A model generated the notes under the pieces. The model searched no databases. It saw only the letters and a list, made by a program, of their open reading frames with translations, and was not told the DNA's origin. DNA of 64,000 nt, taken from assembly GCF_011065895.1 (NCBI RefSeq), contig NZ_JAALCR010000013.1:62001-126000 (forward strand). Reading direction: 5' to 3'. The stretch's first letter is position 1; each line of letters begins with the position of its first letter. The position numbers were made by a program, and so were the translations under genes. This document shows, piece by piece, positions 1-64,000 of the stretch. Source of the DNA: Paludisphaera rhizosphaerae (GTDB lineage Bacteria; Planctomycetota; Planctomycetia; Isosphaerales; Isosphaeraceae).

Positions 1-155
1 GCGAGCGCGTTGATCACCCTGCGCGACTCCCTGCGCTTCGGATCACGGGCCGAAACGATCCATTTCGGTTTCGTCCTTGTCAGATTGGAGCCGTCGTCCG
101 TACCCTGAAGTGGGGGAGTCGACGACGACCGCTGGCATACCAAGGAGTACCACCC

Positions 156-2075
156 GTGGACGCTCGATGGACACCGAGGCGAGGTCTCTTTCTGGCCTTT
201 GCGCTCTCCGCGGTCACAGCTCTCGCGAGCGCGGCGGATGAACCTGTTCCTCCCGATGTTACGGCGAAACTGGGTCGGCTTCAGGGCCTCGACGGATCGT
301 CCCTGGACCCAACGCCCGCTCCGTCGGGTGCGACCGTGCTGGTTTTCTATTCGACCGAATGCCCGATCGCCAATGCCGTATGGCCCACGCTCAACAAGCT
401 TTGCGAAGACTACCCCACGCCCCGCGTGAAGTGGTTCGCCGTCTGCGTCGACCCGGACACGAGCCTGGACGAGTTGGCGACCCACGCCAAGGAATTCGGC
501 CTAAAGGGTACTGTCGCCGTCGACCGAACCGGTCGCCAGGCCCGCCGACTCGGGGCGACCGTCACTCCCGAGGCGTTCGTCGTCGACGGCCGCGGCCGAC
601 TCCGCTACCAGGGGCGGATCGACGACCAGTTCGCCGCGCGTGGGATCCGCAATGCCTCTCCGGGCGAAGGGAATTTGCGACCCGCCTTGACCGCCGTCCT
701 TTCCGGCGCCGAGGTTAAAACGCCGTCCAGCAAACCCGTGGGCTGCCCACTCCCCGAGGTCGCCACGCCGACCTACACGAAAGACGTCGCCGCGATCCTC
801 CAGAACAACTGCCGGGAATGCCATCGCAAGGACCAACTCGGCCCGTTCGCCCTCGATACCTACGAGCAGGCCCGCAAGCGGGCCGATGATCTGGCCGACG
901 TGGTCGCCGATCGCAGGATGCCCCCCTGGAAGGCTGCGCCAGGCGTTGGGCCGAAGTTCCAGCACGATCGCTCGCTGTCGCCCATCGAGGTCGAGACCAT
1001 CGCCGCCTGGGCCGAGGCCGACGCTCCCGAAGGCGACCCGAAGGACCTCCCCGCCCCTCGAATCTTCCCGGAGGATTGGGCCATCGAAGGCGGTCCCGAC
1101 CTCGTCCTCGATATCGGGACCGACTTCCCGATTCCGGCTTCGGGGCCGGACGTCTATCGCTGCTTCGTCATCAAGACGAACCTGCCGCAGGACGTCTACG
1201 TCAACGGCATCGAGTACAAGGCTGGCAACCCCCGCGTCGTCCATCACGTTTTGGGCTATGTGGACGTCTCCGGCGAGGCCCGCAAACTCGACGAGAAAGA
1301 GGAGGGGCCCGGTTACACCAATTTCTCAGGGCCGGGAGTCGAGGTGAACGGCGACCTCGGCGGCTGGGCCCCAGGCGCATTCCCGAGCATTCTGGCCGAC
1401 GGCGTCGGCCGGTCCTTGCCGAAAGGGGCCGACGTCATCCTCCAGGTGCACTATCACCCAGACGGCAAGCCCGAGACCGACCGCACCCGCATCGCCCTCA
1501 AGTTCGCCCGCAAGCCCGTCCACCAGACGCTCCACTGGAACGGGGCCTTCGGTTGGAACCTGGATCTGCCCCCGGGAGAGTCCAACATCGAGGTTCGTGG
1601 CAAGTGGACGGTCCCTGTCGACGTCGAGGCCCGCGCCGTCGCACCGCACATGCACCTGCTGGGGAAGAACATGCACATGTTCGCCACATTCCCGGACGGT
1701 CGCACTCAGGATCTCATCCGGATCGACGATTGGGATTTCAACTGGCAGACCCAGTACTTCTTCGAGGAGCCGGTCGATCTTCCGAAGGGCTCGATCGTTC
1801 AGGTCGTCGCCCATTTCGACAACTCGTCGTCGAACCCCCGCAATCCCAACGCCGCCAAGCCCCAGCGCGTGAAGTGGGGCGAGGCGACCACCGACGAAAT
1901 GTGCATCGGCTTCATCGCCGTCACGAAGAAGGGGCAGGACCTGACAAAGGCTGGCGAGAAGGACGACCTCACGGAGATCTTCAACAACCAGCGCAAGGAG
2001 CGCGAGGCCAAGATCCGTGAAGCCCGAGAGAAGGCCGCCGGCGAGAAGCGAAACCGCCCGAACGACGGTCAGTGA
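156..2075 (+). CDS. Secreted redoxin / haem c / copper monooxygenase-like fusion protein
   Basis: A 639-residue exported protein with three parts. Residues 1-26 form a signal peptide ending ASA-A. Residues 30-185 are thioredoxin-fold: the motif STECPIAN (residues 66-73) carries one Cys where classical thioredoxins have CxxC, so disulfide exchange would be atypical. Residues 205-295 are a cytochrome c-like segment with CRECH (219-223) and a possible axial Met in MPPW. The rest resembles copper type II ascorbate-dependent monooxygenases, with a His pair in VVHHVL (363-364), HYHP, and HMHLLGKNMHM as candidate copper ligands. The start is GTG, chosen for AAGGAG at 141-146, nine bases upstream. 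The gene stands alone and ends in a shared hairpin terminator. Periplasmic redox chemistry is inferred; no substrate can be named. Confidence 0.85.
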   Translation: MDARWTPRRGLFLAFALSAVTALASAADEPVPPDVTAKLGRLQGLDGSSLDPTPAPSGATVLVFYSTECPIANAVWPTLNKLCEDYPTPRVKWFAVCVDPDTSLDELATHAKEFGLKGTVAVDRTGRQARRLGATVTPEAFVVDGRGRLRYQGRIDDQFAARGIRNASPGEGNLRPALTAVLSGAEVKTPSSKPVGCPLPEVATPTYTKDVAAILQNNCRECHRKDQLGPFALDTYEQARKRADDLADVVADRRMPPWKAAPGVGPKFQHDRSLSPIEVETIAAWAEADAPEGDPKDLPAPRIFPEDWAIEGGPDLVLDIGTDFPIPASGPDVYRCFVIKTNLPQDVYVNGIEYKAGNPRVVHHVLGYVDVSGEARKLDEKEEGPGYTNFSGPGVEVNGDLGGWAPGAFPSILADGVGRSLPKGADVILQVHYHPDGKPETDRTRIALKFARKPVHQTLHWNGAFGWNLDLPPGESNIEVRGKWTVPVDVEARAVAPHMHLLGKNMHMFATFPDGRTQDLIRIDDWDFNWQTQYFFEEPVDLPKGSIVQVVAHFDNSSSNPRNPNAAKPQRVKWGEATTDEMCIGFIAVTKKGQDLTKAGEKDDLTEIFNNQRKEREAKIREAREKAAGEKRNRPNDGQ

Positions 2076-2088
2076 GATCGCCAACCAG

Positions 2089-2123
2089 GAACGAGCCGCG
2101 CAGACGCCCCGCGCGGCTCGTTC
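2089..2123. terminator. Shared hairpin terminator between convergent genes
   Basis: A perfect 12-bp stem (2089-2100 with 2112-2123) and an 11-base loop lie between the stop codons of the convergent redoxin fusion and NagB-like genes. There is no strong T-tract on either strand, so it is best read as a bidirectional, GC-rich terminator. Confidence 0.6.
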
Positions 2124-2129
2124 GCGTTC

Positions 2130-3080
2130 TCAGTTCATCTCGGGTTGGAGGGGCCCGGCGAGTTCCTCGTGGTAGAACAACCGGCCGGGAAGGGTCGGCA
2201 TGAACGTGCTGGGGATCCAGGGATCGGGACCGTAGCGGAGCGTCATCCAGAGGCTCGCCCCCTGCCACTGCATGCCGCGGCCGAACACCCCCTCGGCGCC
2301 ACCGATGATCCGGTCGGCCTGCAAGAAGAGGCCGGGGCCGATCGTGTTGGCGAAGGCCGGCACCAGGGTCGTCCGGCTCTTGAAGCTGGTGATGGCGTTT
2401 TGCTCGATCGTCAGGGGGTGCAGGCGGGCGCCGAGACGGTGTGTGGCCGCCTTCCACTCCTCGACCGAGCTGTATTCGCCGGCGAAGTGAGGCTCCCAAA
2501 AGGCGATGTGGCAGACGCGGCCGATCCCGAAGACGACGGTCAGCTCGGCCCCCTTCGCCTTCAGCTCGCCAATCCGATCAGCGTAGTGCGGCAGGCTGTC
2601 CGGGGTGGCGAACCAGCGTTGGTTGGTCGGCACGGTTTGGGCGCCGAGGGGTCCGTAGAAGGCCCCCTCCATGGCGTTCTGAAACGCCCCCGGGTCGTTC
2701 GAGGCGAGCGTCCTGCCGTCCTTGTCGCTCCACTCGTCCATGTTGAAGCCGAAAACGTGGTCGCAGGAGACCTTCCACTCCTTGAGGAAGTAGACGGCCC
2801 AGCGATACATCCCCATCGGCCCGACGGGAAGAATGAACGCGGCCGGCTTGCCACGGTCGCGCGAGTCGCGGATCGTGGCGGCGATCTCATGGCCCATCAT
2901 CACGTCGAAGTCGGCCACGTCGCGGCAGGGGATCGGCTCGAATTTCGGGTTCCACCAGGGCTGGCGTTCGGTGATCGCCTTGGCGGGATGGGAGCAGCAG
3001 GCGTCGATCTTCGCCAGATCCCAGCCGGCGGGGAGGAAGCCCTCCATCATCGAGCCGGCGAACGTGGTGAGCAGATTCAT
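2130..3080 (-). CDS. Glucosamine-6-phosphate deaminase (NagB)-like protein
   Basis: A 316-residue cytoplasmic protein of the NagB / 6-phosphogluconolactonase fold. FNMDEW matches the catalytic Asp motif of NagB. The second active-site motif, GxGxDGHIAFNEP in E. coli NagB, appears here as [13 protein letters not shown]. His and Glu are kept, but the Asp between them is replaced by Val and the Asn by Trp. The protein is about 50 residues longer than E. coli NagB. It may use another phosphosugar or have lost deaminase activity (inference). It is followed after 52 bases by, and lies downstream of, a zinc-less alcohol dehydrogenase-like gene on the same strand, so the two may be cotranscribed. Confidence 0.75.
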
Positions 3081-3132
3081 GGGTGAACGGCCTCCGAGTG
3101 GGGGGGATCGGCGACGTCGCCGGGTGGGGGGA

Positions 3133-4128
3133 TTAGTCGACCAGAATGACGACCTTGCCGGCGAGCGTCCCGGCCTTGCCTATCGTGTTCTGCTCCAGCA
3201 GACGCTCGGCGTCGGCCGCGGCTTCGAGCGGGAAGGCCCGACCGACGAGCGGCTTGAGCAGGCCTTCCTCGATCCAGCGAATCATGTCCGCCGTACATCG
3301 GCGCTGGACTTCGGCCGAGGAGTTGAAGACCGCGAACCCGAGCAGCGAGCAGTCCCGAGGATAGAACGAGCCCAGCGGGAGCGTCGGGGCGGCCGTTCGC
3401 CCGGCCATCAAGACCAGCCGACCACGCTTCCTCAGCAGCGGGATCGAGGTCGTCAGATCGGGCTCGCGCTGGGTTTCGAACCAGACGTCGATACCTTCTG
3501 GGGCGAAGGCGAGGAGGTTGGACGGTAGGTCGTCTGTCTTGTAGTTCATCACGAGGTCCGCGCCCAGGTTCTTGCAGACCTCAACCCGTTCCGGGCTGCC
3601 GGCGGACGTCGCCACGCGGGCTCCGGCGGCCTTGGCCATCTGGACGACCATCGAGCCCACGCCCCCCGCGCCGCCGGGGACGTAGACGGTCTCGCCTTCC
3701 TTCAATTCGGCCCGATGGAAAAGGCCGAGGTGAGCCGTGATACCGACCATCGCCATGGCGCAGGCGTCGGAGTCGGGGAGCAGGGCGGGGGTGGGGTTGA
3801 GCCACTCCTCGTCGATCGCGGCGAACTCCGAGGCGACGCCCTGACGCCCCAGGATGCCCTGATTCGACCCCCACACACGATCGCCGACGCGGAAGCAAGT
3901 CGCCCCCGGCCCGAGCCTCTCGACGACGCCCGCGAAATCGCAGGCGATCACGTAGGGAAAGCTCATCGGCATCGAGACCAGGCCCGAACGCAGGTAGAGG
4001 TCGAACGGGTTGAGTGCGACGGCCCGAATCCTCACCAGAGCTTGACCGGGGCCCGGCTCAGGGATCGGCAAGTCGCCGATCTTGATGACGTCGGGCGGTC
4101 CCGTCTCTTCAATGAAAGCAGCGCGCAT
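3133..4128 (-). CDS. NAD(P)H quinone oxidoreductase-like, medium-chain dehydrogenase
   Basis: A 331-residue medium-chain dehydrogenase/reductase of the quinone oxidoreductase (zeta-crystallin) type. The N-terminal GroES-like half starts [10 protein letters not shown] and includes [10 protein letters not shown]. The Rossmann half carries the nucleotide-binding motif GGAGGVGS. The cysteines that bind structural zinc in classical alcohol dehydrogenases are not evident, in keeping with the zinc-independent branch. The frame stays open further upstream to 4413, but the family's conserved N-terminus begins at the ATG at 4128; the extra 95 codons would overlap the divergent gene. The physiological substrate is not predictable. 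Confidence 0.85.
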
Positions 4129-4212
4129 GAGCCGTCGTCCTCGATCTCGAAGCAGCCCGCCGAGTGCGGGAGTCACCATGATACAGGCCGTCCTCCCCTG
4201 GGTGAATCCTGC

Positions 4213-4246
4213 GGCCCCGGCGGCTCCACTTGCGGCCGCCGGGGCC
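4213..4246. promoter_or_regulatory. Strong GC-rich inverted repeat between divergent genes
   Basis: Perfect 12-bp arms (4213-4224 and 4235-4246) flank a 10-base loop in the 184-bp gap between the divergent dehydrogenase and membrane-protein genes. Because both genes point away from it, it is unlikely to be an ordinary terminator; an operator or leader hairpin is possible. Confidence 0.35.
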
Positions 4247-4312
4247 TCCGTTGGATGATGGCGGATCAATCCATCGAACCTCTCCGTCTCCCCGCGCGTC
4301 GAGGTCTGCGTG

Positions 4313-5137
4313 ATGAGCGACACCACTGAAAAGCCCGAGTCGAACCCTGTTCCCGCTCCATTGCCGCCGGCCGTCGACGCCAAGCTCCGCGAACACGCTG
4401 AGGGGCTGGGCAACGAAGCGCTCGTCGAGGAAGCCGTCGACCGCCGTCTCGCTGAGATCGAGATGATCGGCGAGGAAGCCGCGGTCGGCTGGAAGCCCGA
4501 GGAGCACGAACCGCTCGCTCCCGAAGTCCGCTTCCTCCACGTTTCGCGGACGATTCACCAACTCGTCACCGACCGCAATCGATCGGTGGGTATCTTCCTG
4601 GCAGTCGCCTCGATCCTGGTCGCGGCCGCCACGGGCCTCCTGAACGTCAAGGCTGAGGTCGCGCCGATCGTCCCGCTGAGGGTCATCCAGTACTGGTGCC
4701 TGCCGGTCACCTTCGGCACGCTCGCCGTCCTGGCCGTCTTCATCAGCTTTCTACTCATCCGCGCCCGGATCGGCCTGATCTACGAGGTCGCCAAGCTGAA
4801 TACCCTGCTGGGCCTGCCGGCGAAGCGGGTGGAACGCGTGAATCCGCTCTCGATCTTCTACATCATGCACCTGCTCGTCGTGGTCCTCGGTGGAGCCTCG
4901 GCGGGGCTGACCGCGGCGATGCTGGCTTACGGGGCGCTCACGGGCGACCCCGCGCCGGTACTTCCGCCGGGATCGCCCGAAGCGCTGAACCCCGGGGAAG
5001 GGGGCCCCGAGGTCGCCGTGCCGCTCGGAGTCGGGTTCGGGATCGCGATTCTCTACATCGCCGGGCTGCTGACCCTCTACTACACGACAATCCTTCGCAA
5101 CACGACCGACGCCAAGATGAGCGCGGCCCGGTCGTAA
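4313..5137 (+). CDS. Four-helix membrane protein of unknown function
   Basis: A 274-residue protein I do not recognise. The first 85 residues are acidic and hydrophilic, without a signal peptide. They are followed by two closely spaced membrane helices (SVGIFLAVASILVAAATG; WCLPVTFGTLAVLAVFISF) and, after a cytoplasmic loop, two more (MHLLVVVLGGASAGLTAAM; GVGFGIAILYIAGLLTLYY). A Pro/Gly-rich loop separates the last pair. ATG at 4313 is preferred over GTG at 4310 because GAGGT ends seven bases before it. It is followed after 26 bases by the LOG-family gene, so the two probably share a transcript. Confidence 0.75.
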   Translation: MSDTTEKPESNPVPAPLPPAVDAKLREHAEGLGNEALVEEAVDRRLAEIEMIGEEAAVGWKPEEHEPLAPEVRFLHVSRTIHQLVTDRNRSVGIFLAVASILVAAATGLLNVKAEVAPIVPLRVIQYWCLPVTFGTLAVLAVFISFLLIRARIGLIYEVAKLNTLLGLPAKRVERVNPLSIFYIMHLLVVVLGGASAGLTAAMLAYGALTGDPAPVLPPGSPEALNPGEGGPEVAVPLGVGFGIAILYIAGLLTLYYTTILRNTTDAKMSAARS

Positions 5138-5163
5138 CCTGGAATCAAGGACACACCGAAATC

Positions 5164-5754
5164 ATGCAGGACCGTCCCCGCATCTGCGTTTTCTGCGGCT
5201 CTTCCTATGGCAATTCCCCAGCTTTCCGCGAGGCCGCGCTGCAGGTGGCCGACTCGCTTGCCCGGCGCAAGCTGGGGCTCGTCTACGGGGGCGGCCGGGT
5301 CGGCCTGATGGGCGTCGTCGCCGACGCCGCGATGGCCGCCGGGACGGAGGTCGTCGGCGTCATCCCACTGGCGCTGGCGACTCATGAAATCGCCCACCAC
5401 GGATTGACCGAGCTGCACGTCGTCCCCGGAATGCACGAGCGCAAGGCCTTGATGTCCGAGAAATCCGACGCCTTCCTCACACTGCCAGGCGGCATCGGCA
5501 CCTATGAGGAGTTCTTCGAAATCCTCAGTTGGGCCGGTCTGGGCATCCACGCCAAGCCCATCGGCCTGCTCAACATCGAAGGCTACTTCGACCCGCTCCT
5601 CGCCCTGCTTGAGTTCGGCGCCGACGCAGGCTTCGTCCGTCGCCACTTCCTCGATTTCCTCCTGGTCTCCACTGATCCCGATACCCTCGTCTCCGACCTG
5701 CTCTCGTTCCAGCCGCCTTCCCTGCCGCGGAAGGTCACCCTCGAAGAGGCCTGA
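5164..5754 (+). CDS. LOG-family nucleoside 5'-monophosphate phosphoribohydrolase
   Basis: A 196-residue cytoplasmic protein of the LOG / TIGR00730 family, which removes the ribose phosphate from cytokinin-type or ordinary nucleoside monophosphates. The hallmark PGGIGTYEEFFE motif (PGGxGTxxE) is complete, as is the N-terminal CVFCGSSYG and the YGGGRVGLMG loop. Length and motifs match the Rossmann-like lysine decarboxylase-fold family once misnamed lysine decarboxylases. The start is the ATG at 5164; the frame is open well upstream through the preceding gene but has no family similarity there. In bacteria this family is thought to act in nucleotide salvage or housecleaning, so a plant-hormone role should not be assumed. 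Confidence 0.9.
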   Translation: MQDRPRICVFCGSSYGNSPAFREAALQVADSLARRKLGLVYGGGRVGLMGVVADAAMAAGTEVVGVIPLALATHEIAHHGLTELHVVPGMHERKALMSEKSDAFLTLPGGIGTYEEFFEILSWAGLGIHAKPIGLLNIEGYFDPLLALLEFGADAGFVRRHFLDFLLVSTDPDTLVSDLLSFQPPSLPRKVTLEEA

Positions 5755-5774
5755 AACCACCCGCCGCCTCCCTC

Positions 5775-5806
5775 TTGATATTTAGACGGCGATCGAAATA
5801 ATCGCC
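5775..5806 (+). promoter_or_regulatory. Probable sdpR promoter with overlapping palindromic operator
   Basis: TTGATA (5775-5780) and AATAAT (5797-5802) are separated by 16 bases, a good sigma-70 match. The inverted repeat GGCGAT-N7-ATCGCC (5788-5793 and 5801-5806) overlaps the -10 box, where an autorepressor would be expected to bind. The ArsR/SdpR-family start codon lies 33 bases downstream. Confidence 0.6.
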
Positions 5807-5838
5807 CGTAGGCGGCGAAGATACGGGCGGAGGGGCCG

Positions 5839-6123
5839 ATGAACGAGGTCTTCAAGGCGTTGGCTGATCCGTCGCGAAGGCGGATCCTTCAACTTCTCTC
5901 GCGAGGGGAGATGACCGCGGGGGAGTTGGCGACGCACTTCGACGTGTCGAAGCCGTCGATGTCGCATCACTTCGCCGTTCTGAAGGACGCCGACCTGGTG
6001 ACGACTCGTCGAGACGGCCAGCAGATCTACTACGCCTTGAACACAACGGTCGTCCAGGACGTGATGGCGCGGATCTGGGACCTGTTCGGCGGCGAACAGC
6101 CCGAAAAGGGGGAAGAGCTATGA
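5839..6123 (+). CDS. sdpR: SdpR-family (ArsR-type) autorepressor
   Basis: A 94-residue winged-helix regulator. The N-terminal FKALADPSRRRILQLL and the recognition-helix region VSKPSMSHHFAVLKDADLV are typical of the ArsR superfamily, SdpR branch. No metal-binding Cys pair is present, in line with SdpR rather than metal sensors. In Bacillus subtilis SdpR represses its own operon and is sequestered at the membrane by SdpI bound to the SdpC toxin. Here the downstream gene is also SdpI-like and the two overlap by 4 bases (ATGA). GGAGG sits just before the start. No sdpC-like toxin gene is visible in the window. Confidence 0.85.
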   Translation: MNEVFKALADPSRRRILQLLSRGEMTAGELATHFDVSKPSMSHHFAVLKDADLVTTRRDGQQIYYALNTTVVQDVMARIWDLFGGEQPEKGEEL

Positions 6124-6782
6124 ATCGGGCCTACTGGATTATCGCGGCCGGACTGACCGCTTTCGCGTGGGGGCTCTCTGCCTGGTATTACCCGGGCCTG
6201 CCGGACTCGATCCCGACGCACTGGAATATCCACGGCCAGGTCGACGGCCACGGCACGAAGGCGACGGTCTTCCTGATGCCGGTGATCGCCACCGTGATGC
6301 TCGTCCTCTTTGCTTTTCTGCCGGCTCTCTCGCCCAAGTCGTTCGAGGTCGACTCGTTCCGTTCGACCTATCTCTACTTGTTGGCGGTGATCGTCGCGCT
6401 CTTCGTCTACCTCCAGGTCGTCATCCTGATGGCGACGTTCCAGGAGATCGGCGGCGGCCCACGGCGGATCGACCTTGGACGGGCCTTGATGGGAGGTCTC
6501 TTCGTCTTCTTCGGCCTGATGGGGAACGTGATGGGGAAGATTCGCAAGAACTTCTACATCGGAATCCGCGTCCCCTGGACGTTGGCTAGCGACCGCGTCT
6601 GGAACGATACGCATCGGCTGGCGGCCTGGCTGATGGTTGCGGGCGCGGTGGTCGGACTACTCCTCGTGGTCACAGGAGCGCCGATCGCCGCTGCGTTCGT
6701 GGTGCTTCTCGGCTCGACGCTCTTCCCGGTCGTCTATTCGTTCTTCCACTACAAGGCGTTGGAACGTCGCGGGGCGTTGTGA
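6120..6782 (+). CDS. sdpI: SdpI / DUF1648-family integral membrane protein
   Basis: A 220-residue multi-spanning membrane protein. The N-terminal region with YYPGLPDSIPTHWNIHG is the DUF1648 signature, and KNFYIGIRVPWTLASDRVW followed by NDTHR is the SdpI signature. About six hydrophobic segments are visible. In Bacillus, SdpI gives immunity to the SdpC toxin and acts as the signal-transducing partner of SdpR. Translation is coupled to the upstream regulator through ATGA at 6120. The pair looks like a stand-alone signalling module; what it senses here is unknown. Confidence 0.85.
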   Translation: MNRAYWIIAAGLTAFAWGLSAWYYPGLPDSIPTHWNIHGQVDGHGTKATVFLMPVIATVMLVLFAFLPALSPKSFEVDSFRSTYLYLLAVIVALFVYLQVVILMATFQEIGGGPRRIDLGRALMGGLFVFFGLMGNVMGKIRKNFYIGIRVPWTLASDRVWNDTHRLAAWLMVAGAVVGLLLVVTGAPIAAAFVVLLGSTLFPVVYSFFHYKALERRGAL

Positions 6783-6789
6783 GCGAGGA

Positions 6790-9177
6790 TCACTCTCCGG
6801 AATCGATCCAGCGAGCGAGATCGGCCGCCGAGGGAGCCTCTTCGTCGAAGCGGAGGGCCTGGGGAACGCCGGCCAGTCCGTAGGCCGAGGCCGGCCAGTC
6901 GCGGGCGAACGATCGACCTGGCCGGGCGATCCGCAAGGGCGAAGGCGCCGCCAACGCCGCGGCGGCGCGAAGGCCGCCGAATTGCTGGATGCCGGGCAGG
7001 TCGATCGCGGCCGGGAGCGGGCCGCGTTCATCGGCGTCGTCGCCGCCGTCGAGGTCGACGTATGTCCGCGAGACGCCGGGGAGCAGCGACCGCGCCAGCA
7101 ATGCCTGCCGTCCCGAAAGGCCGGTCGCGATCAAGGCCAACTCGCGAACGTCCGGCTGCGATCCGGCCCAGGCCGCGACGGTCGCCAGATCCTGCATCTG
7201 GTCGGCCGCGACGGACGGGTTGTAAGTCGGGCCGTGGACGACCTCGGGACGATGAGAGATCGGCTTCGCGGGATCTATCGCTTCTCCAACGAACAAGGGG
7301 TCGAAGCCGACGACCGACCAGCCGCGATCCAGGAGGGCGCGAACGGTGGGCGAAAGCTCACCCGAGGCCGAAACGAGCCCCGCTTTCCCCTCATCGCTGG
7401 AGATCACGGCGAGCCGTCCGTTCGATCGCAGGGGAGTGATCCTGACGACGGGGACGGCGTCCCCCTTTCCGCGTCGGGAGAGTTGATGGTGGACGATCGC
7501 CATCCCTTCCCGGTTGACGCGGCGCACAACCTTGTCGGCGATGGCCTCGGGCGCGGGCGATTCCAGGCCGACTCGGGTTTTCAGAGCCGTCGCGAGGAAC
7601 GGCTTCCCCGCCTGCCAGACGGCCGCTCCCCGTGTGGGTGCCAGCAATTCCAGGTCCTCACCGATCGTTTTGACCAGATAGTCTTCCAACTCGGCGGGGG
7701 TCTTGCGGGCGGGGGCCGGATGATCGGCGTCGAAAGTCTGGAGAGTTTCGGCCGTCTCGACGGTCTGCTCGCCTTCGCGGGTGTCGATCGATGGATCGAG
7801 GCCGAGGAGCCAGCGTCCCATGAAGGCGTAGACCGCGTTGCGGCTGGTCTGGTTGTAATTGTGGGGGAAGTCGAAGACCGTGGCTTCCAGTCGCTCAGGG
7901 CGGCCGATGAGCGAGTAGACGCCCTGGATGGCCGGAAAAGCGTGGGTCATCGTCTTGGCCGTCCAGTCGCCCGACGCGCCGACGAGGATCATCGGCCGGG
8001 GGGCGAAGAGAGCCCCGAACTCGACGTTGTCCGTACCGATCCGCAGCCCGGCGGCGTTCTCGCAGACGCAGCCTCCCTGGAACCAGTCGGAGATCATCAC
8101 GACCGGCGCGGCGACCTTGATGCGTTCGTCGAGGGCCGACAGGATGAACGTCTGGGTGCCGCCTCCCGATTCGCCCGTGCAGCCGATCCGGGCCGGATCG
8201 ACGTCCGGCAGCGTCGTGATCCAGTCGAGTGCCCGCGTGCTGTTCCACGTCTGGAGCGTGAACAGACTCAGGCCCCATCGCCGGAGGTGATCGTTCAGGA
8301 ATTCATGCGGGAAGGGTTTCGAGTCGTTGTAGCCGACCATGTCGTACATGAAGACGACCGCGCCGAGCTTCGCCCAGCGAATGCAGCGCTGCTGGACGTC
8401 GGGCTGCATCCGGCCGACTTCCCAGTGGCCGTGCGGGCAGAGGATCGCGGGGAGTTTCGCGGTCGACGGCGACGTGGGCCGATAAAGGTTGCCGCTGAGG
8501 GTGAAGCCCGGCAGCGTCTCCAGAACGACCTTTTCGATGGTGTATCCGTCACGCTCGATCCGGCCGTAAACCTGAGGATTCAGCGGCGTCTTCGGCGGGG
8601 CCGGCCAGAGGCCGAGATTCACCTTCATCTTGTCGCGAAGGTGCGTCGCGCGGTCGCGCCAGGCGTCGGCGGTGGCCGGCGCGTGAAACTCGGCCCCTTC
8701 TTTGTTGGTTCGCGACTCGCCCCGGCGACGATCGAGTGAAGGGCCCGTCGAGTCGGTGGCTCCGCGCGCGACATCCAGTAAACGGTTAGGATCGCCGTTC
8801 GGGTCGGGATCGAGGACCAGGAGTGGAGGGGACGGCGGAGGCGGGGGCGTCTCGCCTTTTTTGAGTTTCGGCGTCTCGGCTAATTCACCGCTGATCACGA
8901 TCTCAAGCGGGCCGGAGGCTTCGCCCAAGTTCGTCCAACGAGGCATCGAGTCTCCGGGGACGGGGACAGCGCTCAAGGTGACCGTATGGCCATTGAAAAT
9001 GGCCATCCAGGATTGGTTAGCCGGAGACCAGATCCACAGCGTGCGTTTCTCTCGTCCTTCGTATTTCGCGGCAACGCCGGCCGGGTAGATCATGGCAGAA
9101 CCTTCCGGCGGTGGGCTGGCGGCCCGAGCAACCGGGATCGAGCCGAGGACGGCCAACGCGAGGGCGAGACGCTTCAT
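6790..9177 (-). CDS. Secreted alpha/beta-hydrolase (acetyl xylan esterase-like)
   Basis: A 795-residue exported protein with signal peptide MKRLALALAVLGSIPVARA. The first ~130 residues are a small beta-rich region with a Pro-rich stretch. The central alpha/beta-hydrolase domain carries the nucleophile elbow CTGESGGG, a candidate acid in GASGDWT and the catalytic His in FPHNYNQ. This matches the large planctomycete acetyl xylan esterase / prolyl oligopeptidase-like family. The C-terminal ~250 residues hold a second, degenerate hydrolase-like region. The ATG at 9177 is chosen because the signal peptide starts there. It is the last gene of a minus-strand run, 111 bases behind the toroid protein. 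Polysaccharide deacetylation is plausible but unproven. Confidence 0.8.
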   Translation of the reverse strand: MKRLALALAVLGSIPVARAASPPPEGSAMIYPAGVAAKYEGREKRTLWIWSPANQSWMAIFNGHTVTLSAVPVPGDSMPRWTNLGEASGPLEIVISGELAETPKLKKGETPPPPPSPPLLVLDPDPNGDPNRLLDVARGATDSTGPSLDRRRGESRTNKEGAEFHAPATADAWRDRATHLRDKMKVNLGLWPAPPKTPLNPQVYGRIERDGYTIEKVVLETLPGFTLSGNLYRPTSPSTAKLPAILCPHGHWEVGRMQPDVQQRCIRWAKLGAVVFMYDMVGYNDSKPFPHEFLNDHLRRWGLSLFTLQTWNSTRALDWITTLPDVDPARIGCTGESGGGTQTFILSALDERIKVAAPVVMISDWFQGGCVCENAAGLRIGTDNVEFGALFAPRPMILVGASGDWTAKTMTHAFPAIQGVYSLIGRPERLEATVFDFPHNYNQTSRNAVYAFMGRWLLGLDPSIDTREGEQTVETAETLQTFDADHPAPARKTPAELEDYLVKTIGEDLELLAPTRGAAVWQAGKPFLATALKTRVGLESPAPEAIADKVVRRVNREGMAIVHHQLSRRGKGDAVPVVRITPLRSNGRLAVISSDEGKAGLVSASGELSPTVRALLDRGWSVVGFDPLFVGEAIDPAKPISHRPEVVHGPTYNPSVAADQMQDLATVAAWAGSQPDVRELALIATGLSGRQALLARSLLPGVSRTYVDLDGGDDADERGPLPAAIDLPGIQQFGGLRAAAALAAPSPLRIARPGRSFARDWPASAYGLAGVPQALRFDEEAPSAADLARWIDSGE

Positions 9178-9288
9178 GGGGACGACTCCGCGCCGGGGAT
9201 CACGGACCGCCGATCGGCGGCCAGGAGAGCCCCATGGTAGCCGACCCAACGGCGGACTCAAGCCGCCGGGGCGTTTCCGACGATCTGC

Positions 9289-11421
9289 TCAACGAGCAGG
9301 GACGTCGAACGTGATCGAGGAATCCACCAACTCTCCGGATCCGATCACGCGAGCCCGGGCCTCGGCCTTGTGGCGTCCGGGGGCGATGTCGGGCATGGAG
9401 AAGTAGTAAAATTGATCCAGCGGCCCCGCGCCGTTCGGAGGCTTTGGCAGCGATTCGGCCGGCTCGACGTCGCGGCCGTCGATGCGCAGGCGGTCCAGCA
9501 CGGCGAGCGGCGTTCGCGGGCGGCCCTGGGTCGAGTTCGTCCAGGCGGTGCGAACGCGGACGACGACCCCTCGCTCGGGCTGCGGCGTCTCGAACGGATC
9601 GCCGGGGAAGACGGCGACGAGCGAGAGCATCGGGCGTCGGATCGACGGGTTCTCCCACCACCGCCAATCGGATTCATGGGCTCGGACGAATTCCAGCACG
9701 GCGGACGAGCCGGCCTGGATCCACGTCTGACCGCCGCTCGCCTCGTCGCGGCGGACGGCGGCGACGCGGTTCAGCCGCAGGGCTTCCAGCCAGGCCGCCC
9801 AGGTCGGCTCGCTGGCGAGGAAGAGGGTCCGGAATCCCGTCGTCATGTCGGCGAAGTACCAGGGCTGCGGGCCATGCGCGTCTTGAAGCGCCACGAAGGG
9901 CAGCCGGCCTCGGTAACGCTCCAGGAAGGGCTCGCTGTTGGTGAAGTCGGGATTGCCGAAGTGAAACGTGCTGATCGCCGCGTACCCGCCGCGTTCCAGC
10001 GAGTCATCCAGCACGAGCCGCACGAGCTCCTCGTTCTCGCCGAACTGCCAGACCAGCCGACCACCGGCCTTTTGCAGCGGCTCAAGTCGGCGCTCTCGGA
10101 AGGCGGCCCAGTCGGGCGACTCGCCCGAGGCGATCGGCGGCCCGAAGTCGACGCCCGCCGGGGCGATCACGTCGCTCATGTGGCTGTAGACGCCCAGGCC
10201 GGGCATCCGCAGCCAGGAGCCATACTCCTCGTTGGCGACGAAAAACCGCGTGGCCACTTTCCGACCATCAGCAATCGACTGCGCCCGCTCGACCCATCCC
10301 TTCGCGGCGTTCTTGGCTCCCCACAGATGGATTTTCAGAGACTCCGCCAGCGTCACCGCGTCGGCCGGGCTCCCCTGGCCATGCGCCTCGATCTGGATCG
10401 AGTAGACGTTCAAACCGCCGGGCAGATCGGACGATCGAGTACCAGGCGAACGGCGAGCGGTCGTCACCGCAGGCCGGCCCACCGCCTCCAGCGCATCCAA
10501 CGCATAAAACGTCGCCTCGGGCCGGCTCGCCCAACCAGGGCGATCGCCCGCGCCGCCGTCTTCGTTGAACAGCGAGGCGATCCAGCGCACGCAGCCATCT
10601 CGGTCGGCCGGCTGAGAGCCAAGCAGAGTGAGCCCCCGCACGGCGGCCCAGGTGTAGGCCGCGTCGTCGACTCCGGCGAGAGTCGCGTTTGGAGCGTGCG
10701 TGAACCCACCGTTCGGGAGCTGGCACAACCGGAGCCACGCGATCGTCTCGGCGGCCCCTTCACCGCGAGCCTGGCCGAGAGCGTCGAGCGTCCGCAGCGC
10801 CCACCAGGTGTTCAGGACGTGCGCCGGACCGCCGTCGGAGGCAGGCGTGTTGTTGTAGCCGCCTTCCGGACGCCGACGAGCACGCAGGTATTCCAGAAAG
10901 ACGGGCGCAACGTCATCCAGTGGCATTCCCAGCAGTCGTCGGCCCTCAAGCGCCACGGTTTCGTGGCGGAGGATCGGGTTGCTCGACCGCTCGTACTGCG
11001 GCAGATACCTCGACGGCGGTTTCCAACCGTCGACCACCTGGCGGAAATCGGCCGGGGCCTCGCCGAGCCAGATCAGGGCCTGGATCTGCTGGCCCTCAAA
11101 TTCGTGGTGCTCCTGCTCCAGCTTCTTGAGCCGGTGCGGGTGGTGGTCGCGGACGTATCGGGCGAGGGTCGAGCGATCGGTCGGCAGGCGTTTCAGGAGG
11201 TGGAGACAACCAATCGCGGCGAAGGTCGGCGTCAGGTGCGACCGAGGCGCGAGGAGCGACGCCGCGTAGCCGCCGTCGGGACGGCGGAGCGTCTCCAGAT
11301 ACGCGGCGATCCGGTCGCCAACGGCATCATACGCTTCCTCGGCCCGGGCCTGGCCAAGCCATCCGGCGGTGAGCCCGGCCCCGGCGGTGCGGAAGAGGTC
11401 TCGGCGGCTGGGAAGGCTCAT
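9289..11421 (-). CDS. Tat-exported alpha/alpha-toroid repeat protein with uncharacterised C-terminal half
   Basis: A 710-residue protein beginning MSLPSRRDLF, a twin-arginine signal (SRRxLF) with a small hydrophobic stretch. Residues ~30-330 contain repeated motifs such as LRRPDGGYAAS, RRRPEGGYNNTP and CQLPNGGFTHAP, the QW-like repeats of prenyltransferase / squalene oxidase alpha/alpha toroids. The C-terminal half (YSHMSDVIAP, ISTFHFGNPDF, LQDAHGPQPWY) has scattered His and Asp residues that might bind metal, possibly a PHP-like fold; I cannot assign it. The start at 11421 overlaps the sulfatase stop by 4 bases (ATGA), so translation is coupled. A polysaccharide or terpenoid role would be guesswork. 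Confidence 0.75.
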   Translation of the reverse strand: MSLPSRRDLFRTAGAGLTAGWLGQARAEEAYDAVGDRIAAYLETLRRPDGGYAASLLAPRSHLTPTFAAIGCLHLLKRLPTDRSTLARYVRDHHPHRLKKLEQEHHEFEGQQIQALIWLGEAPADFRQVVDGWKPPSRYLPQYERSSNPILRHETVALEGRRLLGMPLDDVAPVFLEYLRARRRPEGGYNNTPASDGGPAHVLNTWWALRTLDALGQARGEGAAETIAWLRLCQLPNGGFTHAPNATLAGVDDAAYTWAAVRGLTLLGSQPADRDGCVRWIASLFNEDGGAGDRPGWASRPEATFYALDALEAVGRPAVTTARRSPGTRSSDLPGGLNVYSIQIEAHGQGSPADAVTLAESLKIHLWGAKNAAKGWVERAQSIADGRKVATRFFVANEEYGSWLRMPGLGVYSHMSDVIAPAGVDFGPPIASGESPDWAAFRERRLEPLQKAGGRLVWQFGENEELVRLVLDDSLERGGYAAISTFHFGNPDFTNSEPFLERYRGRLPFVALQDAHGPQPWYFADMTTGFRTLFLASEPTWAAWLEALRLNRVAAVRRDEASGGQTWIQAGSSAVLEFVRAHESDWRWWENPSIRRPMLSLVAVFPGDPFETPQPERGVVVRVRTAWTNSTQGRPRTPLAVLDRLRIDGRDVEPAESLPKPPNGAGPLDQFYYFSMPDIAPGRHKAEARARVIGSGELVDSSITFDVPAR

Positions 11422-12791
11422 GGGGTCGCGGCCTTCTTCGCGGCGGCCTTCTTCTGGGCCGCCTGGCCGGGGACGCGGTCTCGGATCGGCCAGATTTCGG
11501 AGTCGGTCCGCGCTGTGGCCAGATAGTCCTCGAACTTGCGGACCACGTCCGGATGGGCGGCGGCGACGTCGGTTTTCTCTGAGGAATCGACCGACAGGTC
11601 GTACAACTCGATCGGCCCCTTCGAGCCGTGGCGGACGGCCTTCCAGTCGCCGATGCGGGCGCACTGGTCGAATCCCCGCTCGTGGAACTCGAAGTAGAGA
11701 GGAGGATGCTCGATCTTCCGGCCTTCGACGAAGGCCGGCAGAACCGAGACGCCGTCGAGGCCGCTCGGCGCGGGGACGCCGATCAGATCGGCGAAGGTCG
11801 GCAAAAGGTCCCAGAAGGTCCAGACCTGCTCGCTCACCGCGCCGGCTTTCACGTGCCCCGGCCACCGCAGGATCGCCGGCGTGCGGACGCCCCCCTCGTA
11901 CATGTCTCGCTTGCGACCGCGCAACGCGCCGGAGTGCTGGAACAGTTGATCGTTATACGCCGCCCCGTTGTCGCTGACGAAGAAGACTAGGGTCCGATCG
12001 GCGATCTTCAGCTCGTCCAGCAAGACCATCAGGCGGCCGACGTCGGAGTCCATCCGGGTGATCATCGCAGCCAGACGCTTAAGGTCGTCCGGCCACGATT
12101 CGTTCGCGTAAGGGCCCAGGTCGGGGACCTGGAGCTTGGCGTGGGGGATCGTCAGAGAGAGGTCGAGGAAGAACGGCCTGTCGCGGTTGCGCCTGACGAA
12201 ATCGAGGGCCTCGGCAGCCATCAGGTCATGGGAGTAGGCCTTGCCGTTGAGCATCACCTTCTGGTCGTTCTTCCAGAGGTATTCCGGGTAATACTCGTGA
12301 GCCTTGGCCTGGCAGTTGTAGCCGTAGAAGTCGTCAAACCCCATCTTGTCCGGCGTGCTGACCGAGCCCGGATAGCCCAGGCCCCACTTGCCGATCAGGC
12401 CGGTCGTGTAGCCGGCCCTCTTGAAGAGGTGGGCCATCGTGAACGTGTCGGCCGGCATGGGGACCTGGCCCTCGGGCTTGACCTCCTGATTGCCCCGAAT
12501 CGGGGCGTGGCCAGTGTGCTTGCCGGTCATCAGGGCCGATCGCGACGGGGCGCAGACCGTCGAGCCGGCGTAGGCCTGAAGATACCTGGTCCCCTGCGCG
12601 GCGAGGGCGTCGATATTCGGCGTCTTGATCAGCTTCTGACCGTAGCAGCCGAGATCGCCGTAGCCGAGGTCGTCGGCCATGATGTAGAGCACGTTCGGCT
12701 TCGGGTCTTCGGCGAGGACCGACGGCGCCGGAACGCCCAGCAGGAACAGGACGAGGACGCTGCTCAGCCAGCAGAAAACGACGCGCGGCAT
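11418..12791 (-). CDS. Secreted type I sulfatase
   Basis: A 457-residue exported sulfatase. The signal peptide runs to about residue 28 (PSVLA). The first metal site DDLGYGDLGCYG is at 41-51, and the CxPSR formylglycine motif is CAPSR at 80-84. The Cys form needs an aerobic formylglycine-generating enzyme, which is not in this window. Later landmarks are FVSDNGA and a C-terminal DLSVDSSEKTDVA segment, typical of arylsulfatase A-type enzymes. The ATG at 12791 is preferred since it begins the signal peptide; 21 further codons are open upstream. The coupled downstream toroid protein suggests a joint role in handling a sulfated polymer (inference). Confidence 0.9.
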   Translation of the reverse strand: MPRVVFCWLSSVLVLFLLGVPAPSVLAEDPKPNVLYIMADDLGYGDLGCYGQKLIKTPNIDALAAQGTRYLQAYAGSTVCAPSRSALMTGKHTGHAPIRGNQEVKPEGQVPMPADTFTMAHLFKRAGYTTGLIGKWGLGYPGSVSTPDKMGFDDFYGYNCQAKAHEYYPEYLWKNDQKVMLNGKAYSHDLMAAEALDFVRRNRDRPFFLDLSLTIPHAKLQVPDLGPYANESWPDDLKRLAAMITRMDSDVGRLMVLLDELKIADRTLVFFVSDNGAAYNDQLFQHSGALRGRKRDMYEGGVRTPAILRWPGHVKAGAVSEQVWTFWDLLPTFADLIGVPAPSGLDGVSVLPAFVEGRKIEHPPLYFEFHERGFDQCARIGDWKAVRHGSKGPIELYDLSVDSSEKTDVAAAHPDVVRKFEDYLATARTDSEIWPIRDRVPGQAAQKKAAAKKAATP

Positions 12792-12890
12792 GTTCACGAC
12801 GGGGACCCTCGAAGCGCGGGGAGACGCTTGATCACACGAGGGGGAGCCTAGCACCCGCCACGGACGTTCTCAAGCGCGAACCCGCAGCCA

Positions 12891-13757
12891 TCAGGACGAG
12901 GGGGCCTCCATCCCGAGGACCTTCACGGACGCGACGATCTCTTCGATGGTGATCGGCTTCCGCGCGGGGAAGAGGCAGTAGGTGGGGTAGGGGTCGGTGC
13001 CGTCGACGATCAAGGTGCGGCGGTTGGACTGGCGGAAGCCTTCATCGCAGGCCTGATGGCCGACGACGAAGAGGTCGGCGTCGACCATCTCGGCGAAGCG
13101 GTCGGCCGTCTCGTCGGACGTGTCGCGTCCCCAGGTCAGCGAGTAGACGGTCCCCCGGCGTTTGGTTGCTTCGGGAGGCCAGGAGTCGGCGTCGAGGATC
13201 GAGAGATCCAGGCCGTCCAGCCAGTCGCCGTCGGGGACGGTGTGGCAGATGAAGACGCGATTCGGCGTACGGACGGCGAGTGGCAGGTCGGCGAACAACT
13301 TCAGGTAGGTCTCGTAGACCTCCTCGGCCGCGTCGCCAAAGGAGAGTTGGATCCCCGCGCGAAACCGCTCATTGAGAGTCCGCCCGTCCTTGCCGATCGT
13401 CCGACCGGTCAGCTCCGAGAGTTCGTGGTTGCCCAGGATCAGATGCACGCGGTCGGGATACTGGCACTTGAGGGCGCAAACAAGATCCACCAGCCGGTGC
13501 GACAGGTCGGGCCGATCATCGTTGTGTTTGTTGATCTCGTGGACGAGCTCCTGAAGGACCAGATGCCGGCCCGGATGCTTGTCGAGCGCGGCCTCGCCCA
13601 GGAGCCATTTGAACGCCCGGAGGTTGCCGTGAAGGTCGCCAACGACCATCACCTCCTCCGCGAACGCGCGCACCACCGACCCGGCGCGGCCGGGCGTGCG
13701 CCTCATGAGGTCGGCGGCCTTGCGAACGGTGGCGATGACTTTTTTGGGGTCGGCCAT
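12891..13757 (-). CDS. Calcineurin-like metallophosphoesterase (PPP-type protein phosphatase-like)
   Basis: A 288-residue cytoplasmic phosphoesterase. GDLHGN (residues 40-45), the conserved GNHE and later GHQ motif provide the dinuclear metal ligands of the PPP phosphatase family. The usual GDxVDRG is altered: the region reads LVLQELVHEIN, so the second canonical Asp/Arg motif is missing or diverged. This makes a standard Ser/Thr phosphatase activity uncertain. It lies between the ABC-F gene and the sulfatase on the same strand, with 72- and 99-base gaps, and has no clear functional link to either. Confidence 0.8.
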   Translation of the reverse strand: MADPKKVIATVRKAADLMRRTPGRAGSVVRAFAEEVMVVGDLHGNLRAFKWLLGEAALDKHPGRHLVLQELVHEINKHNDDRPDLSHRLVDLVCALKCQYPDRVHLILGNHELSELTGRTIGKDGRTLNERFRAGIQLSFGDAAEEVYETYLKLFADLPLAVRTPNRVFICHTVPDGDWLDGLDLSILDADSWPPEATKRRGTVYSLTWGRDTSDETADRFAEMVDADLFVVGHQACDEGFRQSNRRTLIVDGTDPYPTYCLFPARKPITIEEIVASVKVLGMEAPSS

Positions 13758-13829
13758 GGGATCAAACGGTGATGGTCTACAGCCTCGTTCGGTTTCGCCA
13801 GCCTACCGGGCTGGCAGCTTGGGATCGAC

Positions 13830-15755
13830 TCACCACTCGGATTCGACGGCGAACTCCCAGTGATGGAAGAGATCTTCCAGCTTCTGTTTTAACTCTAGGT
13901 GCCGATCCTGGACGCGTGCGGCGTTCGTCGGATCGCGCCAGGTGGCAGGTTGGCCTAGCTGGTCTTCAACCTCGGCGACCTCGGCTTCGAGCTGGGCGAT
14001 TTCTTGCTCCAGCTCGGCGGCCGGGCGGTACTTGAACTTCTTCTTATTGACCTTGGCGGCGGTGGGCTGGGCCTTGGGAGCGACGGACTGGGGGGGAGGA
14101 GGCGGGGCCGCGGCGCGGGCCTTGGCTTTTTCGGCGGCCTCTTTTTCCTTCTGGGTGATCGCCTGGTAGGTCTCGTAATCGCCCTCGATAACCTTCACCC
14201 TGCCGCCGCCGGCCACGACGAGGATCCGGTCGGCCACGGCGTTGAGGAAGTAACGGTCGTGGCTGACGACCAGGACCGTCCCCTCGAACTCGCGGATCGA
14301 GCGCTCCAGCGCCTCGCACGACCAGATGTCCAGGTGGTTGGTGGGCTCGTCCATCACGAGCAGGTTCGCGCCGGTGGCGCAGAGGCGGGCTAGAGCGGCC
14401 TTGGCCTTCTCGCCGCCGGAGAGCATGCCAACCTTCCGGAACGCCTGGTCGCCGGTCAGGCCGAACCGGGCCAGCAGCGAGCGGACCTCGCCCTCGGCCC
14501 AGTCGGTGTCGTCCTCGGGCCACACGGCCCGGACGACGGTCGTCTCCTGGTTGAGCGACTGCAAGCCCTGGTCGTGGTAGCCGATCTGGACCTTGTGCCC
14601 CAGTTTGACCTCTCCGGAATCGGCCTTCTCATAGCCGATCAAGGTCTTCAGAAGCGTGGTCTTCCCCGCACCATTAGGGCCCAGGACCCCGATGCACTCG
14701 CCGCGATCGACGACCATGTTCAGATTCTCGAACAGCGGTTTGTCGAACGCTTTCGAGAGCTTGCGGGCCTCGATGACGATGTCGCCGGAGCGGTCGACCT
14801 CCTCGAAGCCCATCACCGGGCCGACGATGTCGCGCATCGTCTCGACCTTCTCGGCCTGGAGCTTCTCCAACTTCCGTTCGCGGTCGTGGGCCTGTTTGGC
14901 TCGCTGCCCCGCGCCGTATTTGCGGATGTAGGCGGCGAGCTTCTCGGCCTGCTCCTCGAAACGCTCGGCCTGACGGTCGAGGACCTTGGCCCGCTCCTCG
15001 CGCAGCCGCCAGTACTGGGAGTAATTGCCGGGGTAGACCTCCAGCGAACCGTCGTGCAGCTCCCAGATCTTGTTGACCGTCTTGTCCAGGAAGTAGCGGT
15101 CGTGGCTGACGATGATCATCGCCGTCGGCTGGCGGGAGAGGTAGTTCTCCAGCCACTCGGTCGTCTCGATGTCGAGGTGGTTGGACGGCTCGTCCAGCAG
15201 CATCAGGTCGGGGCTTTCCAGCAGCAGCTTCGCAAGCATCAGCCGCGACTGCTGGCCGCCGGAGAACGTTGAGGCCGGGCGCTGGTAGTCGGCCTCGGCA
15301 AAGCCCAAACCGGAGAGGATCTCCTCGACCCGATAGTCGACGTCGTAGGCGTCCTGGTGCAGGATCTGCTCATGGATCTGGTCGTAACGACGCCCGGCGC
15401 GTTCGCGGTCGTCCTCGTCGTCGGCCTCGGCCATCTCCTTCGCGGCCTCTTCCAACTCGGCCTGCAGGTCCAGCAGCGAGGCCAGCCCGGAGCGGGCGAC
15501 GTCCATTAGCGTCTGGTCGGGGGCGAAGTTGGGCTGCTGGCGGAGCAGGCTGACGCGAACGCCCTGGCGGACGTAGACCGAGCCGTATTCGGGCTGCTCG
15601 GTGCGGTCGAGCAGCTTCATCAGCGTGGTTTTGCCCGCGCCGTTGGGTCCGACCAGCCCGATACGGTCGCCGGCGCGGACCTCGAAGGCGAGGTCGGTGA
15701 AGATCGGGTCGCCGGCGTACTGTCGGCCCAAACCCTGGGCGGAGATCAGGATCAT
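13830..15755 (-). CDS. ABC-F family ATPase (Uup/EttA-like)
   Basis: A 641-residue cytoplasmic protein with two ABC domains and no membrane segments. Walker A motifs are GPNGAGKTTLMKLL (from residue 36) and GPNGAGKTTLLKTL. Signatures are FSGGQQSRL and LSGGEKAKA, each followed by a Walker B with DEPSNHLD or DEPTNHLD. A basic linker lies between domains, and the C-terminal ~65 residues form a charged coiled coil after an Ala/Pro-rich stretch, as in Uup. ABC-F proteins act on the ribosome, affecting peptidyl-tRNA geometry, stalling or antibiotic resistance. The frame is open to 16109, but the family's N-terminus begins at the ATG at 15755. Confidence 0.92.
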   Translation of the reverse strand: MILISAQGLGRQYAGDPIFTDLAFEVRAGDRIGLVGPNGAGKTTLMKLLDRTEQPEYGSVYVRQGVRVSLLRQQPNFAPDQTLMDVARSGLASLLDLQAELEEAAKEMAEADDEDDRERAGRRYDQIHEQILHQDAYDVDYRVEEILSGLGFAEADYQRPASTFSGGQQSRLMLAKLLLESPDLMLLDEPSNHLDIETTEWLENYLSRQPTAMIIVSHDRYFLDKTVNKIWELHDGSLEVYPGNYSQYWRLREERAKVLDRQAERFEEQAEKLAAYIRKYGAGQRAKQAHDRERKLEKLQAEKVETMRDIVGPVMGFEEVDRSGDIVIEARKLSKAFDKPLFENLNMVVDRGECIGVLGPNGAGKTTLLKTLIGYEKADSGEVKLGHKVQIGYHDQGLQSLNQETTVVRAVWPEDDTDWAEGEVRSLLARFGLTGDQAFRKVGMLSGGEKAKAALARLCATGANLLVMDEPTNHLDIWSCEALERSIREFEGTVLVVSHDRYFLNAVADRILVVAGGGRVKVIEGDYETYQAITQKEKEAAEKAKARAAAPPPPPQSVAPKAQPTAAKVNKKKFKYRPAAELEQEIAQLEAEVAEVEDQLGQPATWRDPTNAARVQDRHLELKQKLEDLFHHWEFAVESEW

Positions 15756-16537
15756 GGCTTCGCGTGCGTGGGGAGATCGGGGGGCGGCGGGAACGGCCGG
15801 CTCCGGTCGGTCGCCGCCGAAACGATTCGGACCCGCGACACAACCCATCATACTGTACGCCGCTCCAACCCGGCCAGCCGGAACACGAGCCGTCGGACCA
15901 GCCCAGGATGCTCGCGCAGTCATGACCGATCTGGTCGTAAGGTATCCATCAGAGGACCCGTGTGAGACTCGGCTGACCTGCCGGGAGTTAGCGAGCTGTG
16001 ATCGCACAAAATGGGCCGAACGAACCCACCCGAAAACCCGAGATTCGACGCTCAACCAACCAGCATACCTGGGTTTGCGTCGAACGGCTCCGGTCGTGCG
16101 CGGGTTCAATCGAAGCCGATTTCTCGCGAGCGACCGACCGAAGCCCGAACGGCTGCCGACGCCTGGTGGAGACCGGCGAGGCAGCCCCCGGGAAGTTGGG
16201 GGCGAGCCTCCGACGAAAATTGCCGAACAAACCCACTTGCGAGGCCCGTCTCAAACTCACAAAAATCGACCAGATCAGCCCTTGCGCCGAATTGGCTCCG
16301 TTGACGCTTCGAGCGATCGAACCCGAATTCGCCCCCCTGCGAAGCAGCCAACGAGAAGTCGGCCCCGGGAGGGGACAATCGAACGCCCCCTGGCGACCCG
16401 GCCGTTTTGGGTTTACGATGACGGTCGATCCGCGAGGCGCCTCCGTCCGGCCCGAATCGTTGGGATCGGTTACCCGTCGGCAATTGGTCGCGAACCTGCG
16501 AGGGCGACCCGCCCGGCCGCCTCGCCAAGATTCTGTC
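15756..16537. other. 782-bp intergenic region with two imperfect direct repeats, no convincing gene
   Basis: This gap separates the divergent ABC-F and nuoBCD genes, so promoters for both must lie here; I could not single out a convincing one. Two related stretches occur: AAAATGGGCCGAACGAACCC, continuing ACC (16008-16030), and GAAAATTGCCGAACAAACCC, continuing ACTTGC (16215-16240). The motif CCGAACRAACCCAC also resembles copies at 58.5-58.7 kb read on the minus strand. A frame open from 15998 in phase with nuoB has Arg/Pro-rich, non-conserved content and is not counted as coding. Confidence 0.5.
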
Positions 16538-19093
16538 ATGACGCACCCGCCCACCGCCCGCCCTGAGTGGTCGATTCCCCTCGATCCGGTCCTCCAGAAA
16601 GAGCTGGAGCAGTACGTCCTGGTCACGAACTGGGAAAAGCTGCTGGGGATGGTCGACGTCGTCTACAACTGGGGGAGGCGCTCCAGCCTCTGGCCCCTGG
16701 GCTTCGGTCTGGCCTGCTGCGCGATCGAGATGATCTGCACGGCCTCCAGCCGGTTCGACCTGGCCCGGTTCGGCGCCGAGGTCTTCCGGGGATCTCCGCG
16801 CCAGGCGGACCTGATGATCGTCTCCGGCACCGTCACCAAGACGATGATGCCCCAGATCGTCCGCCTCTACGACCAGATGCCCGAGCCCAAGTACGTCATC
16901 GCGATGGGGGCGTGCGCCTCGGGCGGGGGACCGTTCAAGGAGGGGTACAACGTCGTCTCCGGCGTGGACAAGTTCCTCCCCGTCGACGTCTACATTCCCG
17001 GCTGCCCGCCCACTCCTCAGGCCCTCATCAACGGGATCATCACGCTCCAGAAGAAGATCGACGGCGAGAAGATCGTCGAGGCCCCCTGGTATCGCGGCGA
17101 CGTCGAGCGCGAGGTCCCCGTCCCGGCCCTCGGCCCCGACCTGATCGACCTGCGGACCGTCGAGATCGCCGCCGAACGGACTGCCCAGGGACTCATGGAG
17201 CGGCACGAGGAGGGCCTGCCCAAGCCCCTCAAGATCCCCGCGCCCAGGGCCGGCGATGAGCCGGCCGCCCCCGCCGCAGCCCCCGGCGGCAAGCCGGCGA
17301 AGAAGATCAAGCGAGCCCTCGTCCGGCCGAGCGCCGTCTGGCTGGGCGATGCTGGGCTCGCCGCGCTGGCCGACCGGATCAATGCGGCCGTCGGGCAGGG
17401 GCGCGTCGAAATCGTTCGGGCCGGGCTGTTGATCCCCGCCGATCGTCTGGTCGAGGTCGCCCGCTATCTCCGCGATCGGGATGCGATTCGGTTCGACTAC
17501 CTGACCAGCCTTCAGAGCGTCCACTACGAGGACTGCATCGAGGTCAACTACCACCTGGAGAGCACGTCCCGCCCCGGTTCGATGGTCTTGCTCCGCGTCC
17601 GGACCTCCGAGATCGAAGGTGAAGGCGAGGTTCCTTCCCTCTACCACGTCTACCGTGGCGCTGACCTCCAGGAGCGCGAGGTCTTCGACATGATGGGCGT
17701 CCGCTTCTCGGGCCACCCTGAGTTGAAGCGGATCCTGATGTGGGAGGGTTTCGCCTACTACCCGCTCCGGAAGGACTACCTGGAGCCTTACTACGAGGGT
17801 CCCACGAAGGTCTTCCCCAGCCGGATCGAGGAAGGGCAGGGGCTCCACATTCGGTCCGAGGAGATCAATCCCTTCGGGACGAACCTCAAGATCCCCAGGG
17901 GCTTCAAGGACTGGGGCAGCCTCTCGGGAATGGACGATCCCAAGGGAATCGAGCCGCCGCAGGACGGAGTGGCCGTCGAGGCGCTCGATTCTGACCGGTT
18001 CATGGTCAGCATGGGGCCGCAGCACCCCAGCACCCACGGCGTCTTCCGGATGAACGTCCGCGTCGACGGCGAGACGATCGTCGGCCTGAAACCCGTGATG
18101 GGCTACCTGCACCGGAATCATGAGAAGATCGGCGAGCGCAACACGTTCCTCATGAACATGCCGTTCACCGATCGGCTCGATTACCTGACCAGCATGGGGA
18201 ACAACTTCGGCTACGCCCTGGCCGTCGAGCAACTCATGGGCGACGAGGCGAAGCCCCCTGAGCGGGCCGAGTACATCCGGGTGATCATGGCCGAGCTGAC
18301 GCGGATCGCCAGCCACATGTGGTCGATCGGCTTCCTGCTCAACGACCTGGGCGCGTTCTTCACCCCCGCCCTCTACGCCATCGAGGAGCGCGAGTTGATC
18401 CTCGACCTCTTCGAGTGGGCGTCGGGGAGTCGGATGATGTGCAACTACTTCCGCTTCGGAGGCGTCGCCGCCGACCTGCCGCCGGGCTGGCTCGACCGCT
18501 GCCGGGCGATCGTCGAGAATCGACTCGACAAGAAGATCGACGAGCTGGACGAATATCTCTCGGGCAACGAGATCCTCCTGGACCGCGCCCGGGGCGTGGG
18601 GGTTCTCTCAACCGAAGACGCCATCAACTTCTCGACGTCCGGGCCGGTGCTGCGGGGCTCGAACGTCCCCTACGACCTGCGCCGGGCCGCCCCGTACGGT
18701 ATCTACGATCGGTTCGAGTTCGCCGTGGCGGTCGGCAACCACGGCGATGTCTACGACCGGTACTACGTCCGGCTGATGGAGATGCGCGAGAGCGTCCGAA
18801 TCCTGAAGCAGGCCGTGCGCGGCATCCCCGAAGGGCCGATCCTGGCGGGCAAGAAAACCTATCAGATCAAGGTCCCGGCGGGCGAGGCTTACGGGCGGGT
18901 CGAGAACCCCAAGGGAGAACTCGGCTACTACCTCGTGTCGGACGGATCGGCGGCGGCTTATCGGTATCACGTCCGGAGCCCGAGCTTCATCAACCTGACG
19001 GCCCTGGAACGCATGTGCCTGGGTCGGACGATCGCGGACGTGGTCGGGATCCTGGGGAGCCTCGACATCGTGTTGGGCGAGGTCGACCGCTGA
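16538..19093 (+). CDS. nuoBCD: NADH-quinone oxidoreductase subunit B/C/D three-way fusion
   Basis: An 851-residue peripheral-arm protein of respiratory complex I made from three normally separate subunits. Residues 1-185 are NuoB, with the N2 cluster cysteines at 60, 61 (ACCAIEM), 126 (MGACASGG) and 156 (IPGCPP). Residues 186-265 are an Ala/Pro/Lys-rich linker. Residues 266-435 are NuoC, with the [17 protein letters not shown] signature. Residues 486-851 are NuoD (49 kDa), with GPQHPSTHG and the quinone-pocket [11 protein letters not shown]. The ATG at 16538 gives the NuoB N-terminus directly. NuoCD fusion is well known from E. coli; inclusion of NuoB is much less common. nuoI follows after a palindromic spacer; no other nuo genes are in the window. 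Confidence 0.93.
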
Positions 19094-19118
19094 AAGCTGA
19101 CAGGTGAGTTTTCGACGT

Positions 19119-19267
19119 CTTCCCCCCTGGAGGGGGAAGACAGACCGCGAAGCGGTCAGATGAGGGGGACGACCGGCGCGGGATGACTCCCGCGATCGCA
19201 CCGAACGCGAGGTCGGTCATCCCCCTCATCCGGCCCTTCGGGCCACCTTCCCCCTCCAGGGGGGAAG
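19119..19267. repeat. Palindromic intercistronic element (REP/MITE-like) between nuoBCD and nuoI
   Basis: A 21-base arm at 19119-19139 has an exact reverse complement at 19247-19267. Similarity continues inward imperfectly for about 30 more bases per side, including a shared GATGAGGGGGA block. Each half also contains a small hairpin of its own (GACCGC-GAA-GCGGTC; GGCCC-TTC-GGGCC). The element fills most of the 194-bp gap. No second copy was seen in this window, so its repeat status elsewhere in the genome is inferred from its structure. Confidence 0.7.
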
Positions 19268-19287
19268 GCTGATTCAGAGGGAAGGGG

Positions 19288-20004
19288 ATGGGTTTCATGG
19301 CCATCGGGTCGGGCGTCATCCGCGGTCACTGGATCACGCTCAGGCGGTTCCTGCTCACGTTCGCGCGGGACGTCCGCGACGGCTTCGCGCTGAGGCGTCG
19401 CGGAGGCGGCCCGCAGCCGCTCGACTTCTTCAAGACCCCAACGCGGGGTGAAGAGCGCGTGGTCGTCCAGGACGCCACAATCGACGGCCTGTTCACCGTC
19501 GAATACCCGGACGAACGCCTCCCGGTCTTCGAGCGGTTCCGGATGCTCCCGGTCCTGATCTACGACGATGAGGACGGCAACGTCCGCTGCACGTCGTGCA
19601 ACATCTGTGCGAAGGTCTGCCCGCCCCAGTGCATCTGGATGGTCCAGGCGAAGAGCCCCAAGGGAACGGTCGTCCCGCTCCCGGAGGACTTCTTCATCGA
19701 TATGGACGTCTGCATGAACTGCGGCCTGTGCGCCGAGTACTGCCCGTTCGACGCCATCAAGATGGACCAGAACTTCGAGCTGGCCAACTCGGAGCGGCAC
19801 CGAACGCACATTTACAGCCTGCAGGACTTGCTCGTCTCTAGCGCTTACTACGCCCAGACTCACCCCGAAGCCTGGTCCAGCCCCGAGGAAACCGCTGAGC
19901 GAGCGAAGGTGGCCAAGAAGAAGGGCCAGCGACTCCAGAAGGCTCTGGGTGCCGGAAGAGGCGTGGGGACTGAAAGTGCGCCGAAGACCTCAGCTCTGAT
20001 ATGA
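19288..20004 (+). CDS. nuoI: NADH-quinone oxidoreductase subunit I
   Basis: A 238-residue ferredoxin-like subunit of complex I carrying clusters N6a and N6b, which pass electrons from the NADH arm toward NuoB. Both [4Fe-4S] motifs are intact: CTSCNICAKVCPPQC and CMNCGLCAEYCPFDA. The N-terminal ~75 residues form an amphipathic extension and the C-terminal ~50 residues are charged and Lys-rich, so the protein is longer than the ~180-residue E. coli NuoI. ATG at 19288 has AGAGG seven bases upstream; ATG at 19297 is an equally good alternative. It follows nuoBCD across the palindromic element and is likely cotranscribed. Confidence 0.92.
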   Translation: MGFMAIGSGVIRGHWITLRRFLLTFARDVRDGFALRRRGGGPQPLDFFKTPTRGEERVVVQDATIDGLFTVEYPDERLPVFERFRMLPVLIYDDEDGNVRCTSCNICAKVCPPQCIWMVQAKSPKGTVVPLPEDFFIDMDVCMNCGLCAEYCPFDAIKMDQNFELANSERHRTHIYSLQDLLVSSAYYAQTHPEAWSSPEETAERAKVAKKKGQRLQKALGAGRGVGTESAPKTSALI

Positions 20005-20070
20005 TCGCATGGCTCAGCCGTGCGAGGCCTTGAGACGACAGCGATCGTGGCAGCCAGGGGAGACGGGTTC

Positions 20071-22233
20071 ATGACGATGCACGCGATGCCGGTGATGATC
20101 GGTGTGCTGGCGATCCTTGCGATCGCGCTGCGGTTCTACAGCAAGTTCCTGGCGGTGAAGGTCGCGGCGCTGGACGACTCGCGGACGACTCCAGCGCATC
20201 GGTTCGAGGACGGCCAGAACTTCGAGCCGACGAATCGCTGGGTGCTCTTCGGCCACCACTTCGCGGCGATCTCCGGGGCCGGGCCGCTGATCGGGCCGGT
20301 GCTGGCGATCCAGTTCGGCTACCTGCCGGGGCTGATCTGGATCGTCGTCGGCGTCTGCCTGGCCGGGGCCGTGCAGGACATGATGGTGCTGGCCCTCTCA
20401 ACCCAACGCGGGGGGCGCAGCCTGGCGAGCCTGGCCCGGACCGAGATCGGTCGTCCGGCGGGCGTCGCGGCGTCGATCGCCATCCTCTACATCATCATCA
20501 TCGCCCTGGCCGGACTGGGGGTCGTCGTCGTGAAGGCCCTCGGCGGCGAGGAAGTCGCGATGAAGGCCGGAACCACGCTGGTCTATCCCGAGCGTGCGCG
20601 GGTCACCTCGAAGATGGAGGTGAACAGCCCCAGGGTCTACGACGTGCCGCCCGGTTCGACCTACCGCTTCGGCGCGGGTGAAGACCAGACGATGCTGTTC
20701 CAGGAGTCGTTCAAGCTCGCCGTGCCGAGCGACCAGTCCCTGAAAGCAGCCCCTGACGGCAAGGGCTTCCTCCTCCCCGAGAAGGCCGTGCGGCTGGTCC
20801 CGGGAAGCTCCTGGGGGACGTTCACTATCGCGATGACGATCCCCATCGCTCTGTTCGTCGGTTGGTACATGTACAAGCTGCGGCCGGGGAAGGTGGTCGA
20901 GGCCTCCCTCATCGGCGCGGTACTCGTCCTGCTGGTCACTGGTCTGGGAAGCCTGGTGCCGAACTCGCCGCTGGAGCCTTACTTCGCGCTCTCGCGGTTC
21001 TGGACGGTCGTCGCGGTGGCCGTCTATGGGTTCGTCGCGGCCGTGCTGCCGGTCTGGCTGCTGCTCTGCCCGCGCGACTATCTCTCCAGCTTCCTGAAGA
21101 TCGGCACCATCTTCCTGCTGGTCGCCGGCGTGGTGGTCGCCAACCCCAAGCTCCACGCCCCGGCCGTCAGCCCGTTCTTCGCGAGCGGCGGCGGGCCTTA
21201 CTTCAACGGTCCGATCTTCCCCTATCTCTTCATCTGCATCATGTGCGGAGCCGTGTCGGGATTCCACGCGCTGGTCGCCTCGGGCACGACCCCCAAGATG
21301 GTGAACCGCGAGGGGGACGTTCGGATGATCGGCTACGGGGCGATGTTGATGGAGGGCCTCGTCGGCGTGGTCGCCCTGATCGCCGCCGCGGCGCTGCCGA
21401 GCTCGATGTACTACGACATCAACATCGATCTGGGCAAACGCCCTGACTTCCTCACCGCCAATCCCGACTTCGCCCGCTTCTTGAAGGCCGGCGAGTTCGA
21501 CATGGACGGCGGTCACGCGCCCGAGAGCGAGTTGGTGGCGATGGAACGCGACACGAAGGAGTCGCTCCACGGCCGAACGGGCGGAGCGGTGACGCTGGCG
21601 GTCGGCATGGCCCGGATCTTCACCGAAGCGATGCCCGGCCTCGGCTCGTTCAAGGCGTTCTGGTATCACTTCGCCATCATGTTCGAGGCGCTCTTCATCC
21701 TGACCACGATCGACGCCGGGACGCGCATCGCTCGGTTCCTCGTGCAGGAGATCCTCGGCCGGATCTGGAAGCCGCTGGGAGACCTGGAGTGGGTGCCGGC
21801 CTCGATGTTCGCCACCGGCCTGGTCGTCTTCTCGTGGGGCTACTTCATCGCGACGGGGTCGGTCGAGAGCATCTGGCCGATGTTCGGCCTCGCCAATCAA
21901 CTGCTGGCGGTCATCGCGCTGGCCGTCGTGACGACGGGCCTGTTCAACGCCGGCCGGGGCCGCTACGCCTGGGCGACCATCGCCCCGATGGCGTTCGTCG
22001 TCTGCACGACGGCGACCGCCGCGTACTACGAAATCTCCGGCAAATTCTGGGGGATGATCAAGGCGGGGCAGGTCGCGAAGGGATGGCTCAACATCGGCCT
22101 CACGGCCATGATGATCGCCTGCGTGGCGGTCATCCTGGCGTCGGCGATTACTCGTTGGCTGTCGCCTCGCCCGGCCGCCCTTGAGGGCGAGGCCGGGGCC
22201 GAGGCAGCGGTCCTGCAAGCGGTTGAAGCTTGA
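20071..22233 (+). CDS. cstA: CstA-family peptide/pyruvate transporter with inserted domain
   Basis: A 720-residue multi-spanning membrane protein of the carbon-starvation CstA family, which takes up peptides or pyruvate under carbon limitation. Family landmarks include GHHFAAISGAGPLIGPVLA (residues 61-79) and QDMMVLALSTQRGGRSL. Between the helix ending about residue 157 and the next one beginning SSWGTFTIAM (247) lies a hydrophilic insert of about 88 residues, where E. coli CstA has only a short loop. ATG at 20071 is preferred: CAGGGGAG sits about ten bases upstream, and the frame upstream of it lacks conserved sequence. It is separated from nuoI by 66 bases and converges on the permease gene through a hairpin. 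Confidence 0.9.
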   Translation: MTMHAMPVMIGVLAILAIALRFYSKFLAVKVAALDDSRTTPAHRFEDGQNFEPTNRWVLFGHHFAAISGAGPLIGPVLAIQFGYLPGLIWIVVGVCLAGAVQDMMVLALSTQRGGRSLASLARTEIGRPAGVAASIAILYIIIIALAGLGVVVVKALGGEEVAMKAGTTLVYPERARVTSKMEVNSPRVYDVPPGSTYRFGAGEDQTMLFQESFKLAVPSDQSLKAAPDGKGFLLPEKAVRLVPGSSWGTFTIAMTIPIALFVGWYMYKLRPGKVVEASLIGAVLVLLVTGLGSLVPNSPLEPYFALSRFWTVVAVAVYGFVAAVLPVWLLLCPRDYLSSFLKIGTIFLLVAGVVVANPKLHAPAVSPFFASGGGPYFNGPIFPYLFICIMCGAVSGFHALVASGTTPKMVNREGDVRMIGYGAMLMEGLVGVVALIAAAALPSSMYYDINIDLGKRPDFLTANPDFARFLKAGEFDMDGGHAPESELVAMERDTKESLHGRTGGAVTLAVGMARIFTEAMPGLGSFKAFWYHFAIMFEALFILTTIDAGTRIARFLVQEILGRIWKPLGDLEWVPASMFATGLVVFSWGYFIATGSVESIWPMFGLANQLLAVIALAVVTTGLFNAGRGRYAWATIAPMAFVVCTTATAAYYEISGKFWGMIKAGQVAKGWLNIGLTAMMIACVAVILASAITRWLSPRPAALEGEAGAEAAVLQAVEA

Positions 22234-22244
22234 GGCCCGGACGA

Positions 22245-22273
22245 CCCCGCCGGCCGGAGAACGACCGGCGGGG
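22245..22273. terminator. Shared hairpin terminator of cstA and the permease gene
   Basis: Nine-bp perfect arms (22245-22253 and 22265-22273), extendable with a bulge, enclose an 11-base loop between two convergent stop codons. GC-rich, without a T-tract on either side. Confidence 0.55.
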
Positions 22274-22284
22274 ATCGAGGAGAC

Positions 22285-23871
22285 TCAGCCGACTTCGCCG
22301 GCGCCGACCAGTTCCTTAGGCTTCGCGTTGCCGAGGACGCTGTGGCTCTTGCCGTAGGCGAAGTAGATCACCAGGCCGATGACCATCCAGACGACCAGAC
22401 GAATCCAGGTGTCCTTGGGCAGCGGGATCATCAGGCCCAAGGCCGTCAGGACGCCCATCGGGGCCGTGAACCAGATGGCCGGGGCCTTGAAGGGCCGCTC
22501 GACGTCCGGCTGGGTGATCCGAAGATAGAGCGTTCCCGCGGAGACGATGGCGAAGGCGAACAGGGTGCCGATGGACGTCAGTTCGCCGGCGACGCTGAGC
22601 GGAAGAACGGCCGCGGCGATCATGACCACGATTCCCGTGATGATCGTCGTGACGTAGGGGGTGTGGAAGCGAGGATGAACCTTGGCGACGATCGGCGGCA
22701 GCAGGCCGTCCTTCGACATGGCGTAGAAGATTCGAGGCTGGCTCATGAGCATGACCAGGATGACCGAGCTGAGGCCGGCGATGGCGCCGATCTTCACGTA
22801 GAACGAGAGCCACGGCATCTTCATAGCGTCGGTCGCCACGGCCACCGGGTCGGGAACGTGGAGCTGCTTGAAGTTGACGACGCCCGTGAGAACGATCGAC
22901 CCGAGCACGTAGAGGGCCGTGCAGAGAATCAGCGAGCCGATGATGCCGATGGGCATGTCGCGCTGGGGGTTCTTGGCTTCCTGAGCCGTGGTCGAAACCG
23001 CGTCGAATCCGATGAAGGCGAAGAAGACGAGCCCCGCGGCCCGAATGATGCCGCCCCAACCGTAGCGGAAATCGGTCCAATCGCCCTCGGCCGGACGGAT
23101 GAACGGGCCGTCCCAGTTGGCGCTGTTGACGAGGGGCAGTCCCAGGATGATGAGCAGGATCAGGATCGAGACCTTGATGAAGACGATGACGTTGTTGACG
23201 CGAGCCGATTCCTGGACGCCGACCACCAGCAGGGCCGTCACCAGGGCGACGATCAGCATGGCCGGGGCGTTGAAGAGGGCGGTGACCTGCGGGAAACCGC
23301 TGTAGTCGACCCCAGCCGTGACGAGGGCTTCCTTGACCGACTCGAGCATCGACCAGCCGTGGCGGAGGTGGAGTTGGGCCGCGATCGCGTCGGGTACCTC
23401 GATCATCGCCGTGCCGGGCGAGGAGAGAAAACGCGGAGAGATGTCGATTCCGCGGTCATGGAGAAAGCTGGCGACGTATCCCGACCAGTTGATGGCGACG
23501 GTCGTCGCGCCAACCATGTACTCAAGGATCAGGTCCCAGCCGATCAGCCAGGCGATGAACTCGCCCATTGTGGCGTAAGCGTAGGTGTAGGCCGAGCCGG
23601 CGACCGGGACGGTCGAGGCCATCTCGGCGTAGCAGAGACCGGCGAAAGTGCAGACCACGGCCCCGAAGACGAACGAAAGCGGGATGGCGGGGCCCGCGTA
23701 CTTGGCGGACGCCTCACCGGTGAGGCCGAAGAAGCCCGCGCCGATGATGGCGCCGATGCCTAGCATGATCAGATTGACGCCCGAGAGGGTACGTTTCAGA
23801 CCGCCCTCTTCACTCGCGGCCGCCTCGGCCTTCAGCGCCGAGATTGATTTACGGACCCACATATTCGCCAT
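22285..23871 (-). CDS. APC-superfamily amino acid permease
   Basis: A 528-residue inner-membrane transporter with about 12-14 hydrophobic helices. The N-terminal [15 protein letters not shown] is the helix-1 substrate-binding glycine motif of the APC fold. [20 protein letters not shown] and the later [18 protein letters not shown] mark the cationic amino acid transporter branch (YfnA/CAT-like). The substrate is probably a cationic or neutral amino acid; exact specificity is not readable. The start at 23871 follows GAGAGG at good distance. It is a single gene converging on cstA. Confidence 0.9.
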
Positions 23872-24043
23872 CGTATCCTCTCGCTCGTCCAGTGTGTTGC
23901 AGGGGGCAGTCGAAAGCGCCGCCGAAGGATCGGCGGGCGAGACGCGGTCCGTTGAGAAGGGAGGCCGGCCGGCGAGGAGAGAGGAGCCCGGGGCCCGTTG
24001 GACCGCGTCCCGCGAAGATCATACAAAAATCAAGGAGCCGTCG

Positions 24044-24670
24044 TCACGGCAGTTCCTGGACCTCGATCTTGCGGATCGAGACCTTGCTCCCCGGATCGTG
24101 CTGCTGGAAGGCGAAGTAGCCGCCGTCCTTCCAGGTGTTGGCGAAGTCCATGAACTGGTACAGCTCCTCGCCGTTCACCCTGATCGTGATGAACGCGCCG
24201 GGCTTGCCGCGCCAGACCTTGTCGACGCACTCGATCTCGTAGGTGAACCACGTGTCGGGCGGCACGAGCTTCTTGTAGACGTGGACGAAGCCGTAGAGCG
24301 AGCCGGTGCGGATCGGGTCGGTATGGGTGCTGTCGATCTGGGCCTCATAGCCGTCGACGAAGTTCCCCTTGTTCGTCGGCGAGCGGAAGTACAGCCCGGA
24401 GTTGCCGTGGTCGTTGATCTTGACCTCGGCGCGGTACTTGAAGTTCTTGTAGGTCTTCGGGCTGTAGAGCATCGACGCCTTGCCCGAGCCGCGGATCTCC
24501 CCGTCGACGACCTCCCACTTCGTCTCCGAGCCTCCGCCGCCGACCGTCCATCCGCTCAGCGTCTTGCCGTCGAAAAGGGAGACCCACTCCTGCGCCTGGG
24601 CAGCCGAGGCCGCTCCCATCGAGATCGCGAGAGCGGCGAGCGTTCCGAGAGGCCATCTACGCGAGTTCAT
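24044..24670 (-). CDS. Secreted DUF1080 / 3-keto-disaccharide hydrolase-domain protein
   Basis: A 208-residue exported protein. The signal peptide ends AAQAQ near residue 27. The mature part begins EWVSLFDGKTLSGW, the classic opening of the DUF1080 family, a concanavalin-like beta-sandwich abundant in planctomycetes; some members hydrolyse 3-keto-glycosides. GNSGLYFRSP and the C-terminal region fit the family. The ATG at 24670 starts the signal peptide; ten codons upstream are also open. A role in extracellular sugar breakdown is the family expectation, with no substrate shown. Confidence 0.85.
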   Translation of the reverse strand: MNSRRWPLGTLAALAISMGAASAAQAQEWVSLFDGKTLSGWTVGGGGSETKWEVVDGEIRGSGKASMLYSPKTYKNFKYRAEVKINDHGNSGLYFRSPTNKGNFVDGYEAQIDSTHTDPIRTGSLYGFVHVYKKLVPPDTWFTYEIECVDKVWRGKPGAFITIRVNGEELYQFMDFANTWKDGGYFAFQQHDPGSKVSIRKIEVQELP

Positions 24671-24800
24671 CGTTGCGATTCTCCTGGTTGTCGACCCCAC
24701 GCCTCGCGGCTACTGAAAACCTTCCACGGGGCCGAGTTGCAAGTCTATAACGGTGGAAAGAGGCGTGCCAGGGGCCGCCCCGCCATTGGAGCCCTCGAAC

Positions 24801-25469
24801 ATGCCCGAAGTCCTCGGACCGACTCCGCCGCGTCCCCTCACCGTCGAGGAGGCTGCGACTCGACGCCGCGCCACGCCGACGTTCGACTCGTCTCGAGGGC
24901 TTGACTCCGACCTGCTTGAGAAGATCCTGCGTCTGGCCACTCTTGCGCCGTCGTCGACGAACCTCCAGCCCTGGCGATTCCTCGTCGTCCGCGACCCGGC
25001 GAACCGCCGCCGGCTGCAAAGCTGCGCTCGGAATCAACCCAAAGTGGGGCAGGCGTCCGTCGTCGTGATCGTCCTGGGCTACCACCACCCCGATCGGACT
25101 CACCTGGAGCCAATGCTGGCACTGCAGGTCGAATCGGGAGCCTGCACCCCAGAACGAGCCGCCGAGATCCGAGGTCGAGCCGCATCGGGATTCCGCGACC
25201 TCACGGATCGAGCGCTCTGGGCGACGCGGTCGACGATGCTCGCCGCCGCCACGATGATGCTCGCGGCCGAATCTCTGGGCGTCGCGTCCGCTCCAATGGA
25301 AGGGTTCGACGAGGAAGCCGTCAAACGAGAGTTCGGCGTTCCCGAGGATCACTCCGTCTGCTGCCTGGTGGCGTTGGGGTACGCCGCCGTCGAGAAGCCC
25401 TTCCCGGGCCGTTTCGATCTCGACGAGGTTTGCTACGCGGAGCACTTCGGCCGACCCTGGACCGGTTGA
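24801..25469 (+). CDS. Nitroreductase-family flavoprotein
   Basis: A 222-residue FMN-dependent oxidoreductase of the nitroreductase fold. RRRATPTFDS near the N-terminus and LATLAPSSTNLQPWRFLVVR give the conserved FMN phosphate/isoalloxazine contacts. The C-terminal GVPEDHSVCCLVALGY completes the core. ATG at 24801 is preferred; a GTG at 24753 in frame would add 16 unconserved residues. It has no obvious operon partner: the upstream gene is divergent and the next gene is 97 bases away. The natural substrate cannot be inferred. Confidence 0.85.
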   Translation: MPEVLGPTPPRPLTVEEAATRRRATPTFDSSRGLDSDLLEKILRLATLAPSSTNLQPWRFLVVRDPANRRRLQSCARNQPKVGQASVVVIVLGYHHPDRTHLEPMLALQVESGACTPERAAEIRGRAASGFRDLTDRALWATRSTMLAAATMMLAAESLGVASAPMEGFDEEAVKREFGVPEDHSVCCLVALGYAAVEKPFPGRFDLDEVCYAEHFGRPWTG

Positions 25470-25566
25470 GTCTGGATCGCGCTCATCGCGCGACTTAGGA
25501 TGCTCTCGACACGCCCACGGCGCTCGATCGCGCCGTCTTCTCCTCCAACCCCGAGGTCCCTCCGAT

Positions 25567-26298
25567 ATGCTCCGGAAATCGTTCGGCTCCCTGCCGCTCG
25601 CCGCCGCCCTGGCAGTCTCCTCGCTGATCTTTTCGGCCGGCGAGGCGACCGCGCAGGCCATCCCCGCCGTCACCCCCGCCCCTCGCGACGAAAAGTGGAT
25701 GAAGACGCACGAGGCGCTCCTGGAAAAGTCGAAGCAGGCCCGCGAGGAGAACGGCGCGACGCTCGTGTTCCTTGGCGATTCGATCACGGCGGGGTGGCGT
25801 CAGAACGAGGCCTGGCAGAAGTTCTACGCCCCGCGGAAGGCCCTTAACCTGGGCATCGGCGGCGATCGCACTCAGCACGTCCTGTGGCGGCTGGAAAACG
25901 GCGAGGTCGAAGGCCTGAAGCCCAAGGCCGTCGTGCTGATGATCGGCACGAACAACTCGGGCTCCGACCCGGTCGACGCCATCGCGGCTGGCGTGAAGGC
26001 GATCGTCGCCGATCTTCGCAGCCGTCTGCCGGAAACCGACGTGCTGCTGCTGGCGGTCTTCCCGCGCGGCGAGAAGCCCGAACTCCCCGTTCGTGACAAG
26101 CTGAAGCAGGTCAACGCCGAGATCGCCAAGCTCGACGGCGGCAAGGTCCACTACCTGGATATCGGCGAGACCTTCCTGGAGAAGGACGGCACGCTCTCCA
26201 AGGAGATCATGCCCGATTTCCTCCACCTCACGCCCAAGGGTTATGAGCGTTGGGCGGAAGCCATCGAGCCTTCCCTCAAGAAGATCCTGGGCGAGTGA
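25567..26298 (+). CDS. Secreted SGNH/GDSL hydrolase
   Basis: A 243-residue exported esterase-like protein. The signal peptide ends ATAQA near residue 31. SGNH blocks are visible in order: GDSIT with the nucleophile Ser72, GIGGDRTQHVLWRL (block II Gly), IGTNN (block III Asn) and DFLHLTPKGYERW (block V Asp-His). The arrangement matches the PAF-acetylhydrolase IB subunit-like branch common in planctomycetes, which usually act as acyl- or carbohydrate-esterases. It converges on ispD across a 60-bp gap containing a bulged GC-rich stem. Confidence 0.88.
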   Translation: MLRKSFGSLPLAAALAVSSLIFSAGEATAQAIPAVTPAPRDEKWMKTHEALLEKSKQAREENGATLVFLGDSITAGWRQNEAWQKFYAPRKALNLGIGGDRTQHVLWRLENGEVEGLKPKAVVLMIGTNNSGSDPVDAIAAGVKAIVADLRSRLPETDVLLLAVFPRGEKPELPVRDKLKQVNAEIAKLDGGKVHYLDIGETFLEKDGTLSKEIMPDFLHLTPKGYERWAEAIEPSLKKILGE

Positions 26299-26358
26299 AC
26301 GGTCGGTCGACGAGGCGGGCTGTCAGCCGCGAACCTCGCGGCGCGGCCCGCCGTCGAT

Positions 26359-27150
26359 TCAGAAGTTGAACAGGTCCGAGGCACGAAGCTTGGGCAAGTC
26401 TTCCCACCGACCTTCCTCGTCGGCGAAGGGATGCCCGCCTCGGCATGATCGAGCCTCGTCCTCCTGTTCGAGGACGGTCAAGATCGCGTCGGCCAGCCTG
26501 AGATCGTCTTTGGTCGTGATTTTGAGGTTGAACGGCGAGCCCGCGACGATCGCGACGGAACGTCCGATCGCCTCGACGAGCAGGGAATCATCGGTCGCGG
26601 CGACGGCCGGGTCGCGCTTTTCATAGGCCTCCGCCAGCCAATCCCGGCGAAAGACCTGCGGAGTCTGTGCAAGGTACAGCCGGTCGCGCGGGACCGTCCC
26701 GACGATGACGCCCTCCTCGACCCGCTTGATCGTCTCCGCGACAGGCGTCGCCAGCATCGCCGCTCCCGTCTTCAAGGCGACCTCGAAGACGGCGGAGACC
26801 TGGGCCGGCGTGATGCACGGGCGGGCCGCGTCGTGAATCGCGACGAAGTCGCACGACCCCTTCACGCGGTCGAGAGCGGCGGCCACGGTGTCGGCCCGCT
26901 CGGCTCCCCCGACGAGCACGTCGAGACCGAGGAAGGCCACGTTGTCCCGATAGCGGCGGTCGAACATCTCGCGGTCTTCTTCGGCGATCGCGACGATGAC
27001 TTGCCCGACCTCGTCGTTGTTCAGGAACGGTTGCAGCGCGCGAAGCCAGACCGAACGCCCTCTCAATTCGGCGTAGATCTTCTTGGTCTTCGGGTCGCCG
27101 AACCGGGTTGAACGACCGGCGGCTGGTAGAATGACGGCGAAGCGTCCCAT
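26359..27150 (-). CDS. ispD: 2-C-methyl-D-erythritol 4-phosphate cytidylyltransferase
   Basis: A 263-residue enzyme of the MEP isoprenoid pathway, transferring CMP from CTP to methylerythritol phosphate. The N-terminal ILPAAGRSTRFGDPKTKK is the CTP loop. HDAARPCI, TPQVFRRDWL, ATDDSLLVE and NLKITTKDDLRLAD are the remaining signature blocks. The last ~35 residues (from DEARSCRGGH) extend beyond the usual IspD end and are unconserved by eye. The frame is open to 27294, but the family start is the ATG at 27150. ispF is not adjacent. Confidence 0.9.
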   Translation of the reverse strand: MGRFAVILPAAGRSTRFGDPKTKKIYAELRGRSVWLRALQPFLNNDEVGQVIVAIAEEDREMFDRRYRDNVAFLGLDVLVGGAERADTVAAALDRVKGSCDFVAIHDAARPCITPAQVSAVFEVALKTGAAMLATPVAETIKRVEEGVIVGTVPRDRLYLAQTPQVFRRDWLAEAYEKRDPAVAATDDSLLVEAIGRSVAIVAGSPFNLKITTKDDLRLADAILTVLEQEDEARSCRGGHPFADEEGRWEDLPKLRASDLFNF

Positions 27151-27194
27151 GGCTTCCTCCTCGACCCTCGCAACATGCGAAGACCGCGCCAACT

Positions 27195-27220
27195 GCGTCG
27201 TCGCAACATCGCGACGACGC
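27195..27220. promoter_or_regulatory. Perfect 10-bp inverted repeat in the ispD / Mrr divergent region
   Basis: GCGTCGTCGC (27195-27204) and GCGACGACGC (27211-27220) flank six bases, 45 bp upstream of the ispD start. It lies between divergent genes, so an operator or an ispD leader hairpin is more likely than a terminator. Confidence 0.35.
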
Positions 27221-27391
27221 CTGTGCTGAAGTTTCCCGCGTGTATCGAGACCCTCAACGGCCCTGATTCTGGCGGCGCGAGGGTTCTGCGTCAACGAGCC
27301 AGGCGCCCCGCGTCACTGGCGTTGGGGCGGCGATGTCGGACAAAATGTCACAATCGGATCGTTCGTCGCCGCTTTGAGGAGGCCGCCCATC

Positions 27392-28213
27392 ATGGAGTGC
27401 TTTGGACCGGAGTGCGCCGCAAGACTGCTGGGATGGCTTCGCGCCCGGGCCGAGGAAGGCGTTCTCACCGTTCCTTCAGGCGCCGGAGCCGTGCAACAGG
27501 GGCTTCTGTGGAAGGCCGCCCCTTACCAGGAAGACGCTCCCGCGATCACCTCGGCCGCCGAGATGGCCGGGGCCGTCGAGCATCTTCAATACGCGGTCTT
27601 CCGCCGCTACCAGAACCAACTCACCCGAGCGGAACGTGGGCGGCTGGACAATTCGATCGAGAACGCCTTATTCAAGATCGACCGATACCTGACGCGCGTC
27701 GACGCGGCCGAGCGTGCGATTCATGAGGCGGAGGTCGCCAGGCTTCGCGAAGAGGTCCGCGACCACAAGGAGCGAGTCGAACGGCTTCGCCTTCAGGCGA
27801 GGCGAGCGGAGTTGAAGCTGGCCCAGCTCACGAACCTGTCGCCGGAGACCTTCGAGGAGTTCGTCGGCGAGTTGTTCGAGGCGATGGGGTTCGAGGTCTC
27901 CCAGGTCGGCGGCAGCGGCGACGAGGGAATCGACTTGCACATTCGTCGCGGCGAACTGATCGCGATCGTCCAGTGCAAGTATCACAAGCGGGGCGTCGTC
28001 GGCTCGCCTGAGCTTCAGAAATTTCTTGGCTCGGTGCATCACGCCCACGCACACAAGGGTTACTTCGTCACCACGAGCACGTTCTCTCTCGCTGCTGAGA
28101 AGTTCGCCGCAGAGAACCCAATCGAGCTGGTCGACGGGCCGCGAATCGTGGAGTTGGTCACTCAGGCACTGGGTCCGGGCGCGCGGAAAGAGCCGGAGCC
28201 GACGTGGTTCTGA
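27392..28213 (+). CDS. Coiled-coil protein with Mrr-type restriction endonuclease domain
   Basis: A 273-residue soluble protein. Residues ~55-110 are helical, and ~100-147 form a charged coiled coil (EVARLREEVRDHKERVERL). Residues 148-262 are an Mrr_cat PD-(D/E)XK domain: SPETFEEFVGELFEAMGF gives the first acidic helix (E157), GSGDEGIDL gives the catalytic Asp181, and IVQCKYHK gives the QxK pair (Gln194, Lys196). Thus the nuclease site looks intact. ATG at 27392 has a perfect AGGAGG at 27377-27382. Mrr enzymes cut methylated DNA, and family members serve in defence or repair; the helical N-terminus here is not the usual Mrr winged helix. No methyltransferase is nearby. Confidence 0.85.
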   Translation: MECFGPECAARLLGWLRARAEEGVLTVPSGAGAVQQGLLWKAAPYQEDAPAITSAAEMAGAVEHLQYAVFRRYQNQLTRAERGRLDNSIENALFKIDRYLTRVDAAERAIHEAEVARLREEVRDHKERVERLRLQARRAELKLAQLTNLSPETFEEFVGELFEAMGFEVSQVGGSGDEGIDLHIRRGELIAIVQCKYHKRGVVGSPELQKFLGSVHHAHAHKGYFVTTSTFSLAAEKFAAENPIELVDGPRIVELVTQALGPGARKEPEPTWF

Positions 28214-28473
28214 AGCAACGACGTCGAGACGTCCGGTGTTTTCGATGGAAACGCTCGCCGAGTCGTCCTATGATTCGTCGTGGCGGTCGTACGTCGTGCC
28301 ATGAGGAAAACGACTCTGGATATGTCGGTCTCGACCAAGCTCCGAATTCGTCGCGCTTCGGTCGAGAAGACCGCCGCCTGTCTGCTTGACCGAGGGTGAA
28401 TCGCCGGGGTAGTGTCTGCATCAAGGACGTCTTGGACGACAACCCGGCCTCCCCGGCCAAGGAGGGTTCAACA

Positions 28474-28713
28474 ATGACTCCGCGCACCCAGATCCCCAAA
28501 CTGCGATCCCTGGAACTCCCCGCCGAGTTCGAGGATCTGACGGGCCACATCAATGGGGACGTTAAGGTGATCGTCTCAATCCTCGCCGAACGAGCCTCCG
28601 AGCGGCTGATGCTCTCAAAGCGTCAGACGCAGCAGTTGCAGAGTTCGCTCTGGAACCGCCTGGTCGAGGCCGTAAACAGCGAAATCAAACCCCTCTCCGC
28701 CGACCATCGCTGA
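28474..28713 (+). CDS. Small helical protein upstream of coaC, function unknown
   Basis: A 79-residue protein I cannot place firmly. It opens with a Pro/Leu-rich stretch (LRSLELPAEFEDLTGHI), then is almost wholly helical from about residue 30 (VKVIVSILAERASERL, QQLQSSLWNRLVEAV). AAGGAGGG at 28459-28466 gives a strong ribosome-binding site for the ATG at 28474. It is followed by coaC after 33 bases. In many bacteria the RNA polymerase omega subunit gene sits directly before the coaBC gene, so a diverged omega is possible, but I see no clear match to omega's conserved core. Confidence 0.65.
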   Translation: MTPRTQIPKLRSLELPAEFEDLTGHINGDVKVIVSILAERASERLMLSKRQTQQLQSSLWNRLVEAVNSEIKPLSADHR

Positions 28714-28746
28714 GCATCGCAGGGTCGCATCGAGATCGAAACGTCT

Positions 28747-29385
28747 ATGCCTCGCATTATCATCGGCGCCACGGGTTCGGTCGCCTCGGTGCGCGTCCCC
28801 GCGCTCTGTTCTGCGCTCGTTGAGCAGGGGCATGAAGTACGAGTCGTCGCCACGGAGCCGGCGCTCTACTTCTTTGGAGCCGACGAACTCCCCAGCGGCG
28901 TGAAACTCCACCGCGACGCCGACGAGTGGCCGGGCGACCAATATCGCCGCGGGGATGAGGTCCTTCACATCGAATTGCGTCGCTGGGCCGATCTCCTCGT
29001 GGTCGCTCCGCTCGACGCCAACACCCTCGGCAAGTTCGCGCTGGGGCTCTGCGACAACCTCCTCACCTGCTTGTTCCGGGCGTGGGACTTCGGTCGCCCC
29101 GTCGTTCTGGCCCCTGCCATGAACACGATGATGTGGGACAAGCCGGCCACCTCCCGGCACCTGGCGCAGCTCTGGTCCGACCAGACAGGACGCGACGCCC
29201 CGGCGGGATGGTCGCTCGAATCGGCCGAACTCCACTTCGCTCGGGAAGCACCAGCGCTGATCCTCGTCCCTCCTCAGTCCAAACGTCTCGCCTGCGGCGA
29301 CATCGGCCTGGGAGCGATGGCCGAGGCTGGGCGGATCGCCGAGGTCGTCCGCGATTGGGCCGAACGTTCGACTCCGACCGATTGA
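28747..29385 (+). CDS. coaC: Monofunctional phosphopantothenoylcysteine decarboxylase (HFCD flavoprotein)
   Basis: A 212-residue FMN flavoprotein that decarboxylates phosphopantothenoylcysteine in coenzyme A synthesis. VLHIEL holds the catalytic His, VVAPLDANTLGK the FMN loop, APAMNTMMW the substrate-clamp Asn, and RLACGDIGLGAMAE the catalytic Cys. The protein ends after this domain; the CoaB synthetase that is normally fused in bacterial CoaBC is absent, and the ACGDxGLGAMAE form resembles eukaryotic monofunctional enzymes. CoaB must be encoded elsewhere. It follows the small helical protein by 33 bases, suggesting cotranscription. Confidence 0.85.
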   Translation: MPRIIIGATGSVASVRVPALCSALVEQGHEVRVVATEPALYFFGADELPSGVKLHRDADEWPGDQYRRGDEVLHIELRRWADLLVVAPLDANTLGKFALGLCDNLLTCLFRAWDFGRPVVLAPAMNTMMWDKPATSRHLAQLWSDQTGRDAPAGWSLESAELHFAREAPALILVPPQSKRLACGDIGLGAMAEAGRIAEVVRDWAERSTPTD

Positions 29386-29416
29386 CTCGGAGATCCGCGT
29401 GGCAGGCTGATCCGCA

Positions 29417-29433
29417 ACGCTTGCGCAAAGCGT
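29417..29433 (+). terminator. Weak intrinsic terminator after coaC
   Basis: ACGCTT-gcgca-AAGCGT forms a short 6-bp stem 32 bases after the coaC stop. It is followed by AGCGACTTTTCC, a modest T-run. Confidence 0.4.
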
Positions 29434-29497
29434 AGCGACTTTTCCAGACTGATACGTACAAACAGCCCGGGCGTTGGCGCTTTTTCGTGAAAACCCC

Positions 29498-29527
29498 TTG
29501 ACGCGGCCGCGCGCCGGAGCGTTAACT
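29498..29527 (+). promoter_or_regulatory. Candidate promoter of the LysR regulator
   Basis: TTGACG (29498-29503) and TTAACT (29522-29527) are 18 bases apart, in an unusually AT-rich patch for this genome, 63 bases before the lysR start. The following ATTACGAATTCCGATAT contains a GAATTC palindrome. The match is moderate. Confidence 0.4.
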
Positions 29528-29589
29528 ATTACGAATTCCGATATGGGTCGGCGCGCACTATCGAGAAAAATGCGGGCGGGCGAAGTCGC

Positions 29590-30543
29590 ATGCAGTTCGA
29601 ATCGCTCCAGATCTTCTGCGACGTCGTGCGTTGTGCGAGCTTTTCGCGAGGTGCGTCGGAGAACAAGATCTCGCAGTCGTCGGCGAGCCAGGCCGTTCAC
29701 CAGCTGGAGACTCGGCTGGGAGTGCGCCTGATCGACCGATCGAAACGGCCTCTTGTTCTGACCGAAGAAGGGAAGATCTACTACGAGGGCTGCAAGGATC
29801 TCGTGGCGCGTTATCTCGACCTTGAGGATCGCGTCCGGACGTTGAACGACGATCGAAAAGCGACCGGCACCGTGGGGGTGGCGGCGATCTACTCGGTGGG
29901 CCTGCTTCACATGAGCCGCTACGTCAAGACCTTCGAGGAGCGCCATCCCGAAGCGAGCGTCCGGCTGGAGTACCTCCACCCGACTCAGGTTGTGGAGCGG
30001 GTGAGAGAAGGCGACGTCGAGCTGGGTTTGATCTCTTTTCCGCGGAAGTGGTCCGAGCTGGTGGTGATCCCCTGGCGCGAGGAGCCAATGGTCCTGGTGA
30101 CCTCTCCCTCGCATCGGTTCGCCCACCGGGGGACGATCTCCGTCGGCGACCTGGATGGCGAGACGTTCGTCGGCTTCGATTCTGAGCTCTCGATCCGGAA
30201 AGCGATCGACCGCTTCCTCAGGCGTCACGACGTCGAGGTGGAGGTCGCGCTTGAGTTCGACAACATTGAGAACATCAAGCGGGCTGTTGAGATCTCTGCG
30301 GGCGTGGCCATCCTGCCCGAACCTTCGGTCGAAGAGGAAGTCCGAGCGGGCACGCTGGCGAGTCTTAGGATCGAAGGTCAGGACCCAAAGCACCGCTTGA
30401 CACGTCCACTGGCGATCATCCACCGTCGCCATGACAAACTGGACGTCACGACGACCCGATTCCTGGAATTGCTCACGGGTTGCGAGCTGGAGGCGGTGGG
30501 CCCGCCGGCGACTCGTCGAGTTCCAGCCGCATCCTCCTCCTGA
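29590..30543 (+). CDS. LysR-family transcriptional regulator upstream of gltBD
   Basis: A 317-residue DNA-binding regulator. The N-terminal winged helix reads [17 protein letters not shown] and [17 protein letters not shown], a standard LysR helix-turn-helix. Residues ~90-300 are the periplasmic-binding-protein-like effector domain, with the family's [17 protein letters not shown] and [16 protein letters not shown]. The gene sits directly before gltB on the same strand, an arrangement like gltC/gltAB in Bacillus, where a LysR protein controls glutamate synthase. A similar job here is inferred from position. The last ~25 residues are low complexity. Confidence 0.85.
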
Positions 30544-30785
30544 CGGCTTTTGCGGCTCGTTCAGGTTTAGAACAGGCCGGAGCCCTCGCCTTCCTCCCGG
30601 CGCGGTCTCCCAGCGGCTCCGGCCCGAATCGCCTCGACGCCCCGAGAGGGGCTCTCGGACCCCCGACGGCGGCTCCGAGTCCAAGAAACACCCGGTCCCC
30701 GCCGACCCGATACGCCGGTCGGCCGACGCGACCGCCTCCCGATCGACCTTGTCCGATGAAAGCCAGTCCTGGAAGGACCAACGCG

Positions 30786-33700
30786 ATGCGACACGGAATC
30801 CCCCCTCGTCAGGGTCTCTATGACCCGGCGAACGAACACGACGGCTGCGGCGTGGGCTTCCTCGTCGATATCAAAGGCCGTAAGTCCCACGCTATCGTCC
30901 GCGACGGCCTCAAGGCCCTGGTCAACCTGGACCACCGCGGCGCCTGCGGCTGCGAGAACAACACCGGCGACGGCGCCGGGATCCTGATCCAGATCCCCCA
31001 CGAGTTCCTCAAGGCTCGTTGCGCCCCGCTCGGCATCGAACTGGGCGAGCCCGAGACCTACGGCGTCGGCGCCTTCTTCACCTCGCCCGACCCGGAACAG
31101 CAGGAATTCGGCCGCAAGCTGTTCGAGGAACTCGTCGCCGACGAAGGTCAGGTGTTCCTCGGCTGGCGACAACTCAAGACGGACAACTCGCCGCTCGGCG
31201 ACGGCGCGAAGTCCGTCGAGCCCGCCGTCTTCCACGCGATGATCGGCCGCGGGCCGAACGTCAAGGACGCCGACGCCTTCGATCGCAAGCTCTACGTGAT
31301 CCGCAACCGATTCGAATCGGGGATCATGGAGTCGGGCCTCAACGATCACAAGTTCTTCTACTTCCCCAGCCTGTCCTGCCGGACGGTCGTCTATAAGGGG
31401 ATGCTCACGCCGGCGCAGGTGGAAGAGTACTACGCCGACGATCTCCGCGATCCGTTGCTCGTCAGCGCGATCTGCATGTTCCACTCTCGCTTCAGCACCA
31501 ACACGTTCCCGAGCTGGGAGTTGGCTCACCCGTATCGGTTGATCTCGCACAACGGCGAAATCAACACGCTCCGCGGCAACATCAATTGGATGCGAGCCCG
31601 CGAGTCCCTCTTCGAGTCGAGCCTCTACGAGCCCGGCGATCTGGACCAGATCAAGCCGATCATCCGCGAGGGGCTCAGCGACACCGCGTGCCTCGATCAC
31701 GCCCTGGAGTTGCTCGTCCGCTCCGGTTACGACCTGGCCCACGCGATGATGATGCTCATCCCGGAGGCCTGGGAAAATCACGAGTCGATGTCCCAGGTGA
31801 AGAAGGACTTCTACGCCTATCACTCCTGCCTGATGGAGCCCTGGGACGGGCCCGCGTCGGTCGTCTTCACCGATGGCAAGTGCGTCGGCGCCACGCTCGA
31901 CCGTAACGGCCTGCGGCCCAGCCGATACGTCGTCACGACCGATGGCCGCGTCATCATGGCCTCCGAGGTCGGCGCCCTGGAGGTTCCCCCCGAGCAGGTC
32001 GAGTCGAAGGGCCGGCTGGAGCCGGGCCGGATGTTCCTCATCGACCTGGAGCAGGGGCGGATCGTCGGCGACGAGGAGTTGAAGAACAAGATCGCCTCCG
32101 CCAAGCCCTACGGCGAATGGCTCAAGGAGTACATGGTCCCGCTGGCCGACCTGCCGGCGGCCCCCATGGTCCCCGGCCCCGACCGGCGGACCCTCTCGCA
32201 GCGCCAGCAGGCGTTCGGCTACACCCTTGAAGACCTTAAGTACATCGTTGGGCCTATGGGCGAGAAGGGCGAAGAGGCGATCGGCTCGATGGGCAACGAC
32301 GCCCCGCTGGCCGTCCTCTCCGACCGCGCCCAGCCTCTCTACAGCTACTTCAAGCAGCTCTTCGCCCAGGTGACCAACCCGCCGCTGGACGCGATCCGCG
32401 AGGAGTTGGTGACTTCGGTCTTCACCGGCGCCGGCGGCGAGAAGAACTTGCTGGAGCCGTCTCCCGATTCCTGCCGCCAGATCGCGCTCGATATGCCGAT
32501 CGTCGACAACGACGAGATGGCCCGTCTGAAGCAGCTCGACGGCTGGCGCGGCTTCACCTCGGTCACGCTGCCGATGCTCTTCCGGGCGTCCGAAGGCGTC
32601 GCCGGCATGAAAGCGGCCCTCGAACAGCTTTTCGAGCAGGCCTGCGAGGCGATTCGAGGCGGCGCGAGCCTGATCATCCTGTCGGATAGGGGCGTCAATG
32701 AAGAGATGGCTCCGATTCCGTCGCTGCTGGCCTGCTCGGGGCTGCACCATCACCTCGTCCGCCAGGGCCTGCGATCCCGCGCCGGGCTCTTGATCGAATG
32801 CGGCGACGCCCGCGAGGTCCACCACTTCGCCCTGCTGCTGGGCTACGGCGCCGGCACGATCAACCCGTACGTCGCCTTCGAGACCCTCTATGACCTGATC
32901 CGCCAGAAGGTCCTCAAGGGGCTCGATTACGAGGAAGCGATCCACCGCTACCAGAAGGCGATCAAGAAGGGGGTCGTGAAGGTGATGTCCAAGATGGGCA
33001 TCAGCACGATCCAGAGCTATCGCGGTGCGCAGATCTTCGAGGCGATCGGCCTCAATCAGGAGTTCGTCCGCGAATACTTCGACAAGACCGCATCGCGGAT
33101 CGGCGGCGTGGGCCTGGAGGAGATCTCCCGCGAGACGCTGGAGCACCACACCCGCGCGTTCTCGCCGCGGGAGTTGTCCGCCGGAACCCTCGAAGAGGGC
33201 GGTCAGTACCAGTGGCGCCGCGACGGCGAGTTCCACCTGTTCAATCCCGAGACCGTCTTCCGGCTCCAGCACGCGACGCAGGCCGGCCGGTTCGACATCT
33301 TCCGTCAGTACACGAAGCTGATCGACGAGCAGAGCGAGCGGCTCAATACGCTTCGCGGCCTGTTCACCTTCCGACTCGATGATTGCACGCCGATCCCCAT
33401 CGAGGAGGTCGAGCCCATCGAGTCGATCGTCAAGCGGTTCGCCACCGGCGCCATGAGCTACGGCTCGATCTCGGCCGAAGCGCATGAAACCCTGGCCATC
33501 GCCATGAACCGGCTCGGCGGCAAGTCGAACACCGGCGAAGGGGGCGAGGATCCCGAGCGGTTCAAGCCGCTCCCCAACGGCGACAGCAAGCGAAGCGCCA
33601 TCAAGCAGGTGGCCTCCGGCCGATTCGGCGTGACGAGCGAGTATCTCGTCAACTCGGACGAGATCCAGATCAAGATGGCTCAGGGGGCCAAGCCCGGCGA

Positions 33701-35357
33701 AGGCGGCCAGCTTCCCGGCCACAAGGTCTGGCCGTGGATCGCCAAGGTTCGCTACTCCACGCCCGGTGTGGGCCTCATCAGCCCACCGCCGCACCACGAC
33801 ATCTACTCGATCGAAGACCTCGCCCAGCTGATCTACGACCTCAAGAACAGCAACCCGCGGGCGCGGATCAACGTCAAGCTGGTGGCGGAGGTGGGCGTGG
33901 GGACCGTCGCCGCGGGTGTGGCGAAGGCTCACAGCGACGTCGTCCTCATCAGCGGCCACGACGGCGGCACCGGCGCGAGCCCGCTGACCTCGATCAAGCA
34001 CGCCGGCGCCCCCTGGGAACTGGGCCTGGCCGAGACGCAGCAGACTCTCGTCCTGAACAAGCTCCGCGACCGCATCGTCGTCCAGACCGACGGCCAGCTC
34101 AAGACCGGCCGCGACGTGGTGATCGCCGCGTTGCTCGGGGCCGAAGAGTATGGCTTCGCCACCGCCCCCCTCGTCGTGATGGGTTGCATCATGATGCGGG
34201 TCTGCCATCTCGACACCTGCCCGGTCGGCATCGCCACCCAGAACCCCAAGCTTCGCGAGAAGTTCCGGGGCAAGGCCGAGCACGTCGTCAACTTCTTCAA
34301 GTACATCGCCGAGGAAGTCCGCGAGCTGATGGCCCAGCTCGGCTTCCGGACCATCGACGAGATGATCGGCCGCAGCGACCTGCTTGACATGAAGCGGGCC
34401 CTCGACCACTACAAGGCCAAGGGGCTCGACTTCTCGAAGATCTTCTACCGCCCCGAAGTCGGCCCTGAGGTGCAGGTCCGCCGCACGAAAGAGCAGGATC
34501 ACGGCATCCAAAGCTCGCTCGACGTCACCACGCTCGTGCCGGCCTGTGCACCGGCCCTGGAACGCGGCGAGCCTGTCTCGCTGGAGTTCCCGGTCATCAA
34601 CGTCAACCGGACGGTCGGCACCATCCTCGGCAGCGAGGTCAGCCGAAAGTACGGCGGCGCCGGGCTCCCGGACGACACGATCAAGATCAAGTTCAACGGC
34701 TCCGCCGGCCAGAGCTTCGGCGCCTTCGTCCCCAAGGGCATGACCCTGACGATCGAGGGCGATTCCAACGACTACGTCGGCAAGGGGCTCTCCGGCGGCA
34801 AGATCATCGTCTATCCGCCCAAGACGGCGAAGTACGTCGCTGAGGAGAACGTGCTGATCGGCAACGTGGCCCTTTACGGGGCGACAGCGGGCCGAGCCTT
34901 CTTCCGAGGCCGCGCCGGCGAGCGGTTCTGCGTCCGCAACAGCGGTGCGCAGACGGTCGTCGAAGGGACCGGAGACCACGGCTGCGAATACATGACCGGC
35001 GGCGTCGTCCTCGTCATCGGTCGAACCGGGCGGAACTTCGCGGCGGGCATGAGCGGCGGCGTCGCCTTCCTCCTCGACGAGGCTGGCGACTTCGAGTCGC
35101 GCTGCAACCTCACGATGGTCGCCCTTGAGAAACCCGACTCGGAGGACGCGGAGCTGATCCGCGACCTCCTCATCCAGCACGCCGGCTACACCGGGAGCGC
35201 AGTCGCCGCCCGACTGCTCTCCGACTGGGAGCGGTCCGTCGAGATGTTCGTGAAGGTGATGCCGCTGGACTACCGCCGCGTGCTCGAAGAACGAAAGAAG
35301 GCCGCCGCCGAGCAGGTTGGAGAGGCCGAAGCCCAGATGGAGGTGACGCATGGGTAA
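30786..35357 (+). CDS. gltB: Glutamate synthase large (alpha) subunit
   Basis: A 1523-residue cytoplasmic enzyme that transfers the amide of glutamine to 2-oxoglutarate. The first 20 residues are a propeptide; Cys21 ([11 protein letters not shown]) becomes the N-terminal glutaminase nucleophile. The amidotransferase domain contains [12 protein letters not shown] and [12 protein letters not shown]. The FMN synthase domain includes [19 protein letters not shown], with the [3Fe-4S] ligands in [15 protein letters not shown]. The C-terminal GXGXG beta-helix domain includes [23 protein letters not shown] at 30786 is preferred; ATG at 30756 would add ten residues. It overlaps gltD by 8 bases. The LysR gene upstream is the likely regulator. 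Confidence 0.95.
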
Positions 35358-36822
35358 GCCGAGCGGCTTTCTTGAAATCGCCCGCGAGACTCCCTCGCGA
35401 CGCCCGGTCCAGGAACGTCTTGGCGACTACCTGGAGGTTTATCACCCTTTTCCGGATGACAAGCTCAAGGCGCAAGGGGCCCGCTGCATGGACTGCGGCA
35501 TCCCCTTCTGCCACCAGGGCTGTCCGCTGGGGAACCTGATCCCGGACTGGAACGACCTGGTCTACCACGACCAGTGGCGAGCGGCGATCGATCGCCTGCA
35601 CCAGACCAACAACTTCCCCGAGTTCACCGGACGGCTCTGCCCGGCCCCCTGTGAGGCCTCGTGCGTCCTGGGGATCAACAGCGACCCCGTGACGATCAAG
35701 CAGATCGAAGTCGGGATCATCGATCGCGCCTGGGACGAGGGCTGGGTCCAGCCGCAGCCTGCGAAGGTCAAGACGGGCAAGACGGTGGCGGTCGTCGGCT
35801 CCGGGCCGGCGGGGCTAGCCGCGGCTCAGCAACTCGCGCGGGCCGGTCATGACGTCACGGTCTTCGAGCGGGCCGACCGCATCGGCGGACTGCTTCGCTA
35901 CGGGATCCCTGACTTCAAGATGGAGAAGCGGCACCTTGACCGCCGTCTTGAGCAGATGGAGGCCGAGGGCGTCGTCTTCAAGCCGAACGTAAACGTCGGC
36001 GCGGACGTCACGGGCGACTCCCTGCTGGCGGACTTCGACGCGATCTGCCTGTGCGGCGGAGCGACACAGCCGCGCGACCTGCCGATCGAGGGCCGTGAGC
36101 TCGACGGCGTCCTCTTCGCGATGGACTTCCTGACCCCTCAGAACAAGCGCGGGGCGGGCGACGAGATCGAGGAGAATCCATCGCTCACCGCGGCCGACAA
36201 GCACGTCATCATCATCGGCGGCGGCGACACCGGCGCGGACTGCCTCGGCACCTCGCATCGGCATGGTTGCAAGTCCGTCCACCAGTTCGAGATCGTTCCT
36301 CGTCCTCCCGAGGGTCGGGCGCCCGCCAACCCCTGGCCGCAGTGGTCGAACATCTTCCGCGTCTCTTCCGCCCACGAGGAGGGAGGGGTTCGGGAGTATC
36401 AGATCAGCACCAAGCGGTTCCACGGCGAAAACGGCCGGGTCACGGCTCTGGAGACCGTCCGGGTCGAGATGGTCGTCGAGAACGGCCGTCCGAAGTTCGT
36501 CGAGGTCCCCGGGAGCGAGATGACCTACCCGGCCGACCTCGTCCTGCTCGCCATGGGCTTCGTCGGCCCTGAACGAGGCAGCCTGCTGGAACAGCTCGGC
36601 GTCGAGCTCGACCGGATGGGGAACGTCAAGAGCGACGAATTCCGTCGGACGAACGTGTCCAAGGTCTTCGCGGCCGGCGACATGACCCGCGGACAGAGCC
36701 TGATCGTCTGGGCCATCGCTGAAGGCCGGCACGCCGCGGCGACCATCGACGAATTCCTTATGGGAGCCACGGAGCTGCCTCGCCCGCTGGAGCACGGCAA
36801 CGTGATGCGTCCGTTCGCCTGA
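35350..36822 (+). CDS. gltD: Glutamate synthase small (beta) subunit
   Basis: A 490-residue FAD flavoprotein that supplies electrons from NADPH to GltB. The N-terminal ferredoxin-like domain holds [17 protein letters not shown] and CPAPCEASC, ligands for two [4Fe-4S] clusters. The FAD site is [14 protein letters not shown] and the pyridine-nucleotide site is [29 protein letters not shown] near the C-terminus completes the family pattern. The start overlaps the end of gltB by 8 bases in another frame, implying translational coupling, and a strong intrinsic terminator closes the operon. Confidence 0.95.
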
Positions 36823-36850
36823 CTCTCCCGATTTTGATTCAAGAATCGAT

Positions 36851-36897
36851 GACCCCGGGTCGACGGCAGCTCGCCGTCGGCCCGGGGTCGCTTTATT
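36851..36897 (+). terminator. Intrinsic terminator of gltBD
   Basis: A 17-bp stem with one G-T pair (36851-36867 with 36873-36889) and a five-base loop is followed by GCTTTATT. It lies 28 bases after the gltD stop and isolates gltBD from the porin gene. Confidence 0.85.
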
Positions 36898-36974
36898 AAC
36901 CGCTCACGAAGAGCGTTTGGAACGACTGATCCTGGCGCATCGGATGTGAGGATAACGCTCTGAGGAAGCTTTAA

Positions 36975-37009
36975 TCCAAAGGAATCAGTAATCCATTGAT
37001 TCGATTGGA
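36975..37009. promoter_or_regulatory. Imperfect palindrome upstream of the porin gene
   Basis: TCCAAAGGAATCA (36975-36987) and TGATTCGATTGGA (36997-37009) match as inverted arms at ten of thirteen positions around a nine-base spacer, 69 bases before the first porin start. The patch is AT-rich compared with its surroundings. An operator is plausible; the cognate regulator is unknown. Confidence 0.4.
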
Positions 37010-37077
37010 CCGATGTTTTCTGCGAGACGACATGAACGACTCGTTCGTTCCAGGGTCAAGGACGACCCCTGATCGCG

Positions 37078-38787
37078 ATGAATATCCAGGCAAGACAGGA
37101 TGTCGATCCCATGATAATACGTTTTCCGCGAAACGTTCGGGGCTGGGCGTGCGGCCTGGCTGCTTTCGTCATACTTCAGCCGGTCGGGGCCCTGGCGCAG
37201 GAAGAAGCAGGGGTTGTTCCTGCGGATGCCGCCAAGACCAGCCGGGTGCGTCGATTCTTCGACCCATCCTCGTGGGGACGGAATAACGCCCCGACCGCCG
37301 GCCGCTATCTTAGGGCCCAGGACGCGCCGGTCTCCGCCTCGGCTGAGGGCGTACGTCCCAGTCCGAGCGATCCCTATCTCCAGCGCGTGATGCAGGAATC
37401 GACGCCTCCGATCGGCGTCCCGAGTGTTCCCTCTCCTGCGCCTCCGGTCGGCGATCCGTTTGGGGCGGGCACCTCGCCCGGGACGCCGGATCTCGCGGTT
37501 CCGGCTGCCGACCGTAACATCGGCGGCGGAGCACCGACCGAAGAGACCGCCGCCGTCGACGCCGCCGAGGATGAGGCCGACAAGGCCGATGAGCCGAAGC
37601 ACCTGCAGGACTTGCTGGGCTTCGAGGAATCGCCCATCAAGATCTACGGCTGGCTCCAGAACAGCTACACCGGCAACACGAACGGCCGGGGGACGCTGGG
37701 CGAGAACTTTGGCGTGAATCCCAACCACAAGGCCAACTGGTGGATGGGAAACCAATATTACATCGTGGTCGAAAAGGTCGTGGAGCAGGATGACACGATC
37801 AACTTCGGCTTCCGCATGGACAACATGTTCGGCCACGACTGGCAGTTCAACTACGAGCAAGGTTTCCTGAACGGCTCGTTCCCGTTGAACCACATGGGGT
37901 ACGACATTCCCCAGCTCTATGGCGAGGTTCACCTCCCGTTCCTGACCGAGGGGGGCATCGACGTCAAGGCCGGCAAGTGGTACACGATCGCCGGTTACGA
38001 ACAGGTGCCCGCGATCGCCCGCCCGCTGCTCTCTGTGCCTTACATGTTCAACTACGGCCAACCGTTCACCCATGTCGGCGCCCTGACCACCTGGCACGTC
38101 ACCGACAAGTTCAATCTCTATAACGGCGCCATCAACGGTTGGGACCGGTTCGTCAACGAGCGTTATGCGTGGGGCTACATTGGCGGCTTCTCCTGGACGA
38201 GCCAGGACGACAAGACGACCTTGGCCTTTACTGCCGTCTGGGGGCCCAACCAGTACCCATCTTTCCTGCCCAACGGTCAGCAGATCTACCCCACTGGGTA
38301 TGTCAACATCCCGACCCTCACCGGACTACGCAATCCGGGCTACTGGCGGAACGACCGAACCCTGTTCACGACCGTCGGCACGCACAAGTGGTCTGACAAG
38401 CTCACCCAGGTCATGGAAACCGACCAGGGCTGGGAGCGGGCCATCCCCGGTCTTGGCTCCGGCGGCGCCAACGGGGCGCCTCGCGACGGCACCTGGTTCA
38501 GCTTCGGCAACTGGTTCCTGTACGAGTTCCATCAGAAGCTGACCGGCGTGTGGCGGTCGGAAGTCTTCTGGGATCCCCAGGGCGCTCGCACGCAGCAGAT
38601 CGTCGACGGCCAGTACGTCGGCGACCGCTTCTATGAGATGACCCTCGGCATGATCTACAAGCCGGTCCCGAACCTCTGGATCCGGCCCGAGGCCCGCTAC
38701 GACTGGTCTCAGTATCACGCAGCCTTTACGGACGGGACCCGCAAGAGCCAGCTGACCCTGGCCGTCGACGCCATCATCCTGTGGTGA
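37078..38787 (+). CDS. Outer-membrane beta-barrel porin
   Basis: A 569-residue exported protein. The signal peptide (core GWACGLAAFVILQPVGALAQ) follows a short charged leader; ATG at 37111, which starts directly at the leader MIIRFPRN, is a credible alternative start. Residues ~45-165 are Pro/Ala/Gly-rich and disordered. From residue ~180 (SPIKIYGWLQNSYTGN) to the C-terminal ILW the sequence alternates aromatic and polar residues as in planctomycete BBP2-type outer-membrane barrels, and ends in an aromatic residue. The position between gltBD and amt hints at a channel for nitrogen compounds (inference). Terminators bracket it, so it is its own transcription unit. Confidence 0.82.
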   Translation: MNIQARQDVDPMIIRFPRNVRGWACGLAAFVILQPVGALAQEEAGVVPADAAKTSRVRRFFDPSSWGRNNAPTAGRYLRAQDAPVSASAEGVRPSPSDPYLQRVMQESTPPIGVPSVPSPAPPVGDPFGAGTSPGTPDLAVPAADRNIGGGAPTEETAAVDAAEDEADKADEPKHLQDLLGFEESPIKIYGWLQNSYTGNTNGRGTLGENFGVNPNHKANWWMGNQYYIVVEKVVEQDDTINFGFRMDNMFGHDWQFNYEQGFLNGSFPLNHMGYDIPQLYGEVHLPFLTEGGIDVKAGKWYTIAGYEQVPAIARPLLSVPYMFNYGQPFTHVGALTTWHVTDKFNLYNGAINGWDRFVNERYAWGYIGGFSWTSQDDKTTLAFTAVWGPNQYPSFLPNGQQIYPTGYVNIPTLTGLRNPGYWRNDRTLFTTVGTHKWSDKLTQVMETDQGWERAIPGLGSGGANGAPRDGTWFSFGNWFLYEFHQKLTGVWRSEVFWDPQGARTQQIVDGQYVGDRFYEMTLGMIYKPVPNLWIRPEARYDWSQYHAAFTDGTRKSQLTLAVDAIILW

Positions 38788-38815
38788 TCGTGGTCCAATC
38801 CGCGCCTCTCCCTTC

Positions 38816-38849
38816 CACGCCGAGGCTCTCCCCCTCGGCGTGAATTTTT
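38816..38849 (+). terminator. Intrinsic terminator of the porin gene
   Basis: A perfect 10-bp stem (38816-38825 with 38833-38842), a seven-base loop and the tail AATTTTT end 62 bases after the porin stop codon, just before the amt promoter. Confidence 0.9.
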
Positions 38850-38853
38850 GCGC

Positions 38854-38869
38854 TGGCACATCGGTTGCT
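38854..38869 (+). promoter_or_regulatory. Sigma-54 (RpoN) promoter for the ammonium transporter
   Basis: TGGCACATCGGTTGCT matches the -24/-12 consensus TGGCAC-N5-TTGCW at every defined position. The GG (38855-38856) and GC (38867-38868) dinucleotides have the required spacing. Transcription would start near 38880, leaving a leader of about 177 nt before the amt start codon. Nitrogen control of Amt by sigma-54 and an NtrC-like activator is established in proteobacteria. No activator gene or clear upstream activator site is visible in the window. Confidence 0.75.
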
Positions 38870-39056
38870 CTACGGCCTCTTCGACTCCCGCGTCGTGCAT
38901 GAAAAACCCCGTCGAAAAGCTCGCACCCTTATGTGCCTAAATCTCGACGGCGCCGTAGCTTCCGACGATGCGGAACGCGACGACTCGGCGACGTGCATCC
39001 TCGACCCGCCATCGATGAGTCCTCACTCTCTGCCTCCCTTGTAGAAGGACCTGCCC

Positions 39057-40454
39057 ATGAAACGTGCAGTGGCACCGTTTGCGTTACTCGTAGCCCTCGC
39101 GGCTCTTGCCCTGGTGCCGTTCGACACTGGCGTTGATCTGCCGGCCGGTGACGAGGTGAACGCCGGCAATGTCGCCTGGATGCTGACCGCCTCGGCTCTC
39201 GTCCTCCTCATGACGCCGGGTCTCTCGTTCTTCTACGGTGGAATGGTCTGTAGCAAGAACGTCGTGTCGACGATGCTCCAGAGCGTGATCGCTCTGGGCG
39301 TAATCAGCCTGCTGTGGGTGTTCGTCGGCTTCAGCCTGGCCTTCGGCAACGACCTTGGCGGGTTCGGGATCATCGGCGATCCGCGGACGTTCTTCATGTT
39401 CGACCACAACGTCGCCAGCTCGGTCACGCTGGGCGAGGGGGCGGACGTGATGAAGATGGGGATCCCGCTCCTCCTCTTCTCGATGTTCCAGTTGAAGTTC
39501 GCGATCATCACGCCCGCGCTCATCACCGGCTCGTTCGCTGAGCGGGTGCGGTTCTCGGCCTACCTGCTGTTCATCGTGCTTTTCAGCCTGGTGATCTACT
39601 CGCCGCTGGCCCACATGACCTGGCACCCCCAGGGCCTCTTCTTCAAGTGGGGCGTCAAGGACTTCGCCGGCGGCACGGTCGTCCACATGTCGGCGGGCTT
39701 CGCGGCCCTGGCCGGAGCGATGATCCTCGGTCGTCGTCACAGCCACCGGAACAACATCCCGCATGAGCCGGCCAACATCCCCTACGTGATGCTCGGCACC
39801 GGCATGCTGTGGTTCGGCTGGTTCGGCTTCAACGCGGGCTCGGCGCTCGCCGCCGACGGCATCGCCACCCTCGCCTTCGCGACGACCAACACGGCCTCGG
39901 CCATGGCGATGCTGGGCTGGATGTTCTTTGATTGGGCCCGCGGCAAGAAGCCCTCGGCGATGGGGGCGTGCATCGGCGCCGTCGTCGGCCTGGTCGCCAT
40001 CACGCCGGCCGCCGGCTTCGTCTCGGTTCGTCACAGCCTGGTGATCGGTCTGGTCGCCGGCATCGTCTCGAACCTGGCCGTCTCCATGAAGACCCGCTCG
40101 ACGCTCGACGACACCCTAGACGTCTTCCCCTGCCACGGCGTCGGCGGCATCGTGGGCATGATCCTGACGGGCGTCTTCGCCAAGGACGTCGGACTGTGGT
40201 TCGGTCAGACCCAGACGTTCATGTACCACATGATCGCCCTGGTGATCGTGGCCGTCTTCGCCTTCGTCGGTTCGTTGATCCTCTACAAGATCACCGACCT
40301 GATCATCCCGCTCCGCGTTCCCGACGACCAGGAGCACGAAGGTCTGGACACCAGCCAGCACGGCGAAGCCGCCTGGCGGCTCAACGGCCTGCTCAGCGGC
40401 CACGGCCACGGGGCCGTGTCGGTCGACGAGGTCCTCGTCACCACCACCGACTGA
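39057..40454 (+). CDS. amtB: Ammonium transporter (Amt/MEP family)
   Basis: A 465-residue inner-membrane ammonium channel with a signal peptide and 11 predicted helices. SALVLLMTPGLSFFYGGMV starts the core. VVHMSAGFAALAGA and FPCHGVGGIVGMI carry the two pore histidines equivalent to His168 and His318 of E. coli AmtB. WFGWFGFNAGSAL is another signature. The C-terminal ~45 residues form a cytosolic tail where PII proteins bind in other bacteria, yet no glnK gene lies next to it. A sigma-54 promoter precedes it and an intrinsic terminator follows, making it a monocistronic, probably nitrogen-regulated unit. Confidence 0.94.
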   Translation: MKRAVAPFALLVALAALALVPFDTGVDLPAGDEVNAGNVAWMLTASALVLLMTPGLSFFYGGMVCSKNVVSTMLQSVIALGVISLLWVFVGFSLAFGNDLGGFGIIGDPRTFFMFDHNVASSVTLGEGADVMKMGIPLLLFSMFQLKFAIITPALITGSFAERVRFSAYLLFIVLFSLVIYSPLAHMTWHPQGLFFKWGVKDFAGGTVVHMSAGFAALAGAMILGRRHSHRNNIPHEPANIPYVMLGTGMLWFGWFGFNAGSALAADGIATLAFATTNTASAMAMLGWMFFDWARGKKPSAMGACIGAVVGLVAITPAAGFVSVRHSLVIGLVAGIVSNLAVSMKTRSTLDDTLDVFPCHGVGGIVGMILTGVFAKDVGLWFGQTQTFMYHMIALVIVAVFAFVGSLILYKITDLIIPLRVPDDQEHEGLDTSQHGEAAWRLNGLLSGHGHGAVSVDEVLVTTTD

Positions 40455-40485
40455 CCTCCAGCCCACGACTGCTCCGATAGAATCG

Positions 40486-40521
40486 ACGGGGCCTCGCCAG
40501 CTTGATGCTGCGAGGCCCCGT
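40486..40521 (+). terminator. Intrinsic terminator of amtB
   Basis: A perfect 12-bp GC-rich stem (40486-40497 with 40510-40521) is followed by CTCCGTTTC. It starts 32 bases after the amt stop codon. Confidence 0.7.
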
Positions 40522-40547
40522 CTCCGTTTCGAAGGCCGAGGAATCCG

Positions 40548-41079
40548 ATGGACGCCCACTCGCAAATCGTCAACGCCTCAGCCGTCACCGAGGTATACGG
40601 ACGCTGGCCCAGCTTTCACGACGCCGAGGTGCATTGGATGAGGCTGGAGCGGGTGGGAGCGACTGCGGACGATCCAGGTCCGACTCTTGAAGCCCTGGTC
40701 CACGCCTTCGAGATGACTACGGAGGTTGGGCCGGACGGTCGTTACGTGCTCCGCAACCACATCCTCGTGCATTTCCGTTTCCAGGAGGTCGTGGATCTGG
40801 AACTGTCCGACTGGGGCATCCAGAACGTCCTATTCGGCCTCGCGATCAGGGACATCGCCGACCGTCAGCTGGAACGATCTCGGTTTGAGGTCGAGTTCAC
40901 AAGTTCCTTTGGCGTTTGTGCACTGTTCCTGTGCCGACGCGTCGAGGTGATGTCGGCCACTCCTTGTTCCGCGGAGGGCGTTCGACGGAGCGGCGACTGG
41001 GAAAAACAAAGGGGCCCCGACCAGCTTGGAGTTGGTTGGGGCCCCTTTGAAAACAACGATCAATCGCTAGCCGTCGTGA

Positions 41080-41087
<8 letters not shown>
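40548..41087 (+). CDS. Imm50-like immunity-family protein
   Basis: A 179-residue soluble protein. [43 protein letters not shown] and [12 protein letters not shown] fit the Imm50 family, predicted immunity proteins of polymorphic toxin systems that also occur alone. The recognisable domain ends near residue 142. The last ~39 residues are translated from DNA that forms the glutamine synthetase terminator on the opposite strand, and the stop codon lies within the 3' end of that gene (8-base overlap). The tail may be an accidental extension after loss of the original stop. No toxin gene is adjacent, so an immunity role is unsupported here. Confidence 0.65.
41000..41049 (-). terminator. Intrinsic terminator of the glutamine synthetase gene
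   Basis: A 17-bp stem with one mismatch-tolerant pair (41007-41023 with 41033-41049) and a nine-base loop. Read on the minus strand it is followed by TTTGTTTTTC, a good T-tract. It begins 31 bases after the glnN stop and lies within the Imm50-like reading frame. Confidence 0.88.
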
Positions 41088-43266
<2,179 letters not shown>

Positions 43267-43885
43267 CGAAAGGCTCCATCGATCCAGTTGAAATGAGGCC
43301 ACCGGCGCGCCGTTCAATCTTGACGGGGCGGCGTCGACGGAGGAGGAGCGACTTGATCGCCCGATCCGGCGGCCGCGGTCTCGATTCGAAGGGGACGCGG
43401 AGTCTGGGAACGCCGATCGATCCGGATGACCCTACTGCTGTTGGTGGGGATGCGCCGGGCTCAGACGACGTCGTCCAGTGGAGACCGGGACGACATCGTC
43501 GGCGTCCGACGGATGACCCGCCGCACAGGCAAGGCCGGCGATTGGGAGGTGGGCCGCGCGGGGCGTCGAAGAAAGCCGGGGGAGAGGGAACCGGTTCACT
43601 TCGCAGGATTACGCCCGCAGTCGACCGCGCCGCCGTATCGCCTCAGCGCGGGAGAGTCGCCGATCCTGGGATTGCCAAGGCTTTGGCCCCCTTTGGGGGA
43701 CCGGCTTTCGAGATCCCATTCTCGCAGGGGGCGATTATACCGACGTCCGTCTCCGCCTTGCCAGACCTTCATGGACTTCGCATCTGGAGACCAGACGCGA
43801 TCTTCCGGTCGGACCGAATGAGTCGGAACCGGGGACCGCGCCGCCTCGGTCGACCAGGCCGGCGCGGCTGGACGGGTTGCTCGTT
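43267..43885. other. 619-bp gene-free region, probable glnN promoter and long leader
   Basis: I see no convincing gene here. On the minus strand a TATAAT hexamer (plus-strand ATTATA at 43734-43739) could be a -10 box for glnN; its -35 is poor. If used, the glnN leader would be about 455 nt long. A GC-rich hairpin, GGCCCCC-ttt-GGGGG-type, lies near 43685-43702 inside that leader. No sigma-54 signature was found on the minus strand. The plus-strand frames here are Arg/Pro-rich with no family resemblance. Confidence 0.4.
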
Positions 43886-44329
43886 TTACTTCTTGTCAAG
43901 TTTGGCGATGTACTTCTTCGGGTCCTTCGCCACGGCGTCCTCGCACCCCTTGCAGCAGAGGTAGATCGTGCGTCCTTCGGCGGTGATTTTCACCGGAACG
44001 TCCATGGCTCCCAGGTTCTCGTCGCTGACGGGGCAGACGGCCTGCTTAAGTGCGGCCTGCGCGTCGTCGGCCGTCAATTTCTTAATGTTGGCGACCTCAT
44101 CGGCCGTGAGGCTGGTCGCCGACGTCTTGGGACCTTCGAGACCGGGTGCGGCCTCAGCCGGAGCCGGAGCCGAAGGGGCCGGGGCCGCGTCCGTGGAGGG
44201 CGCCGGCGCGGCCGCGGGGGGCGTGCCGGAGTCCGTCGCGGGCGTCGAAGGAGCGCTTTCCTGGGCGCCGCAACCGACGAGCAAGGCCAGAGCCAGGGCG
44301 GGCGCGCCGAGTCGCAGAATCCGATCCAT
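43886..44329 (-). CDS. Lipoprotein with YHS-like Cys-rich metal-binding domain
   Basis: A 147-residue lipoprotein. The lipobox LLVGC places the lipidated Cys at residue 20. A long Ala/Pro/Ser-rich linker follows (to about residue 65). The C-terminal domain has CPVSDENLGAMDVPVKI and IYLCCKGCEDAVAKDPKKY, the pattern of YHS/TRASH-type heavy-metal-binding domains seen in copper handling proteins. Residues CP and CCxxC are candidate ligands. The start is the ATG at 44329 which begins the signal sequence. It stands alone, 136 bases from the YhaM-type gene on the same strand. Confidence 0.82.
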   Translation of the reverse strand: MDRILRLGAPALALALLVGCGAQESAPSTPATDSGTPPAAAPAPSTDAAPAPSAPAPAEAAPGLEGPKTSATSLTADEVANIKKLTADDAQAALKQAVCPVSDENLGAMDVPVKITAEGRTIYLCCKGCEDAVAKDPKKYIAKLDKK

Positions 44330-44465
44330 GGGGACATCCTCTTGGTCTGTGTTCACTTCCGGATCGAAGTCGCCTCGATGGCGACCGACGCCCGCAATTG
44401 TATCGACGATGTGGCAAGGCCGCCACCGCGCGACCAGAGCGTCCGACGAACCTCGCGGGGACCAC

Positions 44466-45515
44466 TCAGTCCGAGCAATCCTCGTCCGCATCGGCATTCT
44501 CAAGCGGGATGCCCTTGTACAACCGGCGATTGTCCAGGGCGAAGACCCGGTCGGTGAACTCGTCCTCGGTCTTCGAGAGCAGCCGCTGCCGAGCAGCGAC
44601 GTTCATCTTGGCGTCCAGGTCGTCGATGTACGAGACCAGCAGCGCCTCGATCGTCGAGGGGACGACCGGTGCGCCGAACTCGCGTTTGCCGTGGTGCGAA
44701 AGGATCGCGTGCTCCAGGCAGAGCAGGGTCTCCTCGGGGAACCCCTCGATCTCCCTCGCCACATCGCGGACGAGATCGCGGCCCATCAGGATATGACCCA
44801 GGAGAGTCCCTTCCTTGGTGTAACGGGCCTCGACGGGATGGTACGAGAGTTCCCGCAGCTTTCCGATGTCGTGGAGGATGATCGCGGCCATAACCACGCC
44901 CTTGTCGAACGGCGGGTTGAGCGTGTTGTAGTAGCTCGCGTAGTGCTCGACCAGCATCTCGCCGACTCGGCTCATGCTCCAAACGTGTTCAAGAAGCCCG
45001 CCCGTATAGTTGTGGTGCATCGACTGCGCCGCGGGCATCTTCTTGAAGAGGTCGGCGTTCGCGTCCAGGATTCGGATCACCAACTCGCGGAGATGCGGTT
45101 GCTGGATGAACTTGTGAATCCGGCGGTAGATCGAATCCAGAAGGTTCTGAGGATCGTACTGGCTGCTTTCGACGAGGTCGAAAAAGTTGAAGCCGTCGGC
45201 GGCGTCCTCTTCGACGGTCGGCCGAACGTGAAGCAGGTCGATCTGCATGCCGAAGCGGATGTTGAAGCTGGAACGGACGTGAATCCGGTACGCCAGCCCC
45301 TCAACCCATGAGCCGGCCTCGGGAAAGTATTTGTGGTCCTGCCAGATCGGAGCCTCGCACGAGGCTACCTTGTCGCGGAACAGGCATTTGATGAACGGCT
45401 GGTTCGACTTGGTGACCCCGCGCGTCACCTTGACGAGAGCAGCGAAGCACACCGCCTCCTGACCATCCACCAGATCGGAAAGCCTCGTGATGACGGTGGA
45501 GGTCGATGGCGACAT
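44466..45515 (-). CDS. YhaM-type 3'-5' exoribonuclease (OB fold + HD domain)
   Basis: A 349-residue cytoplasmic nuclease. The N-terminal ~110 residues form an OB-fold-like nucleic-acid-binding domain. From ~160 an HD phosphohydrolase domain follows: SMHHNYTGGLLEHVWSM, AAIILHDIGKLREL (the HD motif) and HAILSHHGKREFGAP. This order matches YhaM of Gram-positive bacteria, a manganese-dependent exoribonuclease for short RNAs and ssDNA. The last residues are acidic. It is divergent from the phytoene-desaturase-like gene; the 269-bp space between them holds the promoters, none of which I could define. Confidence 0.87.
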   Translation of the reverse strand: MSPSTSTVITRLSDLVDGQEAVCFAALVKVTRGVTKSNQPFIKCLFRDKVASCEAPIWQDHKYFPEAGSWVEGLAYRIHVRSSFNIRFGMQIDLLHVRPTVEEDAADGFNFFDLVESSQYDPQNLLDSIYRRIHKFIQQPHLRELVIRILDANADLFKKMPAAQSMHHNYTGGLLEHVWSMSRVGEMLVEHYASYYNTLNPPFDKGVVMAAIILHDIGKLRELSYHPVEARYTKEGTLLGHILMGRDLVRDVAREIEGFPEETLLCLEHAILSHHGKREFGAPVVPSTIEALLVSYIDDLDAKMNVAARQRLLSKTEDEFTDRVFALDNRRLYKGIPLENADADEDCSD

Positions 45516-45784
45516 GGCGATTCCGTCCCCTCATCGGGCGATGGCCCCGGCGATCCTACGGCGGACCCGGCGCGAGCCTCCCGGACGTGGCACGAGTCAA
45601 GTTTACACCAGTCCGCGCCTCGCGGCGGCGCATTTCGACTCGGCGGCCAGACGGATTGCAATGGGTGAAGCGATCGCAAGCCGATTCCCGTCGATGTATC
45701 CTGGAGGAGACATCGCATCGATCAGAGGTCGCCGACTCATCGCCAAGGGCGAGACGAGCGAGGGAAGGCGGAGGAAGGAAACCT

Positions 45785-47383
45785 ATGTCGACCACGCCGG
45801 GAGGCTGCCGTCCAGCTCTGGAAACCCTTGGCAAGATGGAGTTTGTGTCGCCCGTCAGCGATCTTGCGCGTCGCCGTTGGGACGTCGTCGTCGTCGGCGC
45901 CGGCCACAATGGACTGACCGCCGCGGCCTATCTCGCGAAGGCCGGCAAGTCGGTCCTCGTGCTGGAGTCGCGCGATCGCGTGGGCGGGGCTTGCACCATT
46001 GAGGAGGTCTGGCCGGGGTTCCGGCTCTCCCCCTGCGCCTACCTGGTCGGACTCCTCCACCCAAAGGTCATCGAGGAGTTGAAGCTGCCTCAGTATGGCT
46101 TTCGCTGGACGCCCGCGACGGCCGGGATGTTCGTCCCTTTCGAGGACGGATCAAGCATTCAACTCTGGGACGATGACGCTCGCTGCGAGGCCGAGATCCG
46201 ACGACTTGCGCCGGTGGACGTCGAAGGCTGGCGCGACTTCTGTTCGGTCAAGACTCGACTCCGCGATCTCCTCCGGCCCGAGGGAGACGGCGACCTCTGG
46301 ATCGGCAAGGCGCCGACCATCGAGCAACTCGACGAACGCCTCGGCGGCGATCATGAGGCCCGCCACTTCCTCTTCGAATGGTCGATGGTCGAGTGCGTGG
46401 AGAACTATTTCCAGGACGAGCGAATGCAGATGGCCTACCTCGGGCAGGGGGTTATCGGCACCAACGCCAGTCCCCACGATCGGGGGACGGCCTCGATCCA
46501 CTTCCACCACCAGTCAGGTCGGCTGGGGGGCGTTCCCGGACAGTGGGGGTACGTCCATGGCGGAATGGGGATGGTCTCATTCCTCCTCTGCGACATCGCC
46601 CGCGATCTCGGAGCGGTCGTCGCCACTGGCGTCCCGGTCTCGCGGATCATCCCGGGCGAAGGCGTCGAGTTGGAGGGAGGAGAGAAGATCAGGGCCGACG
46701 TGGTCGTATCGAACGCTGACCCGCGGGCGACCCTCCGAATGCTAGGCGACGCGGTCGACGCCTCCTGGAAAGCGAAGGTCGAATCGGTCCCTCAGATCGG
46801 CTGCACCCTGAAGATGAATGTGGCCTTGAAGCGGCTTCCCAGCTTCAAGGCTCGACCCGGAACGCACCGGGATCACCATCTCGGCCAGATCAACACGCCG
46901 TTGACGAAGGCCGAGTGGGACCAGGGTTATCGTGCAGCGCGTCGAGGCGAATTGCCCAGCCGGCTCTGGACCGAGTTGTACTTCCACACGGCTCACGACC
47001 CGAGCATCGCTCCCGAAGGCGTTCACTCGATGAGCGTCTTCGCTCAGTACGTTCCGCACACCTTCACCGAAGGCGATTGGAACTCACGACGCGAGGAAGT
47101 GAAGGAACTCGCCCTGGCCTCGATCGGCCGATTCTGCGAGGACCTGTCAGCAGATATCCTCGACGTCCAGGCGCTTGGGCCGCCGGACGTCGAGGCGAAG
47201 GTTGGCCTCACGGGAGGCCATATCTTTCAGGGCGAGTGCTTGCCGGCCTATATGTGGGAGCGTCGGCTTTCGCCCAGGACGCCGATGCCGGGCGTCTTTC
47301 TCTGCGGGGCGGCGACGCACCCGGGAGGGAGCGTCATCGCCGTGAACGGCCGCAACGCGGCGATGGAGATCCTCGGCGCCTGA
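45785..47383 (+). CDS. FAD-dependent oxidoreductase (phytoene dehydrogenase / PYROXD2-like)
   Basis: A 532-residue flavoprotein. The dinucleotide-binding motif is DVVVVGAGHNGLTAAAYLAK (about residues 33-52) with a following Glu (VLESRDRVGGAC). SIHFHHQSGRLGGVPGQWGY plus YVHGGMGM in the middle, and the C-terminal FLCGAATHPGGSVIAVNGRN, place it with the phytoene desaturase-related family that includes PYROXD2. A strong AAGGAA precedes the ATG at 45785; the frame is open upstream to 45506 with no conserved content. Without carotenoid genes nearby, a role in carotenoid synthesis should not be assumed. Confidence 0.85.
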   Translation: MSTTPGGCRPALETLGKMEFVSPVSDLARRRWDVVVVGAGHNGLTAAAYLAKAGKSVLVLESRDRVGGACTIEEVWPGFRLSPCAYLVGLLHPKVIEELKLPQYGFRWTPATAGMFVPFEDGSSIQLWDDDARCEAEIRRLAPVDVEGWRDFCSVKTRLRDLLRPEGDGDLWIGKAPTIEQLDERLGGDHEARHFLFEWSMVECVENYFQDERMQMAYLGQGVIGTNASPHDRGTASIHFHHQSGRLGGVPGQWGYVHGGMGMVSFLLCDIARDLGAVVATGVPVSRIIPGEGVELEGGEKIRADVVVSNADPRATLRMLGDAVDASWKAKVESVPQIGCTLKMNVALKRLPSFKARPGTHRDHHLGQINTPLTKAEWDQGYRAARRGELPSRLWTELYFHTAHDPSIAPEGVHSMSVFAQYVPHTFTEGDWNSRREEVKELALASIGRFCEDLSADILDVQALGPPDVEAKVGLTGGHIFQGECLPAYMWERRLSPRTPMPGVFLCGAATHPGGSVIAVNGRNAAMEILGA

Positions 47384-47400
47384 GCCCAGCCGGACTGTCG

Positions 47401-48333
47401 TCAGACGACCGAGCGGAAGTATTCCAGGGTCGTCTTGAGGCCGTCGGCGCGGTCGACCTTCGGATTCCAGCCGAGGAGCTTTTGCGCCTTGGTGATGTCG
47501 GGCCGCCGGCGCTTGGGATCGTCCTGGGGCAGGGGCTCGTGGATCACCTGGCTCTTGGTGTCTCCAACCAACTCGATGATTTCTTTGGCCAGTTGCGCCA
47601 CGGTGATCTCAGCGGGGTTGCCGATGTTCACCGGAAGGGCGTAGTCGGAGTGAAGCAGACGGTAGATTCCGTCCACCAGATCGGTGACGAAGCAGAAGCT
47701 GCGGGTCTGGTCGCCGTCGCCGTAGAGCGTGATCGGTTCGCCGCGGAGAGCCTGCTTCATGAAGTTCGGCAGCACTCGGCCGTCGTTGAGCCGCATCCGA
47801 GGGCCGTACGTGTTGAAGATTCGGACGATGTGAGTCTTCACACCGTGGTAGCGGTGATAGGCCATCGTGATGGCCTCCGCGAACCGCTTGGCTTCGTCGT
47901 AGCAGCCGCGGGGGCCGATCGGATTCACGTTGCCCCAGTATTCCTCAACCTGGGGATGGACGTCTGGATCGCCGTAGACCTCGGATGTGCTCGCCAGGAG
48001 GAACCGGCTGTCCTTGGCCTTGGCGAGCCCCAGCGCGTTGTGCGTCCCGAGGGCGCCGACCTTGAGCGTGGGGATGGGGTGGGCGAGATAGTCGGCCGGG
48101 CTGGCGGGGCTCGCGAAGTGGAGCACGTTGTCGACAGGGCCGTCGATCTCGATCGGCTCGGAAACGTTGTGCTCGATGAAGCGGAATTTGGCGTTGGTCT
48201 TCAGATGGTCGATGTTCCTGAGCGAGCCCGTCAGGAGGTTGTCGACGCAGAGGACCTCGTCGCCTTCGGCGAGGAAGCGTTCGCAGAGATGCGACCCGAC
48301 AAACCCTGCGCCGCCCGTGATGACCGTTCTCAA
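47401..48333 (-). CDS. UDP-glucuronate decarboxylase (UDP-xylose synthase)
   Basis: A 310-residue extended SDR enzyme. The NAD-binding motif is [11 protein letters not shown], the catalytic region is STSEVYGDP, and the YxxxK pair is in [11 protein letters not shown]. Blocks [16 protein letters not shown] and FNTYGPRM match the UXS family, which converts UDP-glucuronate to UDP-xylose for polysaccharide synthesis. Length fits the bacterial enzymes. Its ATG overlaps the stop of the upstream cREC gene by 4 bases, so translation is coupled to it. It ends a five-gene minus-strand run starting at thrC. No glycosyltransferases are close by. Confidence 0.88.
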
Positions 48334-49016
48334 GGCTGATTCTCCGATGGCTCCGCCGTTCCCAGGCCGTTTTCGGACGCCTCTCGGGCGGCCGATAGGC
48401 CCTTATCATAGCGGGTCGCGGGAGCCTTCGTCACCCGAGATCGCCGTTTAGGTCCCAGGCCGGTCAGGCGCGTCCAGAGTGAGACCAGCCGTCGCCAGGC
48501 GATCCGCCGATGGTTCGGGGGCGGCGGGGGCTCGAACGAGAGGAAATCGACCAGGTCGAACCCGAACGGCCGGAACTCCGCCGTGTAGCCGTTCTGAAGC
48601 AGGCATTCCACCATCAGGGACGCCGCGCTGAAATTGTAGCTGTGAATGAAGAAGCGGGCATTCCGGAGGTTGCCCCGATCCTCCGCGCAGAGCCACCGGA
48701 CGACGGCCATGCCGCAATCGTCGCGATTGACGTCCACGTACTTCTCGCCGCCGAGGTCGTGGTCGAGATGGATCTCGTCCCAGCTCTCGGCCAGTCGAGA
48801 GATGCAGTCTTGCGCCGTCAGCACCCAGACCGCCTGAGGGCAGCGCTTCAGAAAAACCTCAGCACGGCGACGATCGTCGTCGAGAAAGAGGACCCGGCGA
48901 TAGAGCGAGGGGGAGTCGGGAAAAGATTCGGGCGCAGCGGCGACGGCCGGCGAGGAATCGGGAACGGGCGGGCTGGCGACGGTCTTATCGTCGGAGGCGC
49001 TGAGGCTTTCAATCAT
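48330..49016 (-). CDS. Receiver-like cREC (cyclic-phosphate processing) domain protein
   Basis: A 228-residue cytoplasmic protein. After a Ser/Pro-rich ~38-residue leader, [10 protein letters not shown] (41-49) resembles the acidic start of receiver domains. IHLDHDLGG (82-90) gives a conserved LDHDLG and [14 protein letters not shown] (122-136) the C-terminal IHS motif. This pattern, LDD...LDHDLG...IHS, is that of the cyclic-phosphate processing receiver (cREC) family, linked by comparative genomics to RNA or nucleotide end processing. The C-terminal ~65 residues are Arg-rich and unassigned. It lacks a fused output domain and overlaps the UDP-xylose synthase by 4 bases. Confidence 0.72.
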
Positions 49017-49049
49017 GGGAGCGACCTCCCAGCCGAACGCCGGCCGAGT

Positions 49050-49427
49050 TCAGATCCCAGGGCCGACATGGGATCGGCCGTCTTCTCGAACCGCCGCTAG
49101 TGGGTAATTCAGGATCGAATCGCCTTGGCCTGACAGTTCGCGAAGCCGTCGATAGCCTGCCGACACTCGAGCTTCTTCCTCGGCGACGTAAGCCGGATCA
49201 AGCCCGGCCTTCGCAAACGGTCCATCCAATACGACGGGATCGAAGCCATCGTCGACGATGAATTGGGCCTGTGACGGATTGCAACGAATATGCCGTTCGG
49301 GTGATGAGTGCAAAACGTCGGCTTCGACCTCTCCGAGAACGTATCGCAAGTAGAGGTCGGAGTCGAGCAGCCCTTCAACTTCCCGGCCGCACACCGTGCA
49401 AAGATATCCCTGATCACAACGGGCCAT
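49050..49427 (-). CDS. Conserved planctomycete Cys-rich small protein
   Basis: A 125-residue protein starting MARCDQGYLCTVCGREVEG, with Cys at positions 4, 10, 13 and again in RHIRCNPSQAQFIVDDGF. The Cys spacing suggests a small metal site. The central DSDLYLRYVLGEVEADVLH and the C-terminal AEEEARVSAGYRRLREL are part of a family I associate with planctomycetes; I know no function. It sits 28 bases after dapB and 33 bases before the cREC gene on the same strand, so cotranscription is likely. Confidence 0.75.
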   Translation of the reverse strand: MARCDQGYLCTVCGREVEGLLDSDLYLRYVLGEVEADVLHSSPERHIRCNPSQAQFIVDDGFDPVVLDGPFAKAGLDPAYVAEEEARVSAGYRRLRELSGQGDSILNYPLAAVREDGRSHVGPGI

Positions 49428-49455
49428 ACCGATTCGACCCCTGAACCGATCCTGA

Positions 49456-50259
49456 CTAACAACCCGATTCTAACACATCCCGCATGGCGTATGAACCCGG
49501 GGATTTCCCGGCGAGGAAAACGGCGGCGTCGATCGCTCCACGGACGAAGCCGTCCCGATTCAAGGCCCGATGCGTCAGTTCGAGGGTATCACCCCCGAGC
49601 GCGAAGAGGACGGTGTGCTCACCTGGGCAATCGCCGGCGCGGACCGCGTGCATGCCGATCTCGCCGCGAGTCCGCTCGCCGACCTGGCCCTCACGGCCAT
49701 GGACTAATCGATCAGCTCCCGACGCCGCCATGACAAGCTCCGCCAGGCGAATCGCCGTTCCGCTGGGGGAGTCCTTCTTGAGCTTGTGGTGGCGTTCGAC
49801 GATCTCGACGTCCGCCGCCGGCCCCATGGCCGATGCGGCTTCGCTGACGAGCTTCATCAAGAGATTCACAGCTCGACTCATGTTCGGCGAGGCGAGCACG
49901 GGAACGGCTGCAGCGGCTTGTTCGAGCGCCTGCTGCTGGGCAGCCTCCAGCCCCGTGGTGCCCACCACCAACGGCAACTTCTCGCGCCGGCAGTAGTCTG
50001 CAATCAGAGGCACCGCCGAAGGATGAGAGAAGTCGATGACGACGTCGGGTCGATTGGCTGGACCGAGATCCTCGAGGGCCCTCACCGGAACGCCCAGCGG
50101 GCGAATCCCGGCCGCGACGCCAGCGTCTTCGCCGATCCTGGATCGGTCGATGGCTGCGACGAGTTCGACGCGGGGATCCTCGGAAATGAGCTGGATCAGG
50201 CGAAGCCCCATCCGGCCCATCGCCCCGTGCAGTCCAATGCGAATTCTGGCCGCGCTCAT
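49456..50259 (-). CDS. dapB: 4-hydroxy-tetrahydrodipicolinate reductase
   Basis: A 267-residue enzyme of the lysine / diaminopimelate pathway that reduces hydroxy-tetrahydrodipicolinate with NAD(P)H. GLHGAMGRMGLRL is the nucleotide-binding loop. VERHHKLKKDSPSGTA is the family signature around catalytic His and Lys; it has Ser where Ala is commoner. VIDFSHPSAV and GTTGL also match. It follows thrC by 41 bases, pairing two branches of aspartate-family amino-acid synthesis in one probable operon. Confidence 0.93.
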   Translation of the reverse strand: MSAARIRIGLHGAMGRMGLRLIQLISEDPRVELVAAIDRSRIGEDAGVAAGIRPLGVPVRALEDLGPANRPDVVIDFSHPSAVPLIADYCRREKLPLVVGTTGLEAAQQQALEQAAAAVPVLASPNMSRAVNLLMKLVSEAASAMGPAADVEIVERHHKLKKDSPSGTAIRLAELVMAASGADRLVHGREGQVGERTRGEIGMHAVRAGDCPGEHTVLFALGGDTLELTHRALNRDGFVRGAIDAAVFLAGKSPGSYAMRDVLESGC

Positions 50260-50300
50260 GAGCCGGCATTCCTTTCCTGGAGACGATCGGACCTGGGCGA

Positions 50301-51761
50301 TCAGGACTTGGACGCGCCCGAGTCGGAATAGAGGGCGATCGTTCGAATGATGTCGTCGATGTCGTTGGGTACGACGACGGGGCGATTGGCGTAGCCGGCT
50401 CGTTTGACCCCGCGGCTCCCCAGAACCTTCTCAAAGTTCTCCTGATCGGCGCCATGATAGGCAACCGTCGCCGTCGGGTCCTTGAGTTGGTGGCCGGTCA
50501 GGATGCAGACGACGCGATCGGAGGGAGCGATGATTCCCTCCTCGCGAAGGCGACGCGCGCCCGCGACGCTCGCCGCGCTGGCGGGTTCACAGCCCAATCC
50601 GCCGGCCCCGACCCACGCCTTCGCGTCCATGATCTCCTGGTCAGAGACTTCACGGACGACCCCGTCGCAGAAATCGAGGGCGCGGAGGCATTTCTTGAAG
50701 TTGACCGGGCGATTGATCTCAATGGCCGAGGCGATCGTCGAGGCCTTGACCCCTGCGGCGTCGAGTTCGTCGTAATAGGCGTCCACTTTCGCCGAATCCG
50801 GCAGCCCGCTTCGCCAGCGGATCTCCCGTGATCCATAAAGCTCGTGCAGGGTGCGAGCGCCGTGGGCGTTGATGACGGCCAGGCGAGGGACTCGATCGAT
50901 CAATCCGAGGTGCTTCAGCTCGATGAACGCTTTGCCGAACGCGCTGGAGTTGCCGAGATTCCCCCCGGGGACCACGATCCAGTCGGGAACCTCCCAACCC
51001 ATCGCTTCGAGAACTCGGAACATGATGGTCTTCTGACCTTCCAGTCGGAAGGGGTTGACCGAGTTCATGAGGTAGATGCCCAGACGGTCGGCGACCTCGC
51101 GGACGCGCCGCATGGCATCGTCGAAATCGCCGACGATCTGCACCGTCAAGGCGCCGTGATCGAGCGCCTGGGCCAGCTTTCCGTAAGCGATCTTCCCAGA
51201 CCCGACAAAAATAATGGCCTTAAATCCGAGATCCGTCGCTGAACAATAGACGGCCAGCGCGGCGGAGGTGTTCCCCGTGCTGGCGCAGGCGACTCGACGG
51301 GCCCCGATCATTCGGGCGTGGCTGAAGGCCGCCGTCATGCCGTTGTCCTTGAAGCTCCCGGAGGGGTTCATTCCCTCGTACTGGAGCATCAAGCGGCCCG
51401 GCTCAAGACCCACGGCACGGCCGACCTTGTCGGCCCTTTGAAGCAACGTCCGTCCTTCCCCGATCGTTACGACCTGCTCCGCCGGTGCGAACGGAAGCAG
51501 TTCGCGAAAACGCCAGACGCCCGAAAAGCAGAGGGGATCGAGCTGTTTCGACCACTTGGCCTCGAAATCCTTCAGGCTGCGGGGGACTGGCAGGCGGTCC
51601 CAATCGTAGACGACGTCGATCAAGTCGCCGCACTGGGGGCACGCGAAATGGGCCTCGTCGACGGCGAAGGTCGCCGCGCACGACGGGTTGAGGCACTGCT
51701 GAAAGACAGCCTCATTCGCGATTCGGGGAGTCTCCATCGTAGCGGTCGGGAGCCCGGCCAT
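50301..51761 (-). CDS. thrC: Threonine synthase
   Basis: A 486-residue PLP enzyme converting O-phosphohomoserine to threonine. The N-terminal zinc-ribbon-like segment ([19 protein letters not shown]) is followed by the PLP Lys in [10 protein letters not shown] and the phosphate-binding loop [27 protein letters not shown] and [12 protein letters not shown] complete the fold type II pattern. The C-terminal ~40 residues extend beyond the core. ATG at 51761 is chosen; ATG at 51737 is possible, and the frame further upstream is unconserved. It is the first gene of the thrC-dapB-...-UXS run. Confidence 0.9.
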
Positions 51762-51922
51762 CGTCTCGAACTCTCTGCGGAGGGGGGGCGAAGCGGCGTT
51801 CCAGACCGTCCGCGGTGGACGGAGAGGGTCGGCCGCACGCCCGCGGACCCCCAACGTCAATCTAGTCCAATCGCCCTTTCGGGGCAAGCGGCCCGCACTT
51901 CGCATCGAAGTTCGGAACGGGG

Positions 51923-51964
51923 TTGACTGAATCCAAGAATGTGTCTATTTTCTAATACCATTAG
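51923..51964 (+). promoter_or_regulatory. Promoter and palindrome upstream of the ArsR-family gene
   Basis: TTGACT (51923-51928) and TATTTT (51946-51951) are 17 bases apart. The palindrome CTAAT-ACC-ATTAG (51952-51964) begins directly after the -10 box. A repressor bound there would block transcription, consistent with autoregulation by the ArsR-family product encoded 79 bases downstream. Confidence 0.55.
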
Positions 51965-52042
51965 GTCTATTCGCCTTGATCGTGCGACGTCCTCCCGGAC
52001 GTGTTCACAAAAAATGATCAGCCTAGCCAGGAGAGAATTGCG

Positions 52043-52390
52043 ATGGCCGCAACTTCTACTCGCACCAGTTCGTCGTCACGGTCGACGAAGACCGCAGCCG
52101 CTGCGGCCGCCCGCCAACTCGCCGAAATCCGTCGCGTCGCCGATCTGTTGAAGCAGGTCTCCGACCCCACCCGACTTCAAGTGCTCCTGCTTCTTAACGA
52201 GAAGGAGCGCAACGTAACCGAGCTCTGCGCCGACCTCGGTACGCAGAGTCAGCCCGCCGTCAGCCATCACCTGGCGCTCCTTCGCCATGGACGACTGATC
52301 GAACCCCGCCGCGCGGGGAAGCATAATTACTACGCCCTAACCGAAGCCGGGCGTGAACTGGCCAAGGTCGTCGACGGCATCGTCGGCTGA
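52043..52390 (+). CDS. ArsR-family transcriptional regulator
   Basis: A 115-residue winged-helix regulator. A 20-residue Ser/Thr/Ala-rich N-terminal tail precedes RVADLLKQVSDPTRLQVLLLL. ELCADLGTQSQPAVSHHLAL is the recognition region, but metal sensors' ELCVCDL motif reads TELCADL here, so the second Cys of the arsenic site is missing. ATG at 52043 has AGGAG eight bases upstream. A hairpin terminator follows ten bases after the stop. The target is probably itself (see the upstream palindrome); the ligand is unknown. Confidence 0.87.
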   Translation: MAATSTRTSSSSRSTKTAAAAAARQLAEIRRVADLLKQVSDPTRLQVLLLLNEKERNVTELCADLGTQSQPAVSHHLALLRHGRLIEPRRAGKHNYYALTEAGRELAKVVDGIVG

Positions 52391-52399
52391 ACGAGTCAT

Positions 52400-52435
52400 C
52401 GGCCGACGCGGTCTAGCAATTGACCGCGTCGGCCG
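52400..52435. terminator. Shared hairpin terminator of the ArsR and TIM-barrel genes
   Basis: A perfect 14-bp stem (52400-52413 with 52422-52435) and an eight-base loop lie in the 54-bp gap between convergent genes. Symmetric and GC-rich, so probably bidirectional. Confidence 0.7.
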
Positions 52436-52444
52436 CGCCGTTCG

Positions 52445-53317
52445 TCAACGGGCCAGACATTCCCGCAACAGCGCGATGCCGTGCGCAACATCGCGGAGAC
52501 GGCCCTGTTGATCACCCACTTCGCGTTCGACGACCAAGGGCCCCTGGTAGCCGACCGACTTCAAGGCGTCGAGAAAAGCCGGGATTCCGACCTCACCCTC
52601 TCCCAGAGGGACCTCCTCGCCCCAGGTTCCCTTGACCTTGGGTCGGCGGGCGTCCTTGACGTGGACTGACCGGATATCGGGGCCGAGGATCTTCACAGCC
52701 TCGATCGGATCCCCCATATCGTACAGCAGCATGTTGGCAGGGTCGAAGTTGATCTTGATGCTGGGCGACTTCAAATCGTCGAGCGTTCGCCGTAGCAGTT
52801 GGGCGGTTTCCTGGCCAGTCTCGAAGGCGAGGATGACGCCCTTTCGCCGGGCTGCGTCTCCAGCCTTCGCCAGGGTGTCGAGCATCTCCGACCGAGCCGG
52901 ATCATCGATCTCGGGGAGAAAGCCGGCGTGGAGCATGAGGTCGGTCAGCCCTAGCGCGAGCGTCCGATCCAGCGCCCAGTCGAGGCGTTCGAGCCGCTCG
53001 GCGCGGGTCTCCGGGTCGCCGAAGCCGCCGGTCTTCAGAATTGTCTGAGGAGTGGTGTAGTCCTCTCCCGGAAAGCCGAGCATCGCGCCCGTCATCCGAA
53101 AACCCGCAGCCCGGGCCACGGACGGGAGGTCGTCCCCCTCGTCCCAGCTGGCGTGGTGGGGGTCGCCGCAGGCGATCTGAACGACGTCGACGCCGAGTTG
53201 GTCGAGGAAGCCTTTCAACTCGGGGACGTTCTTAACCTGAAGACTCCAACTGCAAACCCCGAGTGCGAAGGGTTCCATGGAGGAGCGAGGGGAAGGGGCG
53301 GCGGAATTCGTGGGCAC
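52445..53317 (-). CDS. Sugar phosphate isomerase/epimerase-family TIM-barrel protein
   Basis: A 290-residue protein of the xylose-isomerase-like TIM-barrel (AP endonuclease 2) superfamily. FALGVCSWSLQVK, LMLHAGFLPE, ILAFETGQETAQLL, KINFDPANMLLYD and VHVKDARRPK give the metal-ligand Glu, Asp, His pattern on successive barrel strands. GTG at 53317 is supported by GAGAGG ten bases upstream; the ATG at 53278 is the alternative, 13 codons in. Planctomycetes carry many paralogs; substrate specificity cannot be read. Confidence 0.85.
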   Translation of the reverse strand: MPTNSAAPSPRSSMEPFALGVCSWSLQVKNVPELKGFLDQLGVDVVQIACGDPHHASWDEGDDLPSVARAAGFRMTGAMLGFPGEDYTTPQTILKTGGFGDPETRAERLERLDWALDRTLALGLTDLMLHAGFLPEIDDPARSEMLDTLAKAGDAARRKGVILAFETGQETAQLLRRTLDDLKSPSIKINFDPANMLLYDMGDPIEAVKILGPDIRSVHVKDARRPKVKGTWGEEVPLGEGEVGIPAFLDALKSVGYQGPLVVEREVGDQQGRLRDVAHGIALLRECLAR

Positions 53318-53422
53318 GTTGCGGGCACCTCTCAGAGTCGCGGGACGCGGTCGCAGACGCCTCGGCAGGAGGCGCAGAACCGATGATAGCCCACGACGTG
53401 CTGGGAATCGAGGGGCCCCGCC

Positions 53423-54391
53423 TCACACAGCCAGCGCCTCACAGGACTCGGTCCGCCGTTCCCCCTCGGCCAGAAGTTGCGAGGCGTCCACGACTCGGTT
53501 GCGTCCCGCCCGCTTGGCCTCGTAGAGGGCTAGATCGGCCGTCGAAATCAGGGCGTTGATCGTCCGCGGACGCCCGATCAGGCTGCAGGAAACGCCGAAA
53601 CTGGCGGTGATTCTCAACTCGCGACGGCCGGCGCGAATAATGCGATCGGCGAGGAACATTCGGATCTGCTCGGCCCGCTCGAGCGCCTGTTCCTTTGAGG
53701 ACGTCGGCAACGCGACCAGGAATTCCTCGCCGCCGTAGCGGGCCACGAGGTCTTCCGACCGCGTTGAATCGCGGAGCGTCTTAGCGACTTCCCTCAGTGC
53801 GGCGTCGCCTGCGTCGTGCCCGTGGGTGTCGTTGATCCGCTTGAAGTGGTCGACGTCGATCATGAGGACCGCCGTCCCCAGCCCCCTGATAAAGTTCCGC
53901 TCGCAGAGCGGGCCGATCTGCTCCAACAGATAGGCGCGGTTGTACAGGCCGGTGAGGTTGTCTCGAACCGTCCGCTCATACATCTCGCGCTGAAACCGCT
54001 CGTCGCAGGGGTCCAGAGTGACGAACTTCAGAACGACGGTCCCTCCCAGTTGGATTCGAGCGCCATCCTCGATCTGGATCGGCTTGCGAGGAGGAATCCG
54101 CTTGTTGTCGACGAACGTGCCGTTGCTGCTTCCCAGGTCGGTGATCCAGGTCTGCCCTTCATCGTCCTGGGTAACGACCGCATGGCGACGGGAAACGGTG
54201 GGGTCGTGGAATTGGTGGGTGCTCTCCGTCCCGCGTCCCAACCGGGTTTCGGCCCCCTCGATCCGCAGGAGCGCTCCCGTGGTTCCGCCGTGGACGATGA
54301 TCAGATACATGGGCGAGGTCGGGAAGACGTGCGTCTCCTCCTCATCCCTGACTGGGGAGGCGCAGATGTGAGTCGTCGCCTTCAGGTCCAT
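53423..54391 (-). CDS. FHA-GGDEF diguanylate cyclase
   Basis: A 322-residue cytoplasmic signalling protein. An N-terminal FHA domain (about 28-125) has the phosphothreonine-binding residues in LGRGTE, SRRH and SSNGTF. The GGDEF domain (145-310) has the active-site GGEEF at 220-224, and RSED five residues before it, a canonical RxxD inhibitory I-site. LTGLYNRAYL marks the domain start. It should make cyclic di-GMP in response to a Ser/Thr kinase signal read by FHA (inference). No EAL or PilZ gene is in the window. Confidence 0.92.
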   Translation of the reverse strand: MDLKATTHICASPVRDEEETHVFPTSPMYLIIVHGGTTGALLRIEGAETRLGRGTESTHQFHDPTVSRRHAVVTQDDEGQTWITDLGSSNGTFVDNKRIPPRKPIQIEDGARIQLGGTVVLKFVTLDPCDERFQREMYERTVRDNLTGLYNRAYLLEQIGPLCERNFIRGLGTAVLMIDVDHFKRINDTHGHDAGDAALREVAKTLRDSTRSEDLVARYGGEEFLVALPTSSKEQALERAEQIRMFLADRIIRAGRRELRITASFGVSCSLIGRPRTINALISTADLALYEAKRAGRNRVVDASQLLAEGERRTESCEALAV

Positions 54392-54626
54392 GACCGCCTC
54401 GTTTCCCGCTGGATGGAGAGGTCGTCGCGGTGCGATGCGGTTTTAGCCGCGACGTCCCGGCTCGCAGTCTCGTCTCGCTCGGCATGATCCCTGGGCTTGC
54501 GCCCCTATCGCTAAACTAGGTCGCCTCTCAGGCTTGTCAAATCGCTTGTGGAAATCTCCTCTGCGACGACCATCCGTCTACAATTGAAGGGTCCGCGAGA
54601 GGTTGCGACGAAAGGGAGGGCTGCTG

Positions 54627-55751
54627 ATGTCGTGGTCTTGGAAGCTGGGCCGGGTGGCGGGAATTCCAATCTATGTCCACTGGACGTTCGCCATCCTGAT
54701 CGTCTGGCTGGTCGCGGCCGGGGCCATGGAGGGGGGTGGTCTGGCGGCGGGCCTTCTTCAAGGAGGGTTTGTACTGGCTGTGTTCGCCTGCGTGGTTCTC
54801 CACGAGTTGGGACATGCGTTGACGGCCCGACGCTTCGGCGTGCCGACCTCGGACATCACTCTGCTGCCGATCGGAGGCGTGGCTCGGCTCCAGCGTATCC
54901 CGGAGAAGCCCGCTCAGGAGTTGCTCGTGGCTCTGGCGGGGCCGGCGGTGAACCTGATCATCATCCTGGCCCTCTGGTTTGTATTCCAGGTGCGATTGCC
55001 GAGTTCCACGGCTGATTCCGACGCGATTCTACACTCCGGGTTCTGGTCGAAACTCCTGCTCGTGAACGTGTTCCTGGCGGGCTTCAACATGCTGCCGGCG
55101 TTTCCAATGGACGGCGGCCGAGTCCTCCGCGCCCTGCTGGCGATGAAATTGCCGTATACCCGCGCGACCCGTGTCGCGGCGTCGGTGGGCCAGTTGATGG
55201 CGATCGCCTTTGGACTGTTCGGGCTGAGCAACGGAGCGCCGATGCTTCTGTTCATCGCCCTGTTCGTCTGGATCGGCGCAGAGGCCGAAGCCGTGCAGGT
55301 CGCGGAAAAGGCGGCCTTGAAGGGGGTTACGGTTCACGAGGCGATGCTCACCGATTTCCATACGCTTCACGGCGACGACACGCTGGGAAGGGCCGCCGAG
55401 GTCTTGCTCGCTGGGTCCCAGCACGACTTCCCGCTGGAACCGGAGGGGGACGAGCCGATGGTCCTGACTCGGGCGAACCTGATGGCCGGGCTGGCGGCGA
55501 AGGGAGCCGACGCCCTGGTGCGCGAGTTCGCCTCGGGAGCCCCTCCGGCCGTGGCGGCCGACAGCCCGCTCGTCGCCGCCGTCGCCTTGCTCCGCGAGCG
55601 CGGAGCCCCCTGCGCCCAGGTCATCCAGGATGGGCAGGTGGTCGGGCTGCTGACCCTGGAGAACGTCGGCGAGTTGTTGATGGTCCGTGAGGCGCTCGGT
55701 CAAACGGGCGACGGCTCGATCTCGACACGCGAGGGGGAGAACGTCTACTGA
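54627..55751 (+). CDS. Site-2 protease (M50) with C-terminal CBS pair
   Basis: A 374-residue intramembrane metalloprotease. HELGH (59-63) in the third hydrophobic segment and NMLPAFPMDGGRVLRA in a later one supply the three zinc ligands of S2P proteins. The N-terminal GIPIYVHWTF is common to the CBS-containing branch. From ~225, two diverged CBS motifs (VTVHEAM; VAADSPLVAAV with VVGLLTLENV) follow, which may bind adenylate ligands. ATG at 54627 has GGGAGG upstream. It probably cleaves a membrane-bound regulator; the target is not adjacent. The HNH gene follows after 21 bases. Confidence 0.88.
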   Translation: MSWSWKLGRVAGIPIYVHWTFAILIVWLVAAGAMEGGGLAAGLLQGGFVLAVFACVVLHELGHALTARRFGVPTSDITLLPIGGVARLQRIPEKPAQELLVALAGPAVNLIIILALWFVFQVRLPSSTADSDAILHSGFWSKLLLVNVFLAGFNMLPAFPMDGGRVLRALLAMKLPYTRATRVAASVGQLMAIAFGLFGLSNGAPMLLFIALFVWIGAEAEAVQVAEKAALKGVTVHEAMLTDFHTLHGDDTLGRAAEVLLAGSQHDFPLEPEGDEPMVLTRANLMAGLAAKGADALVREFASGAPPAVAADSPLVAAVALLRERGAPCAQVIQDGQVVGLLTLENVGELLMVREALGQTGDGSISTREGENVY

Positions 55752-55772
55752 GGCGTGGTGAGGGCTTGATTC

Positions 55773-56153
55773 ATGACCACCGCGGAGAAGCTCGACCTCG
55801 CCGCACGCACCGACGTCACCTTCGAGCGAAGGGGAGGCGACTGGGTCGGCAAGTGTCTGATCTGCAACGGGCCGATCGCCTTCGACGCCGCGACGGGGGA
55901 GGGAGCGACTCTGGAGCACATCCGCGCCCGCAGCCGAGGGGGCGGCGACGACGCGACCAACCTTGCCGCCGTCCACGGCCGTTGCAACTGGGAGAAGGGG
56001 CGTCGCTGGGATCCCAAGAAACGGCGATCCAACGACGAGTACGAATCGTTCGTCGCCCGCCTCCTCATCAAGCGGGCTGAACGCTGGAGACCGCTGGCCG
56101 ACCCAGCGAAGGAAGCTGGGCCGGCCGCTTCGGCGCCTCGACGACGGAGTTGA
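55773..56153 (+). CDS. HNH endonuclease-domain protein
   Basis: A 126-residue protein built almost wholly of an HNH fold. CLICNGPI supplies a CxxC zinc pair, TLEHIRARSRGGGDDATNLA gives the catalytic His and the Asn, and VHGRCNWEKG follows. The C-terminal ~20 residues are Ala/Pro/Arg-rich. It follows the M50 protease by 21 bases and is likely in the same transcript. The stand-alone form is common and could be a restriction, repair or uncharacterised nuclease. Confidence 0.85.
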   Translation: MTTAEKLDLAARTDVTFERRGGDWVGKCLICNGPIAFDAATGEGATLEHIRARSRGGGDDATNLAAVHGRCNWEKGRRWDPKKRRSNDEYESFVARLLIKRAERWRPLADPAKEAGPAASAPRRRS

Positions 56154-56171
56154 ACGGTCTCGTTTCACGTT

Positions 56172-58259
56172 TCAGCGGCCTGTCAGTTCCTTGACCAGAT
56201 CGTCGGCCTGGTAGACGGATCGGAGGGCCTCGACGATCCCTCTCGAGTCGACCGACACTGCGCGGGCGACGACGTCTTCATAGCCGAAGTCAAGGACGAG
56301 CGACTGGATGTTGCCGTCGAAGATCAGCCCGACGACCTCGTTGTCCTTGTTGACCACCGGGCTCCCCGAATTGCCACCGATGATGTCGGCCGTCGAGACG
56401 AAGTTGAACGGGGTCGCGAGGTCGAGTCGACCAGTGGCCTTGGCCTCGTGCCAGGACTTCGGCAGAACGTAAGGCGGCTGTGAATCGTGGGCCTTCTCAT
56501 GGTCGAAGGCCCCGCCGATCGTCGTGAACGGCGGAATCGCCTTGCCGTCGACGGTGTATCCCTTCACGGCTCCGAAGGCCAGACGAAGGGTGAAGGTCGC
56601 GTCGGGATAGATCGCGTCTCCCAGCTCTGCGAACAGGGCTTTCGCGATGAGGGCGTAGTTGGCCGCTTCGACTCCCTCCACCTGATCCTCGCGGACTTTC
56701 CGGAGGGATCGAGCGTCGGCGTCGACCTCGCGGGCGAGGCGGATCATCGGGTCGTCGCTGGCCTCAACGGTGGCTTTCCCGCCTTCCACAAGCTTGCGAC
56801 GGACCGCGACGTCGCCGAGCTTGGTCCCGCCGACGACCGCTGCCGCAACCTGTTCAGGAGTGCGGCCGGCGAGGATGCGGTTAATGACCGGTCCGTCCGG
56901 CGCCGCCTTCTTCCAGTAGGCCAACCCAAAGGCGAACTTCGCTCGTTCGAACTCGGGGTAGATCGGAGCCGTGGAGAACAGTTCGAGCTCCAACGATTCG
57001 AGGGCCGAGTCGCGATACTCCTTCAACCGCTCCGAATTCGGCTTGGACTTCTCCTCAGTCAGTCGAACGATGTCGCGAGCGATCTGGAAAAGCGTCGAAT
57101 CGAGCCCGCGTCCACGCTCCAGGAACATGTGAGGCTTGGCGATCTTCAAACTCACGTCCTGAGCTTCGGCGATCTTATCCCAGGCCGCGCCGTAGGCGGA
57201 TTTCTTGGCCGGGTCGGCCTCGATCCGTGAGCGAAGGTCACGTTCAGCCTGGCGTTTCCGGTCCATAAAGGCGGGGCTCTTAAGACCGTCGAGCCCTCCC
57301 GTTCGGGCCTTTCGGCTGTTCTGGATCGAGAACAACTCCTCCTTCGACTGGCGGAAAGCCTCGTCGCTCTGCTTGCCGTAGTTCAGGAGGAAGGCCTCCT
57401 TCGCGTGGAGCCAGTCCAGCAAGAACGGGAAAGCGGAGTCCCGGAGATACTCGACGCTCGCCAGAGTGTTGAGGCGGTCGGTACGCCCTGGGTGGCCGGC
57501 GACGAAGACCAACTCGCCGTCCTTCGACCCGTGAGGGCTCCACTTCAGGTAATCCTTGATCTGGGCCGGCTTGTCGTTCTCGTAAGCCCGAAAGAAGCAG
57601 GCGTCCAGGCAGTAGCGGGGATACTCGAAGTTGTCCGGGTCGCCGCCGAAGAAGGCGATGTCGAACTCGGGGGCGAAAACCAGGCGGACGTCGGTGTACT
57701 TCTTATAGGTGTAAAGGTGATACTGCCCCCCCTGATAGAGGGTGACGACGTCGCTCCGCAGCCCGGTCTTCTCGGTCGACTCCTTCTCGATGTCGGCCGA
57801 AACCTTGCGACGGGCCGTCGCCGCTGCGGCGTCGTCCATCCCCGGCGCAACGCCCGCGTTGACCTTCGCCGTGACGTCCTCGATGCCGACCAGGACGTTC
57901 AGCTCCAGGTCAGGGGCCTTCACTTCCCCGGCCCGGGTCTTGGCGTGAAAGCCAAGCTTGTAGTAGTCCTTCTCGGAGGTGCTCAACTTGGCGAGCGTGT
58001 CGGCTCCGACGTGGTGGTTGGTCATGATGAGGCCGTCGGCCGAGACGAACGAACCGGATCCCCCATTGTTGAACCGGACGGCCGCCGAGCGTAGGTGCTC
58101 TGCCCAGCCGGGAGGCGGGACGAAGCCGTATCGAGCCTTTAGCGTCTCCAGGGGGAGGTTGTTGAAAACCCACATCCCCTCGTCGCCGCGCGCCGTGGTC
58201 ATGGACATGATGATACAGACACCTGTGAACGCCGCGATCGAAAAGCGTCGGTTGAACAT
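56172..58259 (-). CDS. S46-family dipeptidyl peptidase (DPP7/DPP11-like)
   Basis: A 695-residue exported serine peptidase. The signal peptide ends near residue 25 (TTARG). DEGMWVFNNLPLETLK is the family N-terminus. The catalytic His lies in MTNHHVGAD (82-83) and the Ser in GGNSGSP (Ser631) near the C-terminus; the full length fits the chymotrypsin-fold S46 peptidases with a helical lid. S46 enzymes remove dipeptides from peptide N-termini in the periplasm, typical of peptide-feeding bacteria. It converges on the HNH gene with an 18-bp gap. Confidence 0.9.
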   Translation of the reverse strand: MFNRRFSIAAFTGVCIIMSMTTARGDEGMWVFNNLPLETLKARYGFVPPPGWAEHLRSAAVRFNNGGSGSFVSADGLIMTNHHVGADTLAKLSTSEKDYYKLGFHAKTRAGEVKAPDLELNVLVGIEDVTAKVNAGVAPGMDDAAAATARRKVSADIEKESTEKTGLRSDVVTLYQGGQYHLYTYKKYTDVRLVFAPEFDIAFFGGDPDNFEYPRYCLDACFFRAYENDKPAQIKDYLKWSPHGSKDGELVFVAGHPGRTDRLNTLASVEYLRDSAFPFLLDWLHAKEAFLLNYGKQSDEAFRQSKEELFSIQNSRKARTGGLDGLKSPAFMDRKRQAERDLRSRIEADPAKKSAYGAAWDKIAEAQDVSLKIAKPHMFLERGRGLDSTLFQIARDIVRLTEEKSKPNSERLKEYRDSALESLELELFSTAPIYPEFERAKFAFGLAYWKKAAPDGPVINRILAGRTPEQVAAAVVGGTKLGDVAVRRKLVEGGKATVEASDDPMIRLAREVDADARSLRKVREDQVEGVEAANYALIAKALFAELGDAIYPDATFTLRLAFGAVKGYTVDGKAIPPFTTIGGAFDHEKAHDSQPPYVLPKSWHEAKATGRLDLATPFNFVSTADIIGGNSGSPVVNKDNEVVGLIFDGNIQSLVLDFGYEDVVARAVSVDSRGIVEALRSVYQADDLVKELTGR

Positions 58260-59200
58260 CGGCCGAAACTCCTGGACTCGAACGGTCGGCCCGCGGCCGA
58301 TGCTGCATCATCCAAGCCTCGCGACGAGGCTGTCAAGCCGCCCTTCACTTGGAAGACTCCTCTTCATCCAGCCTCTCCACGCCGGTTGAGGCCGGTCGGC
58401 TTTGATCATCGTCCCACACCGCCGGCTCCCATCGTCGCTAACTTGCTTTCAGGGAAGGTTTTACTCTCAAAACACCCGCTCGCGACAATGGCTTCGTTTG
58501 ATCGTTTTCGCGGGACGGTACTCCATCTCTCCTCGCTCAAATCACCGATTCCGCGCTGACGCGTCCGTCCGAGGTGCGATGGTCCCTGCCTCATCCTCTC
58601 GCCCCTCCAGTGCCATGGCTTCGCTTGGGTTTGTTTGCGTGCCTCCCGGGCGCCGTGACGACAACGCAAGTTTCTCTCCGGATAAGACTTGAGGAGATCC
58701 AAAGGCTCTCGGCGATGGCTTCGTTCGATCACTTCGCATCGCCCTCGTCGTGAACTCCGCGGCAATTCGACCAGGCCGAGCCGGTGTCCGGCCGATCGCC
58801 GCCCGTGAGCGATCCTGGACCGTCTATGTTAAACGTGGTCCCCAGCGGCGGGGTTCTGAAAGGAAAACCGGCCGTCGAGGTCTGATTCAACCGCTGCAAT
58901 TGACATCGCCCGACTTTGGAGAGGGCAGAGGGGCCGCCGTAACGGCCCGATGAAGGGGGATTCGGCCTTGCTTTGAGAGCCCGCCGCTGAACGCGCGTCT
59001 GGCGGCGGTCGTTCTCCTCATCTTAATCTCAATCACCGCGCGATCTGGCTTCCCCCGCGAGGGGGGGGGATGACCGTCCCTTCCCACGACTCGGCCCAGA
59101 TCCAGGGGCACACCTCGCCGTGGGCCGCTTGACGCTTGAGGGGGGCGTCTGTAGCATTCCGACGGATGTCAGCCTCAGACCGTCGGATCGAGAGTCGACC
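58260..59200. other. 941-bp gene-poor region with imperfect repeats
   Basis: No convincing gene lies here; frames on both strands are rich in Arg, Ser and Pro without family resemblance. It holds three imperfect copies of an ATGGCTTCGYTYGRTC-type sequence at 58488-58740. The promoters of the divergent S46 peptidase and cupin genes should also be here, but none was recognised. AT-richer stretches occur at 58440-58480 and 58660-58690. Confidence 0.5.
58488..58740. repeat. Three imperfect direct copies of a short intergenic repeat
   Basis: Copies begin ATGGCTTCGTTTGATCG (58488), ATGGCTTCGCTTGGGTT (58614) and ATGGCTTCGTTCGATCA (58715), spaced 126 and 101 bases. Read on the minus strand they share CGAACGAAGCCAT, CAAACGAAGCCAT or CAAGCGAAGCCAT, similar to the CGAACRAACCCAC copies near 16.0-16.2 kb. 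The peptides they would encode differ, so this looks like a nucleotide-level repeat. Confidence 0.55.
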
Positions 59201-59566
59201 ATGCCCACCTTGATCGCATCTCCCAGCCGGGTCGCGGCTGCAGGGACGAAACCGAAGCTGATCGACGAGTACGTCGGCCATGTCAACAGCGGTGAGTCGG
59301 CTCTGAGCGTCGCCCATATGAGAAGCCCCGGCGGCTGGGTCGAACCGGGCCAGACGCCGACGTTCGACGAATTCACCGTCGTCCTCCGCGGGCTGCTCCG
59401 GGTGGAGCACCGCGACGGCGTCATGGACGTCCGCGCCGGGCAGGCTGTGAAGGTGGCCGCCGGAGAGTGGGTGCGTTACAGCACGCCCGAAGAGGACGGC
59501 GCCGAGTACATCGCCGTCTGCCTCCCCGCCTTCACCCTCGACGCCGCCCGCCGCGACCCCGAGTGA
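59201..59566 (+). CDS. Small single-domain cupin protein
   Basis: A 121-residue cupin. TPTFDEFTVVLRGLLRVEH fits cupin motif 1, although the usual HxH is replaced by FDEF, and AAGEWVRYSTPEEDGAEYIAV corresponds to motif 2. So metal binding, if any, uses non-standard ligands. ATG at 59201 is preferred; the frame is open 27 codons upstream without conservation. It precedes the SDR gene by 12 bases, indicating an operon. Function unknown; such cupins often act on small organic molecules. Confidence 0.82.
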   Translation: MPTLIASPSRVAAAGTKPKLIDEYVGHVNSGESALSVAHMRSPGGWVEPGQTPTFDEFTVVLRGLLRVEHRDGVMDVRAGQAVKVAAGEWVRYSTPEEDGAEYIAVCLPAFTLDAARRDPE

Positions 59567-59578
59567 GACGCCGACGAT

Positions 59579-60457
59579 ATGTCGAACGCGCCCGCGACGC
59601 CCTCGATGAAGGACAAGGTCTGCCTGGTCACCGGCGCGACGGCTGGCATCGGCCTCGTCACCGCCCTTGAACTGGCCCGAGCCGGCGCCGACGTCCTCCT
59701 CGTCGGCCGGACCCCGCAGTCGGCCGGCGAGGCGGCCCGGAAGATCCGCGAAGCGGTCGCCGACCCGGACGTCGAACCGCTCGCCGCCGACCTTTCGTCG
59801 CAGACCGCCATCCGTCGACTCGCCGCGGACGTCCGCCGCCGAACGGGCCGGCTGGACGTGCTCGTGAACAACGCTGGGGGGATCTTCCTGGATCGCTCCG
59901 AGACCGTCGACGGCGTCGAGACGACCTTTGCCGTCAACCACCTGGCTCCCTTTCTGCTGACGAATTTGCTTCTTCCGCTCCTCCGCGCGGCGCCCTCCGC
60001 CCGGATCGTCAACGTCGCCTCGGGAGCGCATCGCGGGGTGTCGATGCCGTTCGACGATCTGGAAGGTCGAAACCATTACAGCGGCTGGCGAGCCTACCAA
60101 CGCTCGAAACTCGCCAACATCCTGTTCACTCGCGAGTTGGCGCGCCGACTGACGGGGGAGCCGATCACCGTCAACGCGCTTCATCCGGGGTACGTGAACA
60201 CGCAGATCTTCCGAGACGCCACCTGGAAGGGGAGCGTCATGCGCGTCTTCGCCAACCTGTTCGCGCTGACGCCGGAGCAGGGGGCGGCGACTACGATTTA
60301 TCTTGCGACCTCCCCCGAGATCGCCGGAGTCACCGGAGAGTACTTCGCCCGGTGCAAGCCCGCCCGGTCCTCACGAGCCTCGCAAGACGACGAGGCGGCT
60401 CGTCGGCTCTGGGAGATGAGCGCCACGATGACCCGCCCAGGAGACGCGGACTCTTGA
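59579..60457 (+). CDS. Short-chain dehydrogenase/reductase (retinol dehydrogenase-like)
   Basis: A 292-residue classical SDR. TGATAGIGLVTALELA gives the TGxxxGIG cofactor motif, LVNNAGGIF the NNAG, NVASGAH the catalytic Ser and YQRSKLANILF the YxxxK. The WRAYQRSKLAN pattern and DLEGRNHYSGW match the retinol dehydrogenase / WWOX-like branch. The final ~30 residues are charged. It is 12 bases after the cupin gene and likely cotranscribed. Substrate unknown. Confidence 0.9.
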   Translation: MSNAPATPSMKDKVCLVTGATAGIGLVTALELARAGADVLLVGRTPQSAGEAARKIREAVADPDVEPLAADLSSQTAIRRLAADVRRRTGRLDVLVNNAGGIFLDRSETVDGVETTFAVNHLAPFLLTNLLLPLLRAAPSARIVNVASGAHRGVSMPFDDLEGRNHYSGWRAYQRSKLANILFTRELARRLTGEPITVNALHPGYVNTQIFRDATWKGSVMRVFANLFALTPEQGAATTIYLATSPEIAGVTGEYFARCKPARSSRASQDDEAARRLWEMSATMTRPGDADS

Positions 60458-60587
60458 GGGCTCGCCCCAGCCTCGCTTGACCCCCTTCCGTCGCCCCTCC
60501 TATCATTCGAGGTATTGCGGACCGCCCGCGACGGCGGTCCGCGTCGTGCGACGATTGTTCGAGGATGAGGAAAGAAAGCGAGCCTGC

Positions 60588-61799
60588 GTGTCGCGATACG
60601 TGATCGAATACGGAAAGGAACGCCTCGAACTCGACCTTCCCGAAGGAAGCGAGGCCGCCGTCTTCACGCCTCCCGAGGGGATGGCCGAACCCGAGGCCGA
60701 AGCCGCCCTCCGCGAGGCCCTGGAGCAGCCGAGGAACTATCCGCCTCTCCGGAGGAACGTCGTCCCCGGAGATCGGGTCGCGATCGCTCTCGACGCGGAT
60801 CTGCCGGAGCCAAAGCGCGTCCTGGACGTGGTGACGGAGGTTCTGGAAGGGGCCGGCGTGGATCCTGAGGCGATCACGATCGTCGAGGCCGCGCGAAATA
60901 CCGGCGAGCTGCTTTCGGGGCAGCGGGGCGAAGTCGCGGAGGTTCATGATCCGACGTCTCGCGACCGCCTGGCCTACCTGTCGACCACCAAGAGCGGCGC
61001 TCGGGTTTATCTCAATCGCACGCTCACGGACGCCGACGTCGTGATTCCGGTCGGCCTGCTGCGGCAGGATCCGCTGACGGGCCCGCACGGTCCCTGGAGC
61101 GTCCTTTTCCCGGGGCTGAGCGACGCTGAAACGCGTGAAGCGCGCCGACGCTCGCTGGCTCTCGACCCCCGAGGGGCCCACTTCCTCGAAGCCGACGCGG
61201 AGGCGTTCGAGGTCGGCTGGCTGCTTGGGTCGCAATTCCAGGTCGGGATCGTTCCGGGTTCTCGCGGTCCGGCGGGGTTCGTGGCCGGCCTTGCCGAGGA
61301 CGTTCGCGACGCCGGGCTGGCCGTCCTCGACAAGACATGGACCTTCCGACCCGACACACGCGCCGAGCTCGTGGTGGTCGGGGTCGGCGGAAACGACGGG
61401 CCGGCCGGCCTGCACGATCTGATTGCCGCGCTGGCGACGGCGAACAGACTGGTGCAACGAGGAGGCCGGATCGTGGCGCTTTCGCAGGTCGAAGGCGCGT
61501 TCGGCCCCGCGCTCCAACGACTCATCGCCGCCGGCGATCGAAACGACTCCCGCGCTGTGCTTCGCGGACATGAGGACGCCCCCGATTTCCTCCAGGCGCA
61601 AATGCTCGCCCACATCCTGGACTGGGCCGACGTCTACGTCGCCAGCCGTCTGGACGCCGACGCTCTCGAAGAGCTCTCGATGGTCCCCCTCGACCGCCCC
61701 GAGGACGCTCGAAGGCTCGCCTCCAGGGCTTCGTCCTGCCTGGTCGTCGGCCGCGCTGATCGAGTTCGCGCCATGGTTCGAGACGACCAGTCCGAGTGA
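60588..61799 (+). CDS. LarA-like (DUF2088 lactate racemase domain) protein
   Basis: A 403-residue protein similar to the nickel-pincer lactate racemase LarA. VHDPTSRDRLAYLS and DADVVIPVGLLRQDPLTG match family blocks. The block that in LarA includes the cofactor-tethering Lys before the PG turn reads HGPWSVLFPG here, without Lys, so the pincer cofactor may be absent. Larger divergence from LarA is visible throughout. GTG at 60588 is preferred over an upstream start whose extra 37 residues are Arg-rich. No larB, larC or larE is nearby. Probably a LarA paralog of unknown reaction. Confidence 0.78.
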   Translation: MSRYVIEYGKERLELDLPEGSEAAVFTPPEGMAEPEAEAALREALEQPRNYPPLRRNVVPGDRVAIALDADLPEPKRVLDVVTEVLEGAGVDPEAITIVEAARNTGELLSGQRGEVAEVHDPTSRDRLAYLSTTKSGARVYLNRTLTDADVVIPVGLLRQDPLTGPHGPWSVLFPGLSDAETREARRRSLALDPRGAHFLEADAEAFEVGWLLGSQFQVGIVPGSRGPAGFVAGLAEDVRDAGLAVLDKTWTFRPDTRAELVVVGVGGNDGPAGLHDLIAALATANRLVQRGGRIVALSQVEGAFGPALQRLIAAGDRNDSRAVLRGHEDAPDFLQAQMLAHILDWADVYVASRLDADALEELSMVPLDRPEDARRLASRASSCLVVGRADRVRAMVRDDQSE

Positions 61800-61895
61800 G
61801 CCGGGAGAGACGTGAGACCGGAATCGAGCTATAATCGAGCGTCGGGGACCCACTTCCCAGGCGTACCCACCGATTCCGCGAGACCGACGATTTCG

Positions 61896-62897
61896 ATGAC
61901 TGTGGATCTCAACCAGTACCGAGCGGCCGATGCGACGATCGCATGGATCGATCGCTCGGACCGCGCGCGGCTGGACGTATCGGGGCCGGACGCCGCCAAG
62001 TTCCTCAACAACCTGACGACCAACGACATCAAGCGACTCCCCGCCGACCGCGGGTGCGAGGCGTTCATCACGAGCCCCCAGGGGAAGACTCTCGCTTACG
62101 TCTCGATCATCGTTCGCCCCGGCTCCATTCTCGTCCGCGCCGACGCCGGCGGCCTTGAGAAGGCCCTGCCGCATCTCCAGAAGTACGGAATCTTCGACGA
62201 CGTCGCGATCGACGACGTCTCCGACGCAACCCTGGAATATCACATCGTCGGCCCCGATGCGGCGGCGTGGCTGGAGTCCAGGGGGGCTAGCCTCCCCGGT
62301 CCCGAGGACTTGAGCGCGGTCGCCACTCATCTTGAGGGCGTCGGCGTCCTCTGCGTCCGCGAATCGCCCACCGGCCGGCCAGGCTTCACGCTGGTCGCGA
62401 AGACCGACGAAGGGCGGCCGCTCGGCGAGATGCTGCGTTCCGCGGGTCTCACGGAATTGAACTCCGACACGTTCGAGACGCTCCGCATCGAGGCGGGCAC
62501 GCCGGTGTTCGGTCGCGAGGTCGACGAGAAGAATCTGCCGCAGGAGATCGACCGCGACTCTCGCACGATCAGCTTTGTGAAAGGCTGCTACCTGGGGCAG
62601 GAGACCGTGGCCCGGCTCGACGCCCTCGGTCATGTCAACAAGATCCTCCGAGGTCTCCGCTTCCATCCCGGTGAACCGATACCCTCGCCGGGGACGCCAT
62701 TGGCGGCCGATGGGAAGACCGTCGGCTCCGTAGCTTCCTCGGCATACTCGCCCGGGTGGGAAGCAGGCGTCGGGCTGGCGATCGTCCGCGTCGCTCAGGC
62801 CGCCGCGGGATCGGCTCTAACCTGGACTCGCAACGACGACGGCGCGACCTTCAAGGCGGAGGTCGCCGAACTGCCGTTGATCCCCTCTCGCCGCTGA
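61896..62897 (+). CDS. ygfZ: YgfZ/GcvT-domain folate-binding protein
   Basis: A 333-residue protein of the YgfZ (COG0354) family, folate-dependent factors in iron-sulfur cluster repair or assembly. The hallmark KGCYLGQETVARL, containing the family K-G-C-Y-x-G-Q-E, is complete. The N-terminal aminomethyltransferase-like fold includes GPDAAKFLNNLTTNDIK, and the C-terminal part has a barrel-like GVGLAIVR. The ATG at 61896 is chosen; GTG at 61812 would add 28 residues. It is 96 bases after the LarA-like gene on the same strand. Confidence 0.88.
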   Translation: MTVDLNQYRAADATIAWIDRSDRARLDVSGPDAAKFLNNLTTNDIKRLPADRGCEAFITSPQGKTLAYVSIIVRPGSILVRADAGGLEKALPHLQKYGIFDDVAIDDVSDATLEYHIVGPDAAAWLESRGASLPGPEDLSAVATHLEGVGVLCVRESPTGRPGFTLVAKTDEGRPLGEMLRSAGLTELNSDTFETLRIEAGTPVFGREVDEKNLPQEIDRDSRTISFVKGCYLGQETVARLDALGHVNKILRGLRFHPGEPIPSPGTPLAADGKTVGSVASSAYSPGWEAGVGLAIVRVAQAAAGSALTWTRNDDGATFKAEVAELPLIPSRR

Positions 62898-63002
62898 TCG
62901 TTCGGCCGACGCTCTCCCCGACGGCCCCTTGAAGCATCGCTCACCAGGGCCGCATCGTCGACGCCCGGCGTCGCGCGTCCGCAACGGGAAACGAGCCGAT
63001 CG

Positions 63003-64000
63003 ATGCCGCGACCGAAGTATCTCTGTATTCACGGCCACTTCTACCAGCCTCCCCGCGAGAACCCCTGGCTCGGCGTCGTCGAGATCCAGGATTCCGCTGC
63101 GCCGCACCACGACTGGAACGAGCGCATCACCCACGAATGCTACGCGCCGAACGCCCGCGCCCGGCTGCTCGACGACCGGGGCCGGATTATCAATATCCTC
63201 AATAATTACGCGTGGATCAGTTTTAACTTCGGCCCCACGCTCCTCCACTGGATGGCCGGCGCAGAGCCCGAAGTCCTCGCCAAGATCGTGGAGGCCGACC
63301 GACTCAGCCGGGAACGGCGCGGCGGCCACGGCAACGCCCTGGCGCAGGCGTTCAATCACATGATCCTGCCGCTGGCGACGCCCCGCGATCAGCAGACGCA
63401 GGTTCTGTGGGGGATCGAGGACTTCCGCCATCGTTTCGGCCGCGATCCCGAAGGGATGTGGCTCGCCGAGACGGCCGTCGACGTGGCCTCGCTGGAAGCG
63501 ATGGCCGAGGCCGGCCTGAAATTCACCGTGCTCGCGCCACGGCAGGCTCGGCGCTGGCGGCGGATCGGGGATAAGACCTGGTCGGAACAGGGAGGCGTCG
63601 ATCCCTCGCGAGCCTACGTCCAGCGGCTCCCGTCGGGGCGATCGATCGCGCTGTTTTTCTACGACGGGATCGTTTCCCAGCAGGTCGCCTTTGAACGACT
63701 CCTCGACCGCGGGGAGAAATTTCTGGACCGGCTCTACGGCGGCTTCGACGAGAGGCGAGAGCACGCCCAGCTCATGCACATCGCCACCGACGGCGAGTCT
63801 TACGGGCACCACCACGCACACGGCGACATGGCGCTGGCCTTCGTGCTCGATCGATTGTCGAAAGATCCCGACGTCCGCCTGACCAACTACGGCGAGTTCC
63901 TGGAGCTTCACCCGCCCGAGTGGGAGGCCGAGATCCATGAGAACAGCTCGTGGAGTTGCGTCCACGGCGTCGAGCGTTGGCGGTCCGACTGCGGCTGCAA
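63003..64000 (+). CDS. GH57 / DUF3536 glycosidase, 3' end outside the window
   Basis: The first 332 residues of a cytoplasmic glycoside hydrolase family 57-like protein; the frame is still open at the window end. CIHGHFYQPPRENPWLG gives the N-terminal HGHFYQP motif of GH57 and the related DUF3536 family. HECYAPNARARLLD, ISFNFGPTLLHWM and MWLAETAVDVASLE follow, and TDGESYGHHHAHGD shows a likely acidic catalytic-site region. The proteins of this family usually run to about 800 residues, so roughly 60% is missing. It acts on alpha-glucans in relatives. Confidence 0.85.
   Translation, partial: MPRPKYLCIHGHFYQPPRENPWLGVVEIQDSAAPHHDWNERITHECYAPNARARLLDDRGRIINILNNYAWISFNFGPTLLHWMAGAEPEVLAKIVEADRLSRERRGGHGNALAQAFNHMILPLATPRDQQTQVLWGIEDFRHRFGRDPEGMWLAETAVDVASLEAMAEAGLKFTVLAPRQARRWRRIGDKTWSEQGGVDPSRAYVQRLPSGRSIALFFYDGIVSQQVAFERLLDRGEKFLDRLYGGFDERREHAQLMHIATDGESYGHHHAHGDMALAFVLDRLSKDPDVRLTNYGEFLELHPPEWEAEIHENSSWSCVHGVERWRSDCGC

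Follow-up and report, generated by a model that had tools for sequence, protein, structure and literature searches.

The amtB upstream region

The window analysed here (G000:C13:62001-126000) is a stretch of 64,000 nucleotides from the 8.05-Mb genome of Paludisphaera rhizosphaerae. In it an ammonium transporter gene, amtB, follows a porin gene on the same strand, and the features of the region are:

37078..38787, + strand: BBP2-type porin gene (PF07642, E 1.9e-53), the upstream neighbour and a separate transcription unit, with an intrinsic terminator after it
38816..38842, + strand: stem-loop of the intrinsic terminator that ends the porin unit, a 10-bp stem with 8 GC pairs followed by AATTTTT
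38854..38869, + strand: very probable sigma-54 -24/-12 promoter element, TGGCAC-ATCGG-TTGC-T, an exact match that is conserved among orthologues
38880, + strand: predicted transcription start, 12 nt past the C of the -12 GC, from sigma-54 promoter geometry
38880..39056, + strand: predicted 5' leader, about 177 nt long here and 154-177 nt long in orthologues, without sequence conservation
39057..40454, + strand: amtB, ammonium transporter of 465 aa, an ORF with its ATG at 39057 (PF00909, E 1.9e-117)

An Imm50-family ORF (window 40548-41087) lies between amtB and glnN. The element, TGGCACATCGGTTGCT, is on the + strand 188 nt upstream of the amtB start and begins 11 nt past the stem of the porin terminator, the arms of which are 100% complementary. 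The published sigma-54 consensus is YTGGCACG-N4-TTGCW; the element has GG at -24 and GC at -12 with exactly 10 bases between, and the window site, CTGGCACATCGGTTGCT, matches the wider consensus YTGGCACR-N4-TTGCW. The first-pass annotation had placed a sigma-54 promoter just after the porin terminator and 188 bases before amtB, with a fit to the -24/-12 consensus at every defined position. A re-read of the window returned the same sequence and coordinates, an exact consensus match, the terminator stem at 38816-38842 and the amtB ATG at 39057. The remark that no other clear match occurs, gltB and glnN included, also holds, as this is the sole TGGCAY-N5-WTGC in the window on either strand.

The frequency of the motif sets a limit on what a match can mean. 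About 0.04 exact matches are expected per 64 kb, and a search tolerating two mismatches finds 33 matches in the window where chance would give 42; thus, only the exact match stands out. The genome scan that the annotation had proposed, carried out with patterns only, found 5 exact matches to TGGCACN5TTGCW and also 5 to the reversed control, while the looser TGGCAYN5WTGCW gave 15 matches against 12 for its control. As the genome-wide count equals that of the control, the motif match alone is weak evidence and no proof. This equality favours the view that the element is a chance match in a GC-rich genome and that a housekeeping sigma factor transcribes amtB. That view is rendered extremely improbable by the conservation described below, in which 22 of 30 loci keep the element at a fixed distance although its flanks are saturated, and no sigma-70-like site was found in 38400-39300.

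Conservation among amtB orthologues

Orthologues of amtB (E <= 1e-150) were collected at 30 loci in 29 of the 45 family genomes. Of these loci, 22 have a TGGCAY-N5-WTGC-like element with a score of 12 or more out of 14 at -180 to -203, and one further locus has the element at -347. A score of at least 13 between -205 and -178 is reached at 19 of the 30 loci, compared to about 0.03 expected from a background of 3 in 75,396 positions on the reverse strand and far upstream at these loci (about 0.001 per locus), a rate which, the loci being related, is not an independent-sample probability. Between genera the core bases are 79% identical while the flanks are saturated at 27-29%, and the best-conserved 15-nt window starts exactly at the element. 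In the 20 aligned promoters the GG, A and GC are invariant, the C/T position is always Y and the neighbouring position always R; these preferences (Y, R and W) beside the invariant bases agree with the sigma-54 consensus. The site of Paludisphaera soli JC670, for example, reads TGGCATGGCGGTTGCA (L030). It is this footprint among orthologues, rather than a single match, that settles the observation as real.

The remaining seven of the 30 loci are without an intact element at the usual position or elsewhere in the sequence searched. These include two genomes (G017 and G008) in which glnK directly precedes amtB and the 1.5 kb before amtB contain no sigma-54 site, four loci at which the element is absent (both copies of G029, G012 and G035), and G009, in which it is degenerate. 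Outside the orthologue set, sites are found in an amtB paralogue clade (~45% identical) in several members of the family and class, at distances of about -160 to -300 that were derived by hand from match coordinates. Relatives of amtB in Myxococcus (~70% identical; L034 and L035) carry TGGCACTGGCCCTGCT 59 nt upstream of the matched start.

A conserved element of this kind might be the binding site of another regulator, with its likeness to sigma-54 promoters being coincidental. No activator site was found alongside the element, as such a reading would allow, but the exact GG-N10-GC spacing and the agreement of every position with the base preferences of sigma-54 oppose it, as do the universal presence of rpoN in the good family genomes and a similar element upstream of rpoN itself; the reading is considered very improbable.

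The predicted start and the ATG lie 154-177 nt apart in the orthologues, mostly 172-177 nt, and yet sequence conservation of the leader among orthologues is absent despite this near-constant length. A structured RNA or riboswitch was rejected, with no Rfam match and an alifold SCI of 0.02 (z +0.7) in the genus, and a small ORF was likewise rejected as no frame is conserved. The 6-mers CTCTCC (14/21) and TCGTGC (10/21) are over-represented, and both a CTCTCC tract and, near the 5' end of the leader, a TCGTG motif recur among orthologues, accompanied by a recurrent TGCC-N17-TGC pattern just before the amtB ATG.

RpoN, its activators and the nitrogen relay

The genome carries a complete rpoN gene, encoding all three sigma-54 domains (AID, CBD and DBD), and rpoN is present in 26 of 26 good family genomes; the absence of the gene, which the first-pass annotation had named as fatal to its reading, is not what was found. 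Eleven full-length Sigma54_activat proteins, the AAA+ enhancer-binding proteins (bEBPs), are also encoded, including REC-AAA-Fis activators with the architecture of NtrC. Together, the conservation among orthologues, the complete RpoN and the eleven activators indicate that amtB is very probably a transcription unit of its own, driven by a sigma-54 (RpoN) promoter whose -24/-12 element is 38854-38869. The earlier promoter claim is thus upheld, on fixed-distance conservation, an intact RpoN, the presence of bEBPs and an intergenic region in which no sigma-70-like site was found.

Similar elements occur elsewhere in the genome and family. A GG-N10-GC element, typically TGGCATAATANTTGC, lies 83-177 nt before the start of rpoN in 30 of 30 family loci examined (L088-L117), and that of the source genome is on the - strand at G000:C45:18893-18908 (L087 1501-1516). 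The rpoN element overlaps a sigma-70-like promoter, TTGACA-N17-TAAGAT (L111, by eye), an arrangement which suggests that rpoN is autoregulated by activation or occlusion. A candidate site reading TGGCACAACGCTTGCT (L025, G000:C11:17283-17298) is ~185 nt before a gene with a DnaK-like product start, EKIIGIDLGTTNS, in agreement with the enrichment of chaperone genes in the predicted sigma-54 regulons of Planctomycetia (PMC12316311). Another, TGGCATGGACGATGCA (L083, G000:C10:131461-131476), has an NtrC-like activator gene (L002) on one side and a gene for a ferritin-like (Dps-type) protein on the other, a possible activator-target pair. TGGCATCATGGTTGCT (L080, G000:C5:150988-151003) is upstream of a DUF1559/pilin-like planctomycete gene, as judged by eye.

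No shared activator (enhancer) site was recognised in the region upstream of amtB or in the leader. Upstream dyads outnumber those in Markov shuffles; however, they were rejected as activator sites since they appear to be parts of coding regions or terminators in close relatives, and among them no site recurring across genera was recognised. Three bEBPs were profiled across the family. Four members of the genus carry the amtB site without having the bEBP on C4 (L006), and the one on C28 (L012) is absent or poorly conserved in G006, G013, G016 and G025, all of which carry the site; both bEBPs were rejected as the activator. The third (L003, G000:C29:29363-30760), a REC-AAA-Fis protein, is present in 26 of 26 good genomes, and its gene adjoins one for a HAMP-HisKA-HATPase histidine kinase. 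This protein is a candidate activator of amtB and only a candidate, as its universal presence means that co-occurrence cannot test it. Inspection of protein starts by eye in the neighbourhoods of the bEBP genes revealed no nitrogen gene.

A narrower explanation is a classical Ntr promoter, in which sigma-54 acts with NtrC under GlnD-uridylylated PII and NtrB. In its favour, amtB belongs to the standard targets of sigma-54 in Pseudomonadota (PMC12316311), and activators with NtrC architecture are encoded in the genome. The components of the cascade argue otherwise. Among 10 of the 11 activators compared to NCBIfam, the best score against the NtrC (NR I) equivalog is 463.1 with a cut-off of 558.6; the eleventh (L004) carries a different, long N-terminal region. 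No protein exceeds the cut-off for the GlnD uridylyltransferase, the best reaching 28 bits against 519.4. In the main PII protein (L076 1501-1848, G000:C11), the one compared here of two PII-like proteins, Val replaces Tyr51 (RGHEVTV versus RGAEYVV). The PII gene, glnN and gltB, which were the nitrogen genes inspected, have no sigma-54 site nearby. The classical Ntr promoter is therefore held to be unlikely. The PII proteins from the glnK-amtB units (G017 and G008) have Phe at the Tyr51 position (by eye).

The first-pass annotation had also advised looking for an NtrC-like activator: REC-AAA-Fis proteins exist, and none of the ten scored over the NtrC cut-off. The reading as a sigma-54 promoter stands, while NtrC-type nitrogen control is only a possible extension of it, with no GlnD or NtrC over cut-off, a PII without Tyr51 and no enhancer site recognised. 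With NtrC and GlnD below cut-off and Val at Tyr51 of PII, the standard Ntr cascade seems, on its sequence signatures, to be absent from this bacterium, although the genome may encode a divergent NtrC.

Sigma-54 and ammonium uptake in the Isosphaeraceae

The sigma-54 promoter suggests the following course of events. The intrinsic terminator would insulate amtB from the upstream porin gene, and RpoN-RNA polymerase would bind 38854-38869 as a closed complex, to be opened by an AAA+ enhancer-binding protein, a predicted partner. Transcription would start near 38880, giving the ~177-nt leader, and amtB would presumably be induced by low ammonium. Nitrogen control of the promoter is likely. The enterobacterial GlnD-PII-NtrB-NtrC relay is probably not what signals to it. 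A more tentative proposal, which we regard as plausible but somewhat less than even in probability, is that the Isosphaeraceae control ammonium uptake by sigma-54 through a non-Ntr activator and sensor, with a PII that is not uridylylatable at Tyr51 and no GlnD.

The arrangement shares with the sigma-54/NtrC glnK-amtB promoters of Pseudomonadota a GG-N10-GC -24/-12 element before an ammonium transporter gene, together with RpoN and REC-AAA-Fis activators in the genome. By contrast, the unit described here is from a different phylum and is without glnK, an NtrC site was not found, PII is without Tyr51, no GlnD or NtrC equivalog is over cut-off, and the leader varies little from a length of about 175 nt. 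According to a 2025 survey of sigma-54 regulons, nitrogen regulons are enriched mainly in Pseudomonadota, where ammonia permease is named as a target, and in a few other classes; the enrichment is absent from the other classes examined, and Planctomycetia is outside those listed (PMC12316311). For Planctomycetia the survey predicts rpoN autoregulation and finds chaperone genes enriched (PMC12316311). The present sites are likewise sequence-predicted and include those of rpoN and a dnaK-like gene, whereas the conserved amtB site in most of one planctomycete family distinguishes them from the survey (PMC12316311). A sigma-54 promoter has also been proposed for the thioredoxin gene RB10378 of the planctomycete Rhodopirellula baltica (PMC2754498); unlike amtB, this is a stress gene of another family, and the passage describing it gives no conservation analysis. 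A search of open-access literature found no report of amtB being controlled by RpoN in planctomycetes.

Since nitrogen sigma-54 regulons are not enriched in Planctomycetia (PMC12316311), the amtB promoter is known in kind but unexpected in this lineage, for which it is, as far as found, new. The conservation is evidence from phylogeny for control of ammonium uptake by sigma-54 in a family of planctomycetes, and the family-specific matrix of 20 promoters can be used to find the rest of the regulon. What surprises is that the standard Ntr relay seems to be missing, which turns attention to the activator and the signal that work the amtB switch. If the input is indeed of a non-Ntr type, the link between sigma-54 and amtB would either be older than the Ntr cascade or be the result of a rewiring independent of it.
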